Shown here: positions 1 to 64,000 of the stretch, in pieces
How positions within the stretch are numbered: position 1 is the stretch's first letter
How the letters are laid out: each line of letters starts with the position of its first letter
Origin: Verrucomicrobiales bacterium
GTDB taxonomy: Bacteria > Verrucomicrobiota > Verrucomicrobiia > Limisphaerales > UBA11320
Direction of reading: 5' to 3'
NCBI GenBank assembly: GCA_016793885.1
Contig: JAEUHE010000093.1
Location: 1 to 64,000 of the forward strand
DNA: 64,000 bases
Program-made: the position numbers and the translations under genes
Notes under the pieces: model-generated
Database searches by the model: none
What the model saw: only the letters and a program-made list of their open reading frames with translations
Told to the model about the DNA's origin: nothing

Positions 1-195
1 CCCAGTTGCACCCGGCCGAATCGAGTTTACGTGCGGATCCCTCGTGGGATTCTATTGTTACGGACTGGCAGTTCACTTCCAGTTGCTCTCCACGGACACA
101 TTACTGCGCCGCAGTTACTTTCAGTCACAGGCCTGGTGAACATAGGCCTGACAGGGACTCTCACCCTGCTATGTTGGTGCGCTTCACAGTCGCAC
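1..195 (-). mobile_element. 5' part of a group IIC intron (domain I), cut by window edge
   Basis: Read on the minus strand, the segment opens at position 195 with GTGCGAC, fitting the group II intron 5' consensus GUGYG. About 30 bases further comes AGGGTGAGAGTCCC, and later GTGTCCGTGG followed by a purine-rich stretch; both match domain I of class C introns such as the Oceanobacillus iheyensis ribozyme as I remember it. A terminator-like hairpin (201-218) lies six bases upstream of the boundary, which is where class C introns insert. The remaining domains and any reverse transcriptase would lie left of the window. The match is from memory of the family, not from a covariance-model search; no other RNA class I know explains these motifs together. 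Confidence 0.72.
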
Positions 196-198
196 TAG

Positions 199-228
199 TG
201 TCGTCCGTCCCTGGACGATTCCCCGCCC
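199..228 (-). repeat. Hairpin repeat copy 1, intron target site
   Basis: TCGTCC at 201-206 pairs with GGACGA at 213-218 around a six-base loop; the flanking bases, a 5' TG and a 3' TTCCCC-GCCC block, recur in the second copy at 415-442. On the minus strand the hairpin precedes the intron boundary directly. It may be a transcription terminator, the usual class C intron target, though no clear T-run is visible. Confidence 0.6.
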
Positions 229-499
229 TTCCTTCCTTCTACACCCCTAAGGGCCCGCTGGCCCGCGCGCCAACTGGTAGGGCGAGACTTGATCGAAGAT
301 CGATCCCATCGAGTTTATAGTTCTGATTTCGCTCGAGCCCTGACCTGCCCAAGGCTTTCAAACTGTGTAGAAATCTACCCCCGATGTGCCGGCACGGCCC
401 ACACTACATTGTCATGTCGTCCATGCTGGACGATTCCCCCGCCCCCCTCAGGAGAGCTTAGCGAGCTTCGTGCCTTTGTGAGAGGAACTCGGCTGTCCC
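229..499. other. Intergenic stretch with no gene recognised
   Basis: No credible coding sequence was found on either strand: the open frames have no ribosome-binding site, no recognisable motif and unlike composition to real neighbours. The only structure seen is the second hairpin repeat at 415-442. No group II domain V sequence was found here, so this is flank rather than the intron's 3' end. Confidence 0.5.
415..442 (-). repeat. Hairpin repeat copy 2, unoccupied
   Basis: TCGTCCA at 417-423 pairs with TGGACGA at 427-433 around a three-base loop, and the same TTCCCCC-GCCC flank as copy 1 follows. It lies about 60 bases past the end of the truncated PEP-CTERM gene in that gene's direction, so it could serve as its terminator and as a vacant intron target. 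Confidence 0.5.
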
Positions 500-850
500 C
501 TACTTCATTCTCCTCAAACGAACCGCAAACAACCCAACGGCCACCCCAGCGAGCAGCATTCCCGAAGGCTCCGGAATCGCCAGGCTGAAGTAGGTCAACC
601 CGTTGTAGGTGGATCCAGTCCCCAGATGGGGGGAGCCATCCGCCGCAACCCCCGCCAACTCATGGTTGAACGCTCGAGATTTGCCGCGTTCGCTCGCCTG
701 CTGCCAATCGGAAATCGTCCCCCCTTCGTTGTTGAATACGTATTTCTCCTTACTCACCCCCAGAGGAGTATTGGAGTAGGCCAGCCACCCTTGGGCATGG
801 CTACCGATGGCGGTTAAAGTGAGGAGGAACAAAAGCAGGATGACCTTCAT
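500..850 (-). CDS. PEP-CTERM protein, internally deleted copy (type 1)
   Basis: The 116-residue product has a signal peptide ending in SHAQG, a short mature part and a C-terminal sorting tail: IPEPS, a hydrophobic segment and a basic RLRRMK end, the exosortase substrate layout. It aligns with the 211-residue protein at 1475-2110 at both ends but lacks about 90 central residues: KEKYVF runs straight into NNEGG, whereas the full copy has the core including AELWYALG and GSQVGFRTG in between. The frame is kept, so a protein can still be made, but without the presumed folded core. It begins four bases after the preceding type 2 gene ends, as in the intact pair at 2110-2115. Function of the family is unknown; likely an exported, surface-released or extracellular-matrix protein. 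Confidence 0.8.
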   Translation of the reverse strand: MKVILLLFLLTLTAIGSHAQGWLAYSNTPLGVSKEKYVFNNEGGTISDWQQASERGKSRAFNHELAGVAADGSPHLGTGSTYNGLTYFSLAIPEPSGMLLAGVAVGLFAVRLRRMK

Positions 851-854
851 AATC

Positions 855-1445
855 TCACGACCGCCGCCGCGCCATCAGCACAGAACCCAGTCCCAACAAG
901 CCCAGCGCCACCACCGACGGTTCGGGAACGCAGATAACAAAGAAACCGAGGCCATTGGCGATACTGCCAGTGCCCAATTTGGGAGAACCGCTCGCGTCCA
1001 CTCCTGATAACTCATGGGTGAACAGGTTACTCAGGCCTTTCTCAAACGCTTTATCCCAAGTGGTAACACTTCCGCCCTCGTTGTTCCAAACGCGCAGCTG
1101 CAAAGTAACCTTGTCTCCACCGTAGGTGCCCGCGATATCGAGTTTCGACTTACCGTTGATGAGACCCGCGGTGGACCCCGTGCGAAATCCAACCTGCGAG
1201 CCGGGAACCGCAGTCAAGCTGCTCTCGGCTGCGCCTTCGCCCATGGCATACCAAAGCTCCGCTGTAAACCCAGCGCCTTCCAGCTTGATGCCGGGATAGA
1301 GGCTTCCAAAAGGGAGCGACGGATCGCATCGAAAGATGTACTTCTCCTTCCCCACCCCCAATGTAGTTTGATACGTCAGCGATCCTTGGGCGTGGCTGGC
1401 AATGGCAGCGAGGGCGAAGAAACAAGTGAGAGCGAATGATTTCAT
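855..1445 (-). CDS. PEP-CTERM exported protein (type 2)
   Basis: The frame stays open further upstream into the next gene, but the ATG at 1445 opens a clean signal peptide ending in SHAQG, so the product is 196 residues. The core shares with its three neighbours the motifs AELWYAMG, GSQVGFRTG, NGKSKLDI and LQLRVWNNEGG. The tail is VPEPS, then a glycine-leucine-rich membrane segment and a terminal RRRS: a standard PEP-CTERM signal for exosortase cleavage. It is the third gene of a four-gene same-strand array, 29 bases after the gene at 1475-2110 and four before the one at 850. Compared with type 1 proteins it has a shorter middle insert and the fixed sequence LGLGSVLMARRRS at the end. No enzyme motif is visible. 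Confidence 0.88.
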   Translation of the reverse strand: MKSFALTCFFALAAIASHAQGSLTYQTTLGVGKEKYIFRCDPSLPFGSLYPGIKLEGAGFTAELWYAMGEGAAESSLTAVPGSQVGFRTGSTAGLINGKSKLDIAGTYGGDKVTLQLRVWNNEGGSVTTWDKAFEKGLSNLFTHELSGVDASGSPKLGTGSIANGLGFFVICVPEPSVVALGLLGLGSVLMARRRS

Positions 1446-1474
1446 AGGGTTGGTGGTGGTTGAGTAAGAAAAGC

Positions 1475-2110
1475 TCAAATCGTTTTGGCGAGCCGCTTTC
1501 GGCCAGCAGGAACTCTGAGCAGTCCAACGCTTAACAAGGCGAACAGAACTCCCGAAGGCTCCGGAACCGCCAAGCTGAAGTGGGTGATGCCGTTGAAAAT
1601 GGATCCAGTTCCCAGATGAATTGAACCGTCCGCCGCAACCCCCGCCAACTCGTGGTTGAAGGTCCGAGATTTGCCCCGTTCGGTCGCCTGCTCCCAATCA
1701 GAAATCTTACCCCCTTCGTTGTTCCACACGCGTAGCTGCAAGGTCACCCGATCGCCGCCGAAGGTGCCGACGATGTCGAGCTTGGACTTCCCGTTGAAAA
1801 GACCGGCAGTGGCCCCCGTGCGGAACCCAACCTGGGAACCAGGCACCGGACGCAGGCTCGTTTCGGGAAGATCGGGTCCAAGAGCATACCACAGCTCAGC
1901 AGTGTAGCCCGTGCCGTCGACTTTACTGAAGCCGGCGTAGTCAGCAAGGGCCCCACCGACTTTGGCCACCGTGGGATTGGCAGGATCGGGTTTGAATACG
2001 TACTTCTCCTTGCCCACTCCGCCAGGTGAGGAGGTGTAGGTCAACGATCCTTGGGCATGACTGCCGATGGCAGCTAAGGTGAGGAGGAACGAAAGCAGGG
2101 TGATCTTCAT
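1475..2110 (-). CDS. PEP-CTERM exported protein (type 1)
   Basis: The 211-residue protein starts with a signal peptide (MKITLLSFLL to SHAQG), carries the same roughly 170-residue core as its neighbours (AELWYALG, GSQVGFRTG, NGKSKLDI, LRVWNNEGG) and ends in VPEPSG, a hydrophobic stretch and a basic tail RKRLAKTI. It is the intact parent-like form of the deleted gene at 500-850: both share SDW-QA-ERGKSR and FNHELAGVAADGS almost exactly. It starts four bases after the end of the type 2 gene at 2115-2714 and is surely co-transcribed with it. The role of the family is not known; export across the inner membrane and processing by an exosortase outside this window is inferred from the tail. Confidence 0.88.
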   Translation of the reverse strand: MKITLLSFLLTLAAIGSHAQGSLTYTSSPGGVGKEKYVFKPDPANPTVAKVGGALADYAGFSKVDGTGYTAELWYALGPDLPETSLRPVPGSQVGFRTGATAGLFNGKSKLDIVGTFGGDRVTLQLRVWNNEGGKISDWEQATERGKSRTFNHELAGVAADGSIHLGTGSIFNGITHFSLAVPEPSGVLFALLSVGLLRVPAGRKRLAKTI

Positions 2111-2114
2111 GATG

Positions 2115-2714
2115 CTAAGAACGCCGTCGCGCCATGAGCACGGAGCCCAAACCCAACAAGCTTAGCCCCACCAACGAGGGCTCGGGAATGCAGTAAAGGT
2201 AGATGGAGCCCTGCAAGCCGTTGGCGATACTTCCGCTACCAAGTTTTGGTGCACCATTCCGATCCACTCCAGCCAGCTCATGAGTGAACAGGTTGCTCCT
2301 GCCTTTTTCAATCGCCTCACCCCACGAGGTAATGCTCCCATTCTCATTGTTCCAAACTCGCAGCTGCAAGGTCACCTTGTCTCCACCGAAGGTCCCTGGG
2401 ATGTCGAGTTTGGACTTACCGTTGATGAGCCCAGCGGTGGAGCCGGTGCGAAAGCCGACCTGAGAGCCGGGCACAGGGGTTAGGCTGCTCTCCGCAGCTC
2501 CCTCACCTAGAGCATACCAAAGCTCGGCGGTAAAGCCGGAGCCATCCACCCTGAAGTACTCAGGGGCCCCAGTGCCTGGCACGTAGGCAGGATTGCATCG
2601 GAGGATGTAGCGCTCCTTCCCTACGCCTAACGTGTTCTGATAGGTCAACGATCCTTGGGCGTGACTGCCAACAGCGGCGAGAGCGAACAGACAAGTCAGA
2701 ACCAGTGTTTTCAT
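2115..2714 (-). CDS. PEP-CTERM exported protein (type 2), first in array
   Basis: The 199-residue protein has a signal peptide ending in SHAQG, the shared core (AELWYALG, GSQVGFRTG, NGKSKLDI, LQLRVWNNENG), then IPEPS, a membrane segment with LLGLGSVLMA and a terminal RRRS. It is nearly the same as the 855-1445 product along its length, which identifies the two as copies of one another. It leads the four-gene array; the only promoter-like sequence for the array lies upstream of it at 2850-2877. PEP-CTERM proteins are sorted by exosortase and often released or attached outside the cell; the specific role here is unknown. Confidence 0.88.
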   Translation of the reverse strand: MKTLVLTCLFALAAVGSHAQGSLTYQNTLGVGKERYILRCNPAYVPGTGAPEYFRVDGSGFTAELWYALGEGAAESSLTPVPGSQVGFRTGSTAGLINGKSKLDIPGTFGGDKVTLQLRVWNNENGSITSWGEAIEKGRSNLFTHELAGVDRNGAPKLGSGSIANGLQGSIYLYCIPEPSLVGLSLLGLGSVLMARRRS

Positions 2715-2849
2715 AAGGTCGGATGGGGTTTTACTGTTCCTCGGGTTGCTTGGTCTTGAATCGATTCAGGCTCCAAATGCGATTCCTTTGGAGCGTCCTC
2801 CACGGATCAGATCCTTGGAGGGGGACTCATTTTTTGGCTTACAGAGTTT

Positions 2850-2877
2850 ACCGTAATCAAGGATCCAAAAAAGTCAA
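2850..2877 (-). promoter_or_regulatory. Possible promoter of the PEP-CTERM array
   Basis: On the minus strand TTGACT (2872-2877) is followed after 16 bases by TACGGT (2850-2855). The -35 element is good and the -10 is weak. It would give a leader of about 130 bases before the first gene of the array. A similar TTGACTTTT block occurs upstream of the LamG gene at 7505-7513. Confidence 0.3.
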
Positions 2878-2894
2878 TTCAAGGGGGGACGGGG

Positions 2895-3015
2895 TTCCCG
2901 ACTCCGTCGGGGCGGCAAAAGCGGCAGAGGGCTGCCGCACTCCATAGGGCCCTCTCCTTCGCGAAGCGCCTTGGACGGCTGTAGCCCTCTACAGCTTTTC
3001 GGCGTCCCCGAAGGG
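2895..3015. repeat. REP-like element with two hairpins
   Basis: Two perfect seven-base stems lie about 40 bases apart: GCGGCAG/CTGCCGC (2921-2938, loop AGGG) and GCTGTAG/CTACAGC (2978-2995, loop CCCT), with a CTTCGCGAAG palindrome between them. The two hairpins have related stems and complementary loops, as in bacterial interspersed mosaic (paired REP) elements. Frames that stay open across it look like chance products of the repeat. Only one copy was seen here, so its dispersed nature is inferred from its form. Confidence 0.5.
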
Positions 3016-3140
3016 GAATTGCGCAAGGATTCAGGCAGAAGGCTTGCACAGAACATGGCTCCCTCACACAATGCGCTCGCGAACGGATTCGCCCTCCCCA
3101 TGCGTTCACTCGGGAACGAAGCCTACGACACCACTCAGTC

Positions 3141-3284
3141 ATGAACGACCTACTCAACACCGTAATGATCCTGGCCTTCATCGGAGGCCTCGCTGGAATT
3201 GTCGCCCTCTGGGTTCAACACACGCTCTCCCGTCAACGCGAGGCCAAGGAGCCGAATCCGGCAACGACCCCGAAGCGGACCTAG
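3141..3284 (+). CDS. Small single-pass membrane protein, 47 residues
   Basis: The ATG opens a 47-residue frame: MNDLLNTVM, then a hydrophobic span of about 20 residues (ILAFIGGLAGIVALWV), then a polar, basic and proline-rich tail ending in PKRT. This one-span layout with a charged cytoplasmic tail is unlikely by chance, but the ribosome-binding site is weak and I recognise no family. It lies between two repeat elements and has no clear operon partner. Confidence 0.45.
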   Translation: MNDLLNTVMILAFIGGLAGIVALWVQHTLSRQREAKEPNPATTPKRT

Positions 3285-3304
3285 CACCTTCAATCCAATC
3301 GTCG

Positions 3305-3408
3305 GCGGGTGGCACGCCTTTCAGGGTGCTGTTAAATAGAGGTCCGACAGTCCGGGGGTGTCACTGCGCTCCACGCCCCGGCTAATCTCTTTGAACCCTG
3401 CGGGTTCT
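3305..3408. repeat. Dispersed two-hairpin repeat, copy 1
   Basis: The segment from ACGCCTTTCAGGGTGCTG to GAACCCTGCGGGTTC matches the one at 8005-8100 over its length with scattered changes. It holds two potential hairpins: CCGGGG (3351-3356 region) with CCCCGG, and GAACCC (3393-3398) with GGGTTC (3402-3407). The same kind of sequence is a common intergenic element in related genomes as I remember them; here the two copies prove repetition within 5 kb. Confidence 0.6.
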
Positions 3409-3548
3409 AGACGGCGGATCAGCATGCCCACTCCTGCCCCCTGCTCCACCACCATTTACAATTGGACGTAACCCATGCAGGGTGGCGGCGGTTGACGGGG
3501 AAACAACGATTCCGTCAAGCGGTCAATTCGGTAACGAAAGTCAAACAC

Positions 3549-3674
3549 ATGGGCGACAGGTCCCCAAAATCCAACCAGAAGAAGGACTCGCAGAAGCAGT
3601 CCAAAGCGAGCAGCGCCAATAACAAGAAGCAGCAGGCGATCGCCGCCAAGCAGGCCGTCACCAAGAAGAAGTAG
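3549..3674 (+). CDS. Small lysine/glutamine-rich basic protein
   Basis: The longest frame starts at 3462, but the ATG at 3549 begins MGDRSPKSNQKK, the conserved start of a small family of very basic 40-odd-residue proteins found in many bacteria; 41 residues result. The chain is almost only K, Q, S, A and N and ends in KKK, so it is probably disordered and may bind nucleic acid or ribosomes; that role is a guess. A strong terminator follows 15 bases after the stop codon, supporting a monocistronic transcript. Confidence 0.75.
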   Translation: MGDRSPKSNQKKDSQKQSKASSANNKKQQAIAAKQAVTKKK

Positions 3675-3689
3675 TTCTCCCGCTTGCCT

Positions 3690-3722
3690 CTGTCTCCCCT
3701 GGCCGCCGGCCAGGGGAGACAG
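3690..3722 (+). terminator. Strong hairpin terminator
   Basis: A perfect 15-base stem, CTGTCTCCCCTGGCC at 3690-3704 and its complement at 3708-3722, closes on a three-base loop and is followed by TTTCCC. It sits between two converging genes and serves the small basic-protein gene; the T-run is short. Confidence 0.75.
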
Positions 3723-3749
3723 TTTCCCGTTTCGTCCGATCTCCGAGGA

Positions 3750-4418
3750 TCACTCGTGTTTGCGGGCTTTCAGGACCTTGATTTCCTTGATCGGCTCCGG
3801 TTCTTTATAATGCCGCTTCAATCCCACCTCGGTGAGCACCTTGCCCGGCACCTTGACGATGAATTCCGGGAACGTGCGCTCGGTGCGCTTCTGCAGATGT
3901 TGCTGGCCAGCCTTGGATTCCCAAAAGCTGTCCTGCACCTTGGTCAAGGCCACCACCGCATCGTCGGGCGTCATCCGCTCGTCGCGCGCGAGCAGCCAAA
4001 CCAACTCCGGATCAGTCGGCAGGCACACCGGGAACGGCACAAACTTGGGCTTCACCTCGTCGCCCTCGCCGTCTTCCGGCGCCTTGGGTCCTACCTTGAT
4101 CACGCCCTCAAAGGTCCCCTGCGGCGTGATGACTTCCACGGTCGCAGCTTTCTTGGCCGAGTGCGGCACCACGGACACCATACCTTTGCCGAACGAAGAT
4201 TCGAACTGTTCCTTCACCTCGCTGAGGCTCGCCGCCTGAAGATCGGGCAGCTCCACCTTCTGACAAAACTTCTCAAAATGCGCGGTACGCTCGGAGTCAC
4301 CAATCTCCTTTTCGAGGGCGGAATAAATTTTCTGGGCGAGCTTGGCATCCGGCACCGCCTTCGGGAGAACGGATTTCAACAAGCTCAACAACTGGGCTTC
4401 ATTTTTTGCTTTGGCCAT
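3750..4418 (-). CDS. Conserved hypothetical protein, 222 residues
   Basis: The frame extends to 4466, but the ATG at 4418 (MAKAKNEAQLLSLLKS) is the likelier start; the upstream part is low-complexity. The protein is soluble, rich in lysine and acidic residues, with a helical first half (LLKSVLPKAVPDAKLAQKIY) and a second half with short strands (FVPFPVCLPTDPELVWLLARDE). It ends in a basic segment IKVLKARKHE. I do not recognise a family or catalytic motif. It stands alone between convergent terminators. Confidence 0.65.
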   Translation of the reverse strand: MAKAKNEAQLLSLLKSVLPKAVPDAKLAQKIYSALEKEIGDSERTAHFEKFCQKVELPDLQAASLSEVKEQFESSFGKGMVSVVPHSAKKAATVEVITPQGTFEGVIKVGPKAPEDGEGDEVKPKFVPFPVCLPTDPELVWLLARDERMTPDDAVVALTKVQDSFWESKAGQQHLQKRTERTFPEFIVKVPGKVLTEVGLKRHYKEPEPIKEIKVLKARKHE

Positions 4419-4489
4419 AGATAAAAATTGGGCGGCAGTTGTCGTTGAAGTTGCGTCGGAATGCAACTCTTCGTTGGATGAAAACAGAA

Positions 4490-4519
4490 AAGGCCGGAGC
4501 CCAGGAGGACTCCGGCCTT
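4490..4519 (-). terminator. Terminator of the LamG gene
   Basis: AAGGCCGGAG (4490-4499) pairs with CTCCGGCCTT (4510-4519) as a perfect ten-base stem. On the minus strand it is followed by TTCTGTTTTC, a usable T-rich tail, 32 bases after the stop codon of the 4551-7292 gene. Confidence 0.8.
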
Positions 4520-4550
4520 GATGTAGCTAAGGACGTGCTTCGCAACCGGA

Positions 4551-7292
4551 TTACCGGAGGCGATAGAACTTGGTCGCCGTCGGTGCGGTGATGGTCAGCG
4601 GAGAGACGGCTCCGGGGCTGTCGGCGAAACCGCCGGTCACCACCGAGGACTCCTGAAGGACGCCGCCAGTCCAGGTGACGGTCACCTGATTTCCGGAGCG
4701 CGCGATGCTCAATGTTCCACCGGAAGAGGTGGCCGCTCCATAGTGGGCCGCCACTTGGCTGGCGGTGAGCGCCTCGCCATAGATGGCAACTTCGTCGATC
4801 AACCCCGCGTAGGCTTGTTCCCAGCCATTGCCGGTCGACCCAATGCCCCAGCCTCCGTTGTCGACCGCCAGGGGACCGACCGGGTCCGCCGCCGTGCCCG
4901 CAACCGCCCCATTGCGATAAAGCGTCCAAGCGGTGCCGTTGTAAGTGCCAACCAAATGCACCCACTTGCCCGAGCCCAAGTCTTCGGCGGGAACCGCCAC
5001 CCGGACGCCGTGAGAGTCCGTTCCATCGGAAGTGCCGAAGACGTAATCCACAGTCCCCTCCTCGACTCGGGTATCAATGTGCAGCGAAACCTCCGATCCC
5101 GCCAGAATCGCGCCCTCGCGCACCGGCTCCGCCGGATACACGCTCAGGGTGGGCGGACCATGGGAGATGATCCGCGCTACCGCACCCTGCGTGGCGTCGG
5201 AGTTGACCCACGCCTCGAGTGTCAGATTGCCGGAACGATTCAGCACGCTGGGGTTGTTCAAGTTCACCCAGGATTTAGCAGTCACGGCCAGGGACGCGTT
5301 GTCGCTTTCAAAGCCCGGGAACCCGGGAGCTTGTGGGCCGGCGCCAGGGGTTCCGAGAACCACTACGGCACCATCGGCCTGATCGCCTGCGGTACCGCTG
5401 TTCATCACGGGAGCCACCGCCTTGTCATCCAGTCGCAGGTAGGTGACCGGTTGCAAGGCATCGGTCGGCTTGGGCAGGTTAGGATCCGCCTCATAGGCGG
5501 CGATCGCCGCTTCAAACGGAGCGGTGAGAACCAGGTTGGCGTACTGAGCTGAGCCCAGGCGATCGATGCCCGCCGCATAGTGGGCCGCGATCTGTTCCGG
5601 AGTCAGCAAGGCACCGTAGAACGCCACCTCGTCGATGTCGCCTTCGAACGGATTGTTCCCCAGTCCAGAATTCGCGTTGTAAGAGCCAATGGCGAAATCA
5701 GCTGCGTTCGCAGGGTCGCCATCTTCCGGCTGGCTGGAATTAGCGGTGTATTTGCAGTTAGGGTTGGTGGCCGCCAGGACGCCATCGATGTAGAGCGAGG
5801 ATGTCCCGATCACTGTCTCGGTCCCTTCGAGCACCTCACCGCCGCTCCAAGTCGCCACCACATGCTGCCATTGGCCGATCGTGTACGGATGGTCGGGTCC
5901 GCTGGTGACATCCTGCCCACCGCCACCCGTGCCGGTATACATCCGGAAGTTCCAGCCGATCCCCTCGTTTCCGGGAACGCCATTGTAGCTGGCGTTCGGA
6001 GCTCGCTGAAAGAACACCCAACCGGTTCGGTTGCTGGACTTGACGTAGCGATTGTTCATCGGACAAGCGCCAGGATTCTGCCGATCGGATGTCGGACGGA
6101 ACCAAGCCTCGATCGTGAACGGCTGCGAGGCCGGAGGGTTCATCGCCGGGTTATGGGGCAGCTGAGTGGTCGAGGTTCCGTTGCGCCAGTGATAGGTGTA
6201 GGCGGTATCGGAGGATCCGGCCAATGCTCCAGCGACCGGATGCACCACTTCGGCAGTGTTGATCCCCGGGGCTTCGGACTGAAGCAGACCCATGTTCACC
6301 GCGATGTCCGCTCCTGCGGAGGGGTCGTCGAGGCGCCAGTAACCGACCGGTCCTTCCGACTGGATCAGGCTCTCGTAAGCAACCGTCCGATCCGGGTTGA
6401 GGGCGTTGTCGTAATGCGCCTTGATTTGTTCCGGAGTCAGCGCTTTGGCGTAGAACGCAACTTCGTCGACACCACCGCGAAAGGCATTCGCTCCCGCTTC
6501 GGTGTTATTGTAGGAACCGATGGCGAGGCCGGCTGCACCGTTCACCGACTCCTCGCCATGATCATCGGTATTCGCTGTGTAGACAACCGCTTCAGGGTCG
6601 GTGACGGTCGCACGCGCGGCTTCTTCGCCGTCGATATACATGATCAATTCGCGGCTCTCAGGATTCGAGACATCCCAGACCGTGACCACGTGCTGCCAGA
6701 CCCCCAGCTTATACGGTTTGCGGCTGGTCACTTGGACGCCGACCGACCCTCCGCTGCCGCTGTACATTCGGAAGTTCCAGCCGATGTCCGTCTGACCATT
6801 CTCATACCCGCGGTCATCTGGATTCCGCTGGAAGTAGACCCAACCCTGGCGGTTCGCCACCGCGCCCGAGTAGCGATTCATGATGGGAGCAGGTCCGACA
6901 AACCGTCCGGCCACCTTATCGCTGGTGGGCATGAACCACGCTTCGATGGTGAACGATTTGGAAGCATCGGGATTGAGCGCTTCATTCCATGGAACAATCG
7001 TCCGTGCGGTGGAGTCAAAATACGCCGCGGCATTGTTTCCGCCGACGACAGCCCCTCCCATGATGCTGCGAACGTTGATATTGGTGGCCGTGCCAGCGGT
7101 CCCCAGACTGCCGGAGTTGGCGTTGATTTGAGGCCGCGCGGCTGAATCATTGAACCGATAGTAGCCCAAGGGCTTGTCCTGCTTGACCGCGTCGGGATAG
7201 GAGGCCCCGAAAGCGGAAAGCGACAGGAGCGGCAGAGATGCCGAGAGTAGTTGAACCGGGTATCGATGGGACCAAGAGGATCGCTTTTTCAT
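4551..7292 (-). CDS. Secreted protein with three LamG/concanavalin-like domains
   Basis: The 913-residue product starts with a basic segment (MKKRSS) and a hydrophobic signal ending in SAFGA. Three LamG-like jelly-roll domains follow at about residues 65-290, 350-580 and 640-850. Each ends with a form of the signature DEVAFYxxxLTxxQIxAHY (DEVAIYGEALTASQVAAHY in the third), and each contains a YIDGE-type or YRNGA-type strand. The last 60 residues end in TATKFYRLR, a C-terminal pattern shared with other exported proteins here (TARFYRVSAE at 12373-15396), probably a small beta-sandwich. LamG domains usually bind glycans or proteins; no catalytic domain is visible. It is likely extracellular and monocistronic, with its own terminator. 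Confidence 0.88.
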   Translation of the reverse strand: MKKRSSWSHRYPVQLLSASLPLLSLSAFGASYPDAVKQDKPLGYYRFNDSAARPQINANSGSLGTAGTATNINVRSIMGGAVVGGNNAAAYFDSTARTIVPWNEALNPDASKSFTIEAWFMPTSDKVAGRFVGPAPIMNRYSGAVANRQGWVYFQRNPDDRGYENGQTDIGWNFRMYSGSGGSVGVQVTSRKPYKLGVWQHVVTVWDVSNPESRELIMYIDGEEAARATVTDPEAVVYTANTDDHGEESVNGAAGLAIGSYNNTEAGANAFRGGVDEVAFYAKALTPEQIKAHYDNALNPDRTVAYESLIQSEGPVGYWRLDDPSAGADIAVNMGLLQSEAPGINTAEVVHPVAGALAGSSDTAYTYHWRNGTSTTQLPHNPAMNPPASQPFTIEAWFRPTSDRQNPGACPMNNRYVKSSNRTGWVFFQRAPNASYNGVPGNEGIGWNFRMYTGTGGGGQDVTSGPDHPYTIGQWQHVVATWSGGEVLEGTETVIGTSSLYIDGVLAATNPNCKYTANSSQPEDGDPANAADFAIGSYNANSGLGNNPFEGDIDEVAFYGALLTPEQIAAHYAAGIDRLGSAQYANLVLTAPFEAAIAAYEADPNLPKPTDALQPVTYLRLDDKAVAPVMNSGTAGDQADGAVVVLGTPGAGPQAPGFPGFESDNASLAVTAKSWVNLNNPSVLNRSGNLTLEAWVNSDATQGAVARIISHGPPTLSVYPAEPVREGAILAGSEVSLHIDTRVEEGTVDYVFGTSDGTDSHGVRVAVPAEDLGSGKWVHLVGTYNGTAWTLYRNGAVAGTAADPVGPLAVDNGGWGIGSTGNGWEQAYAGLIDEVAIYGEALTASQVAAHYGAATSSGGTLSIARSGNQVTVTWTGGVLQESSVVTGGFADSPGAVSPLTITAPTATKFYRLR

Positions 7293-7711
7293 AGTTACGA
7301 ATGCATCTGAATAAGGAACACGCCAAATTCATACCTAGCCCCAACGGCCCGCTCGTGCCCATCCGGGCTAAGACTAAGAAAGAGACAGGCCACCTGCCGC
7401 CCGACTCCCCGAAGCAACCCGGCATGTCCACGAGCTAGACAGTCGCACCAAAGGACCAGAACTCGCTAAATTTGGGACTTACCACAGTAGTCTAGGATAG
7501 GGTGAAAAGTCAACGAAAAGGCCGGTTTCGGAGGAAGTTCGTAGCGAGGAAACTATCATTGGAACCAACGCACGACAAACTTCAGGCATTACCTACCTTT
7601 TCACCTATTTTCCCTGGTCGTGATGGGAAGGAGCCCAAGTTTTAAAACGCAAAGGACGCAAAGGACGCAAAGGACGCGATGAGGAACCGCAGGAAAGACG
7701 AATGTTGAACT
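7293..7711. other. Intergenic region; upstream of LamG gene, one short tandem repeat
   Basis: No gene was found. On the minus strand a TTGACT (7508-7513) could be a -35 element for the LamG gene, but no good -10 lies at the right distance. At 7649-7675 the nine-base unit GCAAAGGAC occurs three times in tandem without change. Nothing else is evident. Confidence 0.4.
7649..7675. repeat. Short tandem repeat, 3 x 9 bases
   Basis: Three identical, directly adjacent copies of GCAAAGGAC lie in non-coding DNA. The copy number could vary by slippage; no function is evident. Confidence 0.8.
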
Positions 7712-7882
7712 CTACTTTCCCCTGCAGACATAGCGGGCCTGGCGGACCGCCAACGCGGTCATTTCCCGCGGTCCGGTGCTGGAACCTTCCATCGCGCCGA
7801 TGCCAGCGGCAATAAGGTCAGAGGGAACGCCGTGGGATTTCGCCACAGCCGAAATTGCATGTCGTGCGTGTTTGGGAAGCAT
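7712..7882 (-). CDS. Small hypothetical protein, 56 residues
   Basis: An ATG at 7882 opens a 56-residue frame that begins MLPKHARHAISAVAKSHGV and ends QARYVCRGK. An AAGGA lies six bases before the ATG, one of the best Shine-Dalgarno sites in the window. The sequence looks like a compact helical protein (SDLIAAGIGAMEG, GPREMTALAVRQARYV). I do not recognise it. Its start region abuts the broken HsdR fragment on the other strand, so it may be a small accessory gene of a degraded island. Confidence 0.5.
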   Translation of the reverse strand: MLPKHARHAISAVAKSHGVPSDLIAAGIGAMEGSSTGPREMTALAVRQARYVCRGK

Positions 7883-7891
7883 GGTAATTCC

Positions 7892-8013
7892 TTGGAAGTG
7901 ATCGAAGAATTGATCACGGTCGCCAAGGAGCTCGATGCGGCCACCAAACGAGGCAAAGAACCTAGGCCTGACCGACGACGAATTGGCCTTCTTTGGGGAG
8001 ATGGTATCACGCC
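7892..8013 (+). pseudogene. Remnant of type I restriction enzyme R subunit C-terminus
   Basis: In one frame the DNA reads LEVIEELITVAKELDAATKRGKE and, after a one-base frame change near 7952, LGLTDDELAFFGEMV. Together these match the HsdR C-terminal helix pair (VIEELIxLAKxM...RGEELGLTxDELAFYDAL in family members). There is no start codon, no upstream helicase or nuclease domain, and the segment breaks off in a dispersed repeat. It is a relic; hsdM and hsdS are not in the window. Confidence 0.65.
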
Positions 8014-8100
8014 TTCCAGGGTGCCGTTGAATCGGGAGATGACCGGCGATCTCTGCTGCGATGCCCCGGCTAATCTCTGAGAACCCTGCAGGTTCTCGGA
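8005..8100. repeat. Dispersed two-hairpin repeat, copy 2
   Basis: Matches 3305-3408, from CACGCCTTCCAGGGTGCCG to GAACCCTGCAGGTTC. The terminal hairpin is kept in altered form (AGAACC with GGTTCT around a five-base loop), suggesting that the structure matters. It directly follows the HsdR relic. Confidence 0.6.
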
Positions 8101-8132
8101 GGGCTTTATCTCCTGCATGTCGTTTTAGAAAT

Positions 8133-8207
<75 letters not shown>

Positions 8208-8439
8208 TTAACCAATTCTCATTCAGTATCTTATAAGGATTCTGAAGCCTACTTCGATTCAAACTCATCACCCATCTCGTAACCCTATGCTATCAGGCAT
8301 GACTTCAGATCATCCTGAAACCACATTGGGATCAGCCACCTCGGCCATTTTCCACAAGGTCGGTGAGAACTTATGCCGTCTCGAAGCAACGAGCGGATAT
8401 TATGGGTTACTCAAAAGACGGGGCAAGCAGTTTCGTCGT

Positions 8440-8560
8440 CCTCTGAGGACTATCAGCCTTATGCCGGGCTTTCAGCCCTTGATGGCACGGGGGATGGTTA
8501 CCTGGGGTTTTCACCACCCCAGGCTGGGATGGGACGCGCCGTTGGTGCTCGAGGCAATCA
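8440..8560. repeat. Probable dispersed intergenic repeat
   Basis: The stretch includes GGGCTTTCAGCCCT (a small hairpin), then CCTGGGG-TTTTCAC-CACCCCAGG (a second hairpin) and GGACGCGCCGTTGGTGC. This order of elements is familiar from intergenic repeats of Planctomycetota and Verrucomicrobiota. Only this copy is present, so repetition is not shown within the window. The rest of 8208-8709 holds no gene that I can support. Confidence 0.4.
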
Positions 8561-8709
8561 GTCACCGGCCCGCTGCCAACCCATTGGATCGATAAAAGCC
8601 CCACCAGGAACCAATAGCCTCCATTACCCCATTCACCGAACCGAAGTTGGGTGCATCGTTTAGCGATGGCCCAATTGACCTTCCAGGCCTTTTGATATCA
8701 CGATAAGGC

Positions 8710-10842
8710 ATGAGCGCTGATGTTGAGGCACTGCTGCGAAGGGCTCGGGAACCATCGCCGAATCGGCGGACTCTCCGGGAGATCATACCGTTCCTTCCGC
8801 CCGATGAACAAGAACTCGACCGCTTGCTGGCTCGGCTGTGCCGGGAGCAGGATCCAGAAGCCTTCACGAACATCTTCGTGGCGGCGATGGCCGCCGGACG
8901 CAAACCATCCGCGCATCATCTGATCGAAGGAGCCCAGTTGCTCCTCAATCCCAGTCCGCTGGGTGTAGCCGTTCACCACACCAGCGGCGACCTCGGCAGT
9001 GCCATGGTCGCCGCAGTCCGTCGGGGTCAGATGGGAAGCGAGCGCGAAGCGGTTGCGCTGGTCGCCGCTGCCGCCTGGGGACAACGCCAAAACCCTCCGA
9101 TCATACCACCGGATCTCGTCTCGTTCGCTCGCCTGCTCACCCGCCGAGAACGACTGAACATCTGGGTGCAGCAGGGGATGATGACCGTTGTGCATATCAC
9201 CCAGGACCCGGGCCTGAGATCCGTCGTTACGGAGGTCAACGGGTCCATCCCTTCGCACGCGGCGGATGCCTTTGTCCAGGCACTGATCGATCCGGCAAAG
9301 ACGGACCCTCTCGCACATTGGCACGACAGTGTCGAGCACACCGTCTCCTCTGGATACACGATGAGACGGGCGGTCGAGCGAGTCGGACGTAATGACCCTT
9401 GTCCCTGCGGCAGTGGCAAAAAATACAAGAAGTGTTGCCATGAGAAGGATCAGAAACGGCTTCATCAGTCTTCCGAAATAGCCGGGGTCACTCAGGAGGA
9501 ACTGCGGACCAGCCCAGAGCCTTACCTTAGCGAGCGCCGGATCGAGGACATGCGAGCTCACGAACTAGCGAAGCTCGATCCGCTGAAAATACCAGAAGAT
9601 CTGCACTCGCTCGTCCTGGAACGGATGAGAATCTTTGAGCAACACGACCTGGCGGTGGGCCTCTTGGAGAAGATTGGGTTCAGAGAGGACCTAGCTTCGT
9701 CCTCGGAGCAGCTCTTGATGTCTTTGCTTCAACACTGGAACCAAGGCTTGTTGCAACGCTTCCTGGCGGTGGTCCCGGCCGACTTGGTGCCGGAGGACTT
9801 GAACGCCCAGACACGCCTGGTGCTCGCCCCGGATCCCGGTCGCCAACTCGAGGTGCTTCAAGAGGAGATTCTCAAGGCACTCAAAAGTCCTACTCCGGTT
9901 CAGGAGTTTGACCATCTCGTGGGAGTCGCGTATGCGCTCCTGGAGGGCCCGCTGGCCCCACTGGGCATCCTGGTGACCCGTGGTTTAGTCGCGCACATCA
10001 ACCCCTTCGATGCCTGGGGACTCGTCGAGACGCTGAACGAAGCCCGCGATCGACTCAATTTGGCTCCTGAGGATCCATGCGATGACCAGATGGACGCTCT
10101 CTTCAGCGAGGAAGACCATGATGGTCTAAAATCCTCCGAGGCTTTGAATTCTGCGTTGGAGCGGCTCGAAGAAAAGTCGGAGGAGATCCGAAGACTGCGA
10201 GAATCTCTGGAAAAGCTGCAGTCCGATCTCAACCAACGCACCACACCAGCAGCCACCCCGCCGACTGCACCAGCCCTTTCCACGATCCCCACACCGCCGG
10301 TCCGATTCTCATCGACAACCACCCCCCCCGCCGAGGAAGCCGTCTTACGCGAGCTACGTCAGAAGGTCTCGGCGCTCCGGTCCGCCCTCACCGAACGCCA
10401 CTCCGAGCGCAATGAGCTTCGCAAGGAGCTTCAGGCGACCCGGGAGGCCCTTGAATCGTTACGATCTGAGCCGAGCGAGGAACACCATGCTGTGGAAGCA
10501 TCTTCTGCAGAGCAAGACGCAGAAACCGAATGGGAGCCGGAAGTCCAATTCACCACTCAGCCAGTGCGCATCTCGGAGTTTCCTCGTCGATTTCAGGAGA
10601 CTCTTCGAACGTTCCCTCGCGGGGTGGCACGGGCCTGCATTGTCTTGGTAGGCAGGCTGGCGGCGGGCGAGGCGGCGGCGTTTCGTGGGATCACTCGATT
10701 GCGAAGCGACCGCAATATCTGGCGCCAGCGAGTGGGGGCCGACCACCGTCTCCTATTGCGACTTCATCCAGAAACCCTCGAAGTGCTCGATCTAATCAAT
10801 CGACGCGACCTCGAGCGGCGAATCAAAACGTTAGGGGGCTGA
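8710..10842 (+). CDS. SEC-C zinc motif, coiled coil and RelE-like domain fusion protein
   Basis: The 710-residue protein has four parts. Residues 1-220 are alpha-helical without a family I know. At about 225-243 lies a perfect SEC-C zinc motif, [19 protein letters not shown]. Residues 260-475 are again helical, HEAT/TPR-like. Two charged coiled coils (about 478-510 and 545-595) flank a threonine/proline linker. The last 90 residues look like a RelE/ParE-fold domain: [16 protein letters not shown], then [30 protein letters not shown] and [13 protein letters not shown], matching the helix-helix-strand order and the R-x-R-V-G-x-x-x-R-x-L core of that family. The final tyrosine of active RelE toxins is absent. 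There is no antitoxin-like gene beside it. It may act in ribosome- or RNA-linked control or in defence; the function is unknown. Confidence 0.75.
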
Positions 10843-10845
10843 ACT

Positions 10846-12219
10846 CTATTGCCTCAGGCTTCTCTCCAGCTTCGCCCGCAGGGATTTGAGCCTGGGATCA
10901 CCTCCACGCAACGCTTCGGCCTGGTCCAGCAACACGGTCGCTTCCTGATACTGGCCCTGCTGGACGTATAAATCTCCCAGCAACAGATAGGTTTCCAAAT
11001 GTTCCGGGCTCAAGCGCAACACTTGCTGAAACAACGGTATCGCTTCCTTCTTCTGGCCAGCCCTCGCCAGACAAAAGGCTCGATTGAAAAAGGCGGGGCC
11101 AAAATCAGGTTTCAGCACCGTGCATCGTTCAAAGACCTGCGCAGCCTCCCCATAGCGGTCCTGCTTTAGGAGAGACATGCCCAGCTGAAAATGTCCCTGC
11201 ACGGATCCCGGATCCAACCCCACATGCCGTCGCAACGACTGCTCCGCTTCTTTCAGCTGCCCCGAAAGAATCTGATACCGCCCCGCCACCAGCCACGTCT
11301 CGGCCTCTCCGGGGTACTCATTCACCAATCGTTGAACCAGCGATGCAGCCTCAGTCAACTTGCCCGCTGCCAGCAACGTGTGTGCAGGCAAACTGAACAC
11401 TCGATAGTCGAGCCTCAAGGAGTCCACCTCCGACTGGAAAAGGTCATCGACGGCTTCATCATCGGGCGACTGGCTCGCCTGGCGTCCAGCTTCCTCCGCT
11501 GAGGCCAGATTGCCCAGCTGACGCTGGCAGAGAGAGATCAAGGCCCAGGCTGCCTTTCGAGTCCGCGCATCCTGGACGCACTTCTCCCCCAACTGAGCCG
11601 CTTCAGAAAATCGTCCCTGCGCCTGCTCGCCCAGAGCACGCAGCAGGATTGCCGGGGTGAATCGCGGATGAGTCACCAACAGCGCCTCCAACTCGGAAAA
11701 TGCCCCTGCCCATTGACCTCGCTCTGCCAGTGATTTAGCCAACCGATAGCGGGGCATCTCCGGCTGATTGCCGCACAACGCCACCGTTCGGCGCAGCTTG
11801 TTCAGCGCCTGCTCCGGGTCCTGACTCTGCAGAAGCAAGCTCTGAAAGTAGGGCCAGCGTGGGTTGGTCGCCTCACGGCGCTCGGCCTTCACAAAGCAAG
11901 CCAGCGCCTCGACATCATAGTCGTAGGCATCCAACAACATGCCCAACCGTCCCCAGGCTCCGCCGGATCGTGGATGCTCGCGAACCTCAGCCAATCGCGC
12001 GGTCAGAGCTTCGGCCGCCTTGGAGGAAAGCTTCGACGAATCCACCTCCGGCAACGGCAAGACCTCAAAAAGCGAACGCCAAGCCCAAATTGCTCCAACC
12101 AGCAATCCCACGACCACCACAACCACCCCAAGCCACTTCCTCCTTCTCGTCTGGTTAGCCGAGCGGGAACGAGCCGCGGTGCGATGCGATGCATCGGTGG
12201 TGTGAGGGGAGCGTTTCAA
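10846..12219 (-). CDS. Membrane-anchored TPR protein
   Basis: The 457-residue protein has a basic, disordered N-terminus, one membrane span at about residues 30-52 (WLGVVVVVVGLLVGAIWAW) and then TPR units to the end; clear helices carry the A-x-x-x-Y/F-x-x-A pattern (GHFQLGMSLLKQDRYGEAAQVFERC, split over residues 338-362). The start is a TTG at 12219 without a good ribosome-binding site; a later start inside the basic region is possible. It is likely inner-membrane bound with TPRs facing the periplasm, acting as a scaffold. TPR proteins of this kind often sit beside ASPIC/FG-GAP genes in this phylum, as here (15556). It ends three bases after the converging 8710 gene. Confidence 0.8.
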   Translation of the reverse strand: MKRSPHTTDASHRTAARSRSANQTRRRKWLGVVVVVVGLLVGAIWAWRSLFEVLPLPEVDSSKLSSKAAEALTARLAEVREHPRSGGAWGRLGMLLDAYDYDVEALACFVKAERREATNPRWPYFQSLLLQSQDPEQALNKLRRTVALCGNQPEMPRYRLAKSLAERGQWAGAFSELEALLVTHPRFTPAILLRALGEQAQGRFSEAAQLGEKCVQDARTRKAAWALISLCQRQLGNLASAEEAGRQASQSPDDEAVDDLFQSEVDSLRLDYRVFSLPAHTLLAAGKLTEAASLVQRLVNEYPGEAETWLVAGRYQILSGQLKEAEQSLRRHVGLDPGSVQGHFQLGMSLLKQDRYGEAAQVFERCTVLKPDFGPAFFNRAFCLARAGQKKEAIPLFQQVLRLSPEHLETYLLLGDLYVQQGQYQEATVLLDQAEALRGGDPRLKSLRAKLERSLRQ

Positions 12220-12282
12220 TCAGTGTTTAGAAAACCACGGAGCCGCAGTCCACGCCAAGCCGATTCCACCATGAAAACAGGA

Positions 12283-12313
12283 ACGCCCGCCGAACCATGG
12301 GCTCAGCGGGCGT
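12283..12313 (-). terminator. Terminator after the TSP3 protein gene
   Basis: ACGCCCGC (12283-12290) pairs with GCGGGCGT (12306-12313). On the minus strand TCCTGTTTTC follows, resembling the tail of the LamG terminator. It lies 60 bases after the 12373 stop codon. Confidence 0.65.
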
Positions 12314-12372
12314 CTGGACGATCTGGGTCCCCCTGAGCGAGCCGAACTCGACTCAGGGAATGACGCGTTCAG

Positions 12373-15300
12373 TTACTCAGCCGACACACGATAGAAACGG
12401 GCGGTCGGCGAGGGCTGCAGCAGGGATTCGACATAGGTCGTCTCGCCGGCCGCTCCAGCCACGCCGGTGGCGATCTCCGTCCAGCTTTGGAGATTGCCCG
12501 ACGCTTCGACTCGATACGTCTTACCCGCCGAGGATTGCCAAACCAAGGTCGCTTTGCCAGCAGCGGCATCGTAGCTTACCGAAGTGATTTTAAGACCACC
12601 CGCAGGCACAAACGGAGTTCCGTCGGGTTGAGTCGGGTTGGCAGGAATCCGGGTATCGACCCAGAACCAGGTCACCGAGCCATCCGAGCCGTCTGCACGA
12701 TCGGAGGGACCTTGTGGGGTAAGCGCAAGGTCGACAATGTCCGTTGGAAGCAAGTTCGCATAAAAGCGCCGGGTTTCCCCGGCCGTATCCGCTCCCGGGA
12801 TGGTTTTCGAATCGACCAGCTTCCCGTTGATATGGAGCTGGCCGGTGACTCCCCCGCCGGCGGCGTTGTCTTTGCGGACTTGCCAGATGATGGCGACCGG
12901 CGTTTCACCCGTGAGTTCCGAAGCGACCCAGCGGCGGATGGCCCAGTGCTCCTCGTTGGGAGCGCTGTTCACGCCGTTGGGGTGAATGCCCTGCGGGGTT
13001 TGCCAAGTCCACGGACCCCGGGCCTGGAGATCAAGATCCCAGGAACCAGAGTTCCAAAACTGGTTAACGCCGTCCCAGTCGCCCAAGCCCTCACCGCCGG
13101 CATAGGCAATGAACTGAGCGCTGGGGTCATAGTCGATCTCACCGCCATCGGTGGTGAAATTGCGATAACCATTGAACCAGCCATTCTGTCCCTGCACCCC
13201 AGAGAACTCAGCGATCGAATTCGCGATGACGAATGTCAGGATATTGTCAGCCGCGTCGTTGGGATTGGTTCCGCTGGCCAACTCATCCGTATCGGAAAAG
13301 CCATCGCCATCGGTGTCAGCTTTATTAGGGTTGGTTTGGGGAGTGCCCGTCACCTCGGCTGAATCGCCACGACCGTCGCCATCCGTGTCCGATTTAGTGG
13401 GATTGCTCCCGGTGTCGGAGGCGCTCACATAGGTGCCCGTCGCGGTCTCCACCAAATCCGACAACCCGTCTTCATCGGTGTCAGCCTTGAGCGGATGGGA
13501 ACCGCGAGCCAACTCGCCCACGTTGTTCAGTCCATCGCCATCGTTGTCGCCCGAGCCAGTGAACTGGGTCAAGTTACCAGGGGCGTAGGCAAACTCCCAG
13601 GTGTCGGGCAAACCGTCGGCATCGGAGTCGGAAGCGGTGGCAGGCACAAAGAGACTGCCATCGGGCTGACGTGGGATCGGCGGGATCGCGAGGTCAACCT
13701 GCAGCCAGAGTACGCTGCCGTCACAGCCATCCGCATCGCCGTTGTCGGTCCCACGCGGAGTCAGAACCAAATCCACCTTATCTGTGGGTTTGGCGTTGAT
13801 AAACACGGTTCGCACGACGCCCACGGTGTCATTAAAGGCGATGGTCGCTTTGTCGGCGAGCTGGCCATTGACATAAATGCCGCCGGTCACGCCATTACCG
13901 CAACCCCCGTTGCCTTTTCGGACATGCCAGCGCAATGCCAGGGGAGTCACCGCCGACAGCTCCGTCGCCTCCCAACGCCGAACTGTCCAGTGAACCGGCG
14001 AAGGACCGTTCGGATGGGAGTTCTCCCGGCCAATCTCATCCCACGGCCCAGCCGCAGCCGTTTGCAGATCCCATTGAGAGCCAGTCCAGAACTGAGTCGA
14101 TCCATCCCAACCGCCTTGTCCTTCACCACCCGCAAACAAGGTGACATTCGCTTCCGGATCATAGCTCACCACAGAGCCGCCATCCCCCGAGGCGTTTCGA
14201 TATCCATAAGACCAACCCTCCTGCCCCTGGACCCCGGAAAACTCCGTCGAGGAGTTCGCTATCAAGGTCGAAAGCAGATTGTTGGAGGGATCGTTCGGGT
14301 CATGCCCCGAATTCACCTCGGCTCCGTCGCTGTCGCCATCCCCATCGGTATCCACCAGCAAGGGATGCGAGGTCGGAGTTCCCAGCACCTCATCGCCGTC
14401 CGTGCGTCCGTCCGCATCGGTATCGGTTTTAAGCGGATCGGTACCGGCATCTGTCGCGCTGACGTAGTTGCCGGTATTGGTCTCCGCACCATCGATCAAC
14501 CCGTCACCATCACTGTCCGCTTTGCTGGGATCCGTATCGATTGCCAATTCCTGCGCGTCCTTAAGGCCGTCGCCGTCGTAGTCGCCCGAGCCACTCAGCT
14601 TGGTGAGATCCCCTGGGAAAAAGACATTCTCGAAGAAGTCAGGCAGTCCATCCGCATCCGTGTCCGGCGAATTCGCCGGAATGAAGAGCCGACCATTGGG
14701 CTGGCGGGGAACAGAAGGGATGGTGGTATCGATAGTCATCCAGTTGGCTGAGCCATCCGCACCGTCCGCACGATCTCCACTGGGACCGACCGGCGTAAGC
14801 ACCAAGTCCACAACATCTGTTGGATTCAGATTCGCATAGTAGGTGTGGGTCACCCCCACACCATCGTTAAAGGCAATGGCCGCGAAATCCTTGGCTTCGC
14901 CGTTAATCCAAATGCCACCGGTAACTCCGGCGCCGCCACCGAGGTTGGCTTTCCGGGCGTTCCATCGAATGGCGACCGGGGTTACCGACGGAAGTTCGGC
15001 GGCCGACCACCGGCGAATGCACCAATGCTCCGCAGCCGGGGCGCTATTGACTCCGTTGGGGTGCAAATCCTCAGCCCGTAACTCAGTCCACGGGCCGGTC
15101 GCTGCAGTGTTCAAATCCCAGAAAGTCACGTTCCAATACTGGGTCTCAGCCGCCCAGTCACCCTGCCCTTCGCCGCCGGCGAATTCGATAAAACTGGCGG
15201 CAGGATCATAGTTATCCTCCCCGCCGTCAGCTGTATAGTTGCGGTAGCCTATCGACCACCCGTTTTGTCCTTGGACACCGGAAAACTCCGCTTTGGAGTC

Positions 15301-15396
15301 GGCAATGATCTCAGCATTGGCTGAGGATGGAAGTAGCAGGCCCAAGGAGGCCAAAGCCAGCCCCGCGCAGCCCTTCAAAAGAATACGGACGTTCAT
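12373..15396 (-). CDS. Secreted modular protein with thrombospondin type 3 repeats
   Basis: The frame is open to 15462, but the ATG at 15396 (MNVRILLKGC) gives a proper signal peptide ending in SANA and follows a promoter, so the product is 1007 residues. Three copies of a roughly 200-residue module occur (about 30-235, 385-600 and 730-930). Each opens with AEFSGVQGQNGW or a close form and contains GGEGxGDW and RADGSDGS-type motifs. Between modules lie calcium-binding TSP3 repeats of the type DTDADGLPD, DSDGDGLIDGAE and DTDGDGRGD. The end, after residue 935, is a small beta domain finishing TARFYRVSAE. It is likely a calcium-stabilised extracellular or surface protein; the repeated module may be a beta-sandwich of unknown ligand. 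Confidence 0.85.
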   Translation of the reverse strand: MNVRILLKGCAGLALASLGLLLPSSANAEIIADSKAEFSGVQGQNGWSIGYRNYTADGGEDNYDPAASFIEFAGGEGQGDWAAETQYWNVTFWDLNTAATGPWTELRAEDLHPNGVNSAPAAEHWCIRRWSAAELPSVTPVAIRWNARKANLGGGAGVTGGIWINGEAKDFAAIAFNDGVGVTHTYYANLNPTDVVDLVLTPVGPSGDRADGADGSANWMTIDTTIPSVPRQPNGRLFIPANSPDTDADGLPDFFENVFFPGDLTKLSGSGDYDGDGLKDAQELAIDTDPSKADSDGDGLIDGAETNTGNYVSATDAGTDPLKTDTDADGRTDGDEVLGTPTSHPLLVDTDGDGDSDGAEVNSGHDPNDPSNNLLSTLIANSSTEFSGVQGQEGWSYGYRNASGDGGSVVSYDPEANVTLFAGGEGQGGWDGSTQFWTGSQWDLQTAAAGPWDEIGRENSHPNGPSPVHWTVRRWEATELSAVTPLALRWHVRKGNGGCGNGVTGGIYVNGQLADKATIAFNDTVGVVRTVFINAKPTDKVDLVLTPRGTDNGDADGCDGSVLWLQVDLAIPPIPRQPDGSLFVPATASDSDADGLPDTWEFAYAPGNLTQFTGSGDNDGDGLNNVGELARGSHPLKADTDEDGLSDLVETATGTYVSASDTGSNPTKSDTDGDGRGDSAEVTGTPQTNPNKADTDGDGFSDTDELASGTNPNDAADNILTFVIANSIAEFSGVQGQNGWFNGYRNFTTDGGEIDYDPSAQFIAYAGGEGLGDWDGVNQFWNSGSWDLDLQARGPWTWQTPQGIHPNGVNSAPNEEHWAIRRWVASELTGETPVAIIWQVRKDNAAGGGVTGQLHINGKLVDSKTIPGADTAGETRRFYANLLPTDIVDLALTPQGPSDRADGSDGSVTWFWVDTRIPANPTQPDGTPFVPAGGLKITSVSYDAAAGKATLVWQSSAGKTYRVEASGNLQSWTEIATGVAGAAGETTYVESLLQPSPTARFYRVSAE

Positions 15397-15432
15397 AGTA
15401 CGTAATAGAGTGTGTGATTGAGGAACTGGAAT

Positions 15433-15462
15433 CCTATACTCGAAATCGGGGTCGGTCGTCAA
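15433..15462 (-). promoter_or_regulatory. Probable sigma-70-type promoter of the TSP3 protein gene
   Basis: On the minus strand TTGACG (15457-15462) and TATAGG (15433-15438) are 18 bases apart. Transcription would begin near 15426, 30 bases before the chosen ATG. This also argues against the upstream TTG at 15462 as a start codon, since it is part of the -35 box. Confidence 0.5.
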
Positions 15463-15555
15463 TGCGTTAGCCGATCTCCCTAGCCCAGCTGGACAGAACG
15501 GGAGACTTAGGTTTGGATACGCGCACTCACCGGTGAAAACAGGCCCGAACTGCCC

Positions 15556-17352
15556 ATGAACGTGAATTCCAGCCGCTCGCCTCAGCCAGCCGCGGAAGAG
15601 AGTCGCCGCTCCCGCCGGCGTGGACTCACAGCCACCTCACAGCTCGTCCTCTTAAGTGCAGGCCTCATGACGAGCTGCGGCCCGGCTCCCGAGTCCAAAA
15701 CCTCGGCGACGGAGAGGACCCGCTCCACGGCTTCGGCTGAAGCCCCCTGGTTCGAGGATGCCACGGAGGCATCGGGGGTCCGTTTCGTCCATGATGTGGG
15801 AACCCCAGGCTCCTTTTTCATGCCCGAGCATGTTGGGTCGGGCGCTGCCCTATTTGACTACGACCGTGACGGTCGATTGGACCTCTACCTGATTCACAAC
15901 GGAGGACCGAAGAACGGAGCGCAAAACCAACTTTTCCATCAAGAACCTGATGGTCGCTTTCGGAACGTCTCCACGAATTGCGGCCTGAACGTGTCAGGCT
16001 ACGGCATGGGTGCGACGGTCGCCGATGTGAACAACGATGGTTGGCCGGATGTCCTCTTGACTGAATTTGACCGCACTCGACTGTTTCTCAACCAACAGGA
16101 CGGCACATTCCGACCGGAGGCCGGACACTCTGGAATCGACAACCCGCACTGGGGAACCTCCGCGAGCTTCTTTGACTATGATCGAGACGGATGGTTGGAC
16201 TTGGTCATCGCTAACTACATCGACTACGCGCCGACCCAGAAGTGCTACGACCAGAGTGGTCGCCTCGAGTTCTGCGGGCCCCAGGGATTTTCTCCCTCGA
16301 TCAGCCGGCTATTTAGAAACCGCGGCGGCGAGGGAAAGACGGGTGCCGATCGCTTTCAGGACGTGACGGTCAAGTCGGGGCTGGCAGCCCGTCCCGGTCC
16401 GGCGTTGGGCGTAGTCTGCCAAGACTTCGATGGCGATAGCTGGCCGGACATTTTCGTGGCGGACGACGGAAAACCCAACCGACTGTTCATCAACAAGCGC
16501 GATGGCACTTTCGTGGAAGAAGCCGTATCGCGAGGACTAGCCTATAACGCGATGGGTCAATCGGCGGCAAATATGGGAATAGGTGTGGGGGACGTGGACG
16601 CGAATGGGATGTTCGACCTGTTCGTGACCCATCTGACAGAGGAACAACACACGCTGTGGATGCAAGGACCGCAAGGCCTCTTCATGGATCGAACAGCGGG
16701 AGTCGGGTTGGCGGAATCGCAATGGCGGGGCACCGCCTTCGGAACCGTGATGGCCGACTTCGACCGCAACGGCGGAATCGACATCGCGTTCGTCAACGGG
16801 AGAGTGAAACGGGACAAGTCAGCTCGTTCCGAATCCATCCCCGACGTCGCGCCGTTCTGGAGTCCCTATGCTCAACGCCATCAACTCTTCTCGAATGATG
16901 GCAAAGGACGTTTTCGGGACGTCTCCTCGGTCAATATCCCCTTCCACCAGGCCACCGTGGGACGCGGATTGGCATGTGGAGATTTGGACAATGACGGGGA
17001 CGTAGATTTGGTGCTGTGCAGCATCGGGAGCGCCGCGCGGATACTGCGCAACATCGCCCAGCCCACCGGCAGTTGGCTGTTGGTCCAAGCTCTCGATCCC
17101 ACCCATGGAGATCGTGATGCCATCGGGGCTGAGATCAGGGTCCGATCCGGCTCCAAGACGTGGTGGCGCGCGATCAACCCGGCGTATAGTTACCTGTGCA
17201 GCAACGATCCTCGGGCGCACTTCGGTCTAGGCGACACGAAAGTCATCGATAGCATCTTGGTCTCCTGGCCGAATGGAGCGAAAGAAGTCTTCCCCGGCGT
17301 CGCCATCAATCAGCAAATCACTCTCCGGCAGGGACGCGGCCGACCGGAATAG
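15556..17352 (+). CDS. FG-GAP propeller lipoprotein with ASPIC/UnbV domain
   Basis: The 598-residue protein has an N-terminal basic stretch, a hydrophobic segment and a lipobox LMTSC (about residues 37-41), so it is probably a lipoprotein. Residues 70-500 hold FG-GAP/VCBS calcium-binding repeats, seen as DYDRDGRLDLY, DVNNDGWPDVL, DYDRDGWLDLV, DFDGDSWPDIF and DLDNDGDVDLV, which build a beta-propeller. The final 90 residues match the ASPIC/UnbV domain: GDRDAIGAEIRVR and a strand pattern ending SWPNGAKEVFPGV. Such CRTAC1-like proteins are exported and common in this phylum; their ligand is unknown. It is divergent from the TSP3 gene and alone in its transcript. Confidence 0.88.
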   Translation: MNVNSSRSPQPAAEESRRSRRRGLTATSQLVLLSAGLMTSCGPAPESKTSATERTRSTASAEAPWFEDATEASGVRFVHDVGTPGSFFMPEHVGSGAALFDYDRDGRLDLYLIHNGGPKNGAQNQLFHQEPDGRFRNVSTNCGLNVSGYGMGATVADVNNDGWPDVLLTEFDRTRLFLNQQDGTFRPEAGHSGIDNPHWGTSASFFDYDRDGWLDLVIANYIDYAPTQKCYDQSGRLEFCGPQGFSPSISRLFRNRGGEGKTGADRFQDVTVKSGLAARPGPALGVVCQDFDGDSWPDIFVADDGKPNRLFINKRDGTFVEEAVSRGLAYNAMGQSAANMGIGVGDVDANGMFDLFVTHLTEEQHTLWMQGPQGLFMDRTAGVGLAESQWRGTAFGTVMADFDRNGGIDIAFVNGRVKRDKSARSESIPDVAPFWSPYAQRHQLFSNDGKGRFRDVSSVNIPFHQATVGRGLACGDLDNDGDVDLVLCSIGSAARILRNIAQPTGSWLLVQALDPTHGDRDAIGAEIRVRSGSKTWWRAINPAYSYLCSNDPRAHFGLGDTKVIDSILVSWPNGAKEVFPGVAINQQITLRQGRGRPE

Positions 17353-17462
17353 CTGAACATCGCCTGAGGAGGTCCCTCAACAGAGTTTCATCCTGCCTTG
17401 GTGACATTCCCTTTCAACGATCAACAAATCCCAATCAAACACGGCTCCCACTGCCCCTCACC

Positions 17463-20400
17463 CTACGGATCCAGGCTCTTCAAATAGGCATACAAATGTG
17501 CGAGATCCGGCGCGGATAGCCCATCGATCAATCCTTCCGGCATGATCGACTCGAGGCTGGTTCGACGCGACAGAATCTCAGACTCGCTCAAGCGCAGAGT
17601 GCTCCCGTCAGCCAACCGAAGCAGCAAGCCATCCGCCGAGAAAAACGCAACGATCCCCCGATGTGTGATCCCCTGCTTCGTTTCGATGGTGGTGACGCGA
17701 TAGGGCTCCGCCACTTCCCGGCCAGGAAACTTGATGTGATCGAAGAGATCCTGGGGTGACATTCGCTTGGTGATGCCCGCTAGGTCCGGACCAAGCTGAG
17801 CGGTGACTCCATGACAGTTTGCGCAGGCTCGCGCCCGAAAAGTGATTTCACCCAAGGTGGCATCGCCGCGATCCCAGAGCACGGTGCGCAACAACTCCGC
17901 CCAACCGGCCGCAGTCAGCTTCTGCCGCTGCAGGCCAGCCGCCGCCCCCGGGTAGTTGGCCAAGCACCAATCGAAGAGCGGCTGCAATGCGCGACGCAGC
18001 AAGGCACCATCGGAACCAACTTCGGGAATCTTGAACGACTGGGAGGTCAAACGGTTGATCAGCTTGAGCGTTGGGGCCACCAGGGCGACCTGACGCGGAT
18101 CACGGATGGCTTGATCGAGAATGCGCAGCGCTGGTTCCAACGCGGCAGGGGCCGATCCCGGAGGCAGTTTCGTCAGAGCTTCCGCCGAAGCTTGAATCAC
18201 CTCCGGAGTCAGGGACGACAAGCCTTCCAGAAACTTCTCCCGATCCTGCACATCGGGCTCCCGGGCCAGAGCAGGCAGCAAACTATCCCTGAGCTCCACT
18301 TTCTCCCACTGGGCGCTGAACAAGGCGCGCGTCTCCCGAGCTGGAAGCAAGGTGAGAAGCCTAACCAAGCCAGGAGACCAGGCAAATCGGGGATTGGCCT
18401 TCGCCGCCGCGAAGAACAATCGAGCGGCGCGTTCCCGATCCGGAAAATCAAAGGCATCGATCATCGGGACGCTCCCGGAGGTAACGAAGCCCGGATATCT
18501 CAACAAGGATTCACTCAGCCCGGCATCCCGGCGAATCAGTTGCTCGACCAACTCCTTGAACCGATCCGACCAAGTCTGCTTTGGTCGCTGCTCCAATCCC
18601 TGAACTTTCTGGGTGACGGCCACCAAAGCAGCCGCCGACCGCTGGGTCAGGTTGCTGGACGAACCCGCCGGAAGACGTGAGAGAATGATGAGGCGATGCA
18701 GATCTTCAGTTGGATCGGTTTGGGGTTTGATGCCGTCCAGCAACCTCGTTGGCACAGCTGGATCAGGATCACGGAGCATTCCCAAGATCCGGGCCGCCTC
18801 GGCGAAGAGCAGCGGATCCGGAGACTTCAACATCGGACGCACCGCCTCGAGAATTTGTCGTTCCTGCGTGCTTCCCGGAAGCGGCGGGTGCTGAGGTTCG
18901 TAGGCCGAATACAACTCCAGGGTCGGACTTAGAATCCGCCAGTCTCCCATTGCCTGGGACAGGAATGACAAAGCCTGCAGTTGCTCGCCCGGAGTCCGGC
19001 AGGTTTTCAGCGCGACGAGGGTGGTCGTGAGCAAAGGGATGCTGAAGGTATTGGTCGGGAATCGCATCGACACCGCCAACGCAGCACTGAGCTGAGCTTG
19101 CGCACCCGAACGCATCAGAGTGATATAGTACGCCTGCCAGTTTTCCAACGGGAGGGATTGAGCGAGGCGGGCTGCCAGCAGCCTCAGGCGTTTGTCGGAA
19201 TGCTCCGCATTCGCCAAGGCGGCGCGGGCCACGCTGGCAGGCGGCATGTTCTCGAGTTGCTCCACGATCGCCTCCAGCGCCGATCGACGGACCCAGGGGT
19301 TGGCGTCTCGTGCCAAGGTGAGCAGGATGGGAGCAAAGTCCTTGCAGGGAATCCGCCCCAGCGACCAGGCCAGACGACCTCGTACCGCCGGGGAGCGGGA
19401 ATTCGTGGCTGTCTGAGCTGTGATGGTCATGAGCCCTCCATGAAGCTCGGTAAGAATCTCGATGGCCCGAACACGCTGAGAATCGGGCAGTCCCTCAGCC
19501 AAAACTGCCAGATCAAAGGGCCGTGGCCCTAGACGGGAGGCGCGCGGACGCCAGAGAGCCCGGCTCCAAGCCTCCAAGGGCTGAGGAGCGCGGAGCACCA
19601 ACTCGACGTCGGTCGCGGCTTGATGAACCCAGTTGCTGGCCATCAGCTGACGATCCGGATCCTGATAGCTGAAGCGATAGACGCCACCGCGGGTCTTGCG
19701 CCCTCCGACCGACACCAGCAGCGCGCCATCCGGCGCCACAACCAGGTCCGTCGGGGCAAATCCCGCAGTTCCCATCGGGTCGAGAAACAGCGACGACTCA
19801 GCCTGATAGCTCGATCCTTGGGGCTCCAGCGAAGTAAACATGATCCGGCCAAACGTCCAATCGAGCGAGAACAAGCCGTTCTGGTAGATGGGAGGAAACT
19901 GAAAATGCCGATACACGGCTACCCCCGTGGGCGATCCCCTCCCCAGGGATTGAAGCCGAGGCACCACCCAGGGGTAATGTTCCGATTGCGCATAGCTTCG
20001 CTGGAAGCCCGGCAAACGCCATCCATGGGTGGCGGCGAATTGCACCTGGTACAAGCGAGTAGGCACATACCACGGCAACAGGAACTCCCGCTCCACATCA
20101 CTGTCGTAGGTGAACAGATCGCCCAGCTGATTGAAGTCGAAATCGTAGGCGTTGCGAAAGCCGTGGGCGATCACCCCCAGGGTTGAAAAATCGTTGGGAA
20201 AACGCAGCAGCGTGCCACCCTCCGGATTTCTGACAGGCGAACGAAAGTCATTCACCAGCCCGGCGTGAACCTCCCCGTCGTTGCCCACCATGAGCAGCCA
20301 GGATCCATCCGGAGCTTGACGCAACCCGTGGGCGCCATGTTCTCCCAAACGGAGATTCACCAGGCGCACCGGAGCAGCATCCGCGATCCCGTTCCAATCA

Positions 20401-20750
20401 GCATCCGTCCACCGCCAAAGAGCATCATCCCCTACCGAGTACAGATACGGACCATCAAAGCACAAACCCATGGCGCCACTTCGAGTGTGCCCAAACGGGA
20501 GGAACTGATCGGCGGTGCCATCCAGATTCGTATCGACCAGGGTACGAATGTAGCCCGGTCCGCTGACAACCACCCGCCCCAAGGCGTCGAGCGTCATCGC
20601 CTGGATGTCATCCGCCAAGTGCTGGTCCGAATAAAGCGCGACCTGAAATCCCCGCGCCACCCGCAAGCCCAACTCGGGATGCGGGATCAGCTCGGCAGCC
20701 ACGGTGTGGAACGCCCCCAACTGCAGAAGCAACCACAGTAAAGCCCTCAT
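17463..20750 (-). CDS. PVC-type propeller, HEAT and heme-binding 'membrane-bound dehydrogenase'
   Basis: The longest frame starts at 20840 inside the preceding gene; the ATG at 20750 opens a signal peptide (MRALLWLLLQLGAFHTVAA) and is preferred, giving 1095 residues. Residues about 25-360 are a sugar-dehydrogenase-like propeller (DGPYLYSVGDDALWRWTD, GEVHAGLVNDFRSP). The middle, to about 930, is helical HEAT-like. The C-terminal 140 residues are the PVC-type heme domain: CANCH at 976-980, PDLAGI, and LSAPDLAHLYAYLKSL at the end. The family is annotated as putative membrane-bound dehydrogenase from the propeller; the substrate is unknown and electron transfer by the c-type heme is inferred. It follows two amidohydrolase-like genes with a 31-base gap. 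Confidence 0.85.
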   Translation of the reverse strand: MRALLWLLLQLGAFHTVAAELIPHPELGLRVARGFQVALYSDQHLADDIQAMTLDALGRVVVSGPGYIRTLVDTNLDGTADQFLPFGHTRSGAMGLCFDGPYLYSVGDDALWRWTDADWNGIADAAPVRLVNLRLGEHGAHGLRQAPDGSWLLMVGNDGEVHAGLVNDFRSPVRNPEGGTLLRFPNDFSTLGVIAHGFRNAYDFDFNQLGDLFTYDSDVEREFLLPWYVPTRLYQVQFAATHGWRLPGFQRSYAQSEHYPWVVPRLQSLGRGSPTGVAVYRHFQFPPIYQNGLFSLDWTFGRIMFTSLEPQGSSYQAESSLFLDPMGTAGFAPTDLVVAPDGALLVSVGGRKTRGGVYRFSYQDPDRQLMASNWVHQAATDVELVLRAPQPLEAWSRALWRPRASRLGPRPFDLAVLAEGLPDSQRVRAIEILTELHGGLMTITAQTATNSRSPAVRGRLAWSLGRIPCKDFAPILLTLARDANPWVRRSALEAIVEQLENMPPASVARAALANAEHSDKRLRLLAARLAQSLPLENWQAYYITLMRSGAQAQLSAALAVSMRFPTNTFSIPLLTTTLVALKTCRTPGEQLQALSFLSQAMGDWRILSPTLELYSAYEPQHPPLPGSTQERQILEAVRPMLKSPDPLLFAEAARILGMLRDPDPAVPTRLLDGIKPQTDPTEDLHRLIILSRLPAGSSSNLTQRSAAALVAVTQKVQGLEQRPKQTWSDRFKELVEQLIRRDAGLSESLLRYPGFVTSGSVPMIDAFDFPDRERAARLFFAAAKANPRFAWSPGLVRLLTLLPARETRALFSAQWEKVELRDSLLPALAREPDVQDREKFLEGLSSLTPEVIQASAEALTKLPPGSAPAALEPALRILDQAIRDPRQVALVAPTLKLINRLTSQSFKIPEVGSDGALLRRALQPLFDWCLANYPGAAAGLQRQKLTAAGWAELLRTVLWDRGDATLGEITFRARACANCHGVTAQLGPDLAGITKRMSPQDLFDHIKFPGREVAEPYRVTTIETKQGITHRGIVAFFSADGLLLRLADGSTLRLSESEILSRRTSLESIMPEGLIDGLSAPDLAHLYAYLKSLDP

Positions 20751-20781
20751 CCCACGCCGGAACACGAACCGATCCGAAGTG

Positions 20782-22146
20782 CTATTTGGCAATGGGTCTG
20801 GCCCGATATTTGTCATAGAGTCGGGTGTGGCGGCTTTCAAGATTCATAGAGCGCCCCGCAATCCACATCTGCCTCACATTCGACCGAATGTCCAGCAAGT
20901 CGCCCGTCATGGCTATCAAGGTCGCGTCCTTCCCCACTTCGATGGATCCGATCCGATCCGCGACGCCCAGAATCTTGGCTGGATTCAAGGTAATGGCTTT
21001 AATAGCCTCGTCAGCGGGCAGGCCGAATGCGACAGCCTGCGCGGCATGGTGGGCGAGATTTCGAACCTCGGTCTCATTGCTGTCCCCCAATCCCACGCTG
21101 ATGGCGAGCAGGACACCCGCCTGTTGGAGGAGAGCGGGAGCGCGGTACTGAGTGTCATACGAATCCATATCCCGAATTTGACGGTTGAAGATGTTCTCAA
21201 AGATGACCGGGACCTGATTGGAGGCCAGGAGGGAGGCGACCGGCGCGGCATCGCGACCGCCGGCGATCACGATTCTAAGCCGATTCGTCGCCGCCCAGCT
21301 CACGGCCGCCTTAATCTCCCGGAGGTCAAGCGCGTGGACGATCACGGGGATGTGGCGTTGCAGGGCGGGCCGCATCGCCTCCCATGGCGGGTTCACCGGA
21401 AAGTCCGCTGATGCTTCTCGCGATCGGGCATAAACGGAGGCCTGACGGAAAAAGTCCTCGATGGCGGCCAACTCCAGCCGACGGGCCTTGACGAGTTCCT
21501 CCGGGGACTTCCACTTGGAGGCGTCCTTGAAGCGGCTTTTGGGAGTCAAATCGAGATCCATCGACGGCCAGTGGAGATGCAAGGCCAGCGGCTTGCGAAG
21601 CGTCATGTCCTCCATGGTCCAGCCATCCAACACCATCAATCCCGAATGCCCCGAAACCACGCCTCCCTCCGGGACAGGAACAAAATGCGTGATCCCGTTG
21701 GCACGAGCGACCGGGAGCAATTCAGAATCGGGGTTTACCGCCAGCCAGGAACGAACATCGGGGGTAAATCCTCCCACTTCCGCACTGTCCCGAGTGGCCC
21801 GAACGGCATTGATCTCCGTTAATCCCAGCGAAGTCGTGGCTGCCACCAGACCGGGGTAAAGGTGAGTGCCGCCCAGCTCAATCACCTGCGCGCCGTCGGC
21901 CTGAACCACCTGGCCCACGGCGGCGATCTTCCCATCCTTGATCCATACCTGACCGGGGCTGAGGGTCGGGCTGGAAACAGGATGGACCGTCGCCCCCTTC
22001 AGCAAAAGAGATTCTCCGGGCGCGGAAGCAACACTTGCCAAGAGTGCCGCGGCGGCGCACCCGGCCACGAGCCAATGGCGGAAAAACTGCCGCCCGAGTT
22101 GGCCGCCACCTTCGAAACGACGAACGTTGAGAATGAGAACACTCAT
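20782..22146 (-). CDS. Amidohydrolase-like exported protein lacking the HxH metal motif
   Basis: The ATG at 22146 lies two bases after the stop of the preceding gene, which fixes the start over the longer frame; 454 residues result. A basic N-terminus and hydrophobic segment (WLVAGCAAAALLASVASA) form a signal peptide. The fold is that of imidazolonepropionase-like amidohydrolases (LLLKGATVHPVSSPTL; closing motifs KAITLNPAKILGVADRIGSI and GKDATLIAMTGDLLD). Where active members have PGLIDAHTH, this one has YPGLVAATTSLGLTEINAV: both metal-binding histidines are gone. The pair of genes with this altered motif recurs in other bacteria as I recall, so it is a family trait. It may be a non-catalytic partner of the upstream protein. 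Confidence 0.82.
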   Translation of the reverse strand: MSVLILNVRRFEGGGQLGRQFFRHWLVAGCAAAALLASVASAPGESLLLKGATVHPVSSPTLSPGQVWIKDGKIAAVGQVVQADGAQVIELGGTHLYPGLVAATTSLGLTEINAVRATRDSAEVGGFTPDVRSWLAVNPDSELLPVARANGITHFVPVPEGGVVSGHSGLMVLDGWTMEDMTLRKPLALHLHWPSMDLDLTPKSRFKDASKWKSPEELVKARRLELAAIEDFFRQASVYARSREASADFPVNPPWEAMRPALQRHIPVIVHALDLREIKAAVSWAATNRLRIVIAGGRDAAPVASLLASNQVPVIFENIFNRQIRDMDSYDTQYRAPALLQQAGVLLAISVGLGDSNETEVRNLAHHAAQAVAFGLPADEAIKAITLNPAKILGVADRIGSIEVGKDATLIAMTGDLLDIRSNVRQMWIAGRSMNLESRHTRLYDKYRARPIAK

Positions 22147-22148
22147 GG

Positions 22149-25061
22149 TCAGTGACGCGGCGCCAGGCAGTCCTGGCAGTTGAGGGTCGAAAAAGTTTGG
22201 GCGGTTTCCAACGCCCGGCGAAAGAAAGCAGCGCGGGCCGCTTCGGACGAAGGACGAGCGTCGCCGCCACCCGACACCTTCTTGGCCTTGTCCACCAGCG
22301 CAGTCCATTCGGCTTGCAATGCCCGAGTGCGTTGCACATCCAAATCGCGGTCAAAGTATTTGCGCCCCTCAATCCAGGTCTGCTGGCAGACCGTGGTCGA
22401 GTCGAGCGGCGAACGAGACCAGAGCACAAAATCACCGTCCTTGCCAACTTCCAGCGAGCCGACCCTCGATTCGATGCGCAGTTGGCGGGCCGGGTTCAAC
22501 GTAACGAACTTCAGTGCCTCCTCGGCAGAAGTGCCACCGTATTTCACCGCTTTGGCGGCCTCAATGTTCATACGCCGGGCAAGATCCGAAGAATCGGAGT
22601 TGAAGGAGACCAACACTCCGCGCTGGTGCATCAGACTCCCGGCATGCGGAATAGCGTCGTACACCTCGAACTTATACGCCCACCAGTCCGAGAAACACGA
22701 ACCGCCTGCGCCATGACGCGCAATCTCGTCGGCAACTTTGTAGCCCTCGAGCACATGCTGAAGGGTCGCCACCTGGATGCCAAACTCTTCCATCACCCGG
22801 AGAAAGGCGAGAATTTCGTCCTGTCGGTACGAGTGACAGTGAATCAGCCGTTTGCCCTCCAAGATCTCTCCCAAGGCCTCCAACTCGAGATCACGCCGCG
22901 GCGCGCGCGCGCCCTGGCTACGATGTTTCTTCCAAGCCTCCAAATACTGGCGAGCCGCGGTGAATCGATTCGCATAAAAGGTCGGCACCCCCATGCGGGT
23001 TTGAGGAAAGCGGGTGACGTTCTTCTCCCCCCAGTTGGACTGCTTCACGTTTTCGCCCAGGGCGAACTTGATACCCTCCGGGGCACCTTGGAACTTTAGC
23101 CCCTCGGGGGTGGCGCCGTCGCGAAGCTTGATCACCGCGTTCTGACCGCCGATCGGATTAGCCGAACCATGCAGCTGGTTTGCGACGGTCAATCCCCCCG
23201 CCAACTGTTGATACAAGGTGGGGGCTTCCGAGTTGATGACATCGCCGATCCGCACCATCGCCGTGGAAGGCAAGGTAGACTCGTTCACCGATCCGAGAAT
23301 CATGCTGTGGCTATGAGCATCGACCATTCCAGGCGTAAGATGTCTCCCGTTGCCATCAATCTGGATCACAGCGCCCTCCAACCCCGCCGGCACGGTCACA
23401 TCGGAGCCCAAGGCCTGAATCTTCCCGTTCACCACCAGGAGCGACGCGTTCTCGAGAACCCCCGCTGGCCCACAGGTCCAGACCGTCGCTCCCTTAATCA
23501 GAACGGCGGCCGGCTCGGTCAGCGGACCTCGGTCGGACAGAGGAGCCCGAGCCACGCGTTGCCGTTCCAGATCACGGGTTTTCTCAGGCTTGGGACCGGG
23601 CTTGTCGCCTCCTTCTTTCTCCTTGGCTTTGTCCTTGTCCGCCGGCGGTGGGGAAGGTTCTTTCTTGGACAGATAAGGCCGACCATCGATCCAGACCTCG
23701 CGGACGCGGGCCTCAGGGTCGAAGTAGCCGGCGCCCTCCACCACGGTCAGGTTGGCCCATTTACCCGTCGCGATGGTGCCCAAACGGTCGGACACTCCGC
23801 ACAGTTGAGCGGGAACCGTGGTCAAAGCCGCCAACGCATCATTCTCGGATAATCCCCGATCCAGCGCACGACGCAGGTTCTTGCGAAACTCGCCACGATC
23901 TCCGAGTCCGAAGGTCGTGAGGAGGATCGATACGCCTTTCTGACGCAACATGGCCGGGTTCTCGGCCGCCCAGTCCCAAGCCCGAAGCTGGTCGAGGGAA
24001 ACCTGGCGCCAGTCATCTTCCGAGGTGAGCTTGGGCACGACCGGAAACGCCAGGGGTACGATGAGGCGCGCTTCCATGCCTTGAAACAAGTCGGGCCGAC
24101 GCCACTCCTGCCCGCTGGCCACCAGCGAAAACTCCAAGCCCAGCTCGCGAGCGGTGCGCGCGGCGCGGTCCAGCATGAGCACGCTGCCCGGCTCGATGAT
24201 CACAGGTTGCTTCTTCGCGAGCGCGGGAGCCAGCGCACCGAGCGAGGGATTGAGCTCGCTCCGACGTGAGCCCTCGTCGCTGGCCGCCCTATCGGCCGCA
24301 TAGGCCGCGGCGTCAAAGAATGCCTGCCTCCAGGCGGCAATCGCCCCCATTAGGGATCGTGGATAGGCGTTGTCTTTACCGGCCTCAGGATCCAAGGCCA
24401 CATGCTGAAACACATCCGGACGGATCAGCAACTCATTCGGGTTGCCTTCACCGAGTGCCACCAAGGCACTCTGCCCCCGCAGCAGTCCCTTGTCGGGAAC
24501 CAGGCAGGCCACGGCAAACCCTTGCTCGCGCAATTCCTCAAAAGCCTTTTTATCCGGGGCGAACCGGTCCGCAACCCGCCGCTCCGGCGTAATCACCGCC
24601 AGCTCGTAGCCGACCCCTGGATTGCCCGGATCTGCCTCGGCCCCTGGAACACCGAAAAACTGGATCCCGCGTCCCGATGTCAATGAGCTAGAAGCGCTGC
24701 CGACGGGGTCGAACTGAGCAGTATCCAGCGCGGAGCTTCCGGCCGACTGCGGAAGGTAAGACTCGATGAGTCCCGCGTAGACCGTAGCTCCCTGGAGATC
24801 CCTGAGCTCGGCATCGGGCGGAATAGTTATGTTTTCTCCCACCGCCTCGATCCGCCCCCGGCGAACCACAATCACGCCGCGGTCCAGCGCGCGTCCCGGT
24901 TCCAGGACTACCCTCGCATTGGTCAGTGCATAAGCATCGACCGGGAGCGGACGATGCCCCGGCGGGAGCAGTTGCGCGAGGAGCGAAAGTTCTCCTCCGG
25001 CCAGGGCGATCGCCCAGGTGAGGAATCCAGTTCGGAGCCAGCTGTTCATTGACGGGATCAT
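22149..25061 (-). CDS. Exported tandem amidohydrolase, first half degenerate
   Basis: The 970-residue protein has a signal peptide (ending near LSLLA) and two fused amidohydrolase units. The first (about 35-460) starts AYALTNARVVLEPGRALDRG and ends KWANLTVVEGAGYFD; its metal motif is replaced by YAGLIESYLPQ, so it lacks HxH. A lysine-rich linker (PPPADKDKAKEKEGGDK) follows. The second (about 510-935) is intact: TPGMVDAHSHS, HCHSYRQDE, LQHVLEGYK and SFNSDSSD supply the usual histidines and aspartate. The substrate is probably a cyclic amide or peptide, but no closer assignment is possible. An alternative start is the ATG at 25049. It is coupled to the 20782-22146 gene by a two-base gap. Confidence 0.85.
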   Translation of the reverse strand: MIPSMNSWLRTGFLTWAIALAGGELSLLAQLLPPGHRPLPVDAYALTNARVVLEPGRALDRGVIVVRRGRIEAVGENITIPPDAELRDLQGATVYAGLIESYLPQSAGSSALDTAQFDPVGSASSSLTSGRGIQFFGVPGAEADPGNPGVGYELAVITPERRVADRFAPDKKAFEELREQGFAVACLVPDKGLLRGQSALVALGEGNPNELLIRPDVFQHVALDPEAGKDNAYPRSLMGAIAAWRQAFFDAAAYAADRAASDEGSRRSELNPSLGALAPALAKKQPVIIEPGSVLMLDRAARTARELGLEFSLVASGQEWRRPDLFQGMEARLIVPLAFPVVPKLTSEDDWRQVSLDQLRAWDWAAENPAMLRQKGVSILLTTFGLGDRGEFRKNLRRALDRGLSENDALAALTTVPAQLCGVSDRLGTIATGKWANLTVVEGAGYFDPEARVREVWIDGRPYLSKKEPSPPPADKDKAKEKEGGDKPGPKPEKTRDLERQRVARAPLSDRGPLTEPAAVLIKGATVWTCGPAGVLENASLLVVNGKIQALGSDVTVPAGLEGAVIQIDGNGRHLTPGMVDAHSHSMILGSVNESTLPSTAMVRIGDVINSEAPTLYQQLAGGLTVANQLHGSANPIGGQNAVIKLRDGATPEGLKFQGAPEGIKFALGENVKQSNWGEKNVTRFPQTRMGVPTFYANRFTAARQYLEAWKKHRSQGARAPRRDLELEALGEILEGKRLIHCHSYRQDEILAFLRVMEEFGIQVATLQHVLEGYKVADEIARHGAGGSCFSDWWAYKFEVYDAIPHAGSLMHQRGVLVSFNSDSSDLARRMNIEAAKAVKYGGTSAEEALKFVTLNPARQLRIESRVGSLEVGKDGDFVLWSRSPLDSTTVCQQTWIEGRKYFDRDLDVQRTRALQAEWTALVDKAKKVSGGGDARPSSEAARAAFFRRALETAQTFSTLNCQDCLAPRH

Positions 25062-25185
25062 GGCGAGGGCATTCGCGGTTGGCGAGTGAGGAATCAGGTA
25101 GCCAAAAGTGAAGGAACGTGGCTCGATGTCCGTCCGATCAAGGCCAGCCTCGTTGGGTCTGCGGGGCTGCCGGATCGAAAGAACT

Positions 25186-25833
25186 ATGAAACAACTGCTG
25201 TGGATGGTGGGGATCTTTTGGGGTCTCGCCGAAACTGGGATGGGAACCTGCAGCGCGCAGGAGCCAGCCTACCAGATGGATTTTGAGAAAATCGAGGCCG
25301 GTAAGGTCCCGGAGGAATTCCTCGTTCTCGACGGCGCCTTCGGGGTGAGGGAGGAAAGCGGAAACCGATTCTTGGAGCTTCCCGGGGCACCGCTGGAGAC
25401 CTTCGGGACCCTGTTCGGCCCGACGGCCAAAGACGGCCTTAAGGTGGGGGCCCGCATTTTCGGCACCAGCAAAGGTCGCCGCTTTCCCGTGATGGGAGTA
25501 GGGCTCAACGGTGCCGTTCCCTTACGCCTGCAAGTGACTCCGTCCAAGAAGGCGCTGGAGCTTTTCAAGGGTGACGACCTCCTGACTTCAACTCCTTTTC
25601 AATGGAGCTCAGGGGCTTGGACCGAGTTTCGCCTGCAGTTGGTGAAGGTCAAAGACGGGGAGTGGAAGCTATCTGGGAAAGCGTGGAAGCAAGGCGAATC
25701 AGAGCCGGAGACTTGGACACTGACTCACGGTTTGTCGGAAGCACCAGCGGGTGGCCGGGCTTCCATCTGGGGCAAACCCTTCGCGGAGACGCCCATCCGA
25801 TTCGACAACCTCGCAGTTTGGAAACTCCCCTGA
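25186..25833 (+). CDS. Exported hypothetical protein, jelly-roll-like
   Basis: The ATG at 25186, preceded by GAAAGAA, opens a signal peptide (MKQLLWMVGIFWGLAETGMG to CSAQ); 215 residues. The mature part starts with PAYQMDFEKIEAGKVPEEFLV-like strands and contains FRLQLVKVKDGEWKLSGKAW and a closing RFDNLAVWKLP. This pattern, opening with 'DFE...G..P..F' and ending 'FDNLxVW', is seen in concanavalin-like domains such as DUF1080 relatives, but no catalytic residues can be pointed to. It is divergent from the amidohydrolase operon and converges on infC with 12 bases between them. Confidence 0.7.
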   Translation: MKQLLWMVGIFWGLAETGMGTCSAQEPAYQMDFEKIEAGKVPEEFLVLDGAFGVREESGNRFLELPGAPLETFGTLFGPTAKDGLKVGARIFGTSKGRRFPVMGVGLNGAVPLRLQVTPSKKALELFKGDDLLTSTPFQWSSGAWTEFRLQLVKVKDGEWKLSGKAWKQGESEPETWTLTHGLSEAPAGGRASIWGKPFAETPIRFDNLAVWKLP

Positions 25834-25845
25834 CCCGTATTCCCT

Positions 25846-26619
25846 TTAACCAGTAGACTCGTTCTGTTCCTCGGCCGGGGGAACCTCTAGGTTCGAAAAA
25901 GGCTGATTGAAGTCCGGCTGCGAGTCTGTGCCCACCCGAGGTGAGGAAGGCTGGGCGGGAGCCGACGGTTTTGAGGGACTGGAATGAGCAGGCGCTCGGT
26001 CGATCTGTTTGCTGGAGCTATCAGCAGCTGGATCCGCAACCTCCTCTTCTTGCCGGGGATTCTTAGCTCGCTTCGTGCGGGGCAGAGGACTGAGCATCGC
26101 CGTAATCCCTTTGCCAATAAGCTTCGGAGGCTGATCCGGGTGGCCGTAGGGGGCCACCTCCGCGATTAGCCGCTGAACTTGCTGGAAACCATATTCCTTG
26201 TGGGCCATCTCCCGGCCCCGAAAGCGCAACGTGACCTTGACCTTCATCTCATCGCAAAGGAAGTCGATAGCATGCGCCAGCTTCACGCCGAAATCATGCG
26301 GGTCAATCGATGGACTCAGCTGAATCTCCTTAACCTTGTTACTGTGCTGGTGCTTCTTCGATTCCTTCTCCCGCTTGGCTTGCTCGTAGCGGAATTTTCC
26401 GAAATCGACCAACCGGCAGACCGGCGGGGTCGCTGTGGCGGCAATCTCGACGAGATCAACCCCTTGCTGACGAGCCATGGTCAGCGCCTCCGGCAGAGTC
26501 AGCACGCCGACTTGGCTGCCGTCCTGACCGATGACACGGACCTCGCGGGCACGGATCTTGCCGTTCACCCTAATTTGAGGTCCGCTGGAAAAGTGACGAG
26601 GAGGATTGGGCCGGCTCAA
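25846..26619 (-). CDS. infC: Translation initiation factor IF-3
   Basis: The 257-residue protein has IF3-N (about 15-85: RVNGKIRAREVRVIG, LVEIAATATPPVCRLVDFGK) and IF3-C (about 93-177: EIQLSPSIDPHDFGVKLAHA, VTLRFRGREMAHKE). A disordered Ser/Pro/Glu tail of about 80 residues follows, roughly 40% more than the common length. It prevents premature 50S joining and checks the initiation codon on the 30S subunit. The frame starts with TTG (26617-26619), with GAGGG four bases upstream; no in-frame ATG lies near. IF-3 genes often use rare start codons because IF-3 discriminates against them, giving autoregulation. The usual partners rpmI and rplT are not next to it; an oppositely oriented gene follows. 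Confidence 0.96.
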   Translation of the reverse strand: MSRPNPPRHFSSGPQIRVNGKIRAREVRVIGQDGSQVGVLTLPEALTMARQQGVDLVEIAATATPPVCRLVDFGKFRYEQAKREKESKKHQHSNKVKEIQLSPSIDPHDFGVKLAHAIDFLCDEMKVKVTLRFRGREMAHKEYGFQQVQRLIAEVAPYGHPDQPPKLIGKGITAMLSPLPRTKRAKNPRQEEEVADPAADSSSKQIDRAPAHSSPSKPSAPAQPSSPRVGTDSQPDFNQPFSNLEVPPAEEQNESTG

Positions 26620-26898
26620 GAGGCCCTCACGGGTTGGAGAATGTCCATGACTTATTGGTCATTAGTAGCGTCTAAACAAGCGTCTAAAAGCGTAGTAATC
26701 GATGCTGGGTCTCACAATACCTGAGACGGGCAACGTGGTTGATTTTGAAAGTGTAATGGAGTCTTTGGCAAGCCGAAAGTCGGGCCTTTCGGGAAGAATT
26801 TTACCGACCCCTCACGGGATCCAAATGCCCCTTCGAAGTCACCCACAGTCTGCTGATCCTTTCTTGCCCTTCCCCGCAAGCCTGGTAGAATAGCGCCC

Positions 26899-27585
26899 GT
26901 GCTCCCCGCAAGCCTGAAAACACCAGCCGCAGTCCGCGCCCTGCCCTTCTTTGTTTGGGTTCTCCTCACCTCCCTCCAAGGCCAATTCGGAGCAGCCTCG
27001 GCGTATTGGCTCTACGCCGCCAAGACCCTGATTGGAGCTTGGATGATCTGGTCCGTGCGCGGGCTCATCGCCGAGCTGCGGTGGACCTTCAACGCCATTT
27101 CCATCGGCATGGGCGTTCTACTTTTCGCGATCTGGGTGGGCCTCGACGGACACTATCCGCCCCTCGGCCAACTCTTCTCCAAGACCCCCGCCCAACCCGC
27201 AGCGCCTTGGAACCCCTTCCAATTCTTTGGCGAGGCCAGTGCCCTGGGTTGGGGCATCATCGGCCTTCGGATCCTGGGAACTTCACTGGTGGTCCCGCCG
27301 ATCGAGGAAGCCTTTTACCGGTCGCTCATGTACCGCTCTATCGCACAGCCCGATTTTGAGAAGTTTCCCATCAACCAATTCTCCATGAAGGCTTTCCTCA
27401 TCACGTCGATCATCTTCGGCCTGGTGCACCCCAATCAGTGGATCGCCGGAATCCTCTGTGGCTTGGCCTTTCAGTGGCTGGCCCTGCGAAAAGGGGACCT
27501 TGGTGAGGCCATGGTCGCGCACGGCATCACCAATCTGTTGCTCGGAATCTATGTGGTCGTCAAAGGGGCCTGGCAGTTCTGGTAA
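26899..27585 (+). CDS. CPBP intramembrane protease, exosortase-associated type
   Basis: The 228-residue integral membrane protein has about seven hydrophobic segments and the three CPBP/Abi motifs: PIEEAFYRS (EExxxR, about residue 135), FGLVHPNQW (FxxxH) and HGITNLLLG (HxxxN). These are the glutamate-histidine catalytic set of CAAX-prenyl-protease-related enzymes. Length and motif spacing fit the small subgroup found in genomes with the PEP-CTERM/exosortase system (TIGR03008), which suits the PEP-CTERM array at 500-2714. The start is a GTG with no strong ribosome-binding site. Its substrate is not known. It stands alone. Confidence 0.87.
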   Translation: MLPASLKTPAAVRALPFFVWVLLTSLQGQFGAASAYWLYAAKTLIGAWMIWSVRGLIAELRWTFNAISIGMGVLLFAIWVGLDGHYPPLGQLFSKTPAQPAAPWNPFQFFGEASALGWGIIGLRILGTSLVVPPIEEAFYRSLMYRSIAQPDFEKFPINQFSMKAFLITSIIFGLVHPNQWIAGILCGLAFQWLALRKGDLGEAMVAHGITNLLLGIYVVVKGAWQFW

Positions 27586-27986
27586 CGCGGCCCAGATCAG
27601 CCCCCACCCCCCCTGCCGGCTCTCATCCCTACACCCGTAGCATGAGCAGCCCAAACCCAGGATTCCGTCAGGAATATCGGGTGTCGCTCCGCGACACGAT
27701 GGCTGGGGGACGACCAAACGGACTGCCTGTCATTCCATGACTTTGGATGGTGTCCCAGGCCAGGACACTGGGCCCCAAGTGGGGGGGGCAGGCCAATCCA
27801 TCCTGGGCTTGCTGACAGAAAACTCGCCCCGCCTGCACCTTAACCCGGCCTCTCGCAACTCGATTTAAGGTTTGGAGGCGCGAGTGCCGATGGAAGCAAG
27901 TGCTGAGTGTGTCTCGTTTTCCGGCGAGCAGAGGATCGACGCGACTCTGGACGAGAACGAAGACCACCCAAGCAAGGGAAGAGCCT
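27586..27986. other. Intergenic region without a recognised gene
   Basis: The gap holds G- and C-runs (a run of C near 27605 and of G near 27782) and one short inverted repeat, GTGTCC-CAGGCCA-GGACAC, near 27751-27769, which could act as a weak terminator for the protease gene. No coding sequence, RNA motif or convincing promoter was seen. AAGGGAAGAG just before 27987 is the ribosome-binding site of the next gene. Confidence 0.4.
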
Positions 27987-29195
27987 ATGCCATCATTTGT
28001 CTACGTAGCACGAGAGACCGGAAGCGGACGGGAGATCAAGAACACCATCGATGCGGCCACTGAGCAGGCAGCGATCGCGTTGCTCCTGAACAAGAACCTC
28101 CTGGTTGTTTCGATCCAGGAGAAGGTGGGCAAGAAGGGGAAGACGGCGGGAGGAGCAGTCAATCTCCAGGATTTAGTCGTGTTCACCCGCCAGCTGGCCA
28201 CCATGATTGACGCCGGTTTGGCGATGGTACAGTCGCTTCAAGCGCTGGCCGAACAAACCTCGAACAAGATTATGCGGGACGTCATCAAGGACGTCACCAG
28301 CCGGGTCGAAGGTGGCGACAGTTTCTCGGAAGCGCTGGCCAAACATCCCAAAGTCTTTAACAAACTCTATGTGTGCATGGTGGGCGCCGGCGAGCGCGGC
28401 GGTCTGCTGGCCGAGATCTTGGCCCGTCTCGCCACCTACCTGGAAAACACCGCCCGACTGCGGAAGAAAGTGAAATCGGCGATGATGTATCCGGTGGGTG
28501 TCACGCTGGTCGCTTTGGCCATCACTGTCTTCCTGCTGGTGAAAGTCGTGCCGGTCTTCGGCGAAATTTACTCCGGCTTCGGTTCGAAGCTTCCGGGTCC
28601 GACACAAACACTGATCGACCTGAGCAACTGGATGCAAAAATGGATCTATCTGATCATCCCGGCCGTAGGCGTTGGGGTGTATGGCTGGATGTTGTGGATC
28701 AAAACCGCCAAGGGGCGCGAGTTCTGGGACCGCTACCGCATCCGCCTGCCGATCTTCGGTCACATCGCCCACAAGATCTGTCTAGCGCGGTTCACCCGCA
28801 CATTGGCATCGTTGGTTCGCAGCGGTGTCCCCATCCTGGAAGTGCTGGGAATCGTTGCCAACACGTGCGGCAACGTCGTCATGGAGAAAGCGATCCGGAC
28901 CGCAACCGTGGACATCGAGCGCGGTGAGGGACTCGCGATCGCGATCTCGAAGCATCCCATCTTTCCGTCCATGCTCATCCGCATGATGACCGCCGGTGAG
29001 CAAACAGGTAAAGTAGAGCAGATGCTCGAGCGAGTTTCGGACTTCTATGACGATGAAGTGGAGACGATTCTCAGCGGACTTACCTCCCTGATCGAACCCC
29101 TCTTGATCGTGTTCCTGGGCTGCACGGTCGGCGGTATCGCCATTTGTATGTTCTTGCCCATCTTCAAGATGTCGGAGCTGGTAAACGCAAAGTAA
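27987..29195 (+). CDS. Type II secretion/type IV pilus inner-membrane platform protein (GspF/PilC family)
   Basis: A longer frame exists, but AAGGGAAGAG precedes the ATG at 27987, where the family's typical MPSFVYVARE begins; 402 residues. Two T2SSF domains (about 65-190 and 270-395) each have the R-Q-L-A-T-M-I-x-A-G or RTLASLVRSGVP motif and an E-R-G-E-G/GGDSFSEAL pair. Three membrane spans are visible (about 168-192, 220-242 and 370-395). It forms the inner-membrane platform that couples the assembly ATPase to pseudopilin or pilin extrusion. No ATPase, pilin or secretin gene is nearby, so it is a detached component; whether it serves pili or secretion cannot be told. A strong terminator follows. 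Confidence 0.92.
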   Translation: MPSFVYVARETGSGREIKNTIDAATEQAAIALLLNKNLLVVSIQEKVGKKGKTAGGAVNLQDLVVFTRQLATMIDAGLAMVQSLQALAEQTSNKIMRDVIKDVTSRVEGGDSFSEALAKHPKVFNKLYVCMVGAGERGGLLAEILARLATYLENTARLRKKVKSAMMYPVGVTLVALAITVFLLVKVVPVFGEIYSGFGSKLPGPTQTLIDLSNWMQKWIYLIIPAVGVGVYGWMLWIKTAKGREFWDRYRIRLPIFGHIAHKICLARFTRTLASLVRSGVPILEVLGIVANTCGNVVMEKAIRTATVDIERGEGLAIAISKHPIFPSMLIRMMTAGEQTGKVEQMLERVSDFYDDEVETILSGLTSLIEPLLIVFLGCTVGGIAICMFLPIFKMSELVNAK

Positions 29196-29243
29196 GGGGA
29201 TGGGGTGAGCAAACTCGGTTGCCCGAGAGGGCGACCGCACCTG

Positions 29244-29283
29244 GAACGCCAGGCCGGACACGGCCTGGCGTTCTGCTTTTTTT
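29244..29283 (+). terminator. Rho-independent terminator of the GspF/PilC gene
   Basis: A perfect 13-base stem (GAACGCCAGGCCG with its complement) around the loop GACA spans 29244-29273 and is followed by CTGC and a run of seven T residues. Confidence 0.93.
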
Positions 29284-29367
29284 GGTTGGTTTTCTTCAAC
29301 CGCATCATAACATGCGCGCTCGTTTGAAGCTGAAAGGCCGAAAAGCGGCCTAATAATTGAGAAGAAT

Positions 29368-30333
29368 ATGCCACTGACACACACTCGAGATCTTTTTTCC
29401 AAGGCCCTCAAGGGGAAGTACGCCCTCGGAGCGTTCAACGTCAACAACATGGAGCTGCTCCAGGCCATCATCGAAGCCTGTGAAGAGGAAAAGGCTCCGG
29501 TAATGCTCCAGATCTCCAAAGGTGCACGCCAGTATGCCAACCCGGTGTACCTCAGGAAGTTAATTGAAGCGGCCGTCAGCCTCTCGACGATTCCCATTGC
29601 CGTACACCTGGACCATGGCGATTCGTTCGAGCTGTGCAAGGAGTGCATTGATGAAGGGTTTACCAGCGTCATGATTGACGCGAGCCATGAGCCGTTCGAA
29701 AAGAATGTCGAGATCTGCAAAAAAGTTGTGGAATACGCCCACAAGCACAATTGCGTGGTCGAGGGCGAACTCGGTCACTTGGTCGGCGCCCAGTTTGACG
29801 AGGGTGAAGAGGGTGGATCTTTCTCAACCGGTGGGCACTACACCCATCCCGATGAAGCCGTGCAATTCGTTAAAGAGTCCGGAGTTGATTCCCTCGCGGT
29901 AGCGATTGGGAACTCCCACGGCGCCTACAAGTTTAAAGGCGAACAGCACCTCGACCTCGAACGACTGAAAGCCATCAAGGCCGCGCTCATGAACGCGGGC
30001 ATGGGCGACTATCCGCTGGTGCTCCATGGAGCCTCGAGCGTACCCAAGGATCTGGCTCAGGAGATCAACAAATATGGCGGCAAACTCGGCGAAGACACCG
30101 CTGGCGTCTCTGAATCCGACATCGAGGTGGCACGACGAACCGGCTGCACCAAGGTGAACATCGACACCGATCTGCGATTGGCTATGACGGCTGGCATTCG
30201 CAAGGTGCTTTGGGAAAACCCGAAGGAATTCGATCCCCGTAAATACCTCGCGCCGGCCCGAAAAATGGTGAAGGAACTCGTGCGCCACAAATTGCGCAAC
30301 GTCCTTTGCTGCGCTGGCCATGCGTTCGACTAG
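29368..30333 (+). CDS. fba: Class II fructose-bisphosphate aldolase
   Basis: The 321-residue enzyme splits fructose-1,6-bisphosphate into glyceraldehyde 3-phosphate and dihydroxyacetone phosphate in glycolysis and runs in reverse in gluconeogenesis. Zinc and substrate motifs are present: GAFNVNNMELLQAI near the start, HLDHG (about 80-84), the EGELGHL segment, AVAIGNSHGAYKF and LHGASSVP, then VNIDTDLR for phosphate binding. GAGAAG lies before the ATG. A tagatose-bisphosphate aldolase role cannot be excluded from sequence alone. It is monocistronic, between two strong terminators. Confidence 0.93.
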   Translation: MPLTHTRDLFSKALKGKYALGAFNVNNMELLQAIIEACEEEKAPVMLQISKGARQYANPVYLRKLIEAAVSLSTIPIAVHLDHGDSFELCKECIDEGFTSVMIDASHEPFEKNVEICKKVVEYAHKHNCVVEGELGHLVGAQFDEGEEGGSFSTGGHYTHPDEAVQFVKESGVDSLAVAIGNSHGAYKFKGEQHLDLERLKAIKAALMNAGMGDYPLVLHGASSVPKDLAQEINKYGGKLGEDTAGVSESDIEVARRTGCTKVNIDTDLRLAMTAGIRKVLWENPKEFDPRKYLAPARKMVKELVRHKLRNVLCCAGHAFD

Positions 30334-30388
30334 GCTGCCGGCCGTTGATCTCGCCTAGATCGACTCAACCACACACAGCCTTCGCTTT

Positions 30389-30424
30389 CGGGGTAACGGG
30401 CGCGTAGCCAGTTACCCCGTTTTC
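30389..30424 (+). terminator. Rho-independent terminator of the aldolase gene
   Basis: CGGGGTAAC (30389-30397) pairs with GTTACCCCG (30411-30419), followed by a run of four T from 30420 on, about 55 bases after the stop codon. Confidence 0.9.
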
Positions 30425-30490
30425 ATTGTTTATTGGGGCAATTTGCTGTCCCAAATGTCAGTCGCCCATTCGGTCGGAACTCAAGACATC

Positions 30491-31756
30491 ATGGACACCA
30501 CACAAAACACCCGCATCGTCGTCCTTGGCGCCGGATTCGGAGGACTGGCCTTCTGCCAAGCCCTGCCTCACCCTTCAGCTCAGATCACGCTGATCGACCG
30601 GCAAAACCACCATTTGTTCCAGCCCCTGCTGTACCAGGTGGCCACCGCCGGGCTGTCCGCCCCCGACATCGCCCAGCCCATCCGGTCCATCCTTTCGGAT
30701 CAAACCAATGTGACGGTCTTGCTGGATGAAGTGACCTCGCTCGATTTGAAAAACAAGCAGGTCGGACTGAAGTCGCAAACTCTCGAGTTTGATTTTCTGG
30801 TGCTCGCGCTCGGGGGAGTCACCACCTACTTCGGCCACCCGGAGTGGGAGGCCGTGGCGCCTGGGCTGAAATCCTTGGAGGATGCGGTGCGGATCCGCAG
30901 GAAGGTGCTGCTGGCCTTCGAACGAGCGGAGATGGAGCGCGACCCCGCGGTCCTGAAACGACTGATGACACTGGTGGTGATCGGTGGGGGCCCCACCGGT
31001 GTGGAACTGGCCGGTGCCTTCGCGGAACTTGCTAACAACGTGCTCAAGGCGGATTTCCGGCACATCGACCCCAGCCAAGCACGGGTCATTCTCATCGAAG
31101 CCTCCCCGTTCGTGCTGTCCAACTTTCCGCCCGACCTCGCGATGAGCGCCACCGAAACCCTCCGCCAAATGGGCGTGGAGGTGCGCACGGAGCGCAAGGT
31201 GAAAAACCTGTCTCCGGGTTTGGTGGAACTGGATGACGGCACCCTCATCGAGGCAGAAAACATTATCTGGGCGGCCGGCGTCGGCGCCAATCCACTCACC
31301 CGCACGCTGGGAGTCGAACTCGATCGAGCCGGGCGGATCAAGGTGAACCCGGACTGCAGCATCCCGGGACATCCCACGGTGTTCGCCATCGGCGATCTGG
31401 CCGCCATGATGCAATCCGATGGAAAACCGGTTCCGGGTGTCTCCCCCGCCGCGATGCAGATGGCTCGGCACGTGGCTGGAATCATCACCGAGGAAATACG
31501 CCACCCGGCAACCGCCCCAGCCGTTCGTCCCCCCTTTCGCTATTGGGACAAAGGATCGATGGCCACCATCGGACGCTCCGCAGCGGTGGCGCAGTTGCGA
31601 GACTTTCATCTGACCGGGTTCACCGCCTGGCTGGCCTGGCTTTTCGTGCATCTGCTGTTTCTCATCGGGTTCCGCAATAAAATCAGCGTCTTGGTTCAGT
31701 GGGCGTACTCGTACTTCACCTACAAGCGAGGCGCGCGGATCATCACGAAGATTTAG
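30491..31756 (+). CDS. ndh: Type II NADH:quinone oxidoreductase
   Basis: The frame starts at 30443, but the ATG at 30491 (MDTTQNTRIVVLGAGFGG) places the FAD-binding motif at the usual distance; 421 residues. Motifs: GAGFGG near residue 13 for FAD, LALGG, VIGGGPTGVELAG near 165 for NADH, and FAIGDLAAM near 305 for FAD. The C-terminal span LAWLFVHLLFLIGF anchors the protein at the membrane. NDH-2 oxidises NADH and reduces quinone without pumping protons. The next gene encodes a small c-type cytochrome, but no functional link is shown. Confidence 0.92.
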   Translation: MDTTQNTRIVVLGAGFGGLAFCQALPHPSAQITLIDRQNHHLFQPLLYQVATAGLSAPDIAQPIRSILSDQTNVTVLLDEVTSLDLKNKQVGLKSQTLEFDFLVLALGGVTTYFGHPEWEAVAPGLKSLEDAVRIRRKVLLAFERAEMERDPAVLKRLMTLVVIGGGPTGVELAGAFAELANNVLKADFRHIDPSQARVILIEASPFVLSNFPPDLAMSATETLRQMGVEVRTERKVKNLSPGLVELDDGTLIEAENIIWAAGVGANPLTRTLGVELDRAGRIKVNPDCSIPGHPTVFAIGDLAAMMQSDGKPVPGVSPAAMQMARHVAGIITEEIRHPATAPAVRPPFRYWDKGSMATIGRSAAVAQLRDFHLTGFTAWLAWLFVHLLFLIGFRNKISVLVQWAYSYFTYKRGARIITKI

Positions 31757-31837
31757 CCTCGGATCGCAACTTGGGGCTAGATCCGGACAATTCCAGACAA
31801 GCCAATCCCGCTGACAGGCCATTGATTGAGATTGCGT

Positions 31838-32281
31838 ATGAAACGGAATCTCCTTCTCGCCGGGCTTTTGGTTCTCACCAGCGTTCTGGCATTTGCAGCC
31901 ACCTTCGAACGGGGCAAACGAGCACAGCCACCCGCCATACGAGAGTTTATGCGCCAGAAGCTAGCCCACTCACAAGCCGTTCTGGAGGGGCTATCCGTGG
32001 AGGATTACAGCCAGATCTTGAGCAATGCCAAGAAGCTGATCGCCATGTCCCAGGATGGAAACTGGGCAGTCCTGGGTGGAGCGGAGTATGCCGAGTTGAG
32101 TCAGAACTTTCGGCGCAACGCCGAGGCCCTGGTCAAAGCGGCGAACCTCGCCAGCTTGGATGGAGCAACCCTCGCCTACGTGCGGGTGACGATGAGCTGC
32201 GTGGAGTGCCATAAATACGTGCGCTCCCGCCAGAACGCGAGCATCCCCAGCGAGAGTACCGTTATTGCTGCGTTACGGTGA
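31838..32281 (+). CDS. Small exported c-type cytochrome, one heme
   Basis: The frame opens with TTG at 31826, but the ATG at 31838 begins a signal peptide (MKRNLLLAGLLVLTSVLAFA); 147 residues. The mature protein is helical and carries one heme motif, CVECH, near residue 122, close to the C-terminus. A late CxxCH behind a helical bundle resembles class II cytochromes (cytochrome c' fold). It is predicted to be periplasmic. Its last 20 bases overlap the end of the converging TraB/GumN gene. It could take electrons from the quinone pool fed by NDH-2, but that is only a neighbourhood inference. Confidence 0.83.
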   Translation: MKRNLLLAGLLVLTSVLAFAATFERGKRAQPPAIREFMRQKLAHSQAVLEGLSVEDYSQILSNAKKLIAMSQDGNWAVLGGAEYAELSQNFRRNAEALVKAANLASLDGATLAYVRVTMSCVECHKYVRSRQNASIPSESTVIAALR

Positions 32282-33161
32282 ACCCTTTGCGACGAAGCAT
32301 CTCGACCACGCTGTCTTTACCCACCAGGTGCGCACAGCCTACGATCACCACCGCAGGCCGACCTTCCCGAACCAGGGCTTCGATCTTAGGGATCCAGCTC
32401 GCGTTGCGGTCCACCAAAAGCCGCTTGTAAAGCTTGGGCTGCCCCTTCAGGGAGTCGTTCATGAGCTTGTCTAAGCCGGCGGCGTCGCCGGTCCTCCAGG
32501 CAGTGACCATCTGGTCCATGAGAGGACGAAGCCGGTCCATCTCATCCAGGGTTTGGGAGAGAAAAGCCGCCTCGTCGGCCGGCGCCAGATCCGCGAAGAA
32601 CGACAATTGAGCCTCCACTGTTTCCAGGCCAATGATCCGCTTCTTCGCTTCTTTGGCTATCGCGTGATAGTGATGGTCGACCCCTTCAGTGGGGTTGTAC
32701 CCCTGCTCCTGCAGGTCCATCGTGATCAAAGTGACCGCGACCAACCAGGGCCTCATGCCCCCGATCAACTCCATGGGCAAGCCTGCCGCCGTGGCCTTCT
32801 TTTTGACCCGAGCGTAGAGTGGGGCATCCAATGTCCCCGCCAAGGTCTTACCTTCCGGATACTGACCGCCCTGAAGCATTTTCATCATGCCCTCAGGCTT
32901 GGACATCGCTTCAAGGTCTGTCTCAAAGGCAACGACCTCGGCATTTTTCACGGCGTCCTCGATCGGCTTGGCGAGGGGATAGGAATCCTCCTTGAGGAAA
33001 TGGACCGAGCCAAGCAGGTGGATCCGGGCGTTTCCCGACCGGACCTCCCACAAGCTCAACTTGCCTCCAACCGGAACGGGATCCTTCGCCGAGAGCCAAA
33101 AAACAGCAGCCAGCTGAAGCAGGACTGCCACTGTGACGGAGGATCGGTTGGGCGCGAGCAT
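32262..33161 (-). CDS. TraB/GumN family exported protein
   Basis: The 299-residue protein has a signal segment (SSVTVAVLLQLAAVFWLSA) and the family's conserved points: LLGSVHFLKED (G-x-x-H, about residue 52), VAFETDLEAM, GVDHHYHAIA, IIGLETVEAQL and a late GCAHLVGKDSV. The fold is thought to be a metalloprotease-like TIKI/TraB type with the GxxH and late GxxH-like (GCAH) motifs as active-site parts; substrates in bacteria are unknown. It is probably periplasmic. Its end overlaps the cytochrome gene by 20 bases on the other strand. It starts 21 bases after the end of dapL and may be co-transcribed. Confidence 0.88.
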   Translation of the reverse strand: MLAPNRSSVTVAVLLQLAAVFWLSAKDPVPVGGKLSLWEVRSGNARIHLLGSVHFLKEDSYPLAKPIEDAVKNAEVVAFETDLEAMSKPEGMMKMLQGGQYPEGKTLAGTLDAPLYARVKKKATAAGLPMELIGGMRPWLVAVTLITMDLQEQGYNPTEGVDHHYHAIAKEAKKRIIGLETVEAQLSFFADLAPADEAAFLSQTLDEMDRLRPLMDQMVTAWRTGDAAGLDKLMNDSLKGQPKLYKRLLVDRNASWIPKIEALVREGRPAVVIVGCAHLVGKDSVVEMLRRKGFTVTQQ

Positions 33162-33182
33162 GAGCGAGTGCCAGATTAGAAT

Positions 33183-34430
33183 TTAGAATTCGAAGGTGAC
33201 GTCCGAGAGACGGGTCGCCACCTCGCTGAGCACTCGGTTTTCGTCCGCCTGGTCTTTGGCGATAAACGTCACGCTGAAACGCAAGAACGCGCCGGCATCG
33301 TCCCAGGGCACAGTGGAGATGAGCTTTTCCGTGATGAGCCATTGGGAAACCTCCTCGGCGTTCTTGAATTCCCGTCGGACTCCGTTTTTGGCCGTGGCCG
33401 CACGCGGCGACTTCACATACAGGAAGAAGGATCCCTTGGGTTTACGAGCGTTGAAACCTGCTTTGGACAAGGTCTGAACCAAGGCGCTCATGCGACGGCT
33501 ATATTTGGCAGCGATCTTCTCGGTAATCTCCGGATGATCGAAGCAGTAGGCCGCCGCATGCTGAATCGCCAGGAACTGTCCGGAGTCTGTGTTGTCCTTC
33601 ACATCGCCATAGGCCTTGACCAACAGCTCGTTGCCCGCCACGAACCCACAGCGCCATCCGGTCATGTTGAAAGTCTTGCTGCAGGAGTGAAGCTCCACCC
33701 CCACCTCCTTAGCGCCCGGGGTCGCCAAGAAACTGAGAGGCTTGCCCTCGAACACCAACGCGGCATAAGCGGCATCGTGGAGAACTACGATGTTGTTCTT
33801 CCGGGCGAAATCGACCACCTGGGCGAAAAATTCCGGCGTGGCGCTCGCTCCGGTGGGATTGTTGGGGTAGTTCAACACCAAAACCTTGGAGCGCTTTAGG
33901 ATGTCCCCAGGAACCGACGCCAAGTCAGGCAGAAAACCGTTGGCTTCGACCAGCGGCAGGTTGTGGACCAATCCTCCATAGTATTTGGAGTGGGTTCCGA
34001 AGACGGGGTATCCGGGCGTCGTCATCAGGACATAGTCCCCAGGATTCATCAGTGCCGCCGGCAGGATGGACAGCGCCGCCTTGCTGCCTATCGAGTGCAT
34101 CACCTCGGTCTCCGGATTGATGCCCTTCACGCCGCAGACTCGGTCCATATAGCGCGCTGCCGATTGCTTCAGCACCGAGTCGCCATTGTCGGCATACCCA
34201 CGATTTTCCGGTTTGAGCGCCGCGGCGTGCAGGGCCGACACCACTTCGGGAAACGCCATCTCGTCGGGCTCCCCTACCCCCATGTCGATAATCTCAGCGC
34301 CGGGATTGGCGGCCAGCGCTGCCCGCTTGGCGCGCTTAATCTTCTCAAACTTATAGATCGCGGTGGATTTGCCGTATTGGTTGCCGCCGATGCGGTCTGC
34401 AAACAGATTTTGGATATAGGATTCAGTCAT
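33183..34430 (-). CDS. dapL: LL-diaminopimelate aminotransferase
   Basis: The 415-residue PLP enzyme converts tetrahydrodipicolinate and glutamate directly to LL-diaminopimelate, a short route to lysine and peptidoglycan. Typical family features: MGVGEPDEMAFP, YADNGDSVLK, NYPNNPTGA, LHDAAYAALVF and SCSKTFNMTGWRCGF, which contains the Schiff-base lysine. Length and the opening (LFADRIGG with YKFEKIKRAK) fit DapL and not general aspartate aminotransferases. DapL is common in the Chlamydiae/Verrucomicrobia group. It is the first gene of a likely pair with the TraB/GumN gene. Confidence 0.93.
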   Translation of the reverse strand: MTESYIQNLFADRIGGNQYGKSTAIYKFEKIKRAKRAALAANPGAEIIDMGVGEPDEMAFPEVVSALHAAALKPENRGYADNGDSVLKQSAARYMDRVCGVKGINPETEVMHSIGSKAALSILPAALMNPGDYVLMTTPGYPVFGTHSKYYGGLVHNLPLVEANGFLPDLASVPGDILKRSKVLVLNYPNNPTGASATPEFFAQVVDFARKNNIVVLHDAAYAALVFEGKPLSFLATPGAKEVGVELHSCSKTFNMTGWRCGFVAGNELLVKAYGDVKDNTDSGQFLAIQHAAAYCFDHPEITEKIAAKYSRRMSALVQTLSKAGFNARKPKGSFFLYVKSPRAATAKNGVRREFKNAEEVSQWLITEKLISTVPWDDAGAFLRFSVTFIAKDQADENRVLSEVATRLSDVTFEF

Positions 34431-34677
34431 AAATCATAGGGGATCGGGAACCCAGGCTCACCGGAGCCTGCCCGCCACCGGCCGGCATACTACGGCCAAG
34501 CCCGGCCGCCTGGCAACCCTGGGGAGTGAGGGGGGAAGATCGGGGTGTCAGTAGAAGCGGGTACCTTGGTGACGTTTACCTTGCGAGCCCCACCCGGAAA
34601 TAATCATACCTGGCGCAACCTCGGTCGGCCCCAACAAATCCTGGATGGCACCGACCAGTCCAGGCATAGTTGGGGCG

Positions 34678-35367
34678 ATGACAAACTCGTTGAGGCATTC
34701 GGAACTCGCCGCCCTGATCGACCACACGCTTTTGAAACCGGAAGCCAGCGCCGCTGACATCGATCGTCTCTGCGACGAGGCCATGGAGCACCGATTCCAC
34801 TGTGTCTGTGTGCACGGGTCTCGAGTCGCTCGAGCCTATGCACGCCTCGAGGACAGCGGGATTCTGGTTGCCGCGGTGGTCGGATTCCCTCTCGGGGCCA
34901 TGGATGGGGACGTGAAGCGCTACGAGACCGAGGTCGCCGTTGATCTAGGCGCCGACGAAATCGACATGGTGATCAACATCGGCAAACTGAAGGAGGTGGA
35001 TACCAAGGCCGTCTTCCGAGAGATCCGGGATGTGGTGGAAGCCGCCGAGGAGCGCCCGGTTAAGGTGATTCTGGAAACCTGCGCCCTTACGGATGCCGAA
35101 GTGACCGAGGGCTGTCACCTCGCGGCCGAAGCCGGAGCCAAGTTTGTAAAAACCTCCACTGGCTTTGGCACCCACGGGGCCACAGTGAAGCACGTGCGCC
35201 TGATGCGGGAAGCCGTGGGACCTAAAATCGGGGTCAAGGCATCAGGGGGAATTCGGGATCTGGAAACGATCCGCGCGATGATCGAGGCGGGGGCCAACCG
35301 GATCGGGACCTCCTCCGGAGTCGCCATTCTCAAGGGCTTGCCCTCCCTCCCCGCCGGAGAATACTGA
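34678..35367 (+). CDS. deoC: Deoxyribose-phosphate aldolase
   Basis: The ATG at 34678 (MTNSLRHSELAALIDHTLLK), with a G-run just upstream, is preferred over 34645; 229 residues. The enzyme splits 2-deoxyribose 5-phosphate into glyceraldehyde 3-phosphate and acetaldehyde in deoxynucleoside breakdown. Motifs: IDHTLLKPEA at the start, VVGFPLG, DEIDMVIN, the Schiff-base lysine K158 in FVKTSTGFG and K187 in GVKASGGIRD. No other deo genes are nearby. The following gene begins 41 bases later but is functionally unrelated. Confidence 0.94.
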   Translation: MTNSLRHSELAALIDHTLLKPEASAADIDRLCDEAMEHRFHCVCVHGSRVARAYARLEDSGILVAAVVGFPLGAMDGDVKRYETEVAVDLGADEIDMVINIGKLKEVDTKAVFREIRDVVEAAEERPVKVILETCALTDAEVTEGCHLAAEAGAKFVKTSTGFGTHGATVKHVRLMREAVGPKIGVKASGGIRDLETIRAMIEAGANRIGTSSGVAILKGLPSLPAGEY

Positions 35368-35408
35368 GCTGGCCAAACCAAGGCCGCGCTGGCACGGTAC
35401 TCTCCTCA

Positions 35409-37772
35409 ATGGACAGGAAACACCGCCTCATGGATCGGCCGCGCCAGCTCAGCTGTCGCCTTCTTGCTTTGGTTTGTGCTGCGACTGGGCTCGCGCTCGG
35501 TGCCACGGCCGCGGAATCCTCTCAGGAAGCCGCTCGCTTTGGCTTCACCGGACCGGAGAATTTTCCGATCGATCCGTTCATCGGCCAACTCCGATCGGCC
35601 GACCTCGATGGGGACGGCCTGAACGATCTGGTCATTGCCAACAACTCCAAGGCCAAGATCAGCTTGCTCATGAACCGGACCGGCAAGCCGGCCCTGGACC
35701 CTAATGACACCCCGGGTGCCCGACGCGACATCAATGAGCTTCCGCCGGATGCACGGTTCAAGATCGAGAGCCTGACCTCGGAGAAGCGTGTGGCCGGGCT
35801 CATGGTGGCGGACCTCAATGATGACAAACTTCCCGACATAGTCTATTTCGGTGAGCCCAAGCCGTACGAACTGGTGGTCCACTACAGCCAAACGAACCTC
35901 ACCTGGGGCACCCCTAAGAAGTGGCAATTGGATGAAGCTCAACTCACACCCAACAGCCTTGCCGTGGGGGATCTGAACGGTGACAGCAAACCCGACGTGG
36001 CGGTGCTGGGGGAGAGCTCGATATCGATCCTCACCCAAACGACGGAGCACGGACTCTCCGAGCCTGAAAAGCTGGCCTTCACCGGCGGCGTCAAGGCCAT
36101 CGATATCTTCGATATCAACGGGGATGCCCGCCCAGATCTCATCCTCTTGAACTGGGAATCCTCCCATCCGATCCGCGTCCGTCTGCAGGCTTCCAACGGA
36201 AGGCTTGGACCGGAACTCCACTTCGCGATGCCCCCCATCCGCTCACTCTCAGCCGATGATCTGGATGGAGATAAACGACCCGAAATCCTGACGATCTCGC
36301 AAACCAGTGGGAGAGCACAGATCTCACACCTCGTCCGAAAGCCACCCTCGATGGCCCCCGCCGCCGCGGAAGCGGGAGATTTTCAGATCTTGCCCTTGGC
36401 CAAGACAAGCAAAGCCCGTAAGGGCCTGGTCTGGGCGGATGTAAACGGGGACGAACGACCAGACCTGCTGATCGCCCAACCCGATACCGGTCAACTGACC
36501 GTCTACATCCAGATGGCCGACGGCAGCTTGGCGCCGTCTAAAAACTTCCCTTGCCTGGCCGGAGTTTCAGAAATCGCGGTCTCCCCGGGAGCCCGCGAGA
36601 AATCGGCTGAGATCTTTGTGTTGAGCGGCGATGAACGCCAGATAGGAAGAACCGCATTCACTCAGGAAGGTCGAATGGCCTTTCCTACCCCGCTGCCGAT
36701 CCCCGGAAAGCCGCTGGCAATGGCCGTAGGATCGCTCACGGCTGGATCGTCGCCGGTCCTGGCGGCCATTGTCGAGGTCGACGACCGGCGTCAATTGGTT
36801 ACCGGAACGCACCAAGGCGGCTTTCGAACACAAAAGCTGGCCGCTTCCTTTAAGTCCAATCCCGCCAGCCTGCGGTTTGAAGATGTGGATCAGAATGGCC
36901 TGACGGACCTAGTCGTTCTGATTCCGTACGAAAAGGTCAAGGTGCTCTTGCAGGTATCGGGCAAAGACTTTGAGGAGATTGACATCGCCCTGCCGGGCGG
37001 CGGAGCGGATCAACCCTGGGCCAGCAGCGCCGACGTGGATGGCGATGGTAAGCCCGAGTTGCTCCTCGCGCAAAAGAACTTCCTCCGGGCGGTGGTCCTA
37101 AAAAAGCCTGCTGAAGAACTGCCCGGTCAAAGCAACCAGTGGAGCTGGGTGGTGAAGGACCAGGTCAACGGGAGTACCCCCGGTTCCCGCATCGTGGCTG
37201 CCACCCCCCTGCCCTCCGCCGGTTCGAGCATCCCGTTACTTTGCCTTCTGGATGCGGACCGCAAGGTTCTCACGCTGTGCGAGCGCGACAAGACCGGAGT
37301 CTGGCAGATCCAGCGTAACCTCACTCTCCCCTACACCGAGTTCACTGAACTCCGAGCCATCAACCTGGGCGGCCCTGCGGGCCAGTGCGTCGCGCTCCTG
37401 GGCGCCAATGGAGCCGGGTGGCTGTCCTTGGCCGGAACTCGATGGGAGTTCAGCGAGTTGGACGGCTACGAGACGCTGATCAAGGACGGAAGACTGACGG
37501 ACGCAGTGCTGGGCGACCTGAACCACGATGGGCGGAAGGACATTGTTTTCTTGGAGACCGGACGCAATCACCTCGACATCGTCAGCTACTCCAAAGGGCA
37601 GAAATTATCGCCCGGAAATCGCTGGCAGGTTTTTGAGGAGAGAAGCTTCCGCAGTCGCCGGGGAGAAGGAACGGAGCCTCGGGAGGGATTGATCACCGAT
37701 CTCAATGGTGACGGCAAGTCGGACCTAGCGATCGTCGTGCACGACAGGATCCTGGTTTACTTGCAGGAGTGA
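35409..37772 (+). CDS. Exported FG-GAP/VCBS repeat protein
   Basis: The 787-residue protein has a signal peptide (to GATAAE at about residue 36; ATG at 35430 is a possible alternative start) and is filled with FG-GAP repeats: DLDGDGLNDLVI, DLNDDKLPDIVY, DLNGDSKPDVAV, DINGDARPDLIL, DLDGDKRPEIL, DVNGDERPDLLI, DQNGLTDLVVL, DVDGDGKPELLL, DLNHDGRKDIVF and DLNGDGKSDLAI. The number suggests two seven-bladed calcium-binding propellers. There is no ASPIC domain. It is probably periplasmic or extracellular; ligand unknown. The cysteine-cluster gene starts seven bases later, so they share a transcript. Confidence 0.87.
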   Translation: MDRKHRLMDRPRQLSCRLLALVCAATGLALGATAAESSQEAARFGFTGPENFPIDPFIGQLRSADLDGDGLNDLVIANNSKAKISLLMNRTGKPALDPNDTPGARRDINELPPDARFKIESLTSEKRVAGLMVADLNDDKLPDIVYFGEPKPYELVVHYSQTNLTWGTPKKWQLDEAQLTPNSLAVGDLNGDSKPDVAVLGESSISILTQTTEHGLSEPEKLAFTGGVKAIDIFDINGDARPDLILLNWESSHPIRVRLQASNGRLGPELHFAMPPIRSLSADDLDGDKRPEILTISQTSGRAQISHLVRKPPSMAPAAAEAGDFQILPLAKTSKARKGLVWADVNGDERPDLLIAQPDTGQLTVYIQMADGSLAPSKNFPCLAGVSEIAVSPGAREKSAEIFVLSGDERQIGRTAFTQEGRMAFPTPLPIPGKPLAMAVGSLTAGSSPVLAAIVEVDDRRQLVTGTHQGGFRTQKLAASFKSNPASLRFEDVDQNGLTDLVVLIPYEKVKVLLQVSGKDFEEIDIALPGGGADQPWASSADVDGDGKPELLLAQKNFLRAVVLKKPAEELPGQSNQWSWVVKDQVNGSTPGSRIVAATPLPSAGSSIPLLCLLDADRKVLTLCERDKTGVWQIQRNLTLPYTEFTELRAINLGGPAGQCVALLGANGAGWLSLAGTRWEFSELDGYETLIKDGRLTDAVLGDLNHDGRKDIVFLETGRNHLDIVSYSKGQKLSPGNRWQVFEERSFRSRRGEGTEPREGLITDLNGDGKSDLAIVVHDRILVYLQE

Positions 37773-37779
37773 CGAGCCA

Positions 37780-38181
37780 ATGCCCATCTTCCACGAATGC
37801 CAACGGTGCACGGCATGCTGTCGATGGCCCGGCCAGGTACGAGTGTCAGAGGCGGAGATCACTCGCATCGCCACCTTCCTGCTGATGGATGAGCATGAGT
37901 TTATTCAGAAACACACGCATCTGAGCGCAGACCGTCGTGGCCTTATCCTGGCGGATCAGCCCAACGGGGCATGCTCATTCCTGGAAGGTGACAACTGCCG
38001 GATTCAGCCGGTCAAGCCCCAGCAATGCCGAGATTTCCCGAATCTGTGGAATTTCCCGGGGTTCACCGACAGCTGTCGCGCGATTCCGCGTCTCCTGGAC
38101 GTGCAAGAATATCGGCGACGCATCTACGCGGCCACCGGGAGAGTGGAGTATGATGACCGAGCGTCGCATCAAGGTTCTTGA
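37780..38181 (+). CDS. YkgJ-type zinc/iron-chelating cysteine-cluster protein
   Basis: The 133-residue protein opens with CQRCTACCRWPG (C-x-x-C-x-x-C-C), then has CSFLEGDNCRIQPVKPQQCRDFP, split at residues 68-90, and a further cysteine in FTDSCRAIP. This is the YkgJ/Fe-Zn cluster pattern (CxxCxxCC ... C ... C xxxxxxPxxCRxFP). Members bind a metal centre; their role is not established. It lies seven bases after the FG-GAP gene, and an AGGAG 11 bases before the ATG is inside that gene's end. The next gene follows after 31 bases. Confidence 0.88.
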   Translation: MPIFHECQRCTACCRWPGQVRVSEAEITRIATFLLMDEHEFIQKHTHLSADRRGLILADQPNGACSFLEGDNCRIQPVKPQQCRDFPNLWNFPGFTDSCRAIPRLLDVQEYRRRIYAATGRVEYDDRASHQGS

Positions 38182-38212
38182 TGCGCGGTCGAATTCCACC
38201 TAGAAAACCCGG

Positions 38213-39823
38213 GTGCAAACCAGCGTAACACCCACTCCAGCCCCGACCCTGCCAGCCAGCCTTCGAACGTTTCTCTACCTGACAGCGGCGATCAACGGGG
38301 CCGCGATCCTGGTGGTAGAGATCCTGGGGGCGAAAATGTTGGCCCCCTATGTAGGCACCTCCCATTTCGTCTGGACGGCCCAAATCTCGGTGACGCTGCT
38401 CTCCTTGGCCACAGGCTACTATGTGGGGGGACGCATGGTGGATCGCGCACAAGATCTAGGCCGACTGTATCAGGCGATGTTGTGGGCAGCCGCCTACCTA
38501 GCACTCACCATCTCTGTCACCGAGCGGGTGTCGTATTGGTGCATGGACTTCGGAGCCCAGCTCGGCGGCCTGGACGCGAGCATCAAGATCGGATCTATCC
38601 TGGCCTCGGGGTTCCTGTTCTTCGTCCCCCTCACTTTGCTAGCCATGACCGGACCCTTCCTCATTCGCATCCTGACCAGCACCTTGAGCGGCGTAGGCGG
38701 CCAAGCCGGACGTTTGTCGGCCATCAGCACCCTGGGAAGCGTGCTCGGGGCAGCCCTGATTGGCTATGTTCTCATCCCCCACTTGCCCAACTCGCGAACC
38801 ATGTTCTTCACGGCGGGCGGCCTCGCCCTCCTCTCCCTGGTTTACTTCTTCTTCTTCGGCCAGCGCCGATCCGCAGTGGCGAAACCCATTCTTCTCGCAG
38901 TCGCATCCGTCGGCCTGGGCCTGTATGGCGTCAAGACGGATTTCCGAACGGACTATGGGCGCGGGGTGGAGATCTTTAGGAGCAACTCCAATTACGGCAT
39001 GCTCCAAGTCATCCAGCTGAAGAACTCGGCCGAACTGTTCTACGTCAACGACTACCTGACCCAGAACATCTACCACACGAATACTCAGCAGAGTGGAGCG
39101 ATGTTCACCTACATGCTTCACGCCCTGGCCCGGGGTTACAGCCCCAAACTGGAATCGGCACTCTGCATCGGAATGGGCGTTGGAATCGTGCCGAGCCAAC
39201 TCGCGCGGGAAGGAGTCAAGGTGGAGGTGGTCGAGATCAACGAAGGGGTGGTGCCGATCGCGGAGAAATTCTTCGATCTGAAGCCTGATCAGCTCACCCT
39301 GCATATCGGGGACGGCCGACATTTTCTCAACCGGACTACGAATCGATACGACGCCGTCATCCTGGATGCCTTCCTAGGGGATTCCTCACCGTCGCACTTG
39401 ATGACCCGGGAGGCTTTCGCCTCCATGCGGCATGTGCTCAATCCCGGCGGCTGCATTGTACTCAACTGCTTCGGCTATTTCGACCGTGGGCGAGATTACT
39501 TTGTAGGCTCGCTCGAGAAGACCCTTCAGTCGGTCTTCAAGACGGTCAAGATCCACGACTCTGGACGCGGGAATGTATTCATGGCCGCCTCCGACCTGCC
39601 TGAGATGACCTTGGTCCCGCCCACCAGCTACGATTACATCCACTCAGATCTCGTGAGCGAGGTGCAGAGGACATTAGTGAACGTCGTCGCCACCGATCCC
39701 CAACGCGGAAGGATCCTGACGGATGATTACAACCCGGTGGACTACTATGACGCCGTCAACCGGGAGACGTTTCGTCGGAACATGGCCAAGAGCATGGATC
39801 CGGATCGGAAGTCGAGGCTCTAG
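38213..39823 (+). CDS. Membrane-fused spermidine-synthase-like protein
   Basis: The 536-residue protein starts with GTG. Residues 15-235 contain about seven membrane spans (LTAAINGAAILVVEILGAKM, LLSLATGYYVGGRM, ASGFLFFVPLTLLAMTGPFL and others) with the E-I-L-G-A-K/R motif of fused MFS/spermidine synthases. From about 250 to 510 lies a SAM-dependent Rossmann domain: CIGMGVGIVPSQLA, VEVVEIN and YDAVILDAF. Real polyamine synthesis is doubtful for this family; aminopropyl transfer is the named reaction, but membrane members are of unknown substrate. It ends a three-gene plus-strand run with the FG-GAP and YkgJ-type genes. Confidence 0.85.
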   Translation: MQTSVTPTPAPTLPASLRTFLYLTAAINGAAILVVEILGAKMLAPYVGTSHFVWTAQISVTLLSLATGYYVGGRMVDRAQDLGRLYQAMLWAAAYLALTISVTERVSYWCMDFGAQLGGLDASIKIGSILASGFLFFVPLTLLAMTGPFLIRILTSTLSGVGGQAGRLSAISTLGSVLGAALIGYVLIPHLPNSRTMFFTAGGLALLSLVYFFFFGQRRSAVAKPILLAVASVGLGLYGVKTDFRTDYGRGVEIFRSNSNYGMLQVIQLKNSAELFYVNDYLTQNIYHTNTQQSGAMFTYMLHALARGYSPKLESALCIGMGVGIVPSQLAREGVKVEVVEINEGVVPIAEKFFDLKPDQLTLHIGDGRHFLNRTTNRYDAVILDAFLGDSSPSHLMTREAFASMRHVLNPGGCIVLNCFGYFDRGRDYFVGSLEKTLQSVFKTVKIHDSGRGNVFMAASDLPEMTLVPPTSYDYIHSDLVSEVQRTLVNVVATDPQRGRILTDDYNPVDYYDAVNRETFRRNMAKSMDPDRKSRL

Positions 39824-39837
39824 CACCGAACACTAGC

Positions 39838-39853
39838 CCGGGCGGCCGCCCGG
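39838..39853. other. Perfect 16-base palindrome between converging genes
   Basis: CCGGGCGGCCGCCCGG is fully self-complementary and lies between the stop codons of the spermidine-synthase-like gene and zur. It could act as a weak bidirectional terminator, though there is no T-run. The wider gap also shows CTAGCCCGGGCG and CTAGCCCCGGGCGC as an imperfect direct repeat. Confidence 0.4.
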
Positions 39854-39882
39854 CAGAACACTATTCTAAGTCCGACGGCCTG

Positions 39883-40347
39883 CTAGCCCCGGGCGCACTG
39901 TGGACAGAGGCCGAAGAATTCCAAACGGTGGGTCACCTTTTTGAAACCGCTCGAGCGAGCGATCCGCTTCTCAACCTCCTCCAAGAGACATTCGTCCAGC
40001 TGGAGAACCCGGGCGCATCCGGTGCACACCAGATGATGATGGTGTCCGTCGTCCCCCTCAGCCAAGAGTTCAAATCGGGCTCCTCCCTGACCGAACTCAA
40101 CTCGCTTGACCATCCCCATTTTCTGCAGCAACTGCATGGACCGATAAACGGTCACCAGATCGCAATCACCCGTCTCCAGCAGGGCATGAATCTCCTTGAT
40201 GAGCAAGGGGTGCGGGTGCCGACGCATGACGTCCAGGATGGCCTGGCGCGGACCGGTCACTCGACGGGATTCGCGCCGCAATCGGTCGGTCAGCTCAGGA
40301 AGCTCCGCCATGGACTCGTGCCGGCAAGAATGCGGGTGCGGTTTCAT
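39883..40347 (-). CDS. zur: Fur-family zinc uptake regulator (Zur)
   Basis: The 154-residue regulator has the Fur winged helix (RRVTGPRQAILDVMRRHPHPL, split around residue 40; recognition helix DLVTVYRSMQLLQKMG), the central metal site with HHHHLVCTGC, and a C-terminal CPQC, so both structural cysteine pairs are present. It starts with ATG inside an ATGA overlap with the end of znuB, which ties it to the zinc importer and argues for Zur rather than Fur. Family knowledge: zinc-bound Zur represses uptake genes. The palindrome at 43124-43140 is its probable operator, which would make the operon self-repressed. Confidence 0.9.
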   Translation of the reverse strand: MKPHPHSCRHESMAELPELTDRLRRESRRVTGPRQAILDVMRRHPHPLLIKEIHALLETGDCDLVTVYRSMQLLQKMGMVKRVEFGQGGARFELLAEGDDGHHHHLVCTGCARVLQLDECLLEEVEKRIARSSGFKKVTHRLEFFGLCPQCARG

Positions 40348-41186
40348 ACGGTGGTTACAGGACTCGCGCCAGGCTGCACCAACCGGCGCAAACGAGAAGC
40401 GACCAGAGTCAAAATAAACAGCCCGATAGCTGCCATCACAATAGTCGGTCCCGTGGGAAAATCAAAATGATACGACAGGAACACGCCAGCTACCCCGCTC
40501 ACCAGCCCCATCGCCATGCTCAGCAACAGATGCTGGCGGAGGTTCCGGCTAATGTTGCGCGCCGAGGCGGGAGGAATCACGATGAGGGCGGTGACCAGCA
40601 TGACCCCTAACAACCGGATACTCGCAGCCACCGTGAGCGTCAGGATCGCCACAAAAAAGTAATTGAGCCGTTTCACCGGGATCCCGCACACGTGAGCCAA
40701 ATCCTCTTGGGCAGTGAGCAAGCTCAGCGAGTTCAGCTGCCAGAGAATCGAGGTCGTGACCAGGGCTCCTAGGATCCCGGCGAGCACCAACTCCTGGGTT
40801 CCCACCGCCTGAATGTCTCCGAACAGGTAGGAATGCAGTTCGGCTCGAAAACCTTTCAACATCGAGAGAATGATGATGCCCAAGGCCACGGAGCCTGACA
40901 GCAGCAAAGCCATGATGGTATCGGTCAAAAGCTCGGTGTTGGTGCGCAGCCAAAACATGGCCAGAGCAATCAACAGGCTGAATGCCACCATGGGCACGGT
41001 CGGCTCCTTGAACCCCAGCAGAAAGCCCAACGCAACTCCGGCCAAGGCTGCATGAGCGATCGTGTCACTGAAGAAGGCCATCCGCCGAGCGGTCACGAAC
41101 ACCCCCAACAGTCCGCACAGCGGCGCGAGGCAGGCGGCGGCAATGAGGGCTCTGACCAGGTAGATATTCTCCAGCAAGCTATCCAT
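40344..41186 (-). CDS. znuB: Zinc ABC transporter permease
   Basis: The ATG at 41186 (MDSLLENIYLVRALIAAACL) is chosen over the longer frame because it fits the family start and overlaps znuC by only eight bases; 280 residues. About seven to eight membrane spans are visible, and the ABC-3 permease motifs are kept: RRMAFFSDTIAHAALAGVAL in the first third and VTALIVIPPASARN later. It forms the channel for zinc (or manganese; the genes around point to zinc) delivered by ZnuA. It shares an ATGA stop/start with zur. Confidence 0.92.
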   Translation of the reverse strand: MDSLLENIYLVRALIAAACLAPLCGLLGVFVTARRMAFFSDTIAHAALAGVALGFLLGFKEPTVPMVAFSLLIALAMFWLRTNTELLTDTIMALLLSGSVALGIIILSMLKGFRAELHSYLFGDIQAVGTQELVLAGILGALVTTSILWQLNSLSLLTAQEDLAHVCGIPVKRLNYFFVAILTLTVAASIRLLGVMLVTALIVIPPASARNISRNLRQHLLLSMAMGLVSGVAGVFLSYHFDFPTGPTIVMAAIGLFILTLVASRLRRLVQPGASPVTTV

Positions 41187-41973
41187 GCGTGTGGCCGTGA
41201 TGGTGGTGGTGATAGGGCGAGACGTGCAGACCATACGCCTCCTTGAGCGAATCCGCGTTCATCACCTCCTCCGGAGTTCCCTCGCAGCAGATGGTCCCGT
41301 TTAAGGCATAGACCCACGAGGCATGCTTGAAGACCATCGAAAGATCATGTGAAACCAGAACCACGGTCAGTTTGCGGGTGCGATGGATCTCGGCGATCAA
41401 CTCGTAAAAAGTGCGCTCGCCGGGCATGTCCACCCCGGCAGTAGGCTCGTCCAAAAGCAACAACTCGGGGTTTCCCAGAAGACTGAAAGCAATGAGCACG
41501 CGTTGGAGCTGACCACCAGACAGCCCCGAGAGCGGCCGATCCAAGAGGGGCCGGACACCAATCTCGGGCAGTTTGCTAACCAGCTCGCGGTCGATCTGAG
41601 CGCGGGTTCGCCAAAACCAATGCCGGGTCTGCTCCAGACGCAGGCACAGAAACTCACGAACGCTGATCATGAAGCTCCGGTCCAGAGTCAGCCTCTGCGG
41701 GACATAACCCACACGCTTCAGCGCCTTCGCACGGTTTGATTCCTGAAACAGAATCGTGGATCCGCGCTGGGGCTGCTCCAGCCCAAGCAAGCAACGAAGC
41801 AATGTCGTCTTGCCCGATCCATTGGGACCGATCAAAGCCACCAGCTCCCCGGCAGGGATGTCCAATGACACTCCCTTCAGAATGGGTACATCCCCAAAGG
41901 AGAGCCAGACGTCCTTAACCGACACTGCCAACGCCGACCCCGGAGCGTGAACTTTGCAATGAGGGCAATCCAT
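41179..41973 (-). CDS. znuC: Zinc ABC transporter ATP-binding protein
   Basis: The 264-residue ATPase has Walker A GPNGSGKT (about 50-57), the Q-loop YVPQR, signature LSGGQLQR, Walker B LLLLDEP and the switch histidine in VSHDLS. Unusually, the N-terminus has MDCPHC and the C-terminus ends in YHHHHHGHTHG; both could bind zinc, and neither is part of the core ABC fold. They may sense or buffer zinc at the importer. The start codon directly follows the znuA stop (TAA ATG). Confidence 0.93.
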   Translation of the reverse strand: MDCPHCKVHAPGSALAVSVKDVWLSFGDVPILKGVSLDIPAGELVALIGPNGSGKTTLLRCLLGLEQPQRGSTILFQESNRAKALKRVGYVPQRLTLDRSFMISVREFLCLRLEQTRHWFWRTRAQIDRELVSKLPEIGVRPLLDRPLSGLSGGQLQRVLIAFSLLGNPELLLLDEPTAGVDMPGERTFYELIAEIHRTRKLTVVLVSHDLSMVFKHASWVYALNGTICCEGTPEEVMNADSLKEAYGLHVSPYHHHHHGHTHG

Positions 41974-42996
41974 TTACTTAAGGTGCTCTTGCAACACCCT
42001 CAGGTTCTGGGCCATGGCCCGTTCATAAGAATCAGGCTTAAGCACGCCGTCAAAGGCTGTTTCCATGGTGTCGAGAACCGCCAGGGGAACTCCCGTATCC
42101 TGCGCCAACTGACGGGCCAACTTGGCGGGAAATTGAGGCTCGGCAAAGATCACCCGAATGCGCTGCTGCTCGATGACCCTTTTAAGTTCACCCAAATACC
42201 TTGGACTAGGCGTGACCTCCGGCGTTTGTTCGATCACTCCTACAATACGCAGCCCATAACGTTTGGCGGCATAGACAAAAGCGTCGTGAAACACCACGAC
42301 GGGCGCATTGGAGGCCGCCATGAGACCAGTAGCATAATCCCGGTGAATGGCATCAAGCCGTCGCGAAAATCCATCCGCGTTTGCGGCGTAGCCCGAGGCA
42401 TTGGCAGGATCGGCCTGCTGAAGAGCCCGGAGGATGTTGGTAACGGCATATTTGGCCAGAAGCGGATCTAACCACAGGTGGGGGTTCGCATCCCCCGCAT
42501 GATCGTGCGCGTGACTATCCCCGCCATCCACGATGTGCAAGGTTGGAACAGAGCGGATGAGCTCGGAGTTAAGCCCCTTCCAGACCTCAACCACCGTAAG
42601 CTGCTTGCGACGCACTCGAGACCGAACGAGCTTTTCATGCCAAGACTCTAATTGGAGCCCGTTGAGGACCAGCAAGTCGGCCGTCCGAAGCTTTTTCTCA
42701 TCACTGGGTGTAGGCTGGTAATCGTGGGGCCCCACGTTCGCGGGAAGCAGATTCGCCACCTGGGCCAAATCCCCTGCAATGTTGGCTGTGAAGCAATAGA
42801 TGGGAAGAAAGGAGGTCAGCACCTGAAGTCGCTTTGGCGCACCGCCCGCCGCTGGCTCGGCAGCCGCCAGGTTGCCGAGCGCCCCCAAAAACGCGAGCAG
42901 CGCACTCAGAGTCAACCAGCGAAGCTCATTCCATCGAGTCGCCTCCAGGGCCAGCTTCCCAGGCTCACGGACGGCCAAATTGCTGTCAGTTTTCAT
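41974..42996 (-). CDS. znuA: Zinc ABC transporter substrate-binding protein
   Basis: The ATG at 42996 has AGGA six bases upstream and is followed by a basic region and a signal segment (LTLSALLAFLGALGNLAAA); 340 residues. Ligand-type motifs of cluster A-I proteins: VGPHDYQPTP, NPHLWLDPLL and VVFHDAFVY, with a late glutamate/aspartate in IFAEPQF. A short His/Asp-rich loop, DGGDSHAHDHAGDANPH, precedes the second histidine, typical of zinc rather than manganese binders. It captures zinc in the periplasm for ZnuBC. It is first in the znuACB-zur operon. Confidence 0.93.
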   Translation of the reverse strand: MKTDSNLAVREPGKLALEATRWNELRWLTLSALLAFLGALGNLAAAEPAAGGAPKRLQVLTSFLPIYCFTANIAGDLAQVANLLPANVGPHDYQPTPSDEKKLRTADLLVLNGLQLESWHEKLVRSRVRRKQLTVVEVWKGLNSELIRSVPTLHIVDGGDSHAHDHAGDANPHLWLDPLLAKYAVTNILRALQQADPANASGYAANADGFSRRLDAIHRDYATGLMAASNAPVVVFHDAFVYAAKRYGLRIVGVIEQTPEVTPSPRYLGELKRVIEQQRIRVIFAEPQFPAKLARQLAQDTGVPLAVLDTMETAFDGVLKPDSYERAMAQNLRVLQEHLK

Positions 42997-43123
42997 AACA
43001 GGTCCTGCCTTCATCCACCCAAACTCACCAACCACCCTCGCCTTTGCTCAGGCATCTCTCATCTCCGACCCGGCATCCATTTCTGCCACACATTCCGCCC
43101 TAAGTTCGGCTAGAGATGGAAAT

Positions 43124-43140
43124 TTGCAAACGATTTGCAA
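43124..43140. promoter_or_regulatory. Probable Zur operator upstream of znuA
   Basis: TTGCAAA (43124-43130), CGA, TTTGCAA (43134-43140) is a perfect 7-3-7 inverted repeat, 127 bases before the znuA start codon and after the terminator of the ribosomal-protein genes. Size and symmetry suit a Fur-family dimer site. That it binds this Zur is inferred from position; the consensus in this phylum is not known to me. Confidence 0.6.
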
Positions 43141-43155
43141 CGACTAACCCCAAAA

Positions 43156-43177
43156 AACCCGCAACGGAGTGCGGGTT
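43156..43177 (-). terminator. Terminator between rpsR and znuA
   Basis: On the minus strand AACCCGCA (43170-43177) pairs with TGCGGGTT (43156-43163) around a six-base loop, followed by TTTT. It separates the dksA-like/rpmG/rpsR transcript from the znu operon. Confidence 0.85.
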
Positions 43178-43194
43178 AAAGTCAGGCTGGCGCC

Positions 43195-43458
43195 TTACTT
43201 CATGAGCAGCATCTGGCGAGACCGCTTAATGGCCCTGTTCAAGGCGCGTTGGTAGTGAGCAGGCAGGCCCGTGTACTTCCGCGGAAGGATACGGCCCTGG
43301 TCGGTCACAAACTGACGCAGCAAGGTGGTATTTTTGAAATCAAGCGCGTCGACCGTAAAGTCGATCTTGGGCTTGGGACGGGGAGTCCGCTTTTCCATGG
43401 ATGGCCGGCCACCTTTGGAGGCGCGGTCCTTACGGTCGGTATTGGTCTTGCGAGGCAT
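43195..43458 (-). CDS. rpsR: 30S ribosomal protein bS18, cysteine-free
   Basis: The 87-residue protein matches bS18 in its second half (KNTTLLRQFVTDQGRILPRK, then YQRALNRAIKRSRQMLLM). It has a longer basic N-terminus (MPRKTNTDRKDRASKGGRP). It contains no cysteine at all, so it is the zinc-free (C-minus) form. It sits on the platform of the 30S subunit near bS6. It starts five bases after rpmG ends. Whether a second, zinc-binding rpsR exists elsewhere cannot be told here. Confidence 0.93.
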   Translation of the reverse strand: MPRKTNTDRKDRASKGGRPSMEKRTPRPKPKIDFTVDALDFKNTTLLRQFVTDQGRILPRKYTGLPAHYQRALNRAIKRSRQMLLMK

Positions 43459-43463
43459 AATGC

Positions 43464-43631
43464 TTACTTAATTTCACGGTGCAAAGTGTGGCGCCGCAGG
43501 AAAGGATTGTATTTCTTGAGCTCAATCTTCTCCGTTTGAAGCTTCTTGTTGCGGGTGGTGGTATACCGCGAAGGGGGTTTCCCCTCTTTGCGCGCTTCAC
43601 TGCATTCGATGGTAACTATTTCTCGAGGCAT
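43464..43631 (-). CDS. rpmG: 50S ribosomal protein bL33, zinc-free type
   Basis: A 55-residue frame, [18 protein letters not shown] to HTLHREIK, is a full bL33: the TRNKK and [10 protein letters not shown] segments are typical. It has only one cysteine (C10), where zinc-binding bL33 has two CxxC pairs, so it is the C-minus type. It lies 20 bases after the DksA-like gene and five before rpsR, on the same strand and surely co-transcribed. Confidence 0.93.
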
Positions 43632-43651
43632 AAATCGTTAGTTAAAAATCG

Positions 43652-44245
43652 TTATTCTTTCTCTTTGGCCGGCTTCTCTTCCACTTCATCGTCTTCCTCA
43701 ATCTCAATCGGGCTGGAGGTATCCACCGTGCCGAGATTTCCCAACTTACGCTGACGCAAGGCTCCTTCTCGCTCCAATTGAGCCTGAGCCTCAACCGTAA
43801 ACCGAGTCCAGGGAATCGCTTCCAGCCGAGCCTTGGGGATCAACTTCGAAGTCAATTCGCAAGTGCCGTAAGTACCCTTCTCGATCCGTTTCAAAGCCTC
43901 TTCGATCTCATAGATCGCATCCTGATCCGATGAAAGCAGACTGAGCGCAAAATCGCGATCGAAATTATCAGTTCCTGAATCAGCCATGTGAAGGCTGTAA
44001 TTATCCATCTCCTCAGCCGATTCCTTGGCTAACCCATCCATTTGGTTCAGGAGACGCTCACGCAGATCGATCAGGTTTTCATGGTATTTGACCCATTCCG
44101 GCTTGATCTTCTTGGCTGGCGAGGGGGCCAACTTGCCCACCCGAGCCCCAGTACCGAGAATCGCCGCTGAGGTCGCATTACCCGTCTTCGGCTTCACTGC
44201 GTGGGTCGTATCACCCTTCTTCTCGGTCTTTTTCTTATTTGTCAC
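43652..44245 (-). CDS. TraR/DksA family protein lacking the zinc-finger cysteines
   Basis: The 197-residue protein starts with GTG and has a Lys/Ala-rich N-terminal extension of about 50 residues, a coiled-coil region (about 55-125) with DNFDRDFALSLLSSDQDAIY, and the DksA end pattern GTYGTCELTSKLIPKARLEAIPW (split around residue 130) with TRFTVEAQ. The four zinc cysteines of DksA are reduced to one: C-x-x-T in place of C-x-x-C, and A in place of the last ones. Zinc-independent DksA2 of Pseudomonas has a similar C/T arrangement. It would bind the RNA polymerase secondary channel and modulate initiation. Many proteins of this phylum may carry this form by default. It leads the rpmG-rpsR transcript. 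Confidence 0.85.
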   Translation of the reverse strand: MTNKKKTEKKGDTTHAVKPKTGNATSAAILGTGARVGKLAPSPAKKIKPEWVKYHENLIDLRERLLNQMDGLAKESAEEMDNYSLHMADSGTDNFDRDFALSLLSSDQDAIYEIEEALKRIEKGTYGTCELTSKLIPKARLEAIPWTRFTVEAQAQLEREGALRQRKLGNLGTVDTSSPIEIEEDDEVEEKPAKEKE

Positions 44246-44539
44246 AGCTATTACGTTCTAGGTGTTACGTCGTCCCTCCTCCCATTTCGGGGAGCCTCAT
44301 GTCCGTAATTGAGCCTCACGGAGGGTGCGGGAATGTACCAAACGAACTCAAATAATCTACTAAAATGTGAGACTATTTTGGATTCTTGGGGGTCGGATGG
44401 CCAGTTTTGGCGTTTAGCCCCCCCGATCCACCGCCTTTCAGGCCAAAGAGGGGGGGATTCCCCGATCCACAGCCAGAGTTTAGCAGCTTCTGGACCGAAA
44501 GCAAAACCGGCTCAAATCCAGACAGGCAAACGTAGGCTA

Positions 44540-45595
44540 TCAGCGACTCAGAATCCGCCGAGCCTCGGCGACCGAATCCTTCTCCTGACGCAGAAACAGG
44601 GTATAGGTGTTGGTCTGAGCTATCATTTGCCCGGGTCGCAGAGGTTCCAAGGGCGAAAGCAGCTCCAGTTCAACATACGCCAATGGATCAGGGTTCGTAT
44701 AGACCTCAGCACTGCAGCCCTTATCCGGATAGAAACCCTCCGGGCGGCGGGGCGAATCCACCCGTAGCGCTACGCGCTCCCCCAACCAGATGAGGGTCCC
44801 CGCATCGTTGCCGATCTTGTGCGAGGCCTTGGGATTGCGCGTCAGCCGGATCCAATCGTCATCCACCTGAAGGTCCGGGGGCGGAAGCTCCGACTGCAAA
44901 TCGTAGCCGTTACCGAAGTGGCCAGGCTTAATGCGTGGAACGAGGACTGCAACGGGCTCCCGGAGCTGGGTGATCGACCAAATGGCCACCAGGTTGGTGA
45001 GCGATGTCTCGCTGACCTTATGATACCGGGTCACCACGATCATCCTCGCCTGCAAGGGATCCAGGCGAATCTCGCGCTCCCAACGAATGCCATAATGAGC
45101 GTCCACTGCAGACTTGAGCAACACCCGATCGCCGACCACTTCCACCTCCACCGACTCCGAATCAAACCCCGGGGGAGGCGGCCAGGCTCGCGGGGTCCAC
45201 TGCGCCCATTCGGATTGAGGGGCAGGCCACACCTTGTCGCCTCCAAAATTCACCCACTCGGCCGCCAATGGATCAGGGCTTTTCCCGCGTAAGGCCGGAT
45301 TTTCCCAAAAGGGTCCACTCTCGCCCAGGAAGCGGAACTGCATGATTCGGCCGATGGAGGGCACCACCACCACCTCCGCCTGCTCATTCACCATCGAAAG
45401 GGCATTCGTCCACCCTTCATAATTGATCCGTCGGATGCTCACCGAGGACGGGGGGTTCCGATCTCCTAGAAACTCTCGATAGAGCACGGCCAATGGGATC
45501 AAAACCAAAACGGCCACGGTAAAGGAGACGAGCTGCTGCCGAAGTGACGGGAGGCCGCTCGTCCCACCCGAAACAGGAGACGGGCTGGTTGACAT
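44540..45595 (-). CDS. DUF4380-like membrane-anchored protein
   Basis: The ATG at 45595 (MSTSPSPVSG) is chosen over an upstream frame; 351 residues. One membrane span (LVSFTVAVLVLIPLAVLY) near residue 25-45 anchors it. The outer part has the pattern of DUF4380/galactose-mutarotase-like proteins: VVVVPSIGRIMQFRFLG, NPALRGKSPDP, and NFGGDKVWPAPQSEW, with a later YHKVSETSL. These are beta-sandwich proteins linked to sugars; no enzyme activity is proven. It is followed on the same strand by nothing close and preceded by aroG with a 107-base gap. Between 44246 and 44539 I see no gene, only C/G runs and a repeated GATCCAC. Confidence 0.75.
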   Translation of the reverse strand: MSTSPSPVSGGTSGLPSLRQQLVSFTVAVLVLIPLAVLYREFLGDRNPPSSVSIRRINYEGWTNALSMVNEQAEVVVVPSIGRIMQFRFLGESGPFWENPALRGKSPDPLAAEWVNFGGDKVWPAPQSEWAQWTPRAWPPPPGFDSESVEVEVVGDRVLLKSAVDAHYGIRWEREIRLDPLQARMIVVTRYHKVSETSLTNLVAIWSITQLREPVAVLVPRIKPGHFGNGYDLQSELPPPDLQVDDDWIRLTRNPKASHKIGNDAGTLIWLGERVALRVDSPRRPEGFYPDKGCSAEVYTNPDPLAYVELELLSPLEPLRPGQMIAQTNTYTLFLRQEKDSVAEARRILSR

Positions 45596-45702
45596 GGGGA
45601 GGAGCCTTGAGGTCTCCGACGGAATGTGCAATCCCAAAGAGAGCCCCAGCCCCCGCAACCGGTCGGCCCCTTCCCCGCCCCGACTCGGAGTCGGCGTGAT
45701 GG

Positions 45703-46773
45703 CTAGCGGGTCGCTGCCGGAGCCTGAGCCCGACTCAACACCGTATGGGCATGACGAAGCATCCGCTCAGTGGTATCCCACCCGACACAGGCGTCGGTGA
45801 TGGAAACCCCGTACTTCAACTCCGACAGATTGGCTGGAATAGGCTGGTTGCCATCATTCAGGTGGCTCTCAACCATCAGGCCGATCACAGCGGTATTGCC
45901 CTCCGCGCGCTGCGCAACAGCATTCTGGAGCACCTCCTCCTGACGCGTGTGCAGCTTACCCGAATTGGCATGACTGCAGTCCACCATCAGAGCCGGCCGA
46001 AGCTGACTCTTTTTCAGCTGTTCCACGGCCGACGCAATGCTGGCCGCGTCATAATTAGTGGCTAGGCGCCCTCCACGGAGCACCACGTGGCCATCCGGAT
46101 TGCCGGTTGTCCTGACCATGCTGGTGACTCCATCCGGGTCGATTCCAAGAAAGTTATGAGGGTGCATCGCTGCCTTCATGGCATCGATGGCGATTTGAAG
46201 CCCGCCATCCGTACCGTTCTTGAATCCGACCGGCATCGACAGCCCACTGGCCATCTCTCGGTGGGTCTGGGATTCGGTGGTGCGTGCGCCAATCGCTGCC
46301 CAGGTGACCAGGTCTGCCAGGTATTGAGGAGTGATCGGATCCAAAAACTCTGTTCCGGCAGGCAGGCCTAGTTCATTGGCCTGGAGGAGGAGTTGGCGGG
46401 CGGTTCTCAGTCCAGTCTCGATGTCGTATGTCCCGTCGAGATGCGGATCATTGATCAACCCTTTCCACCCGATGGTGGTGCGCGGCTTTTCGAAATAAAC
46501 CCGCATCACCAGGAAAAGCGTGTCCTGCAGCTCCGTGCGCAAACGGTTTAACCGCTCGGCATACTCCATCGCCGCGGCCGGATCATGAATGGAACAGGGC
46601 CCAATCACGACCAGCAAGCGGGGGTCCTGCTGGTTAAGGATGCGCTGCACGTCGCAACGACCGCTCACAACCGTGCGGTTGGCAGACTCGGTCATCGGCA
46701 ACGAGAGCTTCAAGGCACTCGGCGCCGTCAACCGCGAGGTCTGACGGACTCGGAGATTATTTGTTGGCTGCAT
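45703..46773 (-). CDS. aroG: 3-deoxy-7-phosphoheptulonate synthase, class I
   Basis: The ATG at 46773 ([15 protein letters not shown]) is taken as the start; 356 residues. The enzyme joins phosphoenolpyruvate and erythrose 4-phosphate in the first step of the shikimate pathway. Motifs: [54 protein letters not shown] and [11 protein letters not shown]. Length and motifs fit the AroF/G/H (type I-alpha) group; which feedback type it is cannot be read off. The gene is divergent from the amidohydrolase at 46943 and leads no obvious operon. Confidence 0.94.
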
Positions 46774-46942
46774 AAGACAATGGGCCCCAACCACTCGGCC
46801 TGCGCTGCTAGTCGCCAGGGATGGAACACCCCTAATAAACCACTTTATGAAGGAAAGTGAAACGGGATTTTGTAGCTTTCTGAGGGAGCCAAAAACGGAG
46901 CTTGCACCGCCGATCGAGAGCCCTTATCGACACCTCTCGAAT

Positions 46943-47794
46943 ATGCGAATCGATGCGCACCAGCACTTTTGGAACCTGAAGCAGTTTCCCCACCCCTGGA
47001 TTACCGAGAATCTCCAACCGCTGCGCCATAACTTCCTGCCCGCCGACCTCCGTCCGCTTCTGGCTCAGCATCGGCTGGACGGCTCAGTGCTCGTGCAAAC
47101 CTTTGGATCCTTGGAGGAAACCCGGTGGTTCCTTTCCCTGGCGACTCAACACGAGTTCATCCTGGGCGTGGTCGGCTGGGTTGACCTGCAGGATCCTGGC
47201 GTCGGCGACACCCTCGATGCGCTAGCGGATCACCCCAAGCTGGTCGGCATCCGGCACGTGGTCCATGATGAACCCGACCCCCAATGGCTCACGCGCCCGG
47301 AAGTGCTTCGAGGACTGGAAGAACTGGCTCGCCGCAAACTTCCCTATGACTTGCTGCTCCGCCCCCCGCACCTCCCGGCAGCCATCGAGGTGGCTCGGCG
47401 GTTTCCCACGCTTCCACTCGTGGTGGACCATATCGCCAAACCCAGGATCGCCTCCCTAGGATGGGACGATTGGGCGGAGGCCTTCGCCGCTCTGGCGCGC
47501 TTTCCTTCAGTCTACTGCAAGCTCTCCGGGATGATCACCGAAGCGTCCTGGTCCGGGTGGAAACCATCCGATCTGCACCGGTACGTGGATCATGCGCTCC
47601 AACACTTCGGCCCTGAACGGTTGATGTTTGGGAGCGACTGGCCGGTTTGCTTGCTGGCGGGAAGCTACGCGAGGGTGGTCGAAGGTCTGGAGGCGAACCT
47701 CTCCCCACTCAAGGCTCAGGATCAGGACCGCATCTGGGGAGGAACAGCTCAACAGTTCTACCGGCTTTCCACCGCAGCCGGTCAACTCTTTTAA
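46943..47794 (+). CDS. Lactonase-type amidohydrolase (COG3618)
   Basis: The ATG at 46943 begins MRIDAHQHFWNL, the family start; the frame upstream is spurious; 283 residues. It is a TIM-barrel metal hydrolase: DAHQHFW gives the HxH pair, IRHVVHDE the third histidine region, LVVDHIAKP the fourth and FGSDWPVC the aspartate. Relatives hydrolyse sugar lactones such as fucono- and rhamnono-1,4-lactone or 4-sulfomuconolactone. The substrate here is unknown; no sugar-catabolic gene is nearby. Its last four bases overlap the end of cheB on the other strand. Confidence 0.9.
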   Translation: MRIDAHQHFWNLKQFPHPWITENLQPLRHNFLPADLRPLLAQHRLDGSVLVQTFGSLEETRWFLSLATQHEFILGVVGWVDLQDPGVGDTLDALADHPKLVGIRHVVHDEPDPQWLTRPEVLRGLEELARRKLPYDLLLRPPHLPAAIEVARRFPTLPLVVDHIAKPRIASLGWDDWAEAFAALARFPSVYCKLSGMITEASWSGWKPSDLHRYVDHALQHFGPERLMFGSDWPVCLLAGSYARVVEGLEANLSPLKAQDQDRIWGGTAQQFYRLSTAAGQLF

Positions 47795-48966
47795 GCCGCG
47801 AACGCGGCCCGGGCGATGCGGGCGCGGTGCTGAATGGCTCCAGCCATGTCCTTCAGTGAAACGACGTGGTGGACCACCCCCAACTCTTGGGCAGCCGCGG
47901 GCATGCCAAAGACCACGCAGCTTTTGTCGTCCTGGGCCAGATTGATGCCACCCGCCTCCTTGATCGCCTTCATGCCCAAGGCCCCATCTTTACCCATCCC
48001 GGTCAGCAGCACACCGATCGTATGGGGACCGGCGGCAACAGCTGCGCTGCGGAACAGGACATCGACCGCCGGACGTTGATGATGCTCCTCCGGCCCACGA
48101 TGCAGTCGCACCACATACTGGGTCCTTTCCCACCGGAGCTCCATATGGAACCCTCCAGGGGCCACCAGAACCAGTCCTGGGCGCACGAGATCCCCCTGCT
48201 CTGCCTCTCGAACTTCCAGGGCACAAAGGGAGTTCAACCGCTGCGCAAAGGAACGCGAGAAGACGGCCGGGATGTGCTGAACAATGCAAATGCCAGGCAT
48301 TTCCGCCGGTAGAACCGTCAGAACATCCTTGATCGCCTCGGTGCCGCCCGTGCTCGCCCCGAGAACAATCACCTGACGGGCACTGAAGCGAGCGGTGTCT
48401 GAGGCAGCCGTAGTCCGCTTCGTCTCGATACCCACCAGATCAGGCTTCCGCCCTGAGGCAAAGCTTTCGGTGGTGGGTTGGACGAGAGCATCTCCCCGCA
48501 GTCGGGGAGCCACTGACGATCCCGAGCCTTTCGTCTGCTGGTTTCGCTTGCGAAGAACAGCAGTTAACTGGCGGAGCGAGATTTGGAGGCGTTCGTTAGA
48601 ATCCTGCTCGGAAGGCGTGGCCTGCGGAAGCCCGGGAAGAACATCGATCGCCCCCGCCTCAAAAAGCGACAGCGTATACGCCGAACCCAACGAGGCGCTG
48701 TCGGAAAGAACCACCACCGGAGCCCCCGTCGCCTGAGCCACGCGACGGAGCAGTAAAATAGCATCCACTCGCGAGGTGCCCGTTTCCAGAACCACCATGT
48801 CAGGTTTATGCGGGTTGGCAGGATCCATCAGCACGAGAGGATCCTCGGACTTTCCAACCAAGGCTGTGTCCGGGATGGAAACGAGGTTTTCTGCGACGGA
48901 CAAACGCCGAGCGGCGGGCCCAGCAACCAAGAAAACTCTTAGAGCCTGTTTAGACGGGGCTGACAT
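47791..48966 (-). CDS. cheB: CheB methylesterase with degenerate receiver domain
   Basis: The ATG at 48966 (MSAPSKQALRVFL) is preferred to a TTG two codons upstream; 391 residues. The C-terminal methylesterase is intact: S205 in GASTGG, H231 in VQHIP and D327 in GMGKDGA form the catalytic triad. The N-terminal receiver (about 8-120) keeps the fold but has lost the phospho-acceptor: the usual D is E61 (VLETGT), the acidic pair after strand one is missing (VFLVAGP), and the conserved lysine is gone (LPGLP). It removes methyl groups from chemoreceptors; phospho-control as in the usual CheB seems unlikely. It is the last gene of the CheW-MCP-Sel1-CheB set. Confidence 0.9.
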   Translation of the reverse strand: MSAPSKQALRVFLVAGPAARRLSVAENLVSIPDTALVGKSEDPLVLMDPANPHKPDMVVLETGTSRVDAILLLRRVAQATGAPVVVLSDSASLGSAYTLSLFEAGAIDVLPGLPQATPSEQDSNERLQISLRQLTAVLRKRNQQTKGSGSSVAPRLRGDALVQPTTESFASGRKPDLVGIETKRTTAASDTARFSARQVIVLGASTGGTEAIKDVLTVLPAEMPGICIVQHIPAVFSRSFAQRLNSLCALEVREAEQGDLVRPGLVLVAPGGFHMELRWERTQYVVRLHRGPEEHHQRPAVDVLFRSAAVAAGPHTIGVLLTGMGKDGALGMKAIKEAGGINLAQDDKSCVVFGMPAAAQELGVVHHVVSLKDMAGAIQHRARIARAAFAA

Positions 48967-49044
48967 AGCCAATATCCGCTACCTGAAGGGAAGCACCCAC
49001 CCGTCTCGTGACGAGTTTTCACCTCCCATGGGCGCAGATTCGTC

Positions 49045-49659
49045 CTACGCCGCTGTTTTATGCATCGTTTTTGCAAAGCTGCTGTAAAGCTGGTGAAAGA
49101 GAGCTCGGGCCTGGCGCAATTCATCCAACGAGAGCGACTCCACCACGGTTTCAACGGCACCGGCCGCAACGGCGTCGCCCATCTCAGCGCTCAGGCAGAA
49201 CCAGGCATAGGCTTCCACAAGATCGACGGCCGCCCCTTTCCCCTGGGCGTAAGCCAACCCGAGGTTGAACTGGGCCACCGCATGCCCCTGCTCCGCTGCC
49301 CGACGAAACCACTTCAAGGCTTCCGTCTCGTTCTGGGCAACGCCCTGTCCGGTCGCGTAGCGGACTCCCAAGCTATCCTGGGCTCCGGCGTGGCCTTGAT
49401 CGGCCGCCTTGCGCAACCATTTCACAGCCTCCGAGACATCTTGATCGACCCCCTGTCCATTCAGGTGTCTCACGGCAAGACAGTATTGGGCTTCACTGTT
49501 GCCCTGCTCGGCCGCCTTACGAAACCATCGGGCAGCCGAAACCAGATCGGGAACCCCGCCATCGGAGTACTGACGAGCCAGCTGGAGTTGGGCAATCGCC
49601 TCCCCCGCCTCGGCTCTACCTTTCAGATCGCTAGTCGCATTCTTTTTTTCATCGGACAT
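49045..49659 (-). CDS. Sel1-like repeat protein
   Basis: The ATG at 49659 (MSDEKKNATSDLKGRA) is preferred over 49692; 204 residues. Four Sel1-like repeats are clear from about residues 10 to 160, each with the AEQGNSEAQYCLA or ADQGHAGAQDSLG kind of helix and a GVDQD/GVAQN turn. The last part is helical (LSLDELRQARALFHQLY). No signal peptide is seen, so it is cytoplasmic. Sel1 proteins are scaffolds; placed between a chemoreceptor gene and cheB, it may tie into the same signalling array. Confidence 0.88.
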   Translation of the reverse strand: MSDEKKNATSDLKGRAEAGEAIAQLQLARQYSDGGVPDLVSAARWFRKAAEQGNSEAQYCLAVRHLNGQGVDQDVSEAVKWLRKAADQGHAGAQDSLGVRYATGQGVAQNETEALKWFRRAAEQGHAVAQFNLGLAYAQGKGAAVDLVEAYAWFCLSAEMGDAVAAGAVETVVESLSLDELRQARALFHQLYSSFAKTMHKTAA

Positions 49660-49706
49660 GACACCCCACTCCTCTCCTTGTTTACCCCCCACAGCTCACC
49701 ACTCGC

Positions 49707-51971
49707 TCAAAAATCGCGGAACGAGCTGTCCAGCGGGTTAGATTCCCCGTGAGCCGCCGCCGCCTGCCCAGGCCCAGAGGCAGCTCGCTTCGAAACCTCC
49801 GGCATGGGCAGATCATCCCCCCCACTCGGACGAGTTACCTTTGCGCCATGCGCCGCCGATGCGGAAGTCCCCGAGCTCGGTTTGAACGTGTTGAGGGATG
49901 ACCCTGAACTTGAACCGGACTTCGATGGACGTGAGCTAGGAACGGCCGCCTGGGGCCGACGCACCGGTTCGGCCGCGCGAGGGGCCGAAGCCTCAACTCC
50001 TCCGGCAACTGCTCCCGTCACCAACTGTTCGGCGGCGCGAATGGCTTCACGCTGCGAAATAGATTGTGCTTTCAACTCTTCCGAGGCGCTGGCCGTCTGC
50101 TCGGCCGCGGCGGCGGTACCCTGCACGATCTTGTCGACTCGGCTCACCGCCAAATTAACCTGCGATAATCCCGTGCTCTGCTCCTGGGTGGCATTGGCGA
50201 TCTCATTCATCACCTGATTTACCGACTGGGTCTGGGTGACGATCGCTTGGAAGCTCTTTTCAACCTCCAGAGAGCGTTCCGTGACTTCGGTCAGACTGGT
50301 GACCACCCGCTCGCTGGCCCGCACGCCATTGGTGCTCTTCTGGATGGAGTCATCGATTCGTTGAGCCGTGTCCTTCGCCGCCTGGGCGCTGCGCTGAGCC
50401 AGGCTGCGAACTTCATCGGCAACCACCGCGAAGCCTAGGCCCGCCTCCCCGGCACGAGCCGCCTCCACCGCGGCATTCAGTGCCAGAATGTTGGTCTGGA
50501 AGGCGATCTCATCAATCGTCTTGACGATCTTTGCCACTTCGCCGCCGGAGATCTCAATGTCACGAACAGCGGTTTGCATATGGCCAACCGCACCGCGGAT
50601 CTGCTCCACGGTTTGTCCCATTCCGCGAAGCTGCTCCGCCCCCTGCTGGGCCGTTTGAAGGGCTTGACCGGAGGACTCGCGGGCGCTCCGCGCATTCTCG
50701 GCTGTCCGCTTGGTCATGCTCGCTATCTCCTCAAGTGCGGCGCCGCTCTCTTCGAGCGACGCGGCTTGATCACTGGCTCCTTCGGCGAGGGAATGGCTGG
50801 CGGAGGAAATCTGAATCGCCGCGCTCGACACATCATCGGTCAGAACTCGGATCGACTGCAATTGAGCGACGATCGGTCTGGCCAGTGACCGACCGAGCCA
50901 CCAGGCCGCCAACACCAACCCCACGATGCTCGCACCAAAGACGATCAAGTTGTTGCGCAACGCGGCCAGTGCCACGGCTTGAGCTTGAGCCTCCGGGACA
51001 CGTAACAGCAAACTCCAACCCAGCCCGGGAAATCCTAAGGCTCCCTTGGAACGCACGAATCCGGAGACGAACTGTCCAGGTTTGCGCTCGTGGGTCTCGT
51101 GAACAAAGCCCTGTTCCCCAGTGATCACGCGCTTCGCCGACTCAATTCCAGCGCTCGCCAGGTTGGACTTGAGAAAGGCCTCGCTGTCATGTTGAAACGA
51201 TTTGTTTCCGCCCCTGGCCATCGGATCGTGGGTCCCTAAAACACGCCCCTTGCTATCCAACAGAGTTAGCTCCGCCTGGTCGAATCCACGCTTGGCGGCA
51301 TCCTCGTAGGCATCCATCAGTATCTCCTCCACCAAAGAGAACTTGGCCGCATTATACCAGTAGGCAATGACCTTTCCTGCCGCGTCCTTAACCGGGGCCG
51401 AAAAACCCATCACGAGCCCCTGGTTGCCACAAGCCTTCTTCACCAACTCGCTCACCGCGAGGTCCTCTACGACGGTGCCGTCCAAAAGATCGCTCTTAAG
51501 AAACTTCCCTTCGCTCACCGCCTGAAACCAACTGGCCGACTTAAAATTCTGCTCGTAAAGCCAAGTTGTCTCCAAGGGCTTCCCACCAGAATCCCGGTCG
51601 TTGACCGCCAGGACACGCCCCTCTGGATCCACCGCCACCGAGAGATCATACAGCCCATATAAGCCGACGTAACGATTCATCACCTCGGCCACCGGATTCT
51701 TGTCGGATCCAACCTTATACCAGGCGTTTTGATCCTGGATTACGGAGTTCAGACCAAACGCCTGCACATCCCCATAACGCTCGAACAGATTGCGATCGAT
51801 GTCCTCCAGGGAGGCTTGAGCCGCCGCGCGGAAGGAGTCAGCGAGACGTTCGCCGAGTGTGTGGATGGATCGGGTGCTGAGGACACCGATTACCACCAAG
51901 GGAATTGCGCCAATCAACACAAAGCTGCAGACCAGCTTGGCGGTCAGGCTCCAGGTCTTCATTCTGTTCAT
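49707..51971 (-). CDS. Methyl-accepting chemotaxis protein
   Basis: The ATG at 51971 ([17 protein letters not shown]) is chosen; 754 residues, with ATG at 51962 also possible. A first membrane span (about 14-36), a periplasmic sensor of roughly 300 residues with dCache-like features ([30 protein letters not shown]), a second span ([20 protein letters not shown]) and the cytoplasmic coiled-coil signalling domain follow. The hairpin tip [20 protein letters not shown] is standard. After residue 660 comes a long disordered Ser/Pro/Gly linker ending in SFRDF. That pentapeptide fits x-[HFYW]-x-x-[HFYW], the CheR/CheB docking motif. No HAMP domain is obvious. Ligand unknown. Confidence 0.94.
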
Positions 51972-52113
51972 AGGATATTCAAACTTCGTCGGTCCCAGGA
52001 GACCTGGCACATCCCACGCACCCGGCAACACATCAAGAGCGTCGACCAGATCTCTTCCTTATGGATATCGGCGATTGGAAAACAATCTTGATCAAATCTT
52101 CATGTTCCAGCGA

Positions 52114-52623
52114 TCACGCTGCCGCCGCGGATCGCAGTCCTTTCAACGCCTCCTCGCAGATCACCCGGTCGATATCCAAAAGGGTCTTCACCCCCCCTTT
52201 CACTTTCGCGATTCCGAGGATGTAGTCGATGTTCAGACGCACACCAAAGTCAGGCGTCGGTTCGATGTCGGCCGGTGGGATGTTGCTGACCTCCTCGACT
52301 GCGTCCACCATTAGTCCCATGAGCGATTTGCCTCGCGCAGCAAGCTCAACCACGATGACGCACGTGCGCTCGCTCTGTGTACCCTTGGGAAGTCCGAACT
52401 TCGCTCGCAAGTCAGCCACCGGGACAACCTTACCCCGCAGGTTGATCACGCCGCGCATGTAAGACGGCATGCATGGCACGTGAGTGATCTCGGGCAAACG
52501 AATGATCTCCCGCACCTGCAAGATTCCTAGTCCGTAGGATTCCCTTCCCAACGAAAACGTCAGGAACTTTCCACCCTTGCAAGCAACCAACCCCTCCTCT
52601 TTCGATCCAACAGCAACGTTCAT
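52114..52623 (-). CDS. cheW: Chemotaxis coupling protein CheW
   Basis: The ATG at 52623 (MNVAVGSKEEG), with GGA four bases upstream, gives 169 residues. The CheW fold is recognisable: FLTFSLGRESYGLGILQVRE, THVPCMPSYMRGVINLRGKV, PVADLRAKFGLP and GLMVDAVEEVSNIP. It links chemoreceptors to CheA, which is not in the window. It lies 142 bases upstream of the chemoreceptor gene on the same strand. Confidence 0.94.
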   Translation of the reverse strand: MNVAVGSKEEGLVACKGGKFLTFSLGRESYGLGILQVREIIRLPEITHVPCMPSYMRGVINLRGKVVPVADLRAKFGLPKGTQSERTCVIVVELAARGKSLMGLMVDAVEEVSNIPPADIEPTPDFGVRLNIDYILGIAKVKGGVKTLLDIDRVICEEALKGLRSAAAA

Positions 52624-52790
52624 AGATCCTTTCCTGCCCAGGGCACTCCCCACCGGAACGACGGCTCACACCAGCCCTAGGTCAGTGTTCTATCGGCAGA
52701 CCACCTCGGGAAGCAGAAGAGATTATTTCGAGAGCTACGCCTCAGAAATCCAGGGAACGAGGTCACCGGGCAGGGGGACGGGGCTCGAGA

Positions 52791-53570
52791 CTAGGACGGC
52801 CGAGGGGTAAACCTGGGATCGGCGCAGCAACGAAGCTCATGAGCGAGAAGAGCAACCACCGATACCACCGCTGTAGGACAGCGTAATGTCCACGGCCCCA
52901 GAGTAATCGGACAGACACCACGTTCCGCCAGTTTTTGAAGCTCGTCCGGGGTGAAGTCTCCCTCCGGCCCTACCCAAATCTGGATGGATCGCGGGCTGAC
53001 ACCTGATCGCTCCTGGTACTTGGCCAAGACTCCGCGAACCTCGTCGGCCCCGGCGGCCAAAGAGGCCACCAGTGACAGATCGGGCGCAGATTCTTGGGAG
53101 AGAAGGGAGGCGAAGGTCGCCGGCACCTGGATCGCCGGAGCCCAGAGGTTCCCGCTCTGCTTCATGGCTTCGCGCGCCGTGGTCTGCCACTTCTCCTGTT
53201 TGGACAGGGCTTCCTGCCCCGACAGACGGACAATGCCCCGCTCAGCGATCAGCGGAACAATCTCGGAAACTCCCAACTCCGTGGCTTGCTCGACGATCTC
53301 ATCGAAAAGCTGTCCTTTGGGAATGGCGGCAATCAGGCAAATTCGACCAACGGGGGCCGGCTGACTGAGCGTGGAAAGGATCTCAAGAACGACACTCGAC
53401 TTCGTGCTGCTGGTGACCCGACACTGGTAAGACTTGCCAGCTCCGTCGAGCACCACCGCGGCATCCCCCGCCTCCAGACGAAGTACCCGCGCCGCGTGAT
53501 GCGCTTCAGCCCCCTGAAGCACCAGGTTTCGGTCCTGACACCGCTCCGGAGGAAGGAAGAAGCGGTGCAT
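52791..53570 (-). CDS. rsmE: 16S rRNA (uracil-1498-N3)-methyltransferase-like
   Basis: The 259-residue protein starts MHRFFLPPERC and has the RsmE order: an N-terminal PUA-like part (HHAARVLRLEAGDAAVVLDG) and a SPOUT knot domain (LIAAIPKGQLFDEIVEQATELG, ERGIVRLSGQEAL). The GPEGDFTPDE motif for SAM is kept. The last motif, LGxRILRxETA in most members, reads LGPWTLRCPTA, so a catalytic-region glutamate and an arginine are altered. It may still be active. Its start lies 12 bases after the dnaJ stop, at the end of a chaperone operon. Confidence 0.88.
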   Translation of the reverse strand: MHRFFLPPERCQDRNLVLQGAEAHHAARVLRLEAGDAAVVLDGAGKSYQCRVTSSTKSSVVLEILSTLSQPAPVGRICLIAAIPKGQLFDEIVEQATELGVSEIVPLIAERGIVRLSGQEALSKQEKWQTTAREAMKQSGNLWAPAIQVPATFASLLSQESAPDLSLVASLAAGADEVRGVLAKYQERSGVSPRSIQIWVGPEGDFTPDELQKLAERGVCPITLGPWTLRCPTAVVSVVALLAHELRCCADPRFTPRPS

Positions 53571-53582
53571 CAGGGAGAAAGG

Positions 53583-54707
53583 TCAGCGAAAGAAATTCTT
53601 GGCACGCTCGAGAAAGCTCATCCCGATGGGATTCACGGTCTCATCGCACAGGAGCGCAAACTCCTCCAGCTTGGCCCGCTGGGCGGCATTCAGCTTCGAG
53701 GGCACCTCAACGATGACCCGCACGTGAAGATCTCCGTGTCCATGCCCGTGAACATTCCGCACCCCTTTGCCCTTCAGCCGGAAAGTGGTGCCGCTCTGGG
53801 ATCCGGCCGGGATCCGAATATGCGCCTTGCCGGTCAAGGTAGGAACCTCCACTTCGGCTCCTAGCGCAGCCTGGACAAAACTGATCGGAAGCTCGCAATG
53901 AAGATCATCACCTTCGCGCTCAAACACGTCGTGAGCCCGAACATGCAAAACTACGTAAAGGTCACCGCCCCCGCCGCCCCGAACTCCAGCCTCCCCTTCC
54001 CCGGCCGACCGCAACCGCGTACCCGTGTCGACGCCTGCAGGGATGCGTAGCTTGACCTTGTTCGGACGCTCAACCCGTCCAGCCCCCTCACAACTCTTGC
54101 AGGGATTCTCCAGCATCTGTCCCTGCCCGTTGCAGCGAGGACAGTTCTGAGCGATGCTAAAAATTCCTCGCGCCATGACCACCTGCCCTCGTCCGCCGCA
54201 GGTCGTGCAGGTCCGCTTGCGCGGAGATCCGTCCGCGCCGGAGCCCGAGCAACGCTCGCAGCTCGAGAGTCGGCTGACCGCGATCTCCTTCTCGCATCCG
54301 TTAACCGCCTCCTCAAAAGTCAGTTCCAAGTCATAGCGAAGATCATCGCCCCGCTGCGGAGCCCGTGGATCGGCACGGCGACCACCCAGAAACTCCTCGA
54401 AAATGCTGCCGCCAAAAACCTCGCGGAAAATATCCGCCGGGTCATGGAAGCCACCGCCGCCCGCGCTCGCCCGACGCCGTGGATCAAAGGCGTCATGTCC
54501 CATTTGATCGTAGGCCGCTCGCTTCTGCGGATCGTTCAGGACCTCATAGGCCTCACCCAGTTCCTTGAACTTCTCCTCGGCCCCTTTGTCCCCGGGGTTT
54601 TTATCCGGATGATACTTAATGGCCATCTTGCGATAAGCCTTCTTCAAGTCATCCTCAGTCGCGTTCTTGGGTACCCCCAAGACCTCGTAGTAATCTCGCT
54701 TGGCCAT
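53583..54707 (-). CDS. dnaJ: Chaperone DnaJ
   Basis: The 374-residue protein has the J domain ([12 protein letters not shown] to about residue 70, with HPDKNPGD), a G/F linker, the zinc domain with four repeats [24 protein letters not shown] and CKSCEGAG, and the C-terminal substrate-binding domains. It delivers clients to DnaK and triggers ATP hydrolysis. It follows grpE by six bases. dnaK is not in the window, so here the pair is separated from its main partner. Confidence 0.97.
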
Positions 54708-54713
54708 TGAAGC

Positions 54714-55277
54714 TTAGGAGGCAGGCGCCTTCGAAACGATCACTGTCGCCGGCCTTAGCAGGCGTTCGCGCAGCCGATAGCCCTTGCGGAGCTGCTGCAG
54801 GACATGGCCTTCGGCAACCTCCGAGGATTCCTGCTGCGAGACCGCTTCGTGGATGTTCGGGTCAAAGGGCTGCCCTAGGGCGTTCACCTCAGCGAGGCCG
54901 GCATCCATCAACACCGTACGCAGCTGTTGGTGAATCATGTTGACCCCCGTGCGCAAGGATTCGGCCGTGGCGTTCGAAGCCTGATTGGCAGCCATCAACG
55001 CCATCTCGAAGTTGTCCATCACGGGAACAAGCTTTTCGAGCAGTCCCTCGGTGGCGTATTTGAGGGCGTCTTGCCGCTCGCGGGCCGCGCGTTTCTTGAA
55101 ATTGTCGAAATCGGCGGTCGTCCGCAGCAACGCATTCCAATTCTCTTCGGCCTTGGCGGCCTTGGCTTGCAGAGCCACCCAAGCCTCCGGAGAGAAGTCC
55201 GGCTCGGGCACCCCACCCTGGGGATCCGAACCCGTGCCCTCGGACGACGGTGCCGCAGTTGGTTCACGATTTTCCAT
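54714..55277 (-). CDS. grpE: Nucleotide exchange factor GrpE
   Basis: The ATG at 55277 ([16 protein letters not shown]) is used since the upstream frame overlaps secA; 187 residues. A disordered acidic start, a long coiled coil ([19 protein letters not shown]) and the GrpE head with [12 protein letters not shown] and [18 protein letters not shown] are seen. It drives ADP release from DnaK. It lies 46 bases after secA and six before dnaJ. Confidence 0.96.
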
Positions 55278-55323
55278 ACGCTTGCTGTCTGAACAATCAA
55301 TCTGTAATGGGTCTCGAATCGGA

Positions 55324-58300
55324 TCAGTGCTTGCCGCAGCACTGCTTGTACTTCTTGCCGCTTCCACAGGGGCAAGGATCGTTGCGCCCCACTTTCGGCC
55401 CGAGCCGAACCGGAGTGGCTTTGGCGACCGCCTCCGAGGCCTCGCTCACCATGTCGCTGGCGTTGCCAGCCCCAGCTCCCGAACCACCCGCAGGGCTGGC
55501 TCCGCCACCAAATGAACTGGCCTCCGCATGAATGGTCTGTGCGCGCTGCTGCATGCCCCGGAGGAAATTCTCGAAGGCGCGCAGGCTGGAGGCGCTGCGG
55601 AAGATGTTGTGGCAGATCTCCGACTTCACGCCCACCATCATCTCCTCAAACACCTTGAACGCTTCCGCCTTGTACTCAATCAGCGGATCCCGCTGACCAT
55701 AAGCCCGAAGGCCGATGCTGTTTCGGAGGCTGTCCATGTGATAGAGATGCTCCTGCCACAGGCGATCGATGGCGGAGATCATCGTGATCCTCTCCATCTG
55801 ATTCAACGCCTTGGTATCCTCATGGCTGACCTTCAGCTCGTACGCCTGGCGCACTTCATCGACCACGAAGCGGCACAACGCAAACTGATGCGCGCTCAGG
55901 CCGTCAAATACCGAACCCGCCACCGGCGCTTCCTGCCCCTCCTCCGCCCGTTTCACCAGCTGCTCTTCGGTGACGCCCAGGGGGAAATTCAGGTTTATCC
56001 AGTCGGAAAGCCCGCGGAGATTCCATTCACGCGGCTCGGATGTCGGGGCGGTGAACTCGTCGACCTTGGCGATGACCACCTCCTCCATCACATCCATCAA
56101 CTGGTCGCGCACATCCTCACCATGGAGGATCTCGTTGCGGAAGCCATAGATGACCTCCCGCTGCTTATTCATGACGTCGTCATACTCCAGCGTGCGTTTC
56201 CGCTGCTGGAAATTATGCTGCTCGACGCGCTTCTGAGCCTGTTCGATGGATCGATTCAGGAAAGGATGCTCCAGCTCCTGCCCTTCCTCCAACCCCACCC
56301 GCTCCATGACTTTCACGATGCGATCGGAACCGAACAAACGCATGAGATCGTCCTCCAGCGAGATGAAAAAGTGCGACGAGCCCGGATCACCCTGACGCGC
56401 GCAACGACCGCGCAGCTGCCGATCAATACGACGCGATTCGTGACGTTCGGTGCCGATCACGTGCAGCCCTCCCAGCTCCGCCACCCCAGGTCCGAGCTTA
56501 ATATCCGTGCCACGGCCAGCCATGTTGGTGGCAATCGTGACCCCGCCCCGCTGGCCGGCCATGGAGACGATCTCCGCTTCCTGCTGATGGAACTTCGCGT
56601 TGAGCACCTTGTGAACGATGCCGGCTTCCTTGAGCATGCGAGAGAGCCCTTCGCTGGTCTCCACCGAAACGGTGCCCACCAAGATCGGACGGCCCTGGGC
56701 ATGCACTTCGCGAATTTCCTTCAGCACGGCAGCGAACTTCTCGCGCCTAGTCTTGTAAACCGTGTCATTGCTGTCCTTGCGGACACAGGGTCGATTGGTG
56801 GGAATCACCAGCACACCCAGTTTGTAAATGTCGTGAAACTCGTTGGCCTCGGTCTCGGCCGTTCCCGTCATTCCCGCCAGCTTTTGATACAGACGGAAAT
56901 AGTTCTGAATCGTGATGGTGGCGTAGGTTTGTGTTTCTTTCTCAACCTCAACCCCTTCCTTGGCCTCGACCGCCGCGTGAAGCCCTTCGCTCCACCGACG
57001 ACCCGTCATCAATCGGCCGGTGTTCTCATCGACGATGATGACCTTATTGTCCTGCACCACGTAGTGGACATCGCACAGGTAGAGGCTGTAGGCCTTGAGC
57101 AACTGCGAGATAACATGGATCTTCTGAGCCTTGTCCTCCATCTGCGTCTGCAACGCGGCTTTGGCGGCCAATCGATCTTGGGCCGTGAGAGAACCGTCCG
57201 AATCGATTCGGTGAAACTCAGTGGGCAAATCGGGGAGCAAAAAGGAATCGGCGTCCTTGGGGCTCAAGAAACTCCGCCCCTTCTCGGTCAGATCCGCCTC
57301 GTGGCTCTTCTCCTCGATCGCGAAAAAAAGCTCCTCCTTCTGGGCATAAAGCTCCTTCTTGGACTGGTCGGCATGCAGCCGCAACTCCGCCTTCTGCATC
57401 AAGGAGGCCAGGGAGGGATCTTCCAAGAGATGCCTAAGCCCCTCAGAACGTGGGTTACCCGTCTTGACCCGGTAGAGAAGCAAACCTAGCTCCATCTCCA
57501 GTATGTCAGGATCCTTGGGGTTCGATCCGTCCGCCGGACGCAGTTTTTTGAGCACGTCCTGCGCTTCACGCAAAAACCGGACGCACAGCTGCTCTTGAGC
57601 GTGAACCAGGCTCTGAACGACCCCTTTCATCTGGGCGTAGAGCCCGTTGTCAGCGTTGATGACCGCCGGACCGCTGATGATCAGGGGAGTCCGGGCCTCG
57701 TCGATGAGAATGGAATCCACCTCGTCGACGATGGCGAAATAGTGGCCGCGCTGAACCTGATATTCGCGCTTTTCAGCCATGCCGTTGTCACGCAAGTAGT
57801 CAAAACCAAACTCAGCGTTCGTGCCATAGGTGATGTCACACGAATACTGTTGGCGGCGGACATCTGGGGGTTGGTCGTGGATGATGCAGCCGACGGTCAA
57901 CCCCAGAAAACGATAAACCGCCCCCATCCATTCGCTATCGCGAGCGGCCAGGTAATCGTTGACCGTCACCACGTGAACCCCTCGGCCCGTGAGAGCGTTC
58001 AAGTAGGTTGGTAAAGTAGCCACCAAAGTCTTGCCTTCGCCCGTGGCCATTTCCGAAATGCGGCCGCTGTGAAGCGCCCAGCCCCCGATCAACTGGACGT
58101 CGAAGGGAACCATCTCCCAGCGAATGGGATGCCCCCGCACAATGACGTCTTTGCCACACAGACGACGGCAGGCATTCTTCACCACGGCGAACGCTTCAGG
58201 AAGAATCGCGTTCAGCTCCTTGGCGAGTTCATCATTGTCCTGGATGGCCGCGAGCTTGGCCTTCCAGTCCGCGGTTTTCTGGCGAAGGACCTCCTCGGGC

Positions 58301-58413
58301 TGAGACTGCAAGCTCTGCTCGATCTCGTTGATACGTGCAACCATAGGGCGCACGCGCCTGATTTCTCGGTCGTTCTTCGAGCCGAAAACCTTTTTAATGA
58401 TAAATCCTAACAT
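55324..58413 (-). CDS. secA: Preprotein translocase ATPase SecA
   Basis: The 1029-residue motor pushes precursors through SecYEG. Motifs: Walker A ATGEGKT, the DEVD-type VDEVDSILIDEARTP, NMAGRGTDIKLGPGV, and GTERHESRRIDRQLRGR. The C-terminus ends with a zinc SEC-C tail, [19 protein letters not shown], that binds SecB or ribosomes. The protein is about 130 residues longer than the E. coli form, mainly from an insert near residues 260-400 (QKAELRLHADQSKKELYAQ) in the preprotein cross-linking region. It is followed by grpE after 46 bases. A full-length antisense frame here is a composition effect. Confidence 0.97.
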   Translation of the reverse strand: MLGFIIKKVFGSKNDREIRRVRPMVARINEIEQSLQSQPEEVLRQKTADWKAKLAAIQDNDELAKELNAILPEAFAVVKNACRRLCGKDVIVRGHPIRWEMVPFDVQLIGGWALHSGRISEMATGEGKTLVATLPTYLNALTGRGVHVVTVNDYLAARDSEWMGAVYRFLGLTVGCIIHDQPPDVRRQQYSCDITYGTNAEFGFDYLRDNGMAEKREYQVQRGHYFAIVDEVDSILIDEARTPLIISGPAVINADNGLYAQMKGVVQSLVHAQEQLCVRFLREAQDVLKKLRPADGSNPKDPDILEMELGLLLYRVKTGNPRSEGLRHLLEDPSLASLMQKAELRLHADQSKKELYAQKEELFFAIEEKSHEADLTEKGRSFLSPKDADSFLLPDLPTEFHRIDSDGSLTAQDRLAAKAALQTQMEDKAQKIHVISQLLKAYSLYLCDVHYVVQDNKVIIVDENTGRLMTGRRWSEGLHAAVEAKEGVEVEKETQTYATITIQNYFRLYQKLAGMTGTAETEANEFHDIYKLGVLVIPTNRPCVRKDSNDTVYKTRREKFAAVLKEIREVHAQGRPILVGTVSVETSEGLSRMLKEAGIVHKVLNAKFHQQEAEIVSMAGQRGGVTIATNMAGRGTDIKLGPGVAELGGLHVIGTERHESRRIDRQLRGRCARQGDPGSSHFFISLEDDLMRLFGSDRIVKVMERVGLEEGQELEHPFLNRSIEQAQKRVEQHNFQQRKRTLEYDDVMNKQREVIYGFRNEILHGEDVRDQLMDVMEEVVIAKVDEFTAPTSEPREWNLRGLSDWINLNFPLGVTEEQLVKRAEEGQEAPVAGSVFDGLSAHQFALCRFVVDEVRQAYELKVSHEDTKALNQMERITMISAIDRLWQEHLYHMDSLRNSIGLRAYGQRDPLIEYKAEAFKVFEEMMVGVKSEICHNIFRSASSLRAFENFLRGMQQRAQTIHAEASSFGGGASPAGGSGAGAGNASDMVSEASEAVAKATPVRLGPKVGRNDPCPCGSGKKYKQCCGKH

Positions 58414-58462
58414 GATACCCTCATCACAAGTGCCCGGAACCTACGGGAAGCGTTATCTACCG

Positions 58463-59278
58463 TCAAAAAGAATTGGCCATATACCGGCGCAGATATTTCA
58501 CAGCCACCGTTAACTCCTTCGGCCAAGGAGCCCGAATCTCAAGGGGTAAACCCGTGACGGGATGCTTGAACCAAATTCGCTCCGCATGCAGGGCCGGCCC
58601 GGTCGTGAGCGGTCGCTCGCTCTTCCCATCCTTGACCTGATAGCGTTTTTTCATCTGAGATAGCAGCAACTGTTTGCCGCCGTAGGGCTTATCTCCACAG
58701 GCCGGCAGCTTGATATGTTGCAGATGGGCACGAACTTGATGGTGACGATGCGTGGACAGCCGACAGTTAAGCAGGGAATACCCTCTGAACTTCTCAGCGA
58801 TGGTCAACTCGGTCCGTGCCATCTTGCCTTTTTTGGTGTCAACCCGTTGAAGATCGGGACGCTGAGGATGCTCGATTAGCCCGGCGTTGACCGTCAACTT
58901 CGCCTGCCCCAGATCACCCGCCACCAGGGCCACATAGCCCAGATAGGGCTTGCCCGTGCTGAACTCATTGGCCAACGCGATCAACACCGGTTTCGATTTA
59001 GCCATGAGGAGTACGCCACTGACCTCCGGATCCAGCCGATGGGTACTGGCCAGGTAGGATAAGTGACGGGAGGTAGCAAAGGGTTTAGCCTGAGCGATCC
59101 CGGCATGAAGAAGGCCCATCAGATGAGGCATTCGCGGGGCCTCACGGTCGGGCGTAGCGTGCAGCCCGGCCGGCTTCGAAACCGCCAGCAAGTGCTCGTC
59201 CTCGTAGAGCACCTCAATCTCCCAAAACAGATGAGCCTCGGGAACGGACAATTTTATAGGGAGTGGATGGGTTGTCAT
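58463..59278 (-). CDS. RluA-family pseudouridine synthase
   Basis: The ATG at 59278 (MTTHPLPIKLSVPE) is the best start; the longer frame overlaps the preceding gene. The 271-residue enzyme contains LLAVSKPAGL and the catalytic motif HRLDPEVSGVLLMA with the active-site aspartate, then RTELTIAE and HRHHQVRAHLQHI. There is no S4 domain at the N-terminus. It changes uridine to pseudouridine in rRNA or tRNA; the target site is not known. It lies 49 bases before secA. Confidence 0.92.
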   Translation of the reverse strand: MTTHPLPIKLSVPEAHLFWEIEVLYEDEHLLAVSKPAGLHATPDREAPRMPHLMGLLHAGIAQAKPFATSRHLSYLASTHRLDPEVSGVLLMAKSKPVLIALANEFSTGKPYLGYVALVAGDLGQAKLTVNAGLIEHPQRPDLQRVDTKKGKMARTELTIAEKFRGYSLLNCRLSTHRHHQVRAHLQHIKLPACGDKPYGGKQLLLSQMKKRYQVKDGKSERPLTTGPALHAERIWFKHPVTGLPLEIRAPWPKELTVAVKYLRRYMANSF

Positions 59279-59438
59279 GTGGTGAACGAGGTCGTGCGGA
59301 GCAAAGCCAACCGAGCGACCTGTTGGTTGAGAGTCCCACTGGCTGCTGGGCGTGGAGAGATTCCAACCACCCAGGGACGGATCACATCCGCCTCCACGCT
59401 CCCTGAGGAACAGGGACGTAAACCCAGCTCCGACTCCG

Positions 59439-61115
59439 CTATTGTGCCGCCGAGGCCCCCTGACCGTCCGCGGCGCCGGCAGCCGGGGCTGGGCGCTGGA
59501 GTTTCGCCTGCTCGATCTTGCCAATCCACTTGCCGAATGCTTCGAAGGAACCGGACATGCGCTCCGATCGCAAGAAGGCCGGGTACTTCTCCTTCTGAAT
59601 CTCCTCTGAGAGAGCTTTGCGATCCTTCAGATGAAGAACAACGCCCCCCTCCTGGGTGAACATGAAACGGCTGATTCCACCATTGGTCAGGGACGAAACC
59701 GCGTTGTTCAACTGGGCCATTTGTAGACGACCGGCCAATTCCGGGAGATTCTCGGTCGCGCTGGAAAAAGGCGGAAGAGCTTCGACACGCAAGCCGGACT
59801 TGGCAGCCACCTCGGCAAAGCTCTTTCCAGAGGACACCTGCTGAACCGAGTTGGAATGGAAGGAATTCCCCGCCTTCACGGCCCGTTCCCGTCCCTGGCT
59901 CCTGAGATAGTCAGCAGCCACTCGGGCGCGAACCGCTTCAAATGGCTCGATTTGAGAAGGTATGCGCTGCTTCACGGCGGCGATGTAGACGGCGTCCTCG
60001 CCCATCATGGGCTGGAAAAGAACGACAGACGCGCTGTTGGTCAACTCGAACAAACGTCCCGCAAACTCGGGAGAAACCGATTTCATCTCTGCGGGAGGCT
60101 CGTCACGGGTGAACGGACTCGAAACCTTCACCGTCTGGTTCGCAGCAGCCATAAAGCTCTCGAAGGTCTGAACCGATGCATCGGATTGTCCCATGAGCTT
60201 GTCGGCTAGCTCCGTCGCCGCGTTGTGGGCAAACGTCAGAGCCGACTGGCCGCGCACCAACGAACGGATCTGATCCTTCGCTTCCTTTTCCCCCAATACC
60301 ACCGCCGGATTGTTGGGGTCGGTATAGTTGGTCGCACCCCGTTGCTGGTATTCCTGGTCGATCAAGGCGGACAAATTAGTCCTCAGTGCCAGGACGGAAT
60401 CGGCTTGCGCAAAATAGTTGCTCTTCGGGAACTCCACATAGGCAACCTTAAGGCGTTCAGGCAGACGGTATTGCGCCATCATGTTCGTATAGTAGCGACC
60501 CAATTCCGCAGCATTGGCAACCACTCCGTTGGTATACGAACTGGTCTGAAAAAAGACGGCCTCAACGACGTTTTCTTGGTGCTCCTTCAGAAACTTCTCT
60601 TGCGCCTCCCGCGGATGCACTAATTGACCGGAAACACCCGCGAGCTGAACCAATTGTTGAAAGCCCACCTCATGCTCCAGATAGCGAACGAAGTCTTCTT
60701 TGGTAAGATTAATGCCTCGCTGACGTGAGGAAATGTTCTTAAGAAAGCCATCGATGTCCGTGATGCCATAGGAAGCCGCCAAACGTCCCATCGCCCGGTC
60801 GTCCGCCTTAATCCCCTGCTCCTTAAGCTGCGAGATCACTACTAACCAGGAATAAGTGTAGTCGGTCAGCCGATCACCCTCATTCTCCGGCCAGCGTCCG
60901 CTGGTGATGAACATCCGTAGCATGGCCTCGCTGCGGGCTTCCAAAAACTGGGTGCGCGAAATCGGCTTGCCATCGATGGAGCCTAACTGCAGCCCATCCC
61001 CGTCCGGCACGCCACGCATGCTGGAAGGAGAAAAAAAGACGACAAACGTGGGGATGATGACTACGGCTGCCACCACCCATATGATTTTCTGGAATCGTCT
61101 AAGGCCCGCAAACAT
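59439..61115 (-). CDS. SurA/PpiD-like membrane-anchored periplasmic chaperone
   Basis: The 558-residue protein starts with a short cytoplasmic end and a single membrane span (IIWVVAAVVIIPTFVVFF), like PpiD. The SurA_N-type region includes LGSIDGKPISRTQFLEARSE and EDFVRYLEHEVGFQQLVQLA; a helical middle and a C-terminal SurA-like half (FEAVRARVAADYLRSQGRERA) follow. A clear parvulin PPIase domain is not seen, so chaperone activity is more likely than isomerase activity. The last 25 residues are Ala/Pro/Gly-rich and disordered. It works on proteins leaving the Sec channel, fitting the nearby secA. There is a 104-base gap to the upstream protease gene. Confidence 0.87.
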   Translation of the reverse strand: MFAGLRRFQKIIWVVAAVVIIPTFVVFFSPSSMRGVPDGDGLQLGSIDGKPISRTQFLEARSEAMLRMFITSGRWPENEGDRLTDYTYSWLVVISQLKEQGIKADDRAMGRLAASYGITDIDGFLKNISSRQRGINLTKEDFVRYLEHEVGFQQLVQLAGVSGQLVHPREAQEKFLKEHQENVVEAVFFQTSSYTNGVVANAAELGRYYTNMMAQYRLPERLKVAYVEFPKSNYFAQADSVLALRTNLSALIDQEYQQRGATNYTDPNNPAVVLGEKEAKDQIRSLVRGQSALTFAHNAATELADKLMGQSDASVQTFESFMAAANQTVKVSSPFTRDEPPAEMKSVSPEFAGRLFELTNSASVVLFQPMMGEDAVYIAAVKQRIPSQIEPFEAVRARVAADYLRSQGRERAVKAGNSFHSNSVQQVSSGKSFAEVAAKSGLRVEALPPFSSATENLPELAGRLQMAQLNNAVSSLTNGGISRFMFTQEGGVVLHLKDRKALSEEIQKEKYPAFLRSERMSGSFEAFGKWIGKIEQAKLQRPAPAAGAADGQGASAAQ

Positions 61116-61219
61116 ATCAATAAGTTCGTTTCGGTTAAGAGAACGGCGAACCTAGCCTCGAAGCATCGCGGGGTCAAACGCAAAAGAACTAGCCCCAGGA
61201 AACGCGAGGACTACCATGT

Positions 61220-63892
61220 TTACCGGGAGGCCTGTCCGCCCGGCTTGGGGGGGAGGAGCGCCAGCAGGTCCTGCTGGCGAAGATACCACTCGCGCAGCGT
61301 ACGGGAGAGCATCGAATCCTTAAAGTCCTTGAAATTCCCGATGTTCAAAGCGCCTTCCACCTCGTCCTTCAGAGACTTATTAAGCTCACCCTTCGTATCC
61401 ACCGCCCATCCGCGAAAGGAGCCAACCTTGTCGTTGAGAGCCTTGGCGGCAGCCAGCCGAACGTCGTGACTATACTTAAAATCCACCACCTCCACCAGAC
61501 TCTTGTCGATCTTGCCTTTCAAGCGCTTGGAGTCGTCCTTGGCCAGAATGATCAGTCGGGATAGCTCCAGAATCCGCTGCTCCAGACGAGCCACCGGATC
61601 GCTCTCTCCCAAACTCCCCACCGCCTCCTGAGCCAGATCTCGGCTCACATTCTCGAGACGCTGGCAGATCATTTTCAGAACCTCCTTCTCGAACTCCTGG
61701 AAGAAAACCTCCCCGCGCTTGCGAATCACGGCGATTTCATCGGCGGTGAACGAGATACGCTTGTCATCCAATCCCACAAAGTTTGTATAGGTGGCGGTGT
61801 TGAGCAAGGCGTTGAGACGGGCCTGGAGGTTCGTGGCGCTAATGCGATCGATCACCAAGGCATTTGTTCCCATATCCTTCAGCTCCAGCTTAAGGTCGGC
61901 CGGAATAAAGGAGAACAACACGCGATCCACCCCCCCTAGCTTCTCGACCTGGTTGGTCAGACTCCTCCAATGCGCATCCATCCGGTCAGGGCGGTTCAGC
62001 TCGCCAATAAACTCAAATTGGTTTTCGACCTTGAGCGACCGGGTTTTGGAGCTGAACCAGGAGGCCATCTCCGAGAAGTCGCCCGCCACGCTCGCCGCCG
62101 CCGACTGAGCACTCAGATTCACCTGCTCCAGCGGAACCCGATCCCGGGAATCCCGGGGCGCCCGAGCGGAGATAAACCGCTCGATCAAGGTGTTCGGCAA
62201 GGTTCTCAAGTAGGTCGCCAGCTCCCCATAGGCCGCGATCAAAGGTTCGTCACCGTAGTCAAACCGCTGAACATCCCCATAACGCCCCGCATCTTGGTCG
62301 GTCCCAAAAAGCATCTTCTTTTCCGACGGCTCCTTGGAATCAAAATACCCCCACTGGATGGCGGCACGATCATGCGGAAGAACCTGGGGGGTGGTCCGCA
62401 TCTGCCAACCGATGAAAACGCCAGCCTTAAACGGGCTGTATTCCATCATGGAGGTGCTGCTCAGCCGGTTCGTGTAGGCATCCAGTTTCTTTCCCAACAA
62501 ATAGTCCTTAAACCAGTCATCCAACTCCCGCTGGGTGAGGGTGGCGGACAGACTGCCGGCGAAGTTGTGCCGCAAACCCAAAACGTGCCCCACTTCGTGC
62601 GCCACCACCTCGCGAACGTAATCCTGGGCAGCCTGCAACACCGCCTTGTCGGTCAGATCATCGCTGGCCAGCAACTCCTCCAGACCCTGGGCATATTGAT
62701 GCGCAAACTCCACGGGGTCCAACTGGCATGCACTGGCGGTCTGAAACCGCGCCAAGGCCCACACCCGCACATCATTCTTGGTGTCCGACTTCTTCTCGGC
62801 GTACTCCCGCATCGACCGCAACGCCGCCCGGGCGCGCGCCTTGCCGCTCAGCGCAAACACGCTGGTCATGTAAGCCTGGCCATGGCGCGAGTCGCCCGTT
62901 TGCGGATCCACCAAGATGTCCGCATAGGCAAAACCCGCGTTGTCCCACGGGACCCATTGAACCAGATTATAGCGCGCGTCCGGAGCAGTCACCCCTTCCG
63001 GCGCAGCCTCGGCCTTCACCACCTCTTTTCCAAACGCGCGATTCCAATACACAATGCCGTCCTTAACCGCCTGAACAAAATCCTTGGGAGTGTTGGCACT
63101 GTAGTGAAAGACGACCGGCTTCGTGAGGTCAAAACGAGCAATTCGACCGCTCTGGCGTCCAGAGGTCGCCTCGAGCTGCACCGCCGTCTCGAAAAAGCGC
63201 GCGTAGCGCACTTCAGATGCAGGCTGCTCCTTCCCCGTCTTCACCGTCGGGTTGTAGCTCTGAAAGAAATAGCGAACTTCGTAACGTTGCTCCACATTCG
63301 ACTCCCCCTCCCGATCCCGAATCTGGACGCTCTGCCGAATGACCAGATTCTCCTCTTTGGAATCGGCCGCAAACACCCGACTCTGCGGAACCTCCAAGGT
63401 GCGATCGCGCGACGCCGCATCGAAGAACGACGAGCTTTGATACCAGATCTCCGTAAAGACCCGCCGCATCCCGCGATTAAAATCAATCGTCACCTTGCCG
63501 TCATCCTGCTCCACGATAGGGAAGGTGGTCAGCAAACGCCGGGCCGGAAGGTCCTCCGTCACCACCAAGCCCTTGGTGGACTCGTAGAGATCCACGCCAT
63601 CATGGAACAGCTCAAAGCGAACAATCTTGCCCGCCAGGCCGGTGCTGGTGGCCGCCGCCGCCTGAGGGATCAGCGAGGCGGACATCAGGAACTCTTTCCC
63701 GAGGGCCGCCTTCGGGATCACAATGTGGAACTGGGGAGTCACGGACAGGGTGAACTCTGCCGCTGGTAGTCCTGGCGATAAAAGCAAGCTGAGCAACAGC
63801 GCCAGTCCGAGCCAAAGACGACTCTGGGGGCAACAAGCCACCAGCCGTGGACGCTGCGACGAGGGCGATTCCGTGAATGGAAGAGTGTTCAT
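61220..63892 (-). CDS. Secreted metzincin-type zinc metalloprotease (DUF5117-like)
   Basis: The ATG at 63892 (MNTLPFTESP) leads to a signal peptide (LWLGLALLLSLLLSPGLPAA); 890 residues; ATG at 63937 is an alternative. The active site is HEVGHVLGLRH (about 432-442), the full HExxHxxGxxH metzincin consensus, followed by a Met-turn-like SSTSMMEYSPF. Around it, the N-terminal DUF5118/5117-like region (RFELFHDGVDLYES, VQWVPWDNAGFAYADILVDP) and the long helical C-terminus fit the large DUF4953/5117 proteases of Bacteroidota and relatives. It is probably periplasmic or secreted; its substrate is unknown. The sequence 63893-64000 is its promoter region, where nothing distinct was found. Confidence 0.88.
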   Translation of the reverse strand: MNTLPFTESPSSQRPRLVACCPQSRLWLGLALLLSLLLSPGLPAAEFTLSVTPQFHIVIPKAALGKEFLMSASLIPQAAAATSTGLAGKIVRFELFHDGVDLYESTKGLVVTEDLPARRLLTTFPIVEQDDGKVTIDFNRGMRRVFTEIWYQSSSFFDAASRDRTLEVPQSRVFAADSKEENLVIRQSVQIRDREGESNVEQRYEVRYFFQSYNPTVKTGKEQPASEVRYARFFETAVQLEATSGRQSGRIARFDLTKPVVFHYSANTPKDFVQAVKDGIVYWNRAFGKEVVKAEAAPEGVTAPDARYNLVQWVPWDNAGFAYADILVDPQTGDSRHGQAYMTSVFALSGKARARAALRSMREYAEKKSDTKNDVRVWALARFQTASACQLDPVEFAHQYAQGLEELLASDDLTDKAVLQAAQDYVREVVAHEVGHVLGLRHNFAGSLSATLTQRELDDWFKDYLLGKKLDAYTNRLSSTSMMEYSPFKAGVFIGWQMRTTPQVLPHDRAAIQWGYFDSKEPSEKKMLFGTDQDAGRYGDVQRFDYGDEPLIAAYGELATYLRTLPNTLIERFISARAPRDSRDRVPLEQVNLSAQSAAASVAGDFSEMASWFSSKTRSLKVENQFEFIGELNRPDRMDAHWRSLTNQVEKLGGVDRVLFSFIPADLKLELKDMGTNALVIDRISATNLQARLNALLNTATYTNFVGLDDKRISFTADEIAVIRKRGEVFFQEFEKEVLKMICQRLENVSRDLAQEAVGSLGESDPVARLEQRILELSRLIILAKDDSKRLKGKIDKSLVEVVDFKYSHDVRLAAAKALNDKVGSFRGWAVDTKGELNKSLKDEVEGALNIGNFKDFKDSMLSRTLREWYLRQQDLLALLPPKPGGQASR

Positions 63893-64000
63893 GGCAAAAG
63901 AGGGGACCGTGCGGCGGACATTGTGTGACTGAACCATAAGGCCAAGAGTTGCTGAGGCAGAGCAGAAAATCAAATGGGAATCGGATCGTGGATGTAAGGC

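Follow-up and report, generated by a model that had tools for sequence, protein, structure and literature searches.

CheB proteins carry the receiver landmarks D, D, D, T/S and K, followed by a catalytic Ser-His-Asp triad. The window analysed here, a 64,000-nt stretch of contig JAEUHE010000093.1 from a Verrucomicrobiales bacterium, contains a CheB gene whose receiver half has lost most of these landmarks, which raises the question of how such an enzyme could be controlled and whether it is still in use. The initial annotation had offered two answers: the glutamate found at the phospho-site might keep the enzyme always active, or its activity might be set by docking.

We examined the gene and its domains (Table 1). 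The CheB reading frame had been placed at 47791-48966; the assignment as CheB stands, and the frame opens two codons before the ATG, at a TTG codon. Pfam identifies CheB_methylest as the sole domain (3.8e-62, residues 202-380) and yields no receiver match at E<=0.001, and the NCBIfam CheB model NF001965 covers residues 9-384 with 299.7 bits, passing its cut-off of 293. The esterase triad is intact, as claimed, with all three residues present in a 75-row alignment. By its catalytic domain and triad the protein belongs to the CheB methylesterases, a name that is likewise given to receiverless proteins, and it is predicted to act as an esterase/deamidase on receptors.

Table 1. Features of the degenerate CheB gene and the neighbouring chemotaxis genes (positions in the window)
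Feature	Position	Strand	Basis or remark
CheB with degenerate receiver, 393 aa	47791..48972	(-)	TTG start; ATG at 48966
Degenerate receiver (pseudo-receiver), about residues 10-116	48625..48945	(-)	phmmer, alignment, AlphaFold2
Receiver position A17-G18	48919-48924	(-)	
Receiver position E63	48784-48786	(-)	
Receiver position S90	48703-48705	(-)	
Receiver position G114	48631-48633	(-)	
Linker, about residues 117-199	48376..48624	(-)	mostly low model confidence
Methylesterase domain, about residues 200-384	47821..48375	(-)	Pfam, phmmer, alignment
Esterase triad S207	48352-48354	(-)	75-row alignment
Esterase triad H233	48274-48276	(-)	75-row alignment
Esterase triad D329	47986-47988	(-)	75-row alignment
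Sel1-repeat protein, 215 aa	49045..49692	(-)	adjoins degenerate CheB in 3/3 genomes having it
Chemoreceptor (MCP), 774 aa	49707..52031	(-)	
Receptor CheR-type methylation motifs	50736-50765 and 50085-50114	(-)	
Receptor C-terminal pentapeptide SFRDF	49710-49724	(-)	
CheW, 179 aa	52114..52653	(-)	

The regulatory half is not that of a canonical CheB. In a phmmer search, residues 7-112 align with the receivers of solved Pectobacterium and Salmonella CheBs (6ymz and 1a2o), with E63 opposite the phosphorylated aspartate, and the 75-row alignment shows A17, G18, E63, S90 and G114 at the positions of the canonical D, D, D, S/T and K. These substitutions agree with the previously described loss of the acidic pair, the phospho-aspartate and the lysine; the S/T landmark, absent from that earlier list, is the only one kept in the window protein and is Ala in both of its orthologs. 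The phospho-site residue is Asp in 71 of the 75 CheBs, Glu, Glu and Val in the three orthologs and cut off in one sequence, where the 71/75 describes near-full-length, best-scoring search loci, with stretches under 300 aa and duplicates dropped, and is not a general CheB frequency. A G-x-S-x-V-D motif just past the phospho-site is kept in all three degenerate CheBs. Because the aspartate, the metal-binding pair and the lysine are all gone, canonical phosphorylation of this receiver should be impossible, judging from its sequence, and we infer that the protein is not phosphorylated in the cell.

The receiver fold is predicted to persist nonetheless. An AlphaFold2 model built from a four-row alignment (mean pLDDT 73.4) has strands and helices that alternate as in a receiver, a disordered linker and E63 at the end of the third strand; its receiver half is of moderate confidence, at which side-chain geometry is not to be read from the model. 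Its top PDB matches are whole CheBs, namely 6ymz (TM 0.73 by query length) and 1a2o (0.70). The predicted fold, the phmmer alignment and the lost D, DD and K together place the domain among the pseudo-receivers (PsR), which have a receiver fold and lack the phosphotransfer residues. An assembly or frame artefact is ruled out, as the receiver is in frame, has a predicted receiver fold and is degenerate in the orthologs of two other genomes as well. A different receiver variant was seen in CheB genes from other families of the order (L024, L025, L027 and L028, of genomes G032, G022, G012 and G013, respectively), which keep the phospho-aspartate, have Asn-Asp as the acidic pair and carry Thr or Leu in place of the lysine.

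We compared the locus across the five available genomes of the genus, which comprise the source genome and four congeners. Orthologs are present in two of the four (54% identity in G002 and 50-51% in G003), and both adjoin a Sel1 gene. The G002 locus has the full CheW-MCP-Sel1-CheB order, with the genes for an amidohydrolase and DAHP synthase lying beyond, and the G003 locus reads SecA-GrpE-DnaJ-RsmE, then Sel1 and CheB; in G003 (L044, 8582-9592), RsmE and Sel1-CheB are still neighbours, with neither a CheW nor a receptor gene between them. At the DD, D, S/T and K positions, the proteins read A-G-E-A-R in G002, A-G-E-S-G in the window and S-A-V-A-A in G003. We looked for a relative whose operon encodes an intact receiver, which would have pointed to recent decay, and found none: both relatives that have the operon or its Sel1-CheB part carry a degenerate receiver. 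The degeneracy is thus not a recent accident, and decay in the source genome alone is ruled out. As for the other congeners, the G004 genome (94% complete) has no cassette after SecA-GrpE-DnaJ-RsmE in a 20-kb stretch and no ortholog-level CheB match, and the RsmE contig of G001 ends soon after RsmE. A separate G001 contig encodes a Sel1 protein 58% identical to that of the window (L166, 7438-7764), which runs off the contig end, with no CheW or receptor upstream of it on the same contig.

Among the genomes searched, only this genus has the degenerate CheBs. A profile built from the three proteins and run against 320 genomes from the order and 384 from the class gives them 642-704 bits and no other match above 381 bits, and the best of the other matches that were examined are canonical. 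A single-protein scan of the source genome's contigs returned six distant loci and no ortholog. In a tree built from the esterase domain only, the three form one clade (support 100/99), and no single canonical CheB is resolved as nearest to it.

The orthologs also bear on the phosphomimic proposal, whereby Glu63 would imitate phospho-aspartate, lock the receiver in its active state and leave CheB permanently on. Glu occupies the site in the window copy and in the G002 ortholog; among aspartate-less receivers it is described as the commonest replacement, and in many response regulators it imitates the phosphorylated state (PMC12632262). However, a phosphomimetic Glu is expected to be conserved together with Lys and Ser/Thr, and the three orthologs have E, E and V, have lost the Lys in all cases and have lost the S/T in two of three, these being the residues to which a Glu of this kind is believed to bind (PMC12632262). 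Moreover, the D56E variant of E. coli CheB is a low-activity form whose catalytic rate lies below that of the wild type (PMC5809149). A permanently activated enzyme is therefore very improbable, and the always-on proposal was not borne out. Control independent of phosphorylation, which had been proposed as well, is well supported by sequence: all three orthologs share a receiver in which canonical phosphorylation appears impossible.

We next consider whether the enzyme is still used. Pairwise identities between the window and G002, the window and G003, and G002 and G003 are 41, 33 and 32% in the degenerate receiver and 76, 69 and 73% in the esterase domain attached to it. In the genus's canonical CheB (contig C42 and its counterparts), receiver identities for these pairs, in the same order, are 89, 88 and 83%, and esterase identities are 72, 68 and 68%; across the five genomes of the genus, they span 80-91% and 60-72%, respectively. 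The order of conservation is reversed in the degenerate CheB: its receiver has been released from selection and its esterase has not, and the high conservation of the esterase indicates that the enzyme is in use. A decaying duplicate CheB with no present role would fit the lost landmarks, the loss of most receiver conservation and the absence of the cassette from G004. It does not fit the esterase identities of 69-76%, at least as high as the 68-72% listed for the canonical CheB over the same genome pairs, nor a reading frame that is open and a triad that is intact in all three orthologs. A dead gene is thought unlikely on the esterase comparison, and we assign decay only a slim chance.

The CheB gene lies in a closely spaced minus-strand group with the Sel1, MCP and CheW genes, flanked by an RsmE-type RNA methyltransferase gene and a convergent amidohydrolase gene. 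A further minus-strand frame of 372 aa (44540-45658) has no Pfam match. The receptor matches the CheR site motif exactly at two places, and no Pfam domain is assigned to its N-terminal half, which lies between two hydrophobic segments (near residues 33 and 362). Its last five residues fit the xZxxZ pentapeptide motif given in PMC7698151. The receptor of a pentapeptide-dependent CheB ends in such a pentapeptide on a linker, as this one does, although only some CheBs bind the pentapeptide, according to the same source. The neighbouring receptor is a candidate substrate, and the docking control first suggested for this enzyme is possible. The substrate is not necessarily the neighbouring receptor, because G003 keeps the CheB without adjacent CheW and receptor genes.

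The initial annotation had also described the operon as lacking CheA and CheR. This holds locally and fails genome-wide, since the genome has 13 CheW-domain matches, among them five open frames of CheA size (677-801 aa), as well as seven CheR-domain and 16 receptor-domain matches. The search for further CheB copies returned six CheB-domain matches: the degenerate CheB, four CheBs with canonical receivers (contigs C20, C42, C149 and C150) and one large CheB-CheR fusion (C61). The CheA-size proteins, the CheR-domain matches and the four canonical CheBs rule out that partner enzymes are missing from the genome. On contig C42, a receptor adjoins CheR, a canonical CheB and a flagellin-like frame (labelled as flagellin from its sequence). 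The signalling tip of the window receptor is nearly identical to those on C42, C53, C51, C109 and C124 and is less like those on C149, C150, C20 and C167; the C42 and C53 receptors end in AFKDF and FRDF, respectively. The shared tip suggests that the window and C42 receptors probably sit in one array.

Taking these comparisons together, the reading that we favour, with fair though far from complete confidence and from orthologs in three genomes of one genus, is that the gene encodes a second, genus-restricted CheB, in which an unphosphorylatable pseudo-receiver is joined to a methylesterase/deamidase domain under selection. The degenerate CheB would remove methyl groups and deamidate glutamines, as at the neighbouring receptor's E-Q site, and would serve the same receptor class as the canonical, phosphorylatable CheB of contig C42. 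Its rate would depend on how much CheB is present and on the conformation of the receptor, perhaps also on docking at the pentapeptide that ends the receptor, whereas CheA activity would not govern it. In E. coli, adaptation remains precise when CheB lacks phosphorylation feedback, because CheB acts on active receptors (PMC5809149), and the isolated catalytic domain is faster than the wild type (PMC5809149). By analogy with these observations and with the D56E variant, the protein may be read as a phosphorylation-insensitive methylesterase working beside a canonical one. Since unphosphorylated full-length E. coli CheB is slow, an enzyme that has lost the site could be a weak one if its receiver is still inhibitory. 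A pseudo-receiver that continues to inhibit the esterase would mean a slow enzyme, and one that has lost this ability would mean a fast one.

The pseudo-receiver itself would be a folded spacer, though one that is unevenly conserved. At strongly conserved canonical columns, 21 of 33 residues of the trio match in beta4-alpha4-beta5, compared to 32 of 105 in the rest of the receiver (Fisher p 0.0009, from three related and so non-independent sequences). In Salmonella CheB, the beta4-alpha4-beta5 face reportedly packs against the esterase. As this is the best-kept part, the receiver may have retained its packing contact with the esterase or may interact with another protein, for example Sel1; any role of Sel1 is conjectural. 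The pattern lends itself to another explanation, in which the receiver is a docking module and the phosphorylation switch has given way to a partner (the Sel1 neighbour, CheW/CheA or the tail of the receptor) that displaces the receiver from the esterase. The predicted persistence of the fold, the surplus of canonical residues on this face and the Sel1 gene adjoining CheB in all three genomes, including the one that lacks CheW and receptor genes at this site, would all agree with it. Against this, the face may be kept only for esterase packing, and gene adjacency across three related genomes is weak evidence for a docking partner. We regard such a partner-driven switch as possible but rather unlikely. 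An equally tentative extension places two CheBs in a flagellar-class array, of which one is subject to CheA feedback and the other is isolated from it, with the pseudo-receiver re-used as a docking domain for Sel1. If a two-CheB array is true, demethylation in the cell is partly feedback-controlled and partly constant.

CheBs with degenerate or absent receivers have been described before, and the present clade is a further case. FrzG, which is the Frz-system CheB in Myxococcus xanthus and its relatives, has a largely degenerate receiver in Cystobacteraceae and Myxococcaceae and a non-degenerate one in Anaeromyxobacteraceae (PMC4546325). FrzG belongs to a complete Frz system that includes a CheA-type kinase and a CheR of its own, whereas only CheW, a receptor and Sel1 are adjacent here; with these neighbours in place of a Frz cluster (FrzCD, FrzE and FrzF) and a clade limited to one genus, the protein does not appear to be a FrzG ortholog, FrzG having been compared by its description. 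The F3-class auxiliary CheB of Campylobacterota is likewise free of control by receiver phosphorylation, but its receiver is absent (PMC9321776), while the one here is present, degenerate and predicted to be folded. Canonical CheBs (E. coli/Salmonella 1a2o and those on C42, C20, C149 and C150) share the domain order, fold and esterase triad, and differ in a receiver that can be phosphorylated by canonical chemistry. The aspartate-less, atypical response regulators share a receiver fold without phosphotransfer residues and commonly have Glu at the Asp position; the available part of the review on them does not mention CheB (PMC12632262). In the open-licence literature, we found no paper on this CheW-MCP-Sel1-CheB operon, and topic searches for Sel1 with chemotaxis and for phosphorylation-independent or pseudo-receiver CheB returned none that we recognised as relevant.

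The purpose of CheB phosphorylation has been described as a question long left open, because adaptation is precise without it, and in E. coli the phosphorylation feedback reduces cell-to-cell variation (PMC5809149). A genome that holds both a canonical CheB and one that appears to be naturally phosphorylation-dead would offer a natural experiment on this purpose. The modes of control of pseudo-receivers are, in turn, described as largely unknown (PMC12632262), and the degenerate CheB would give pseudo-receivers a catalytic output domain.
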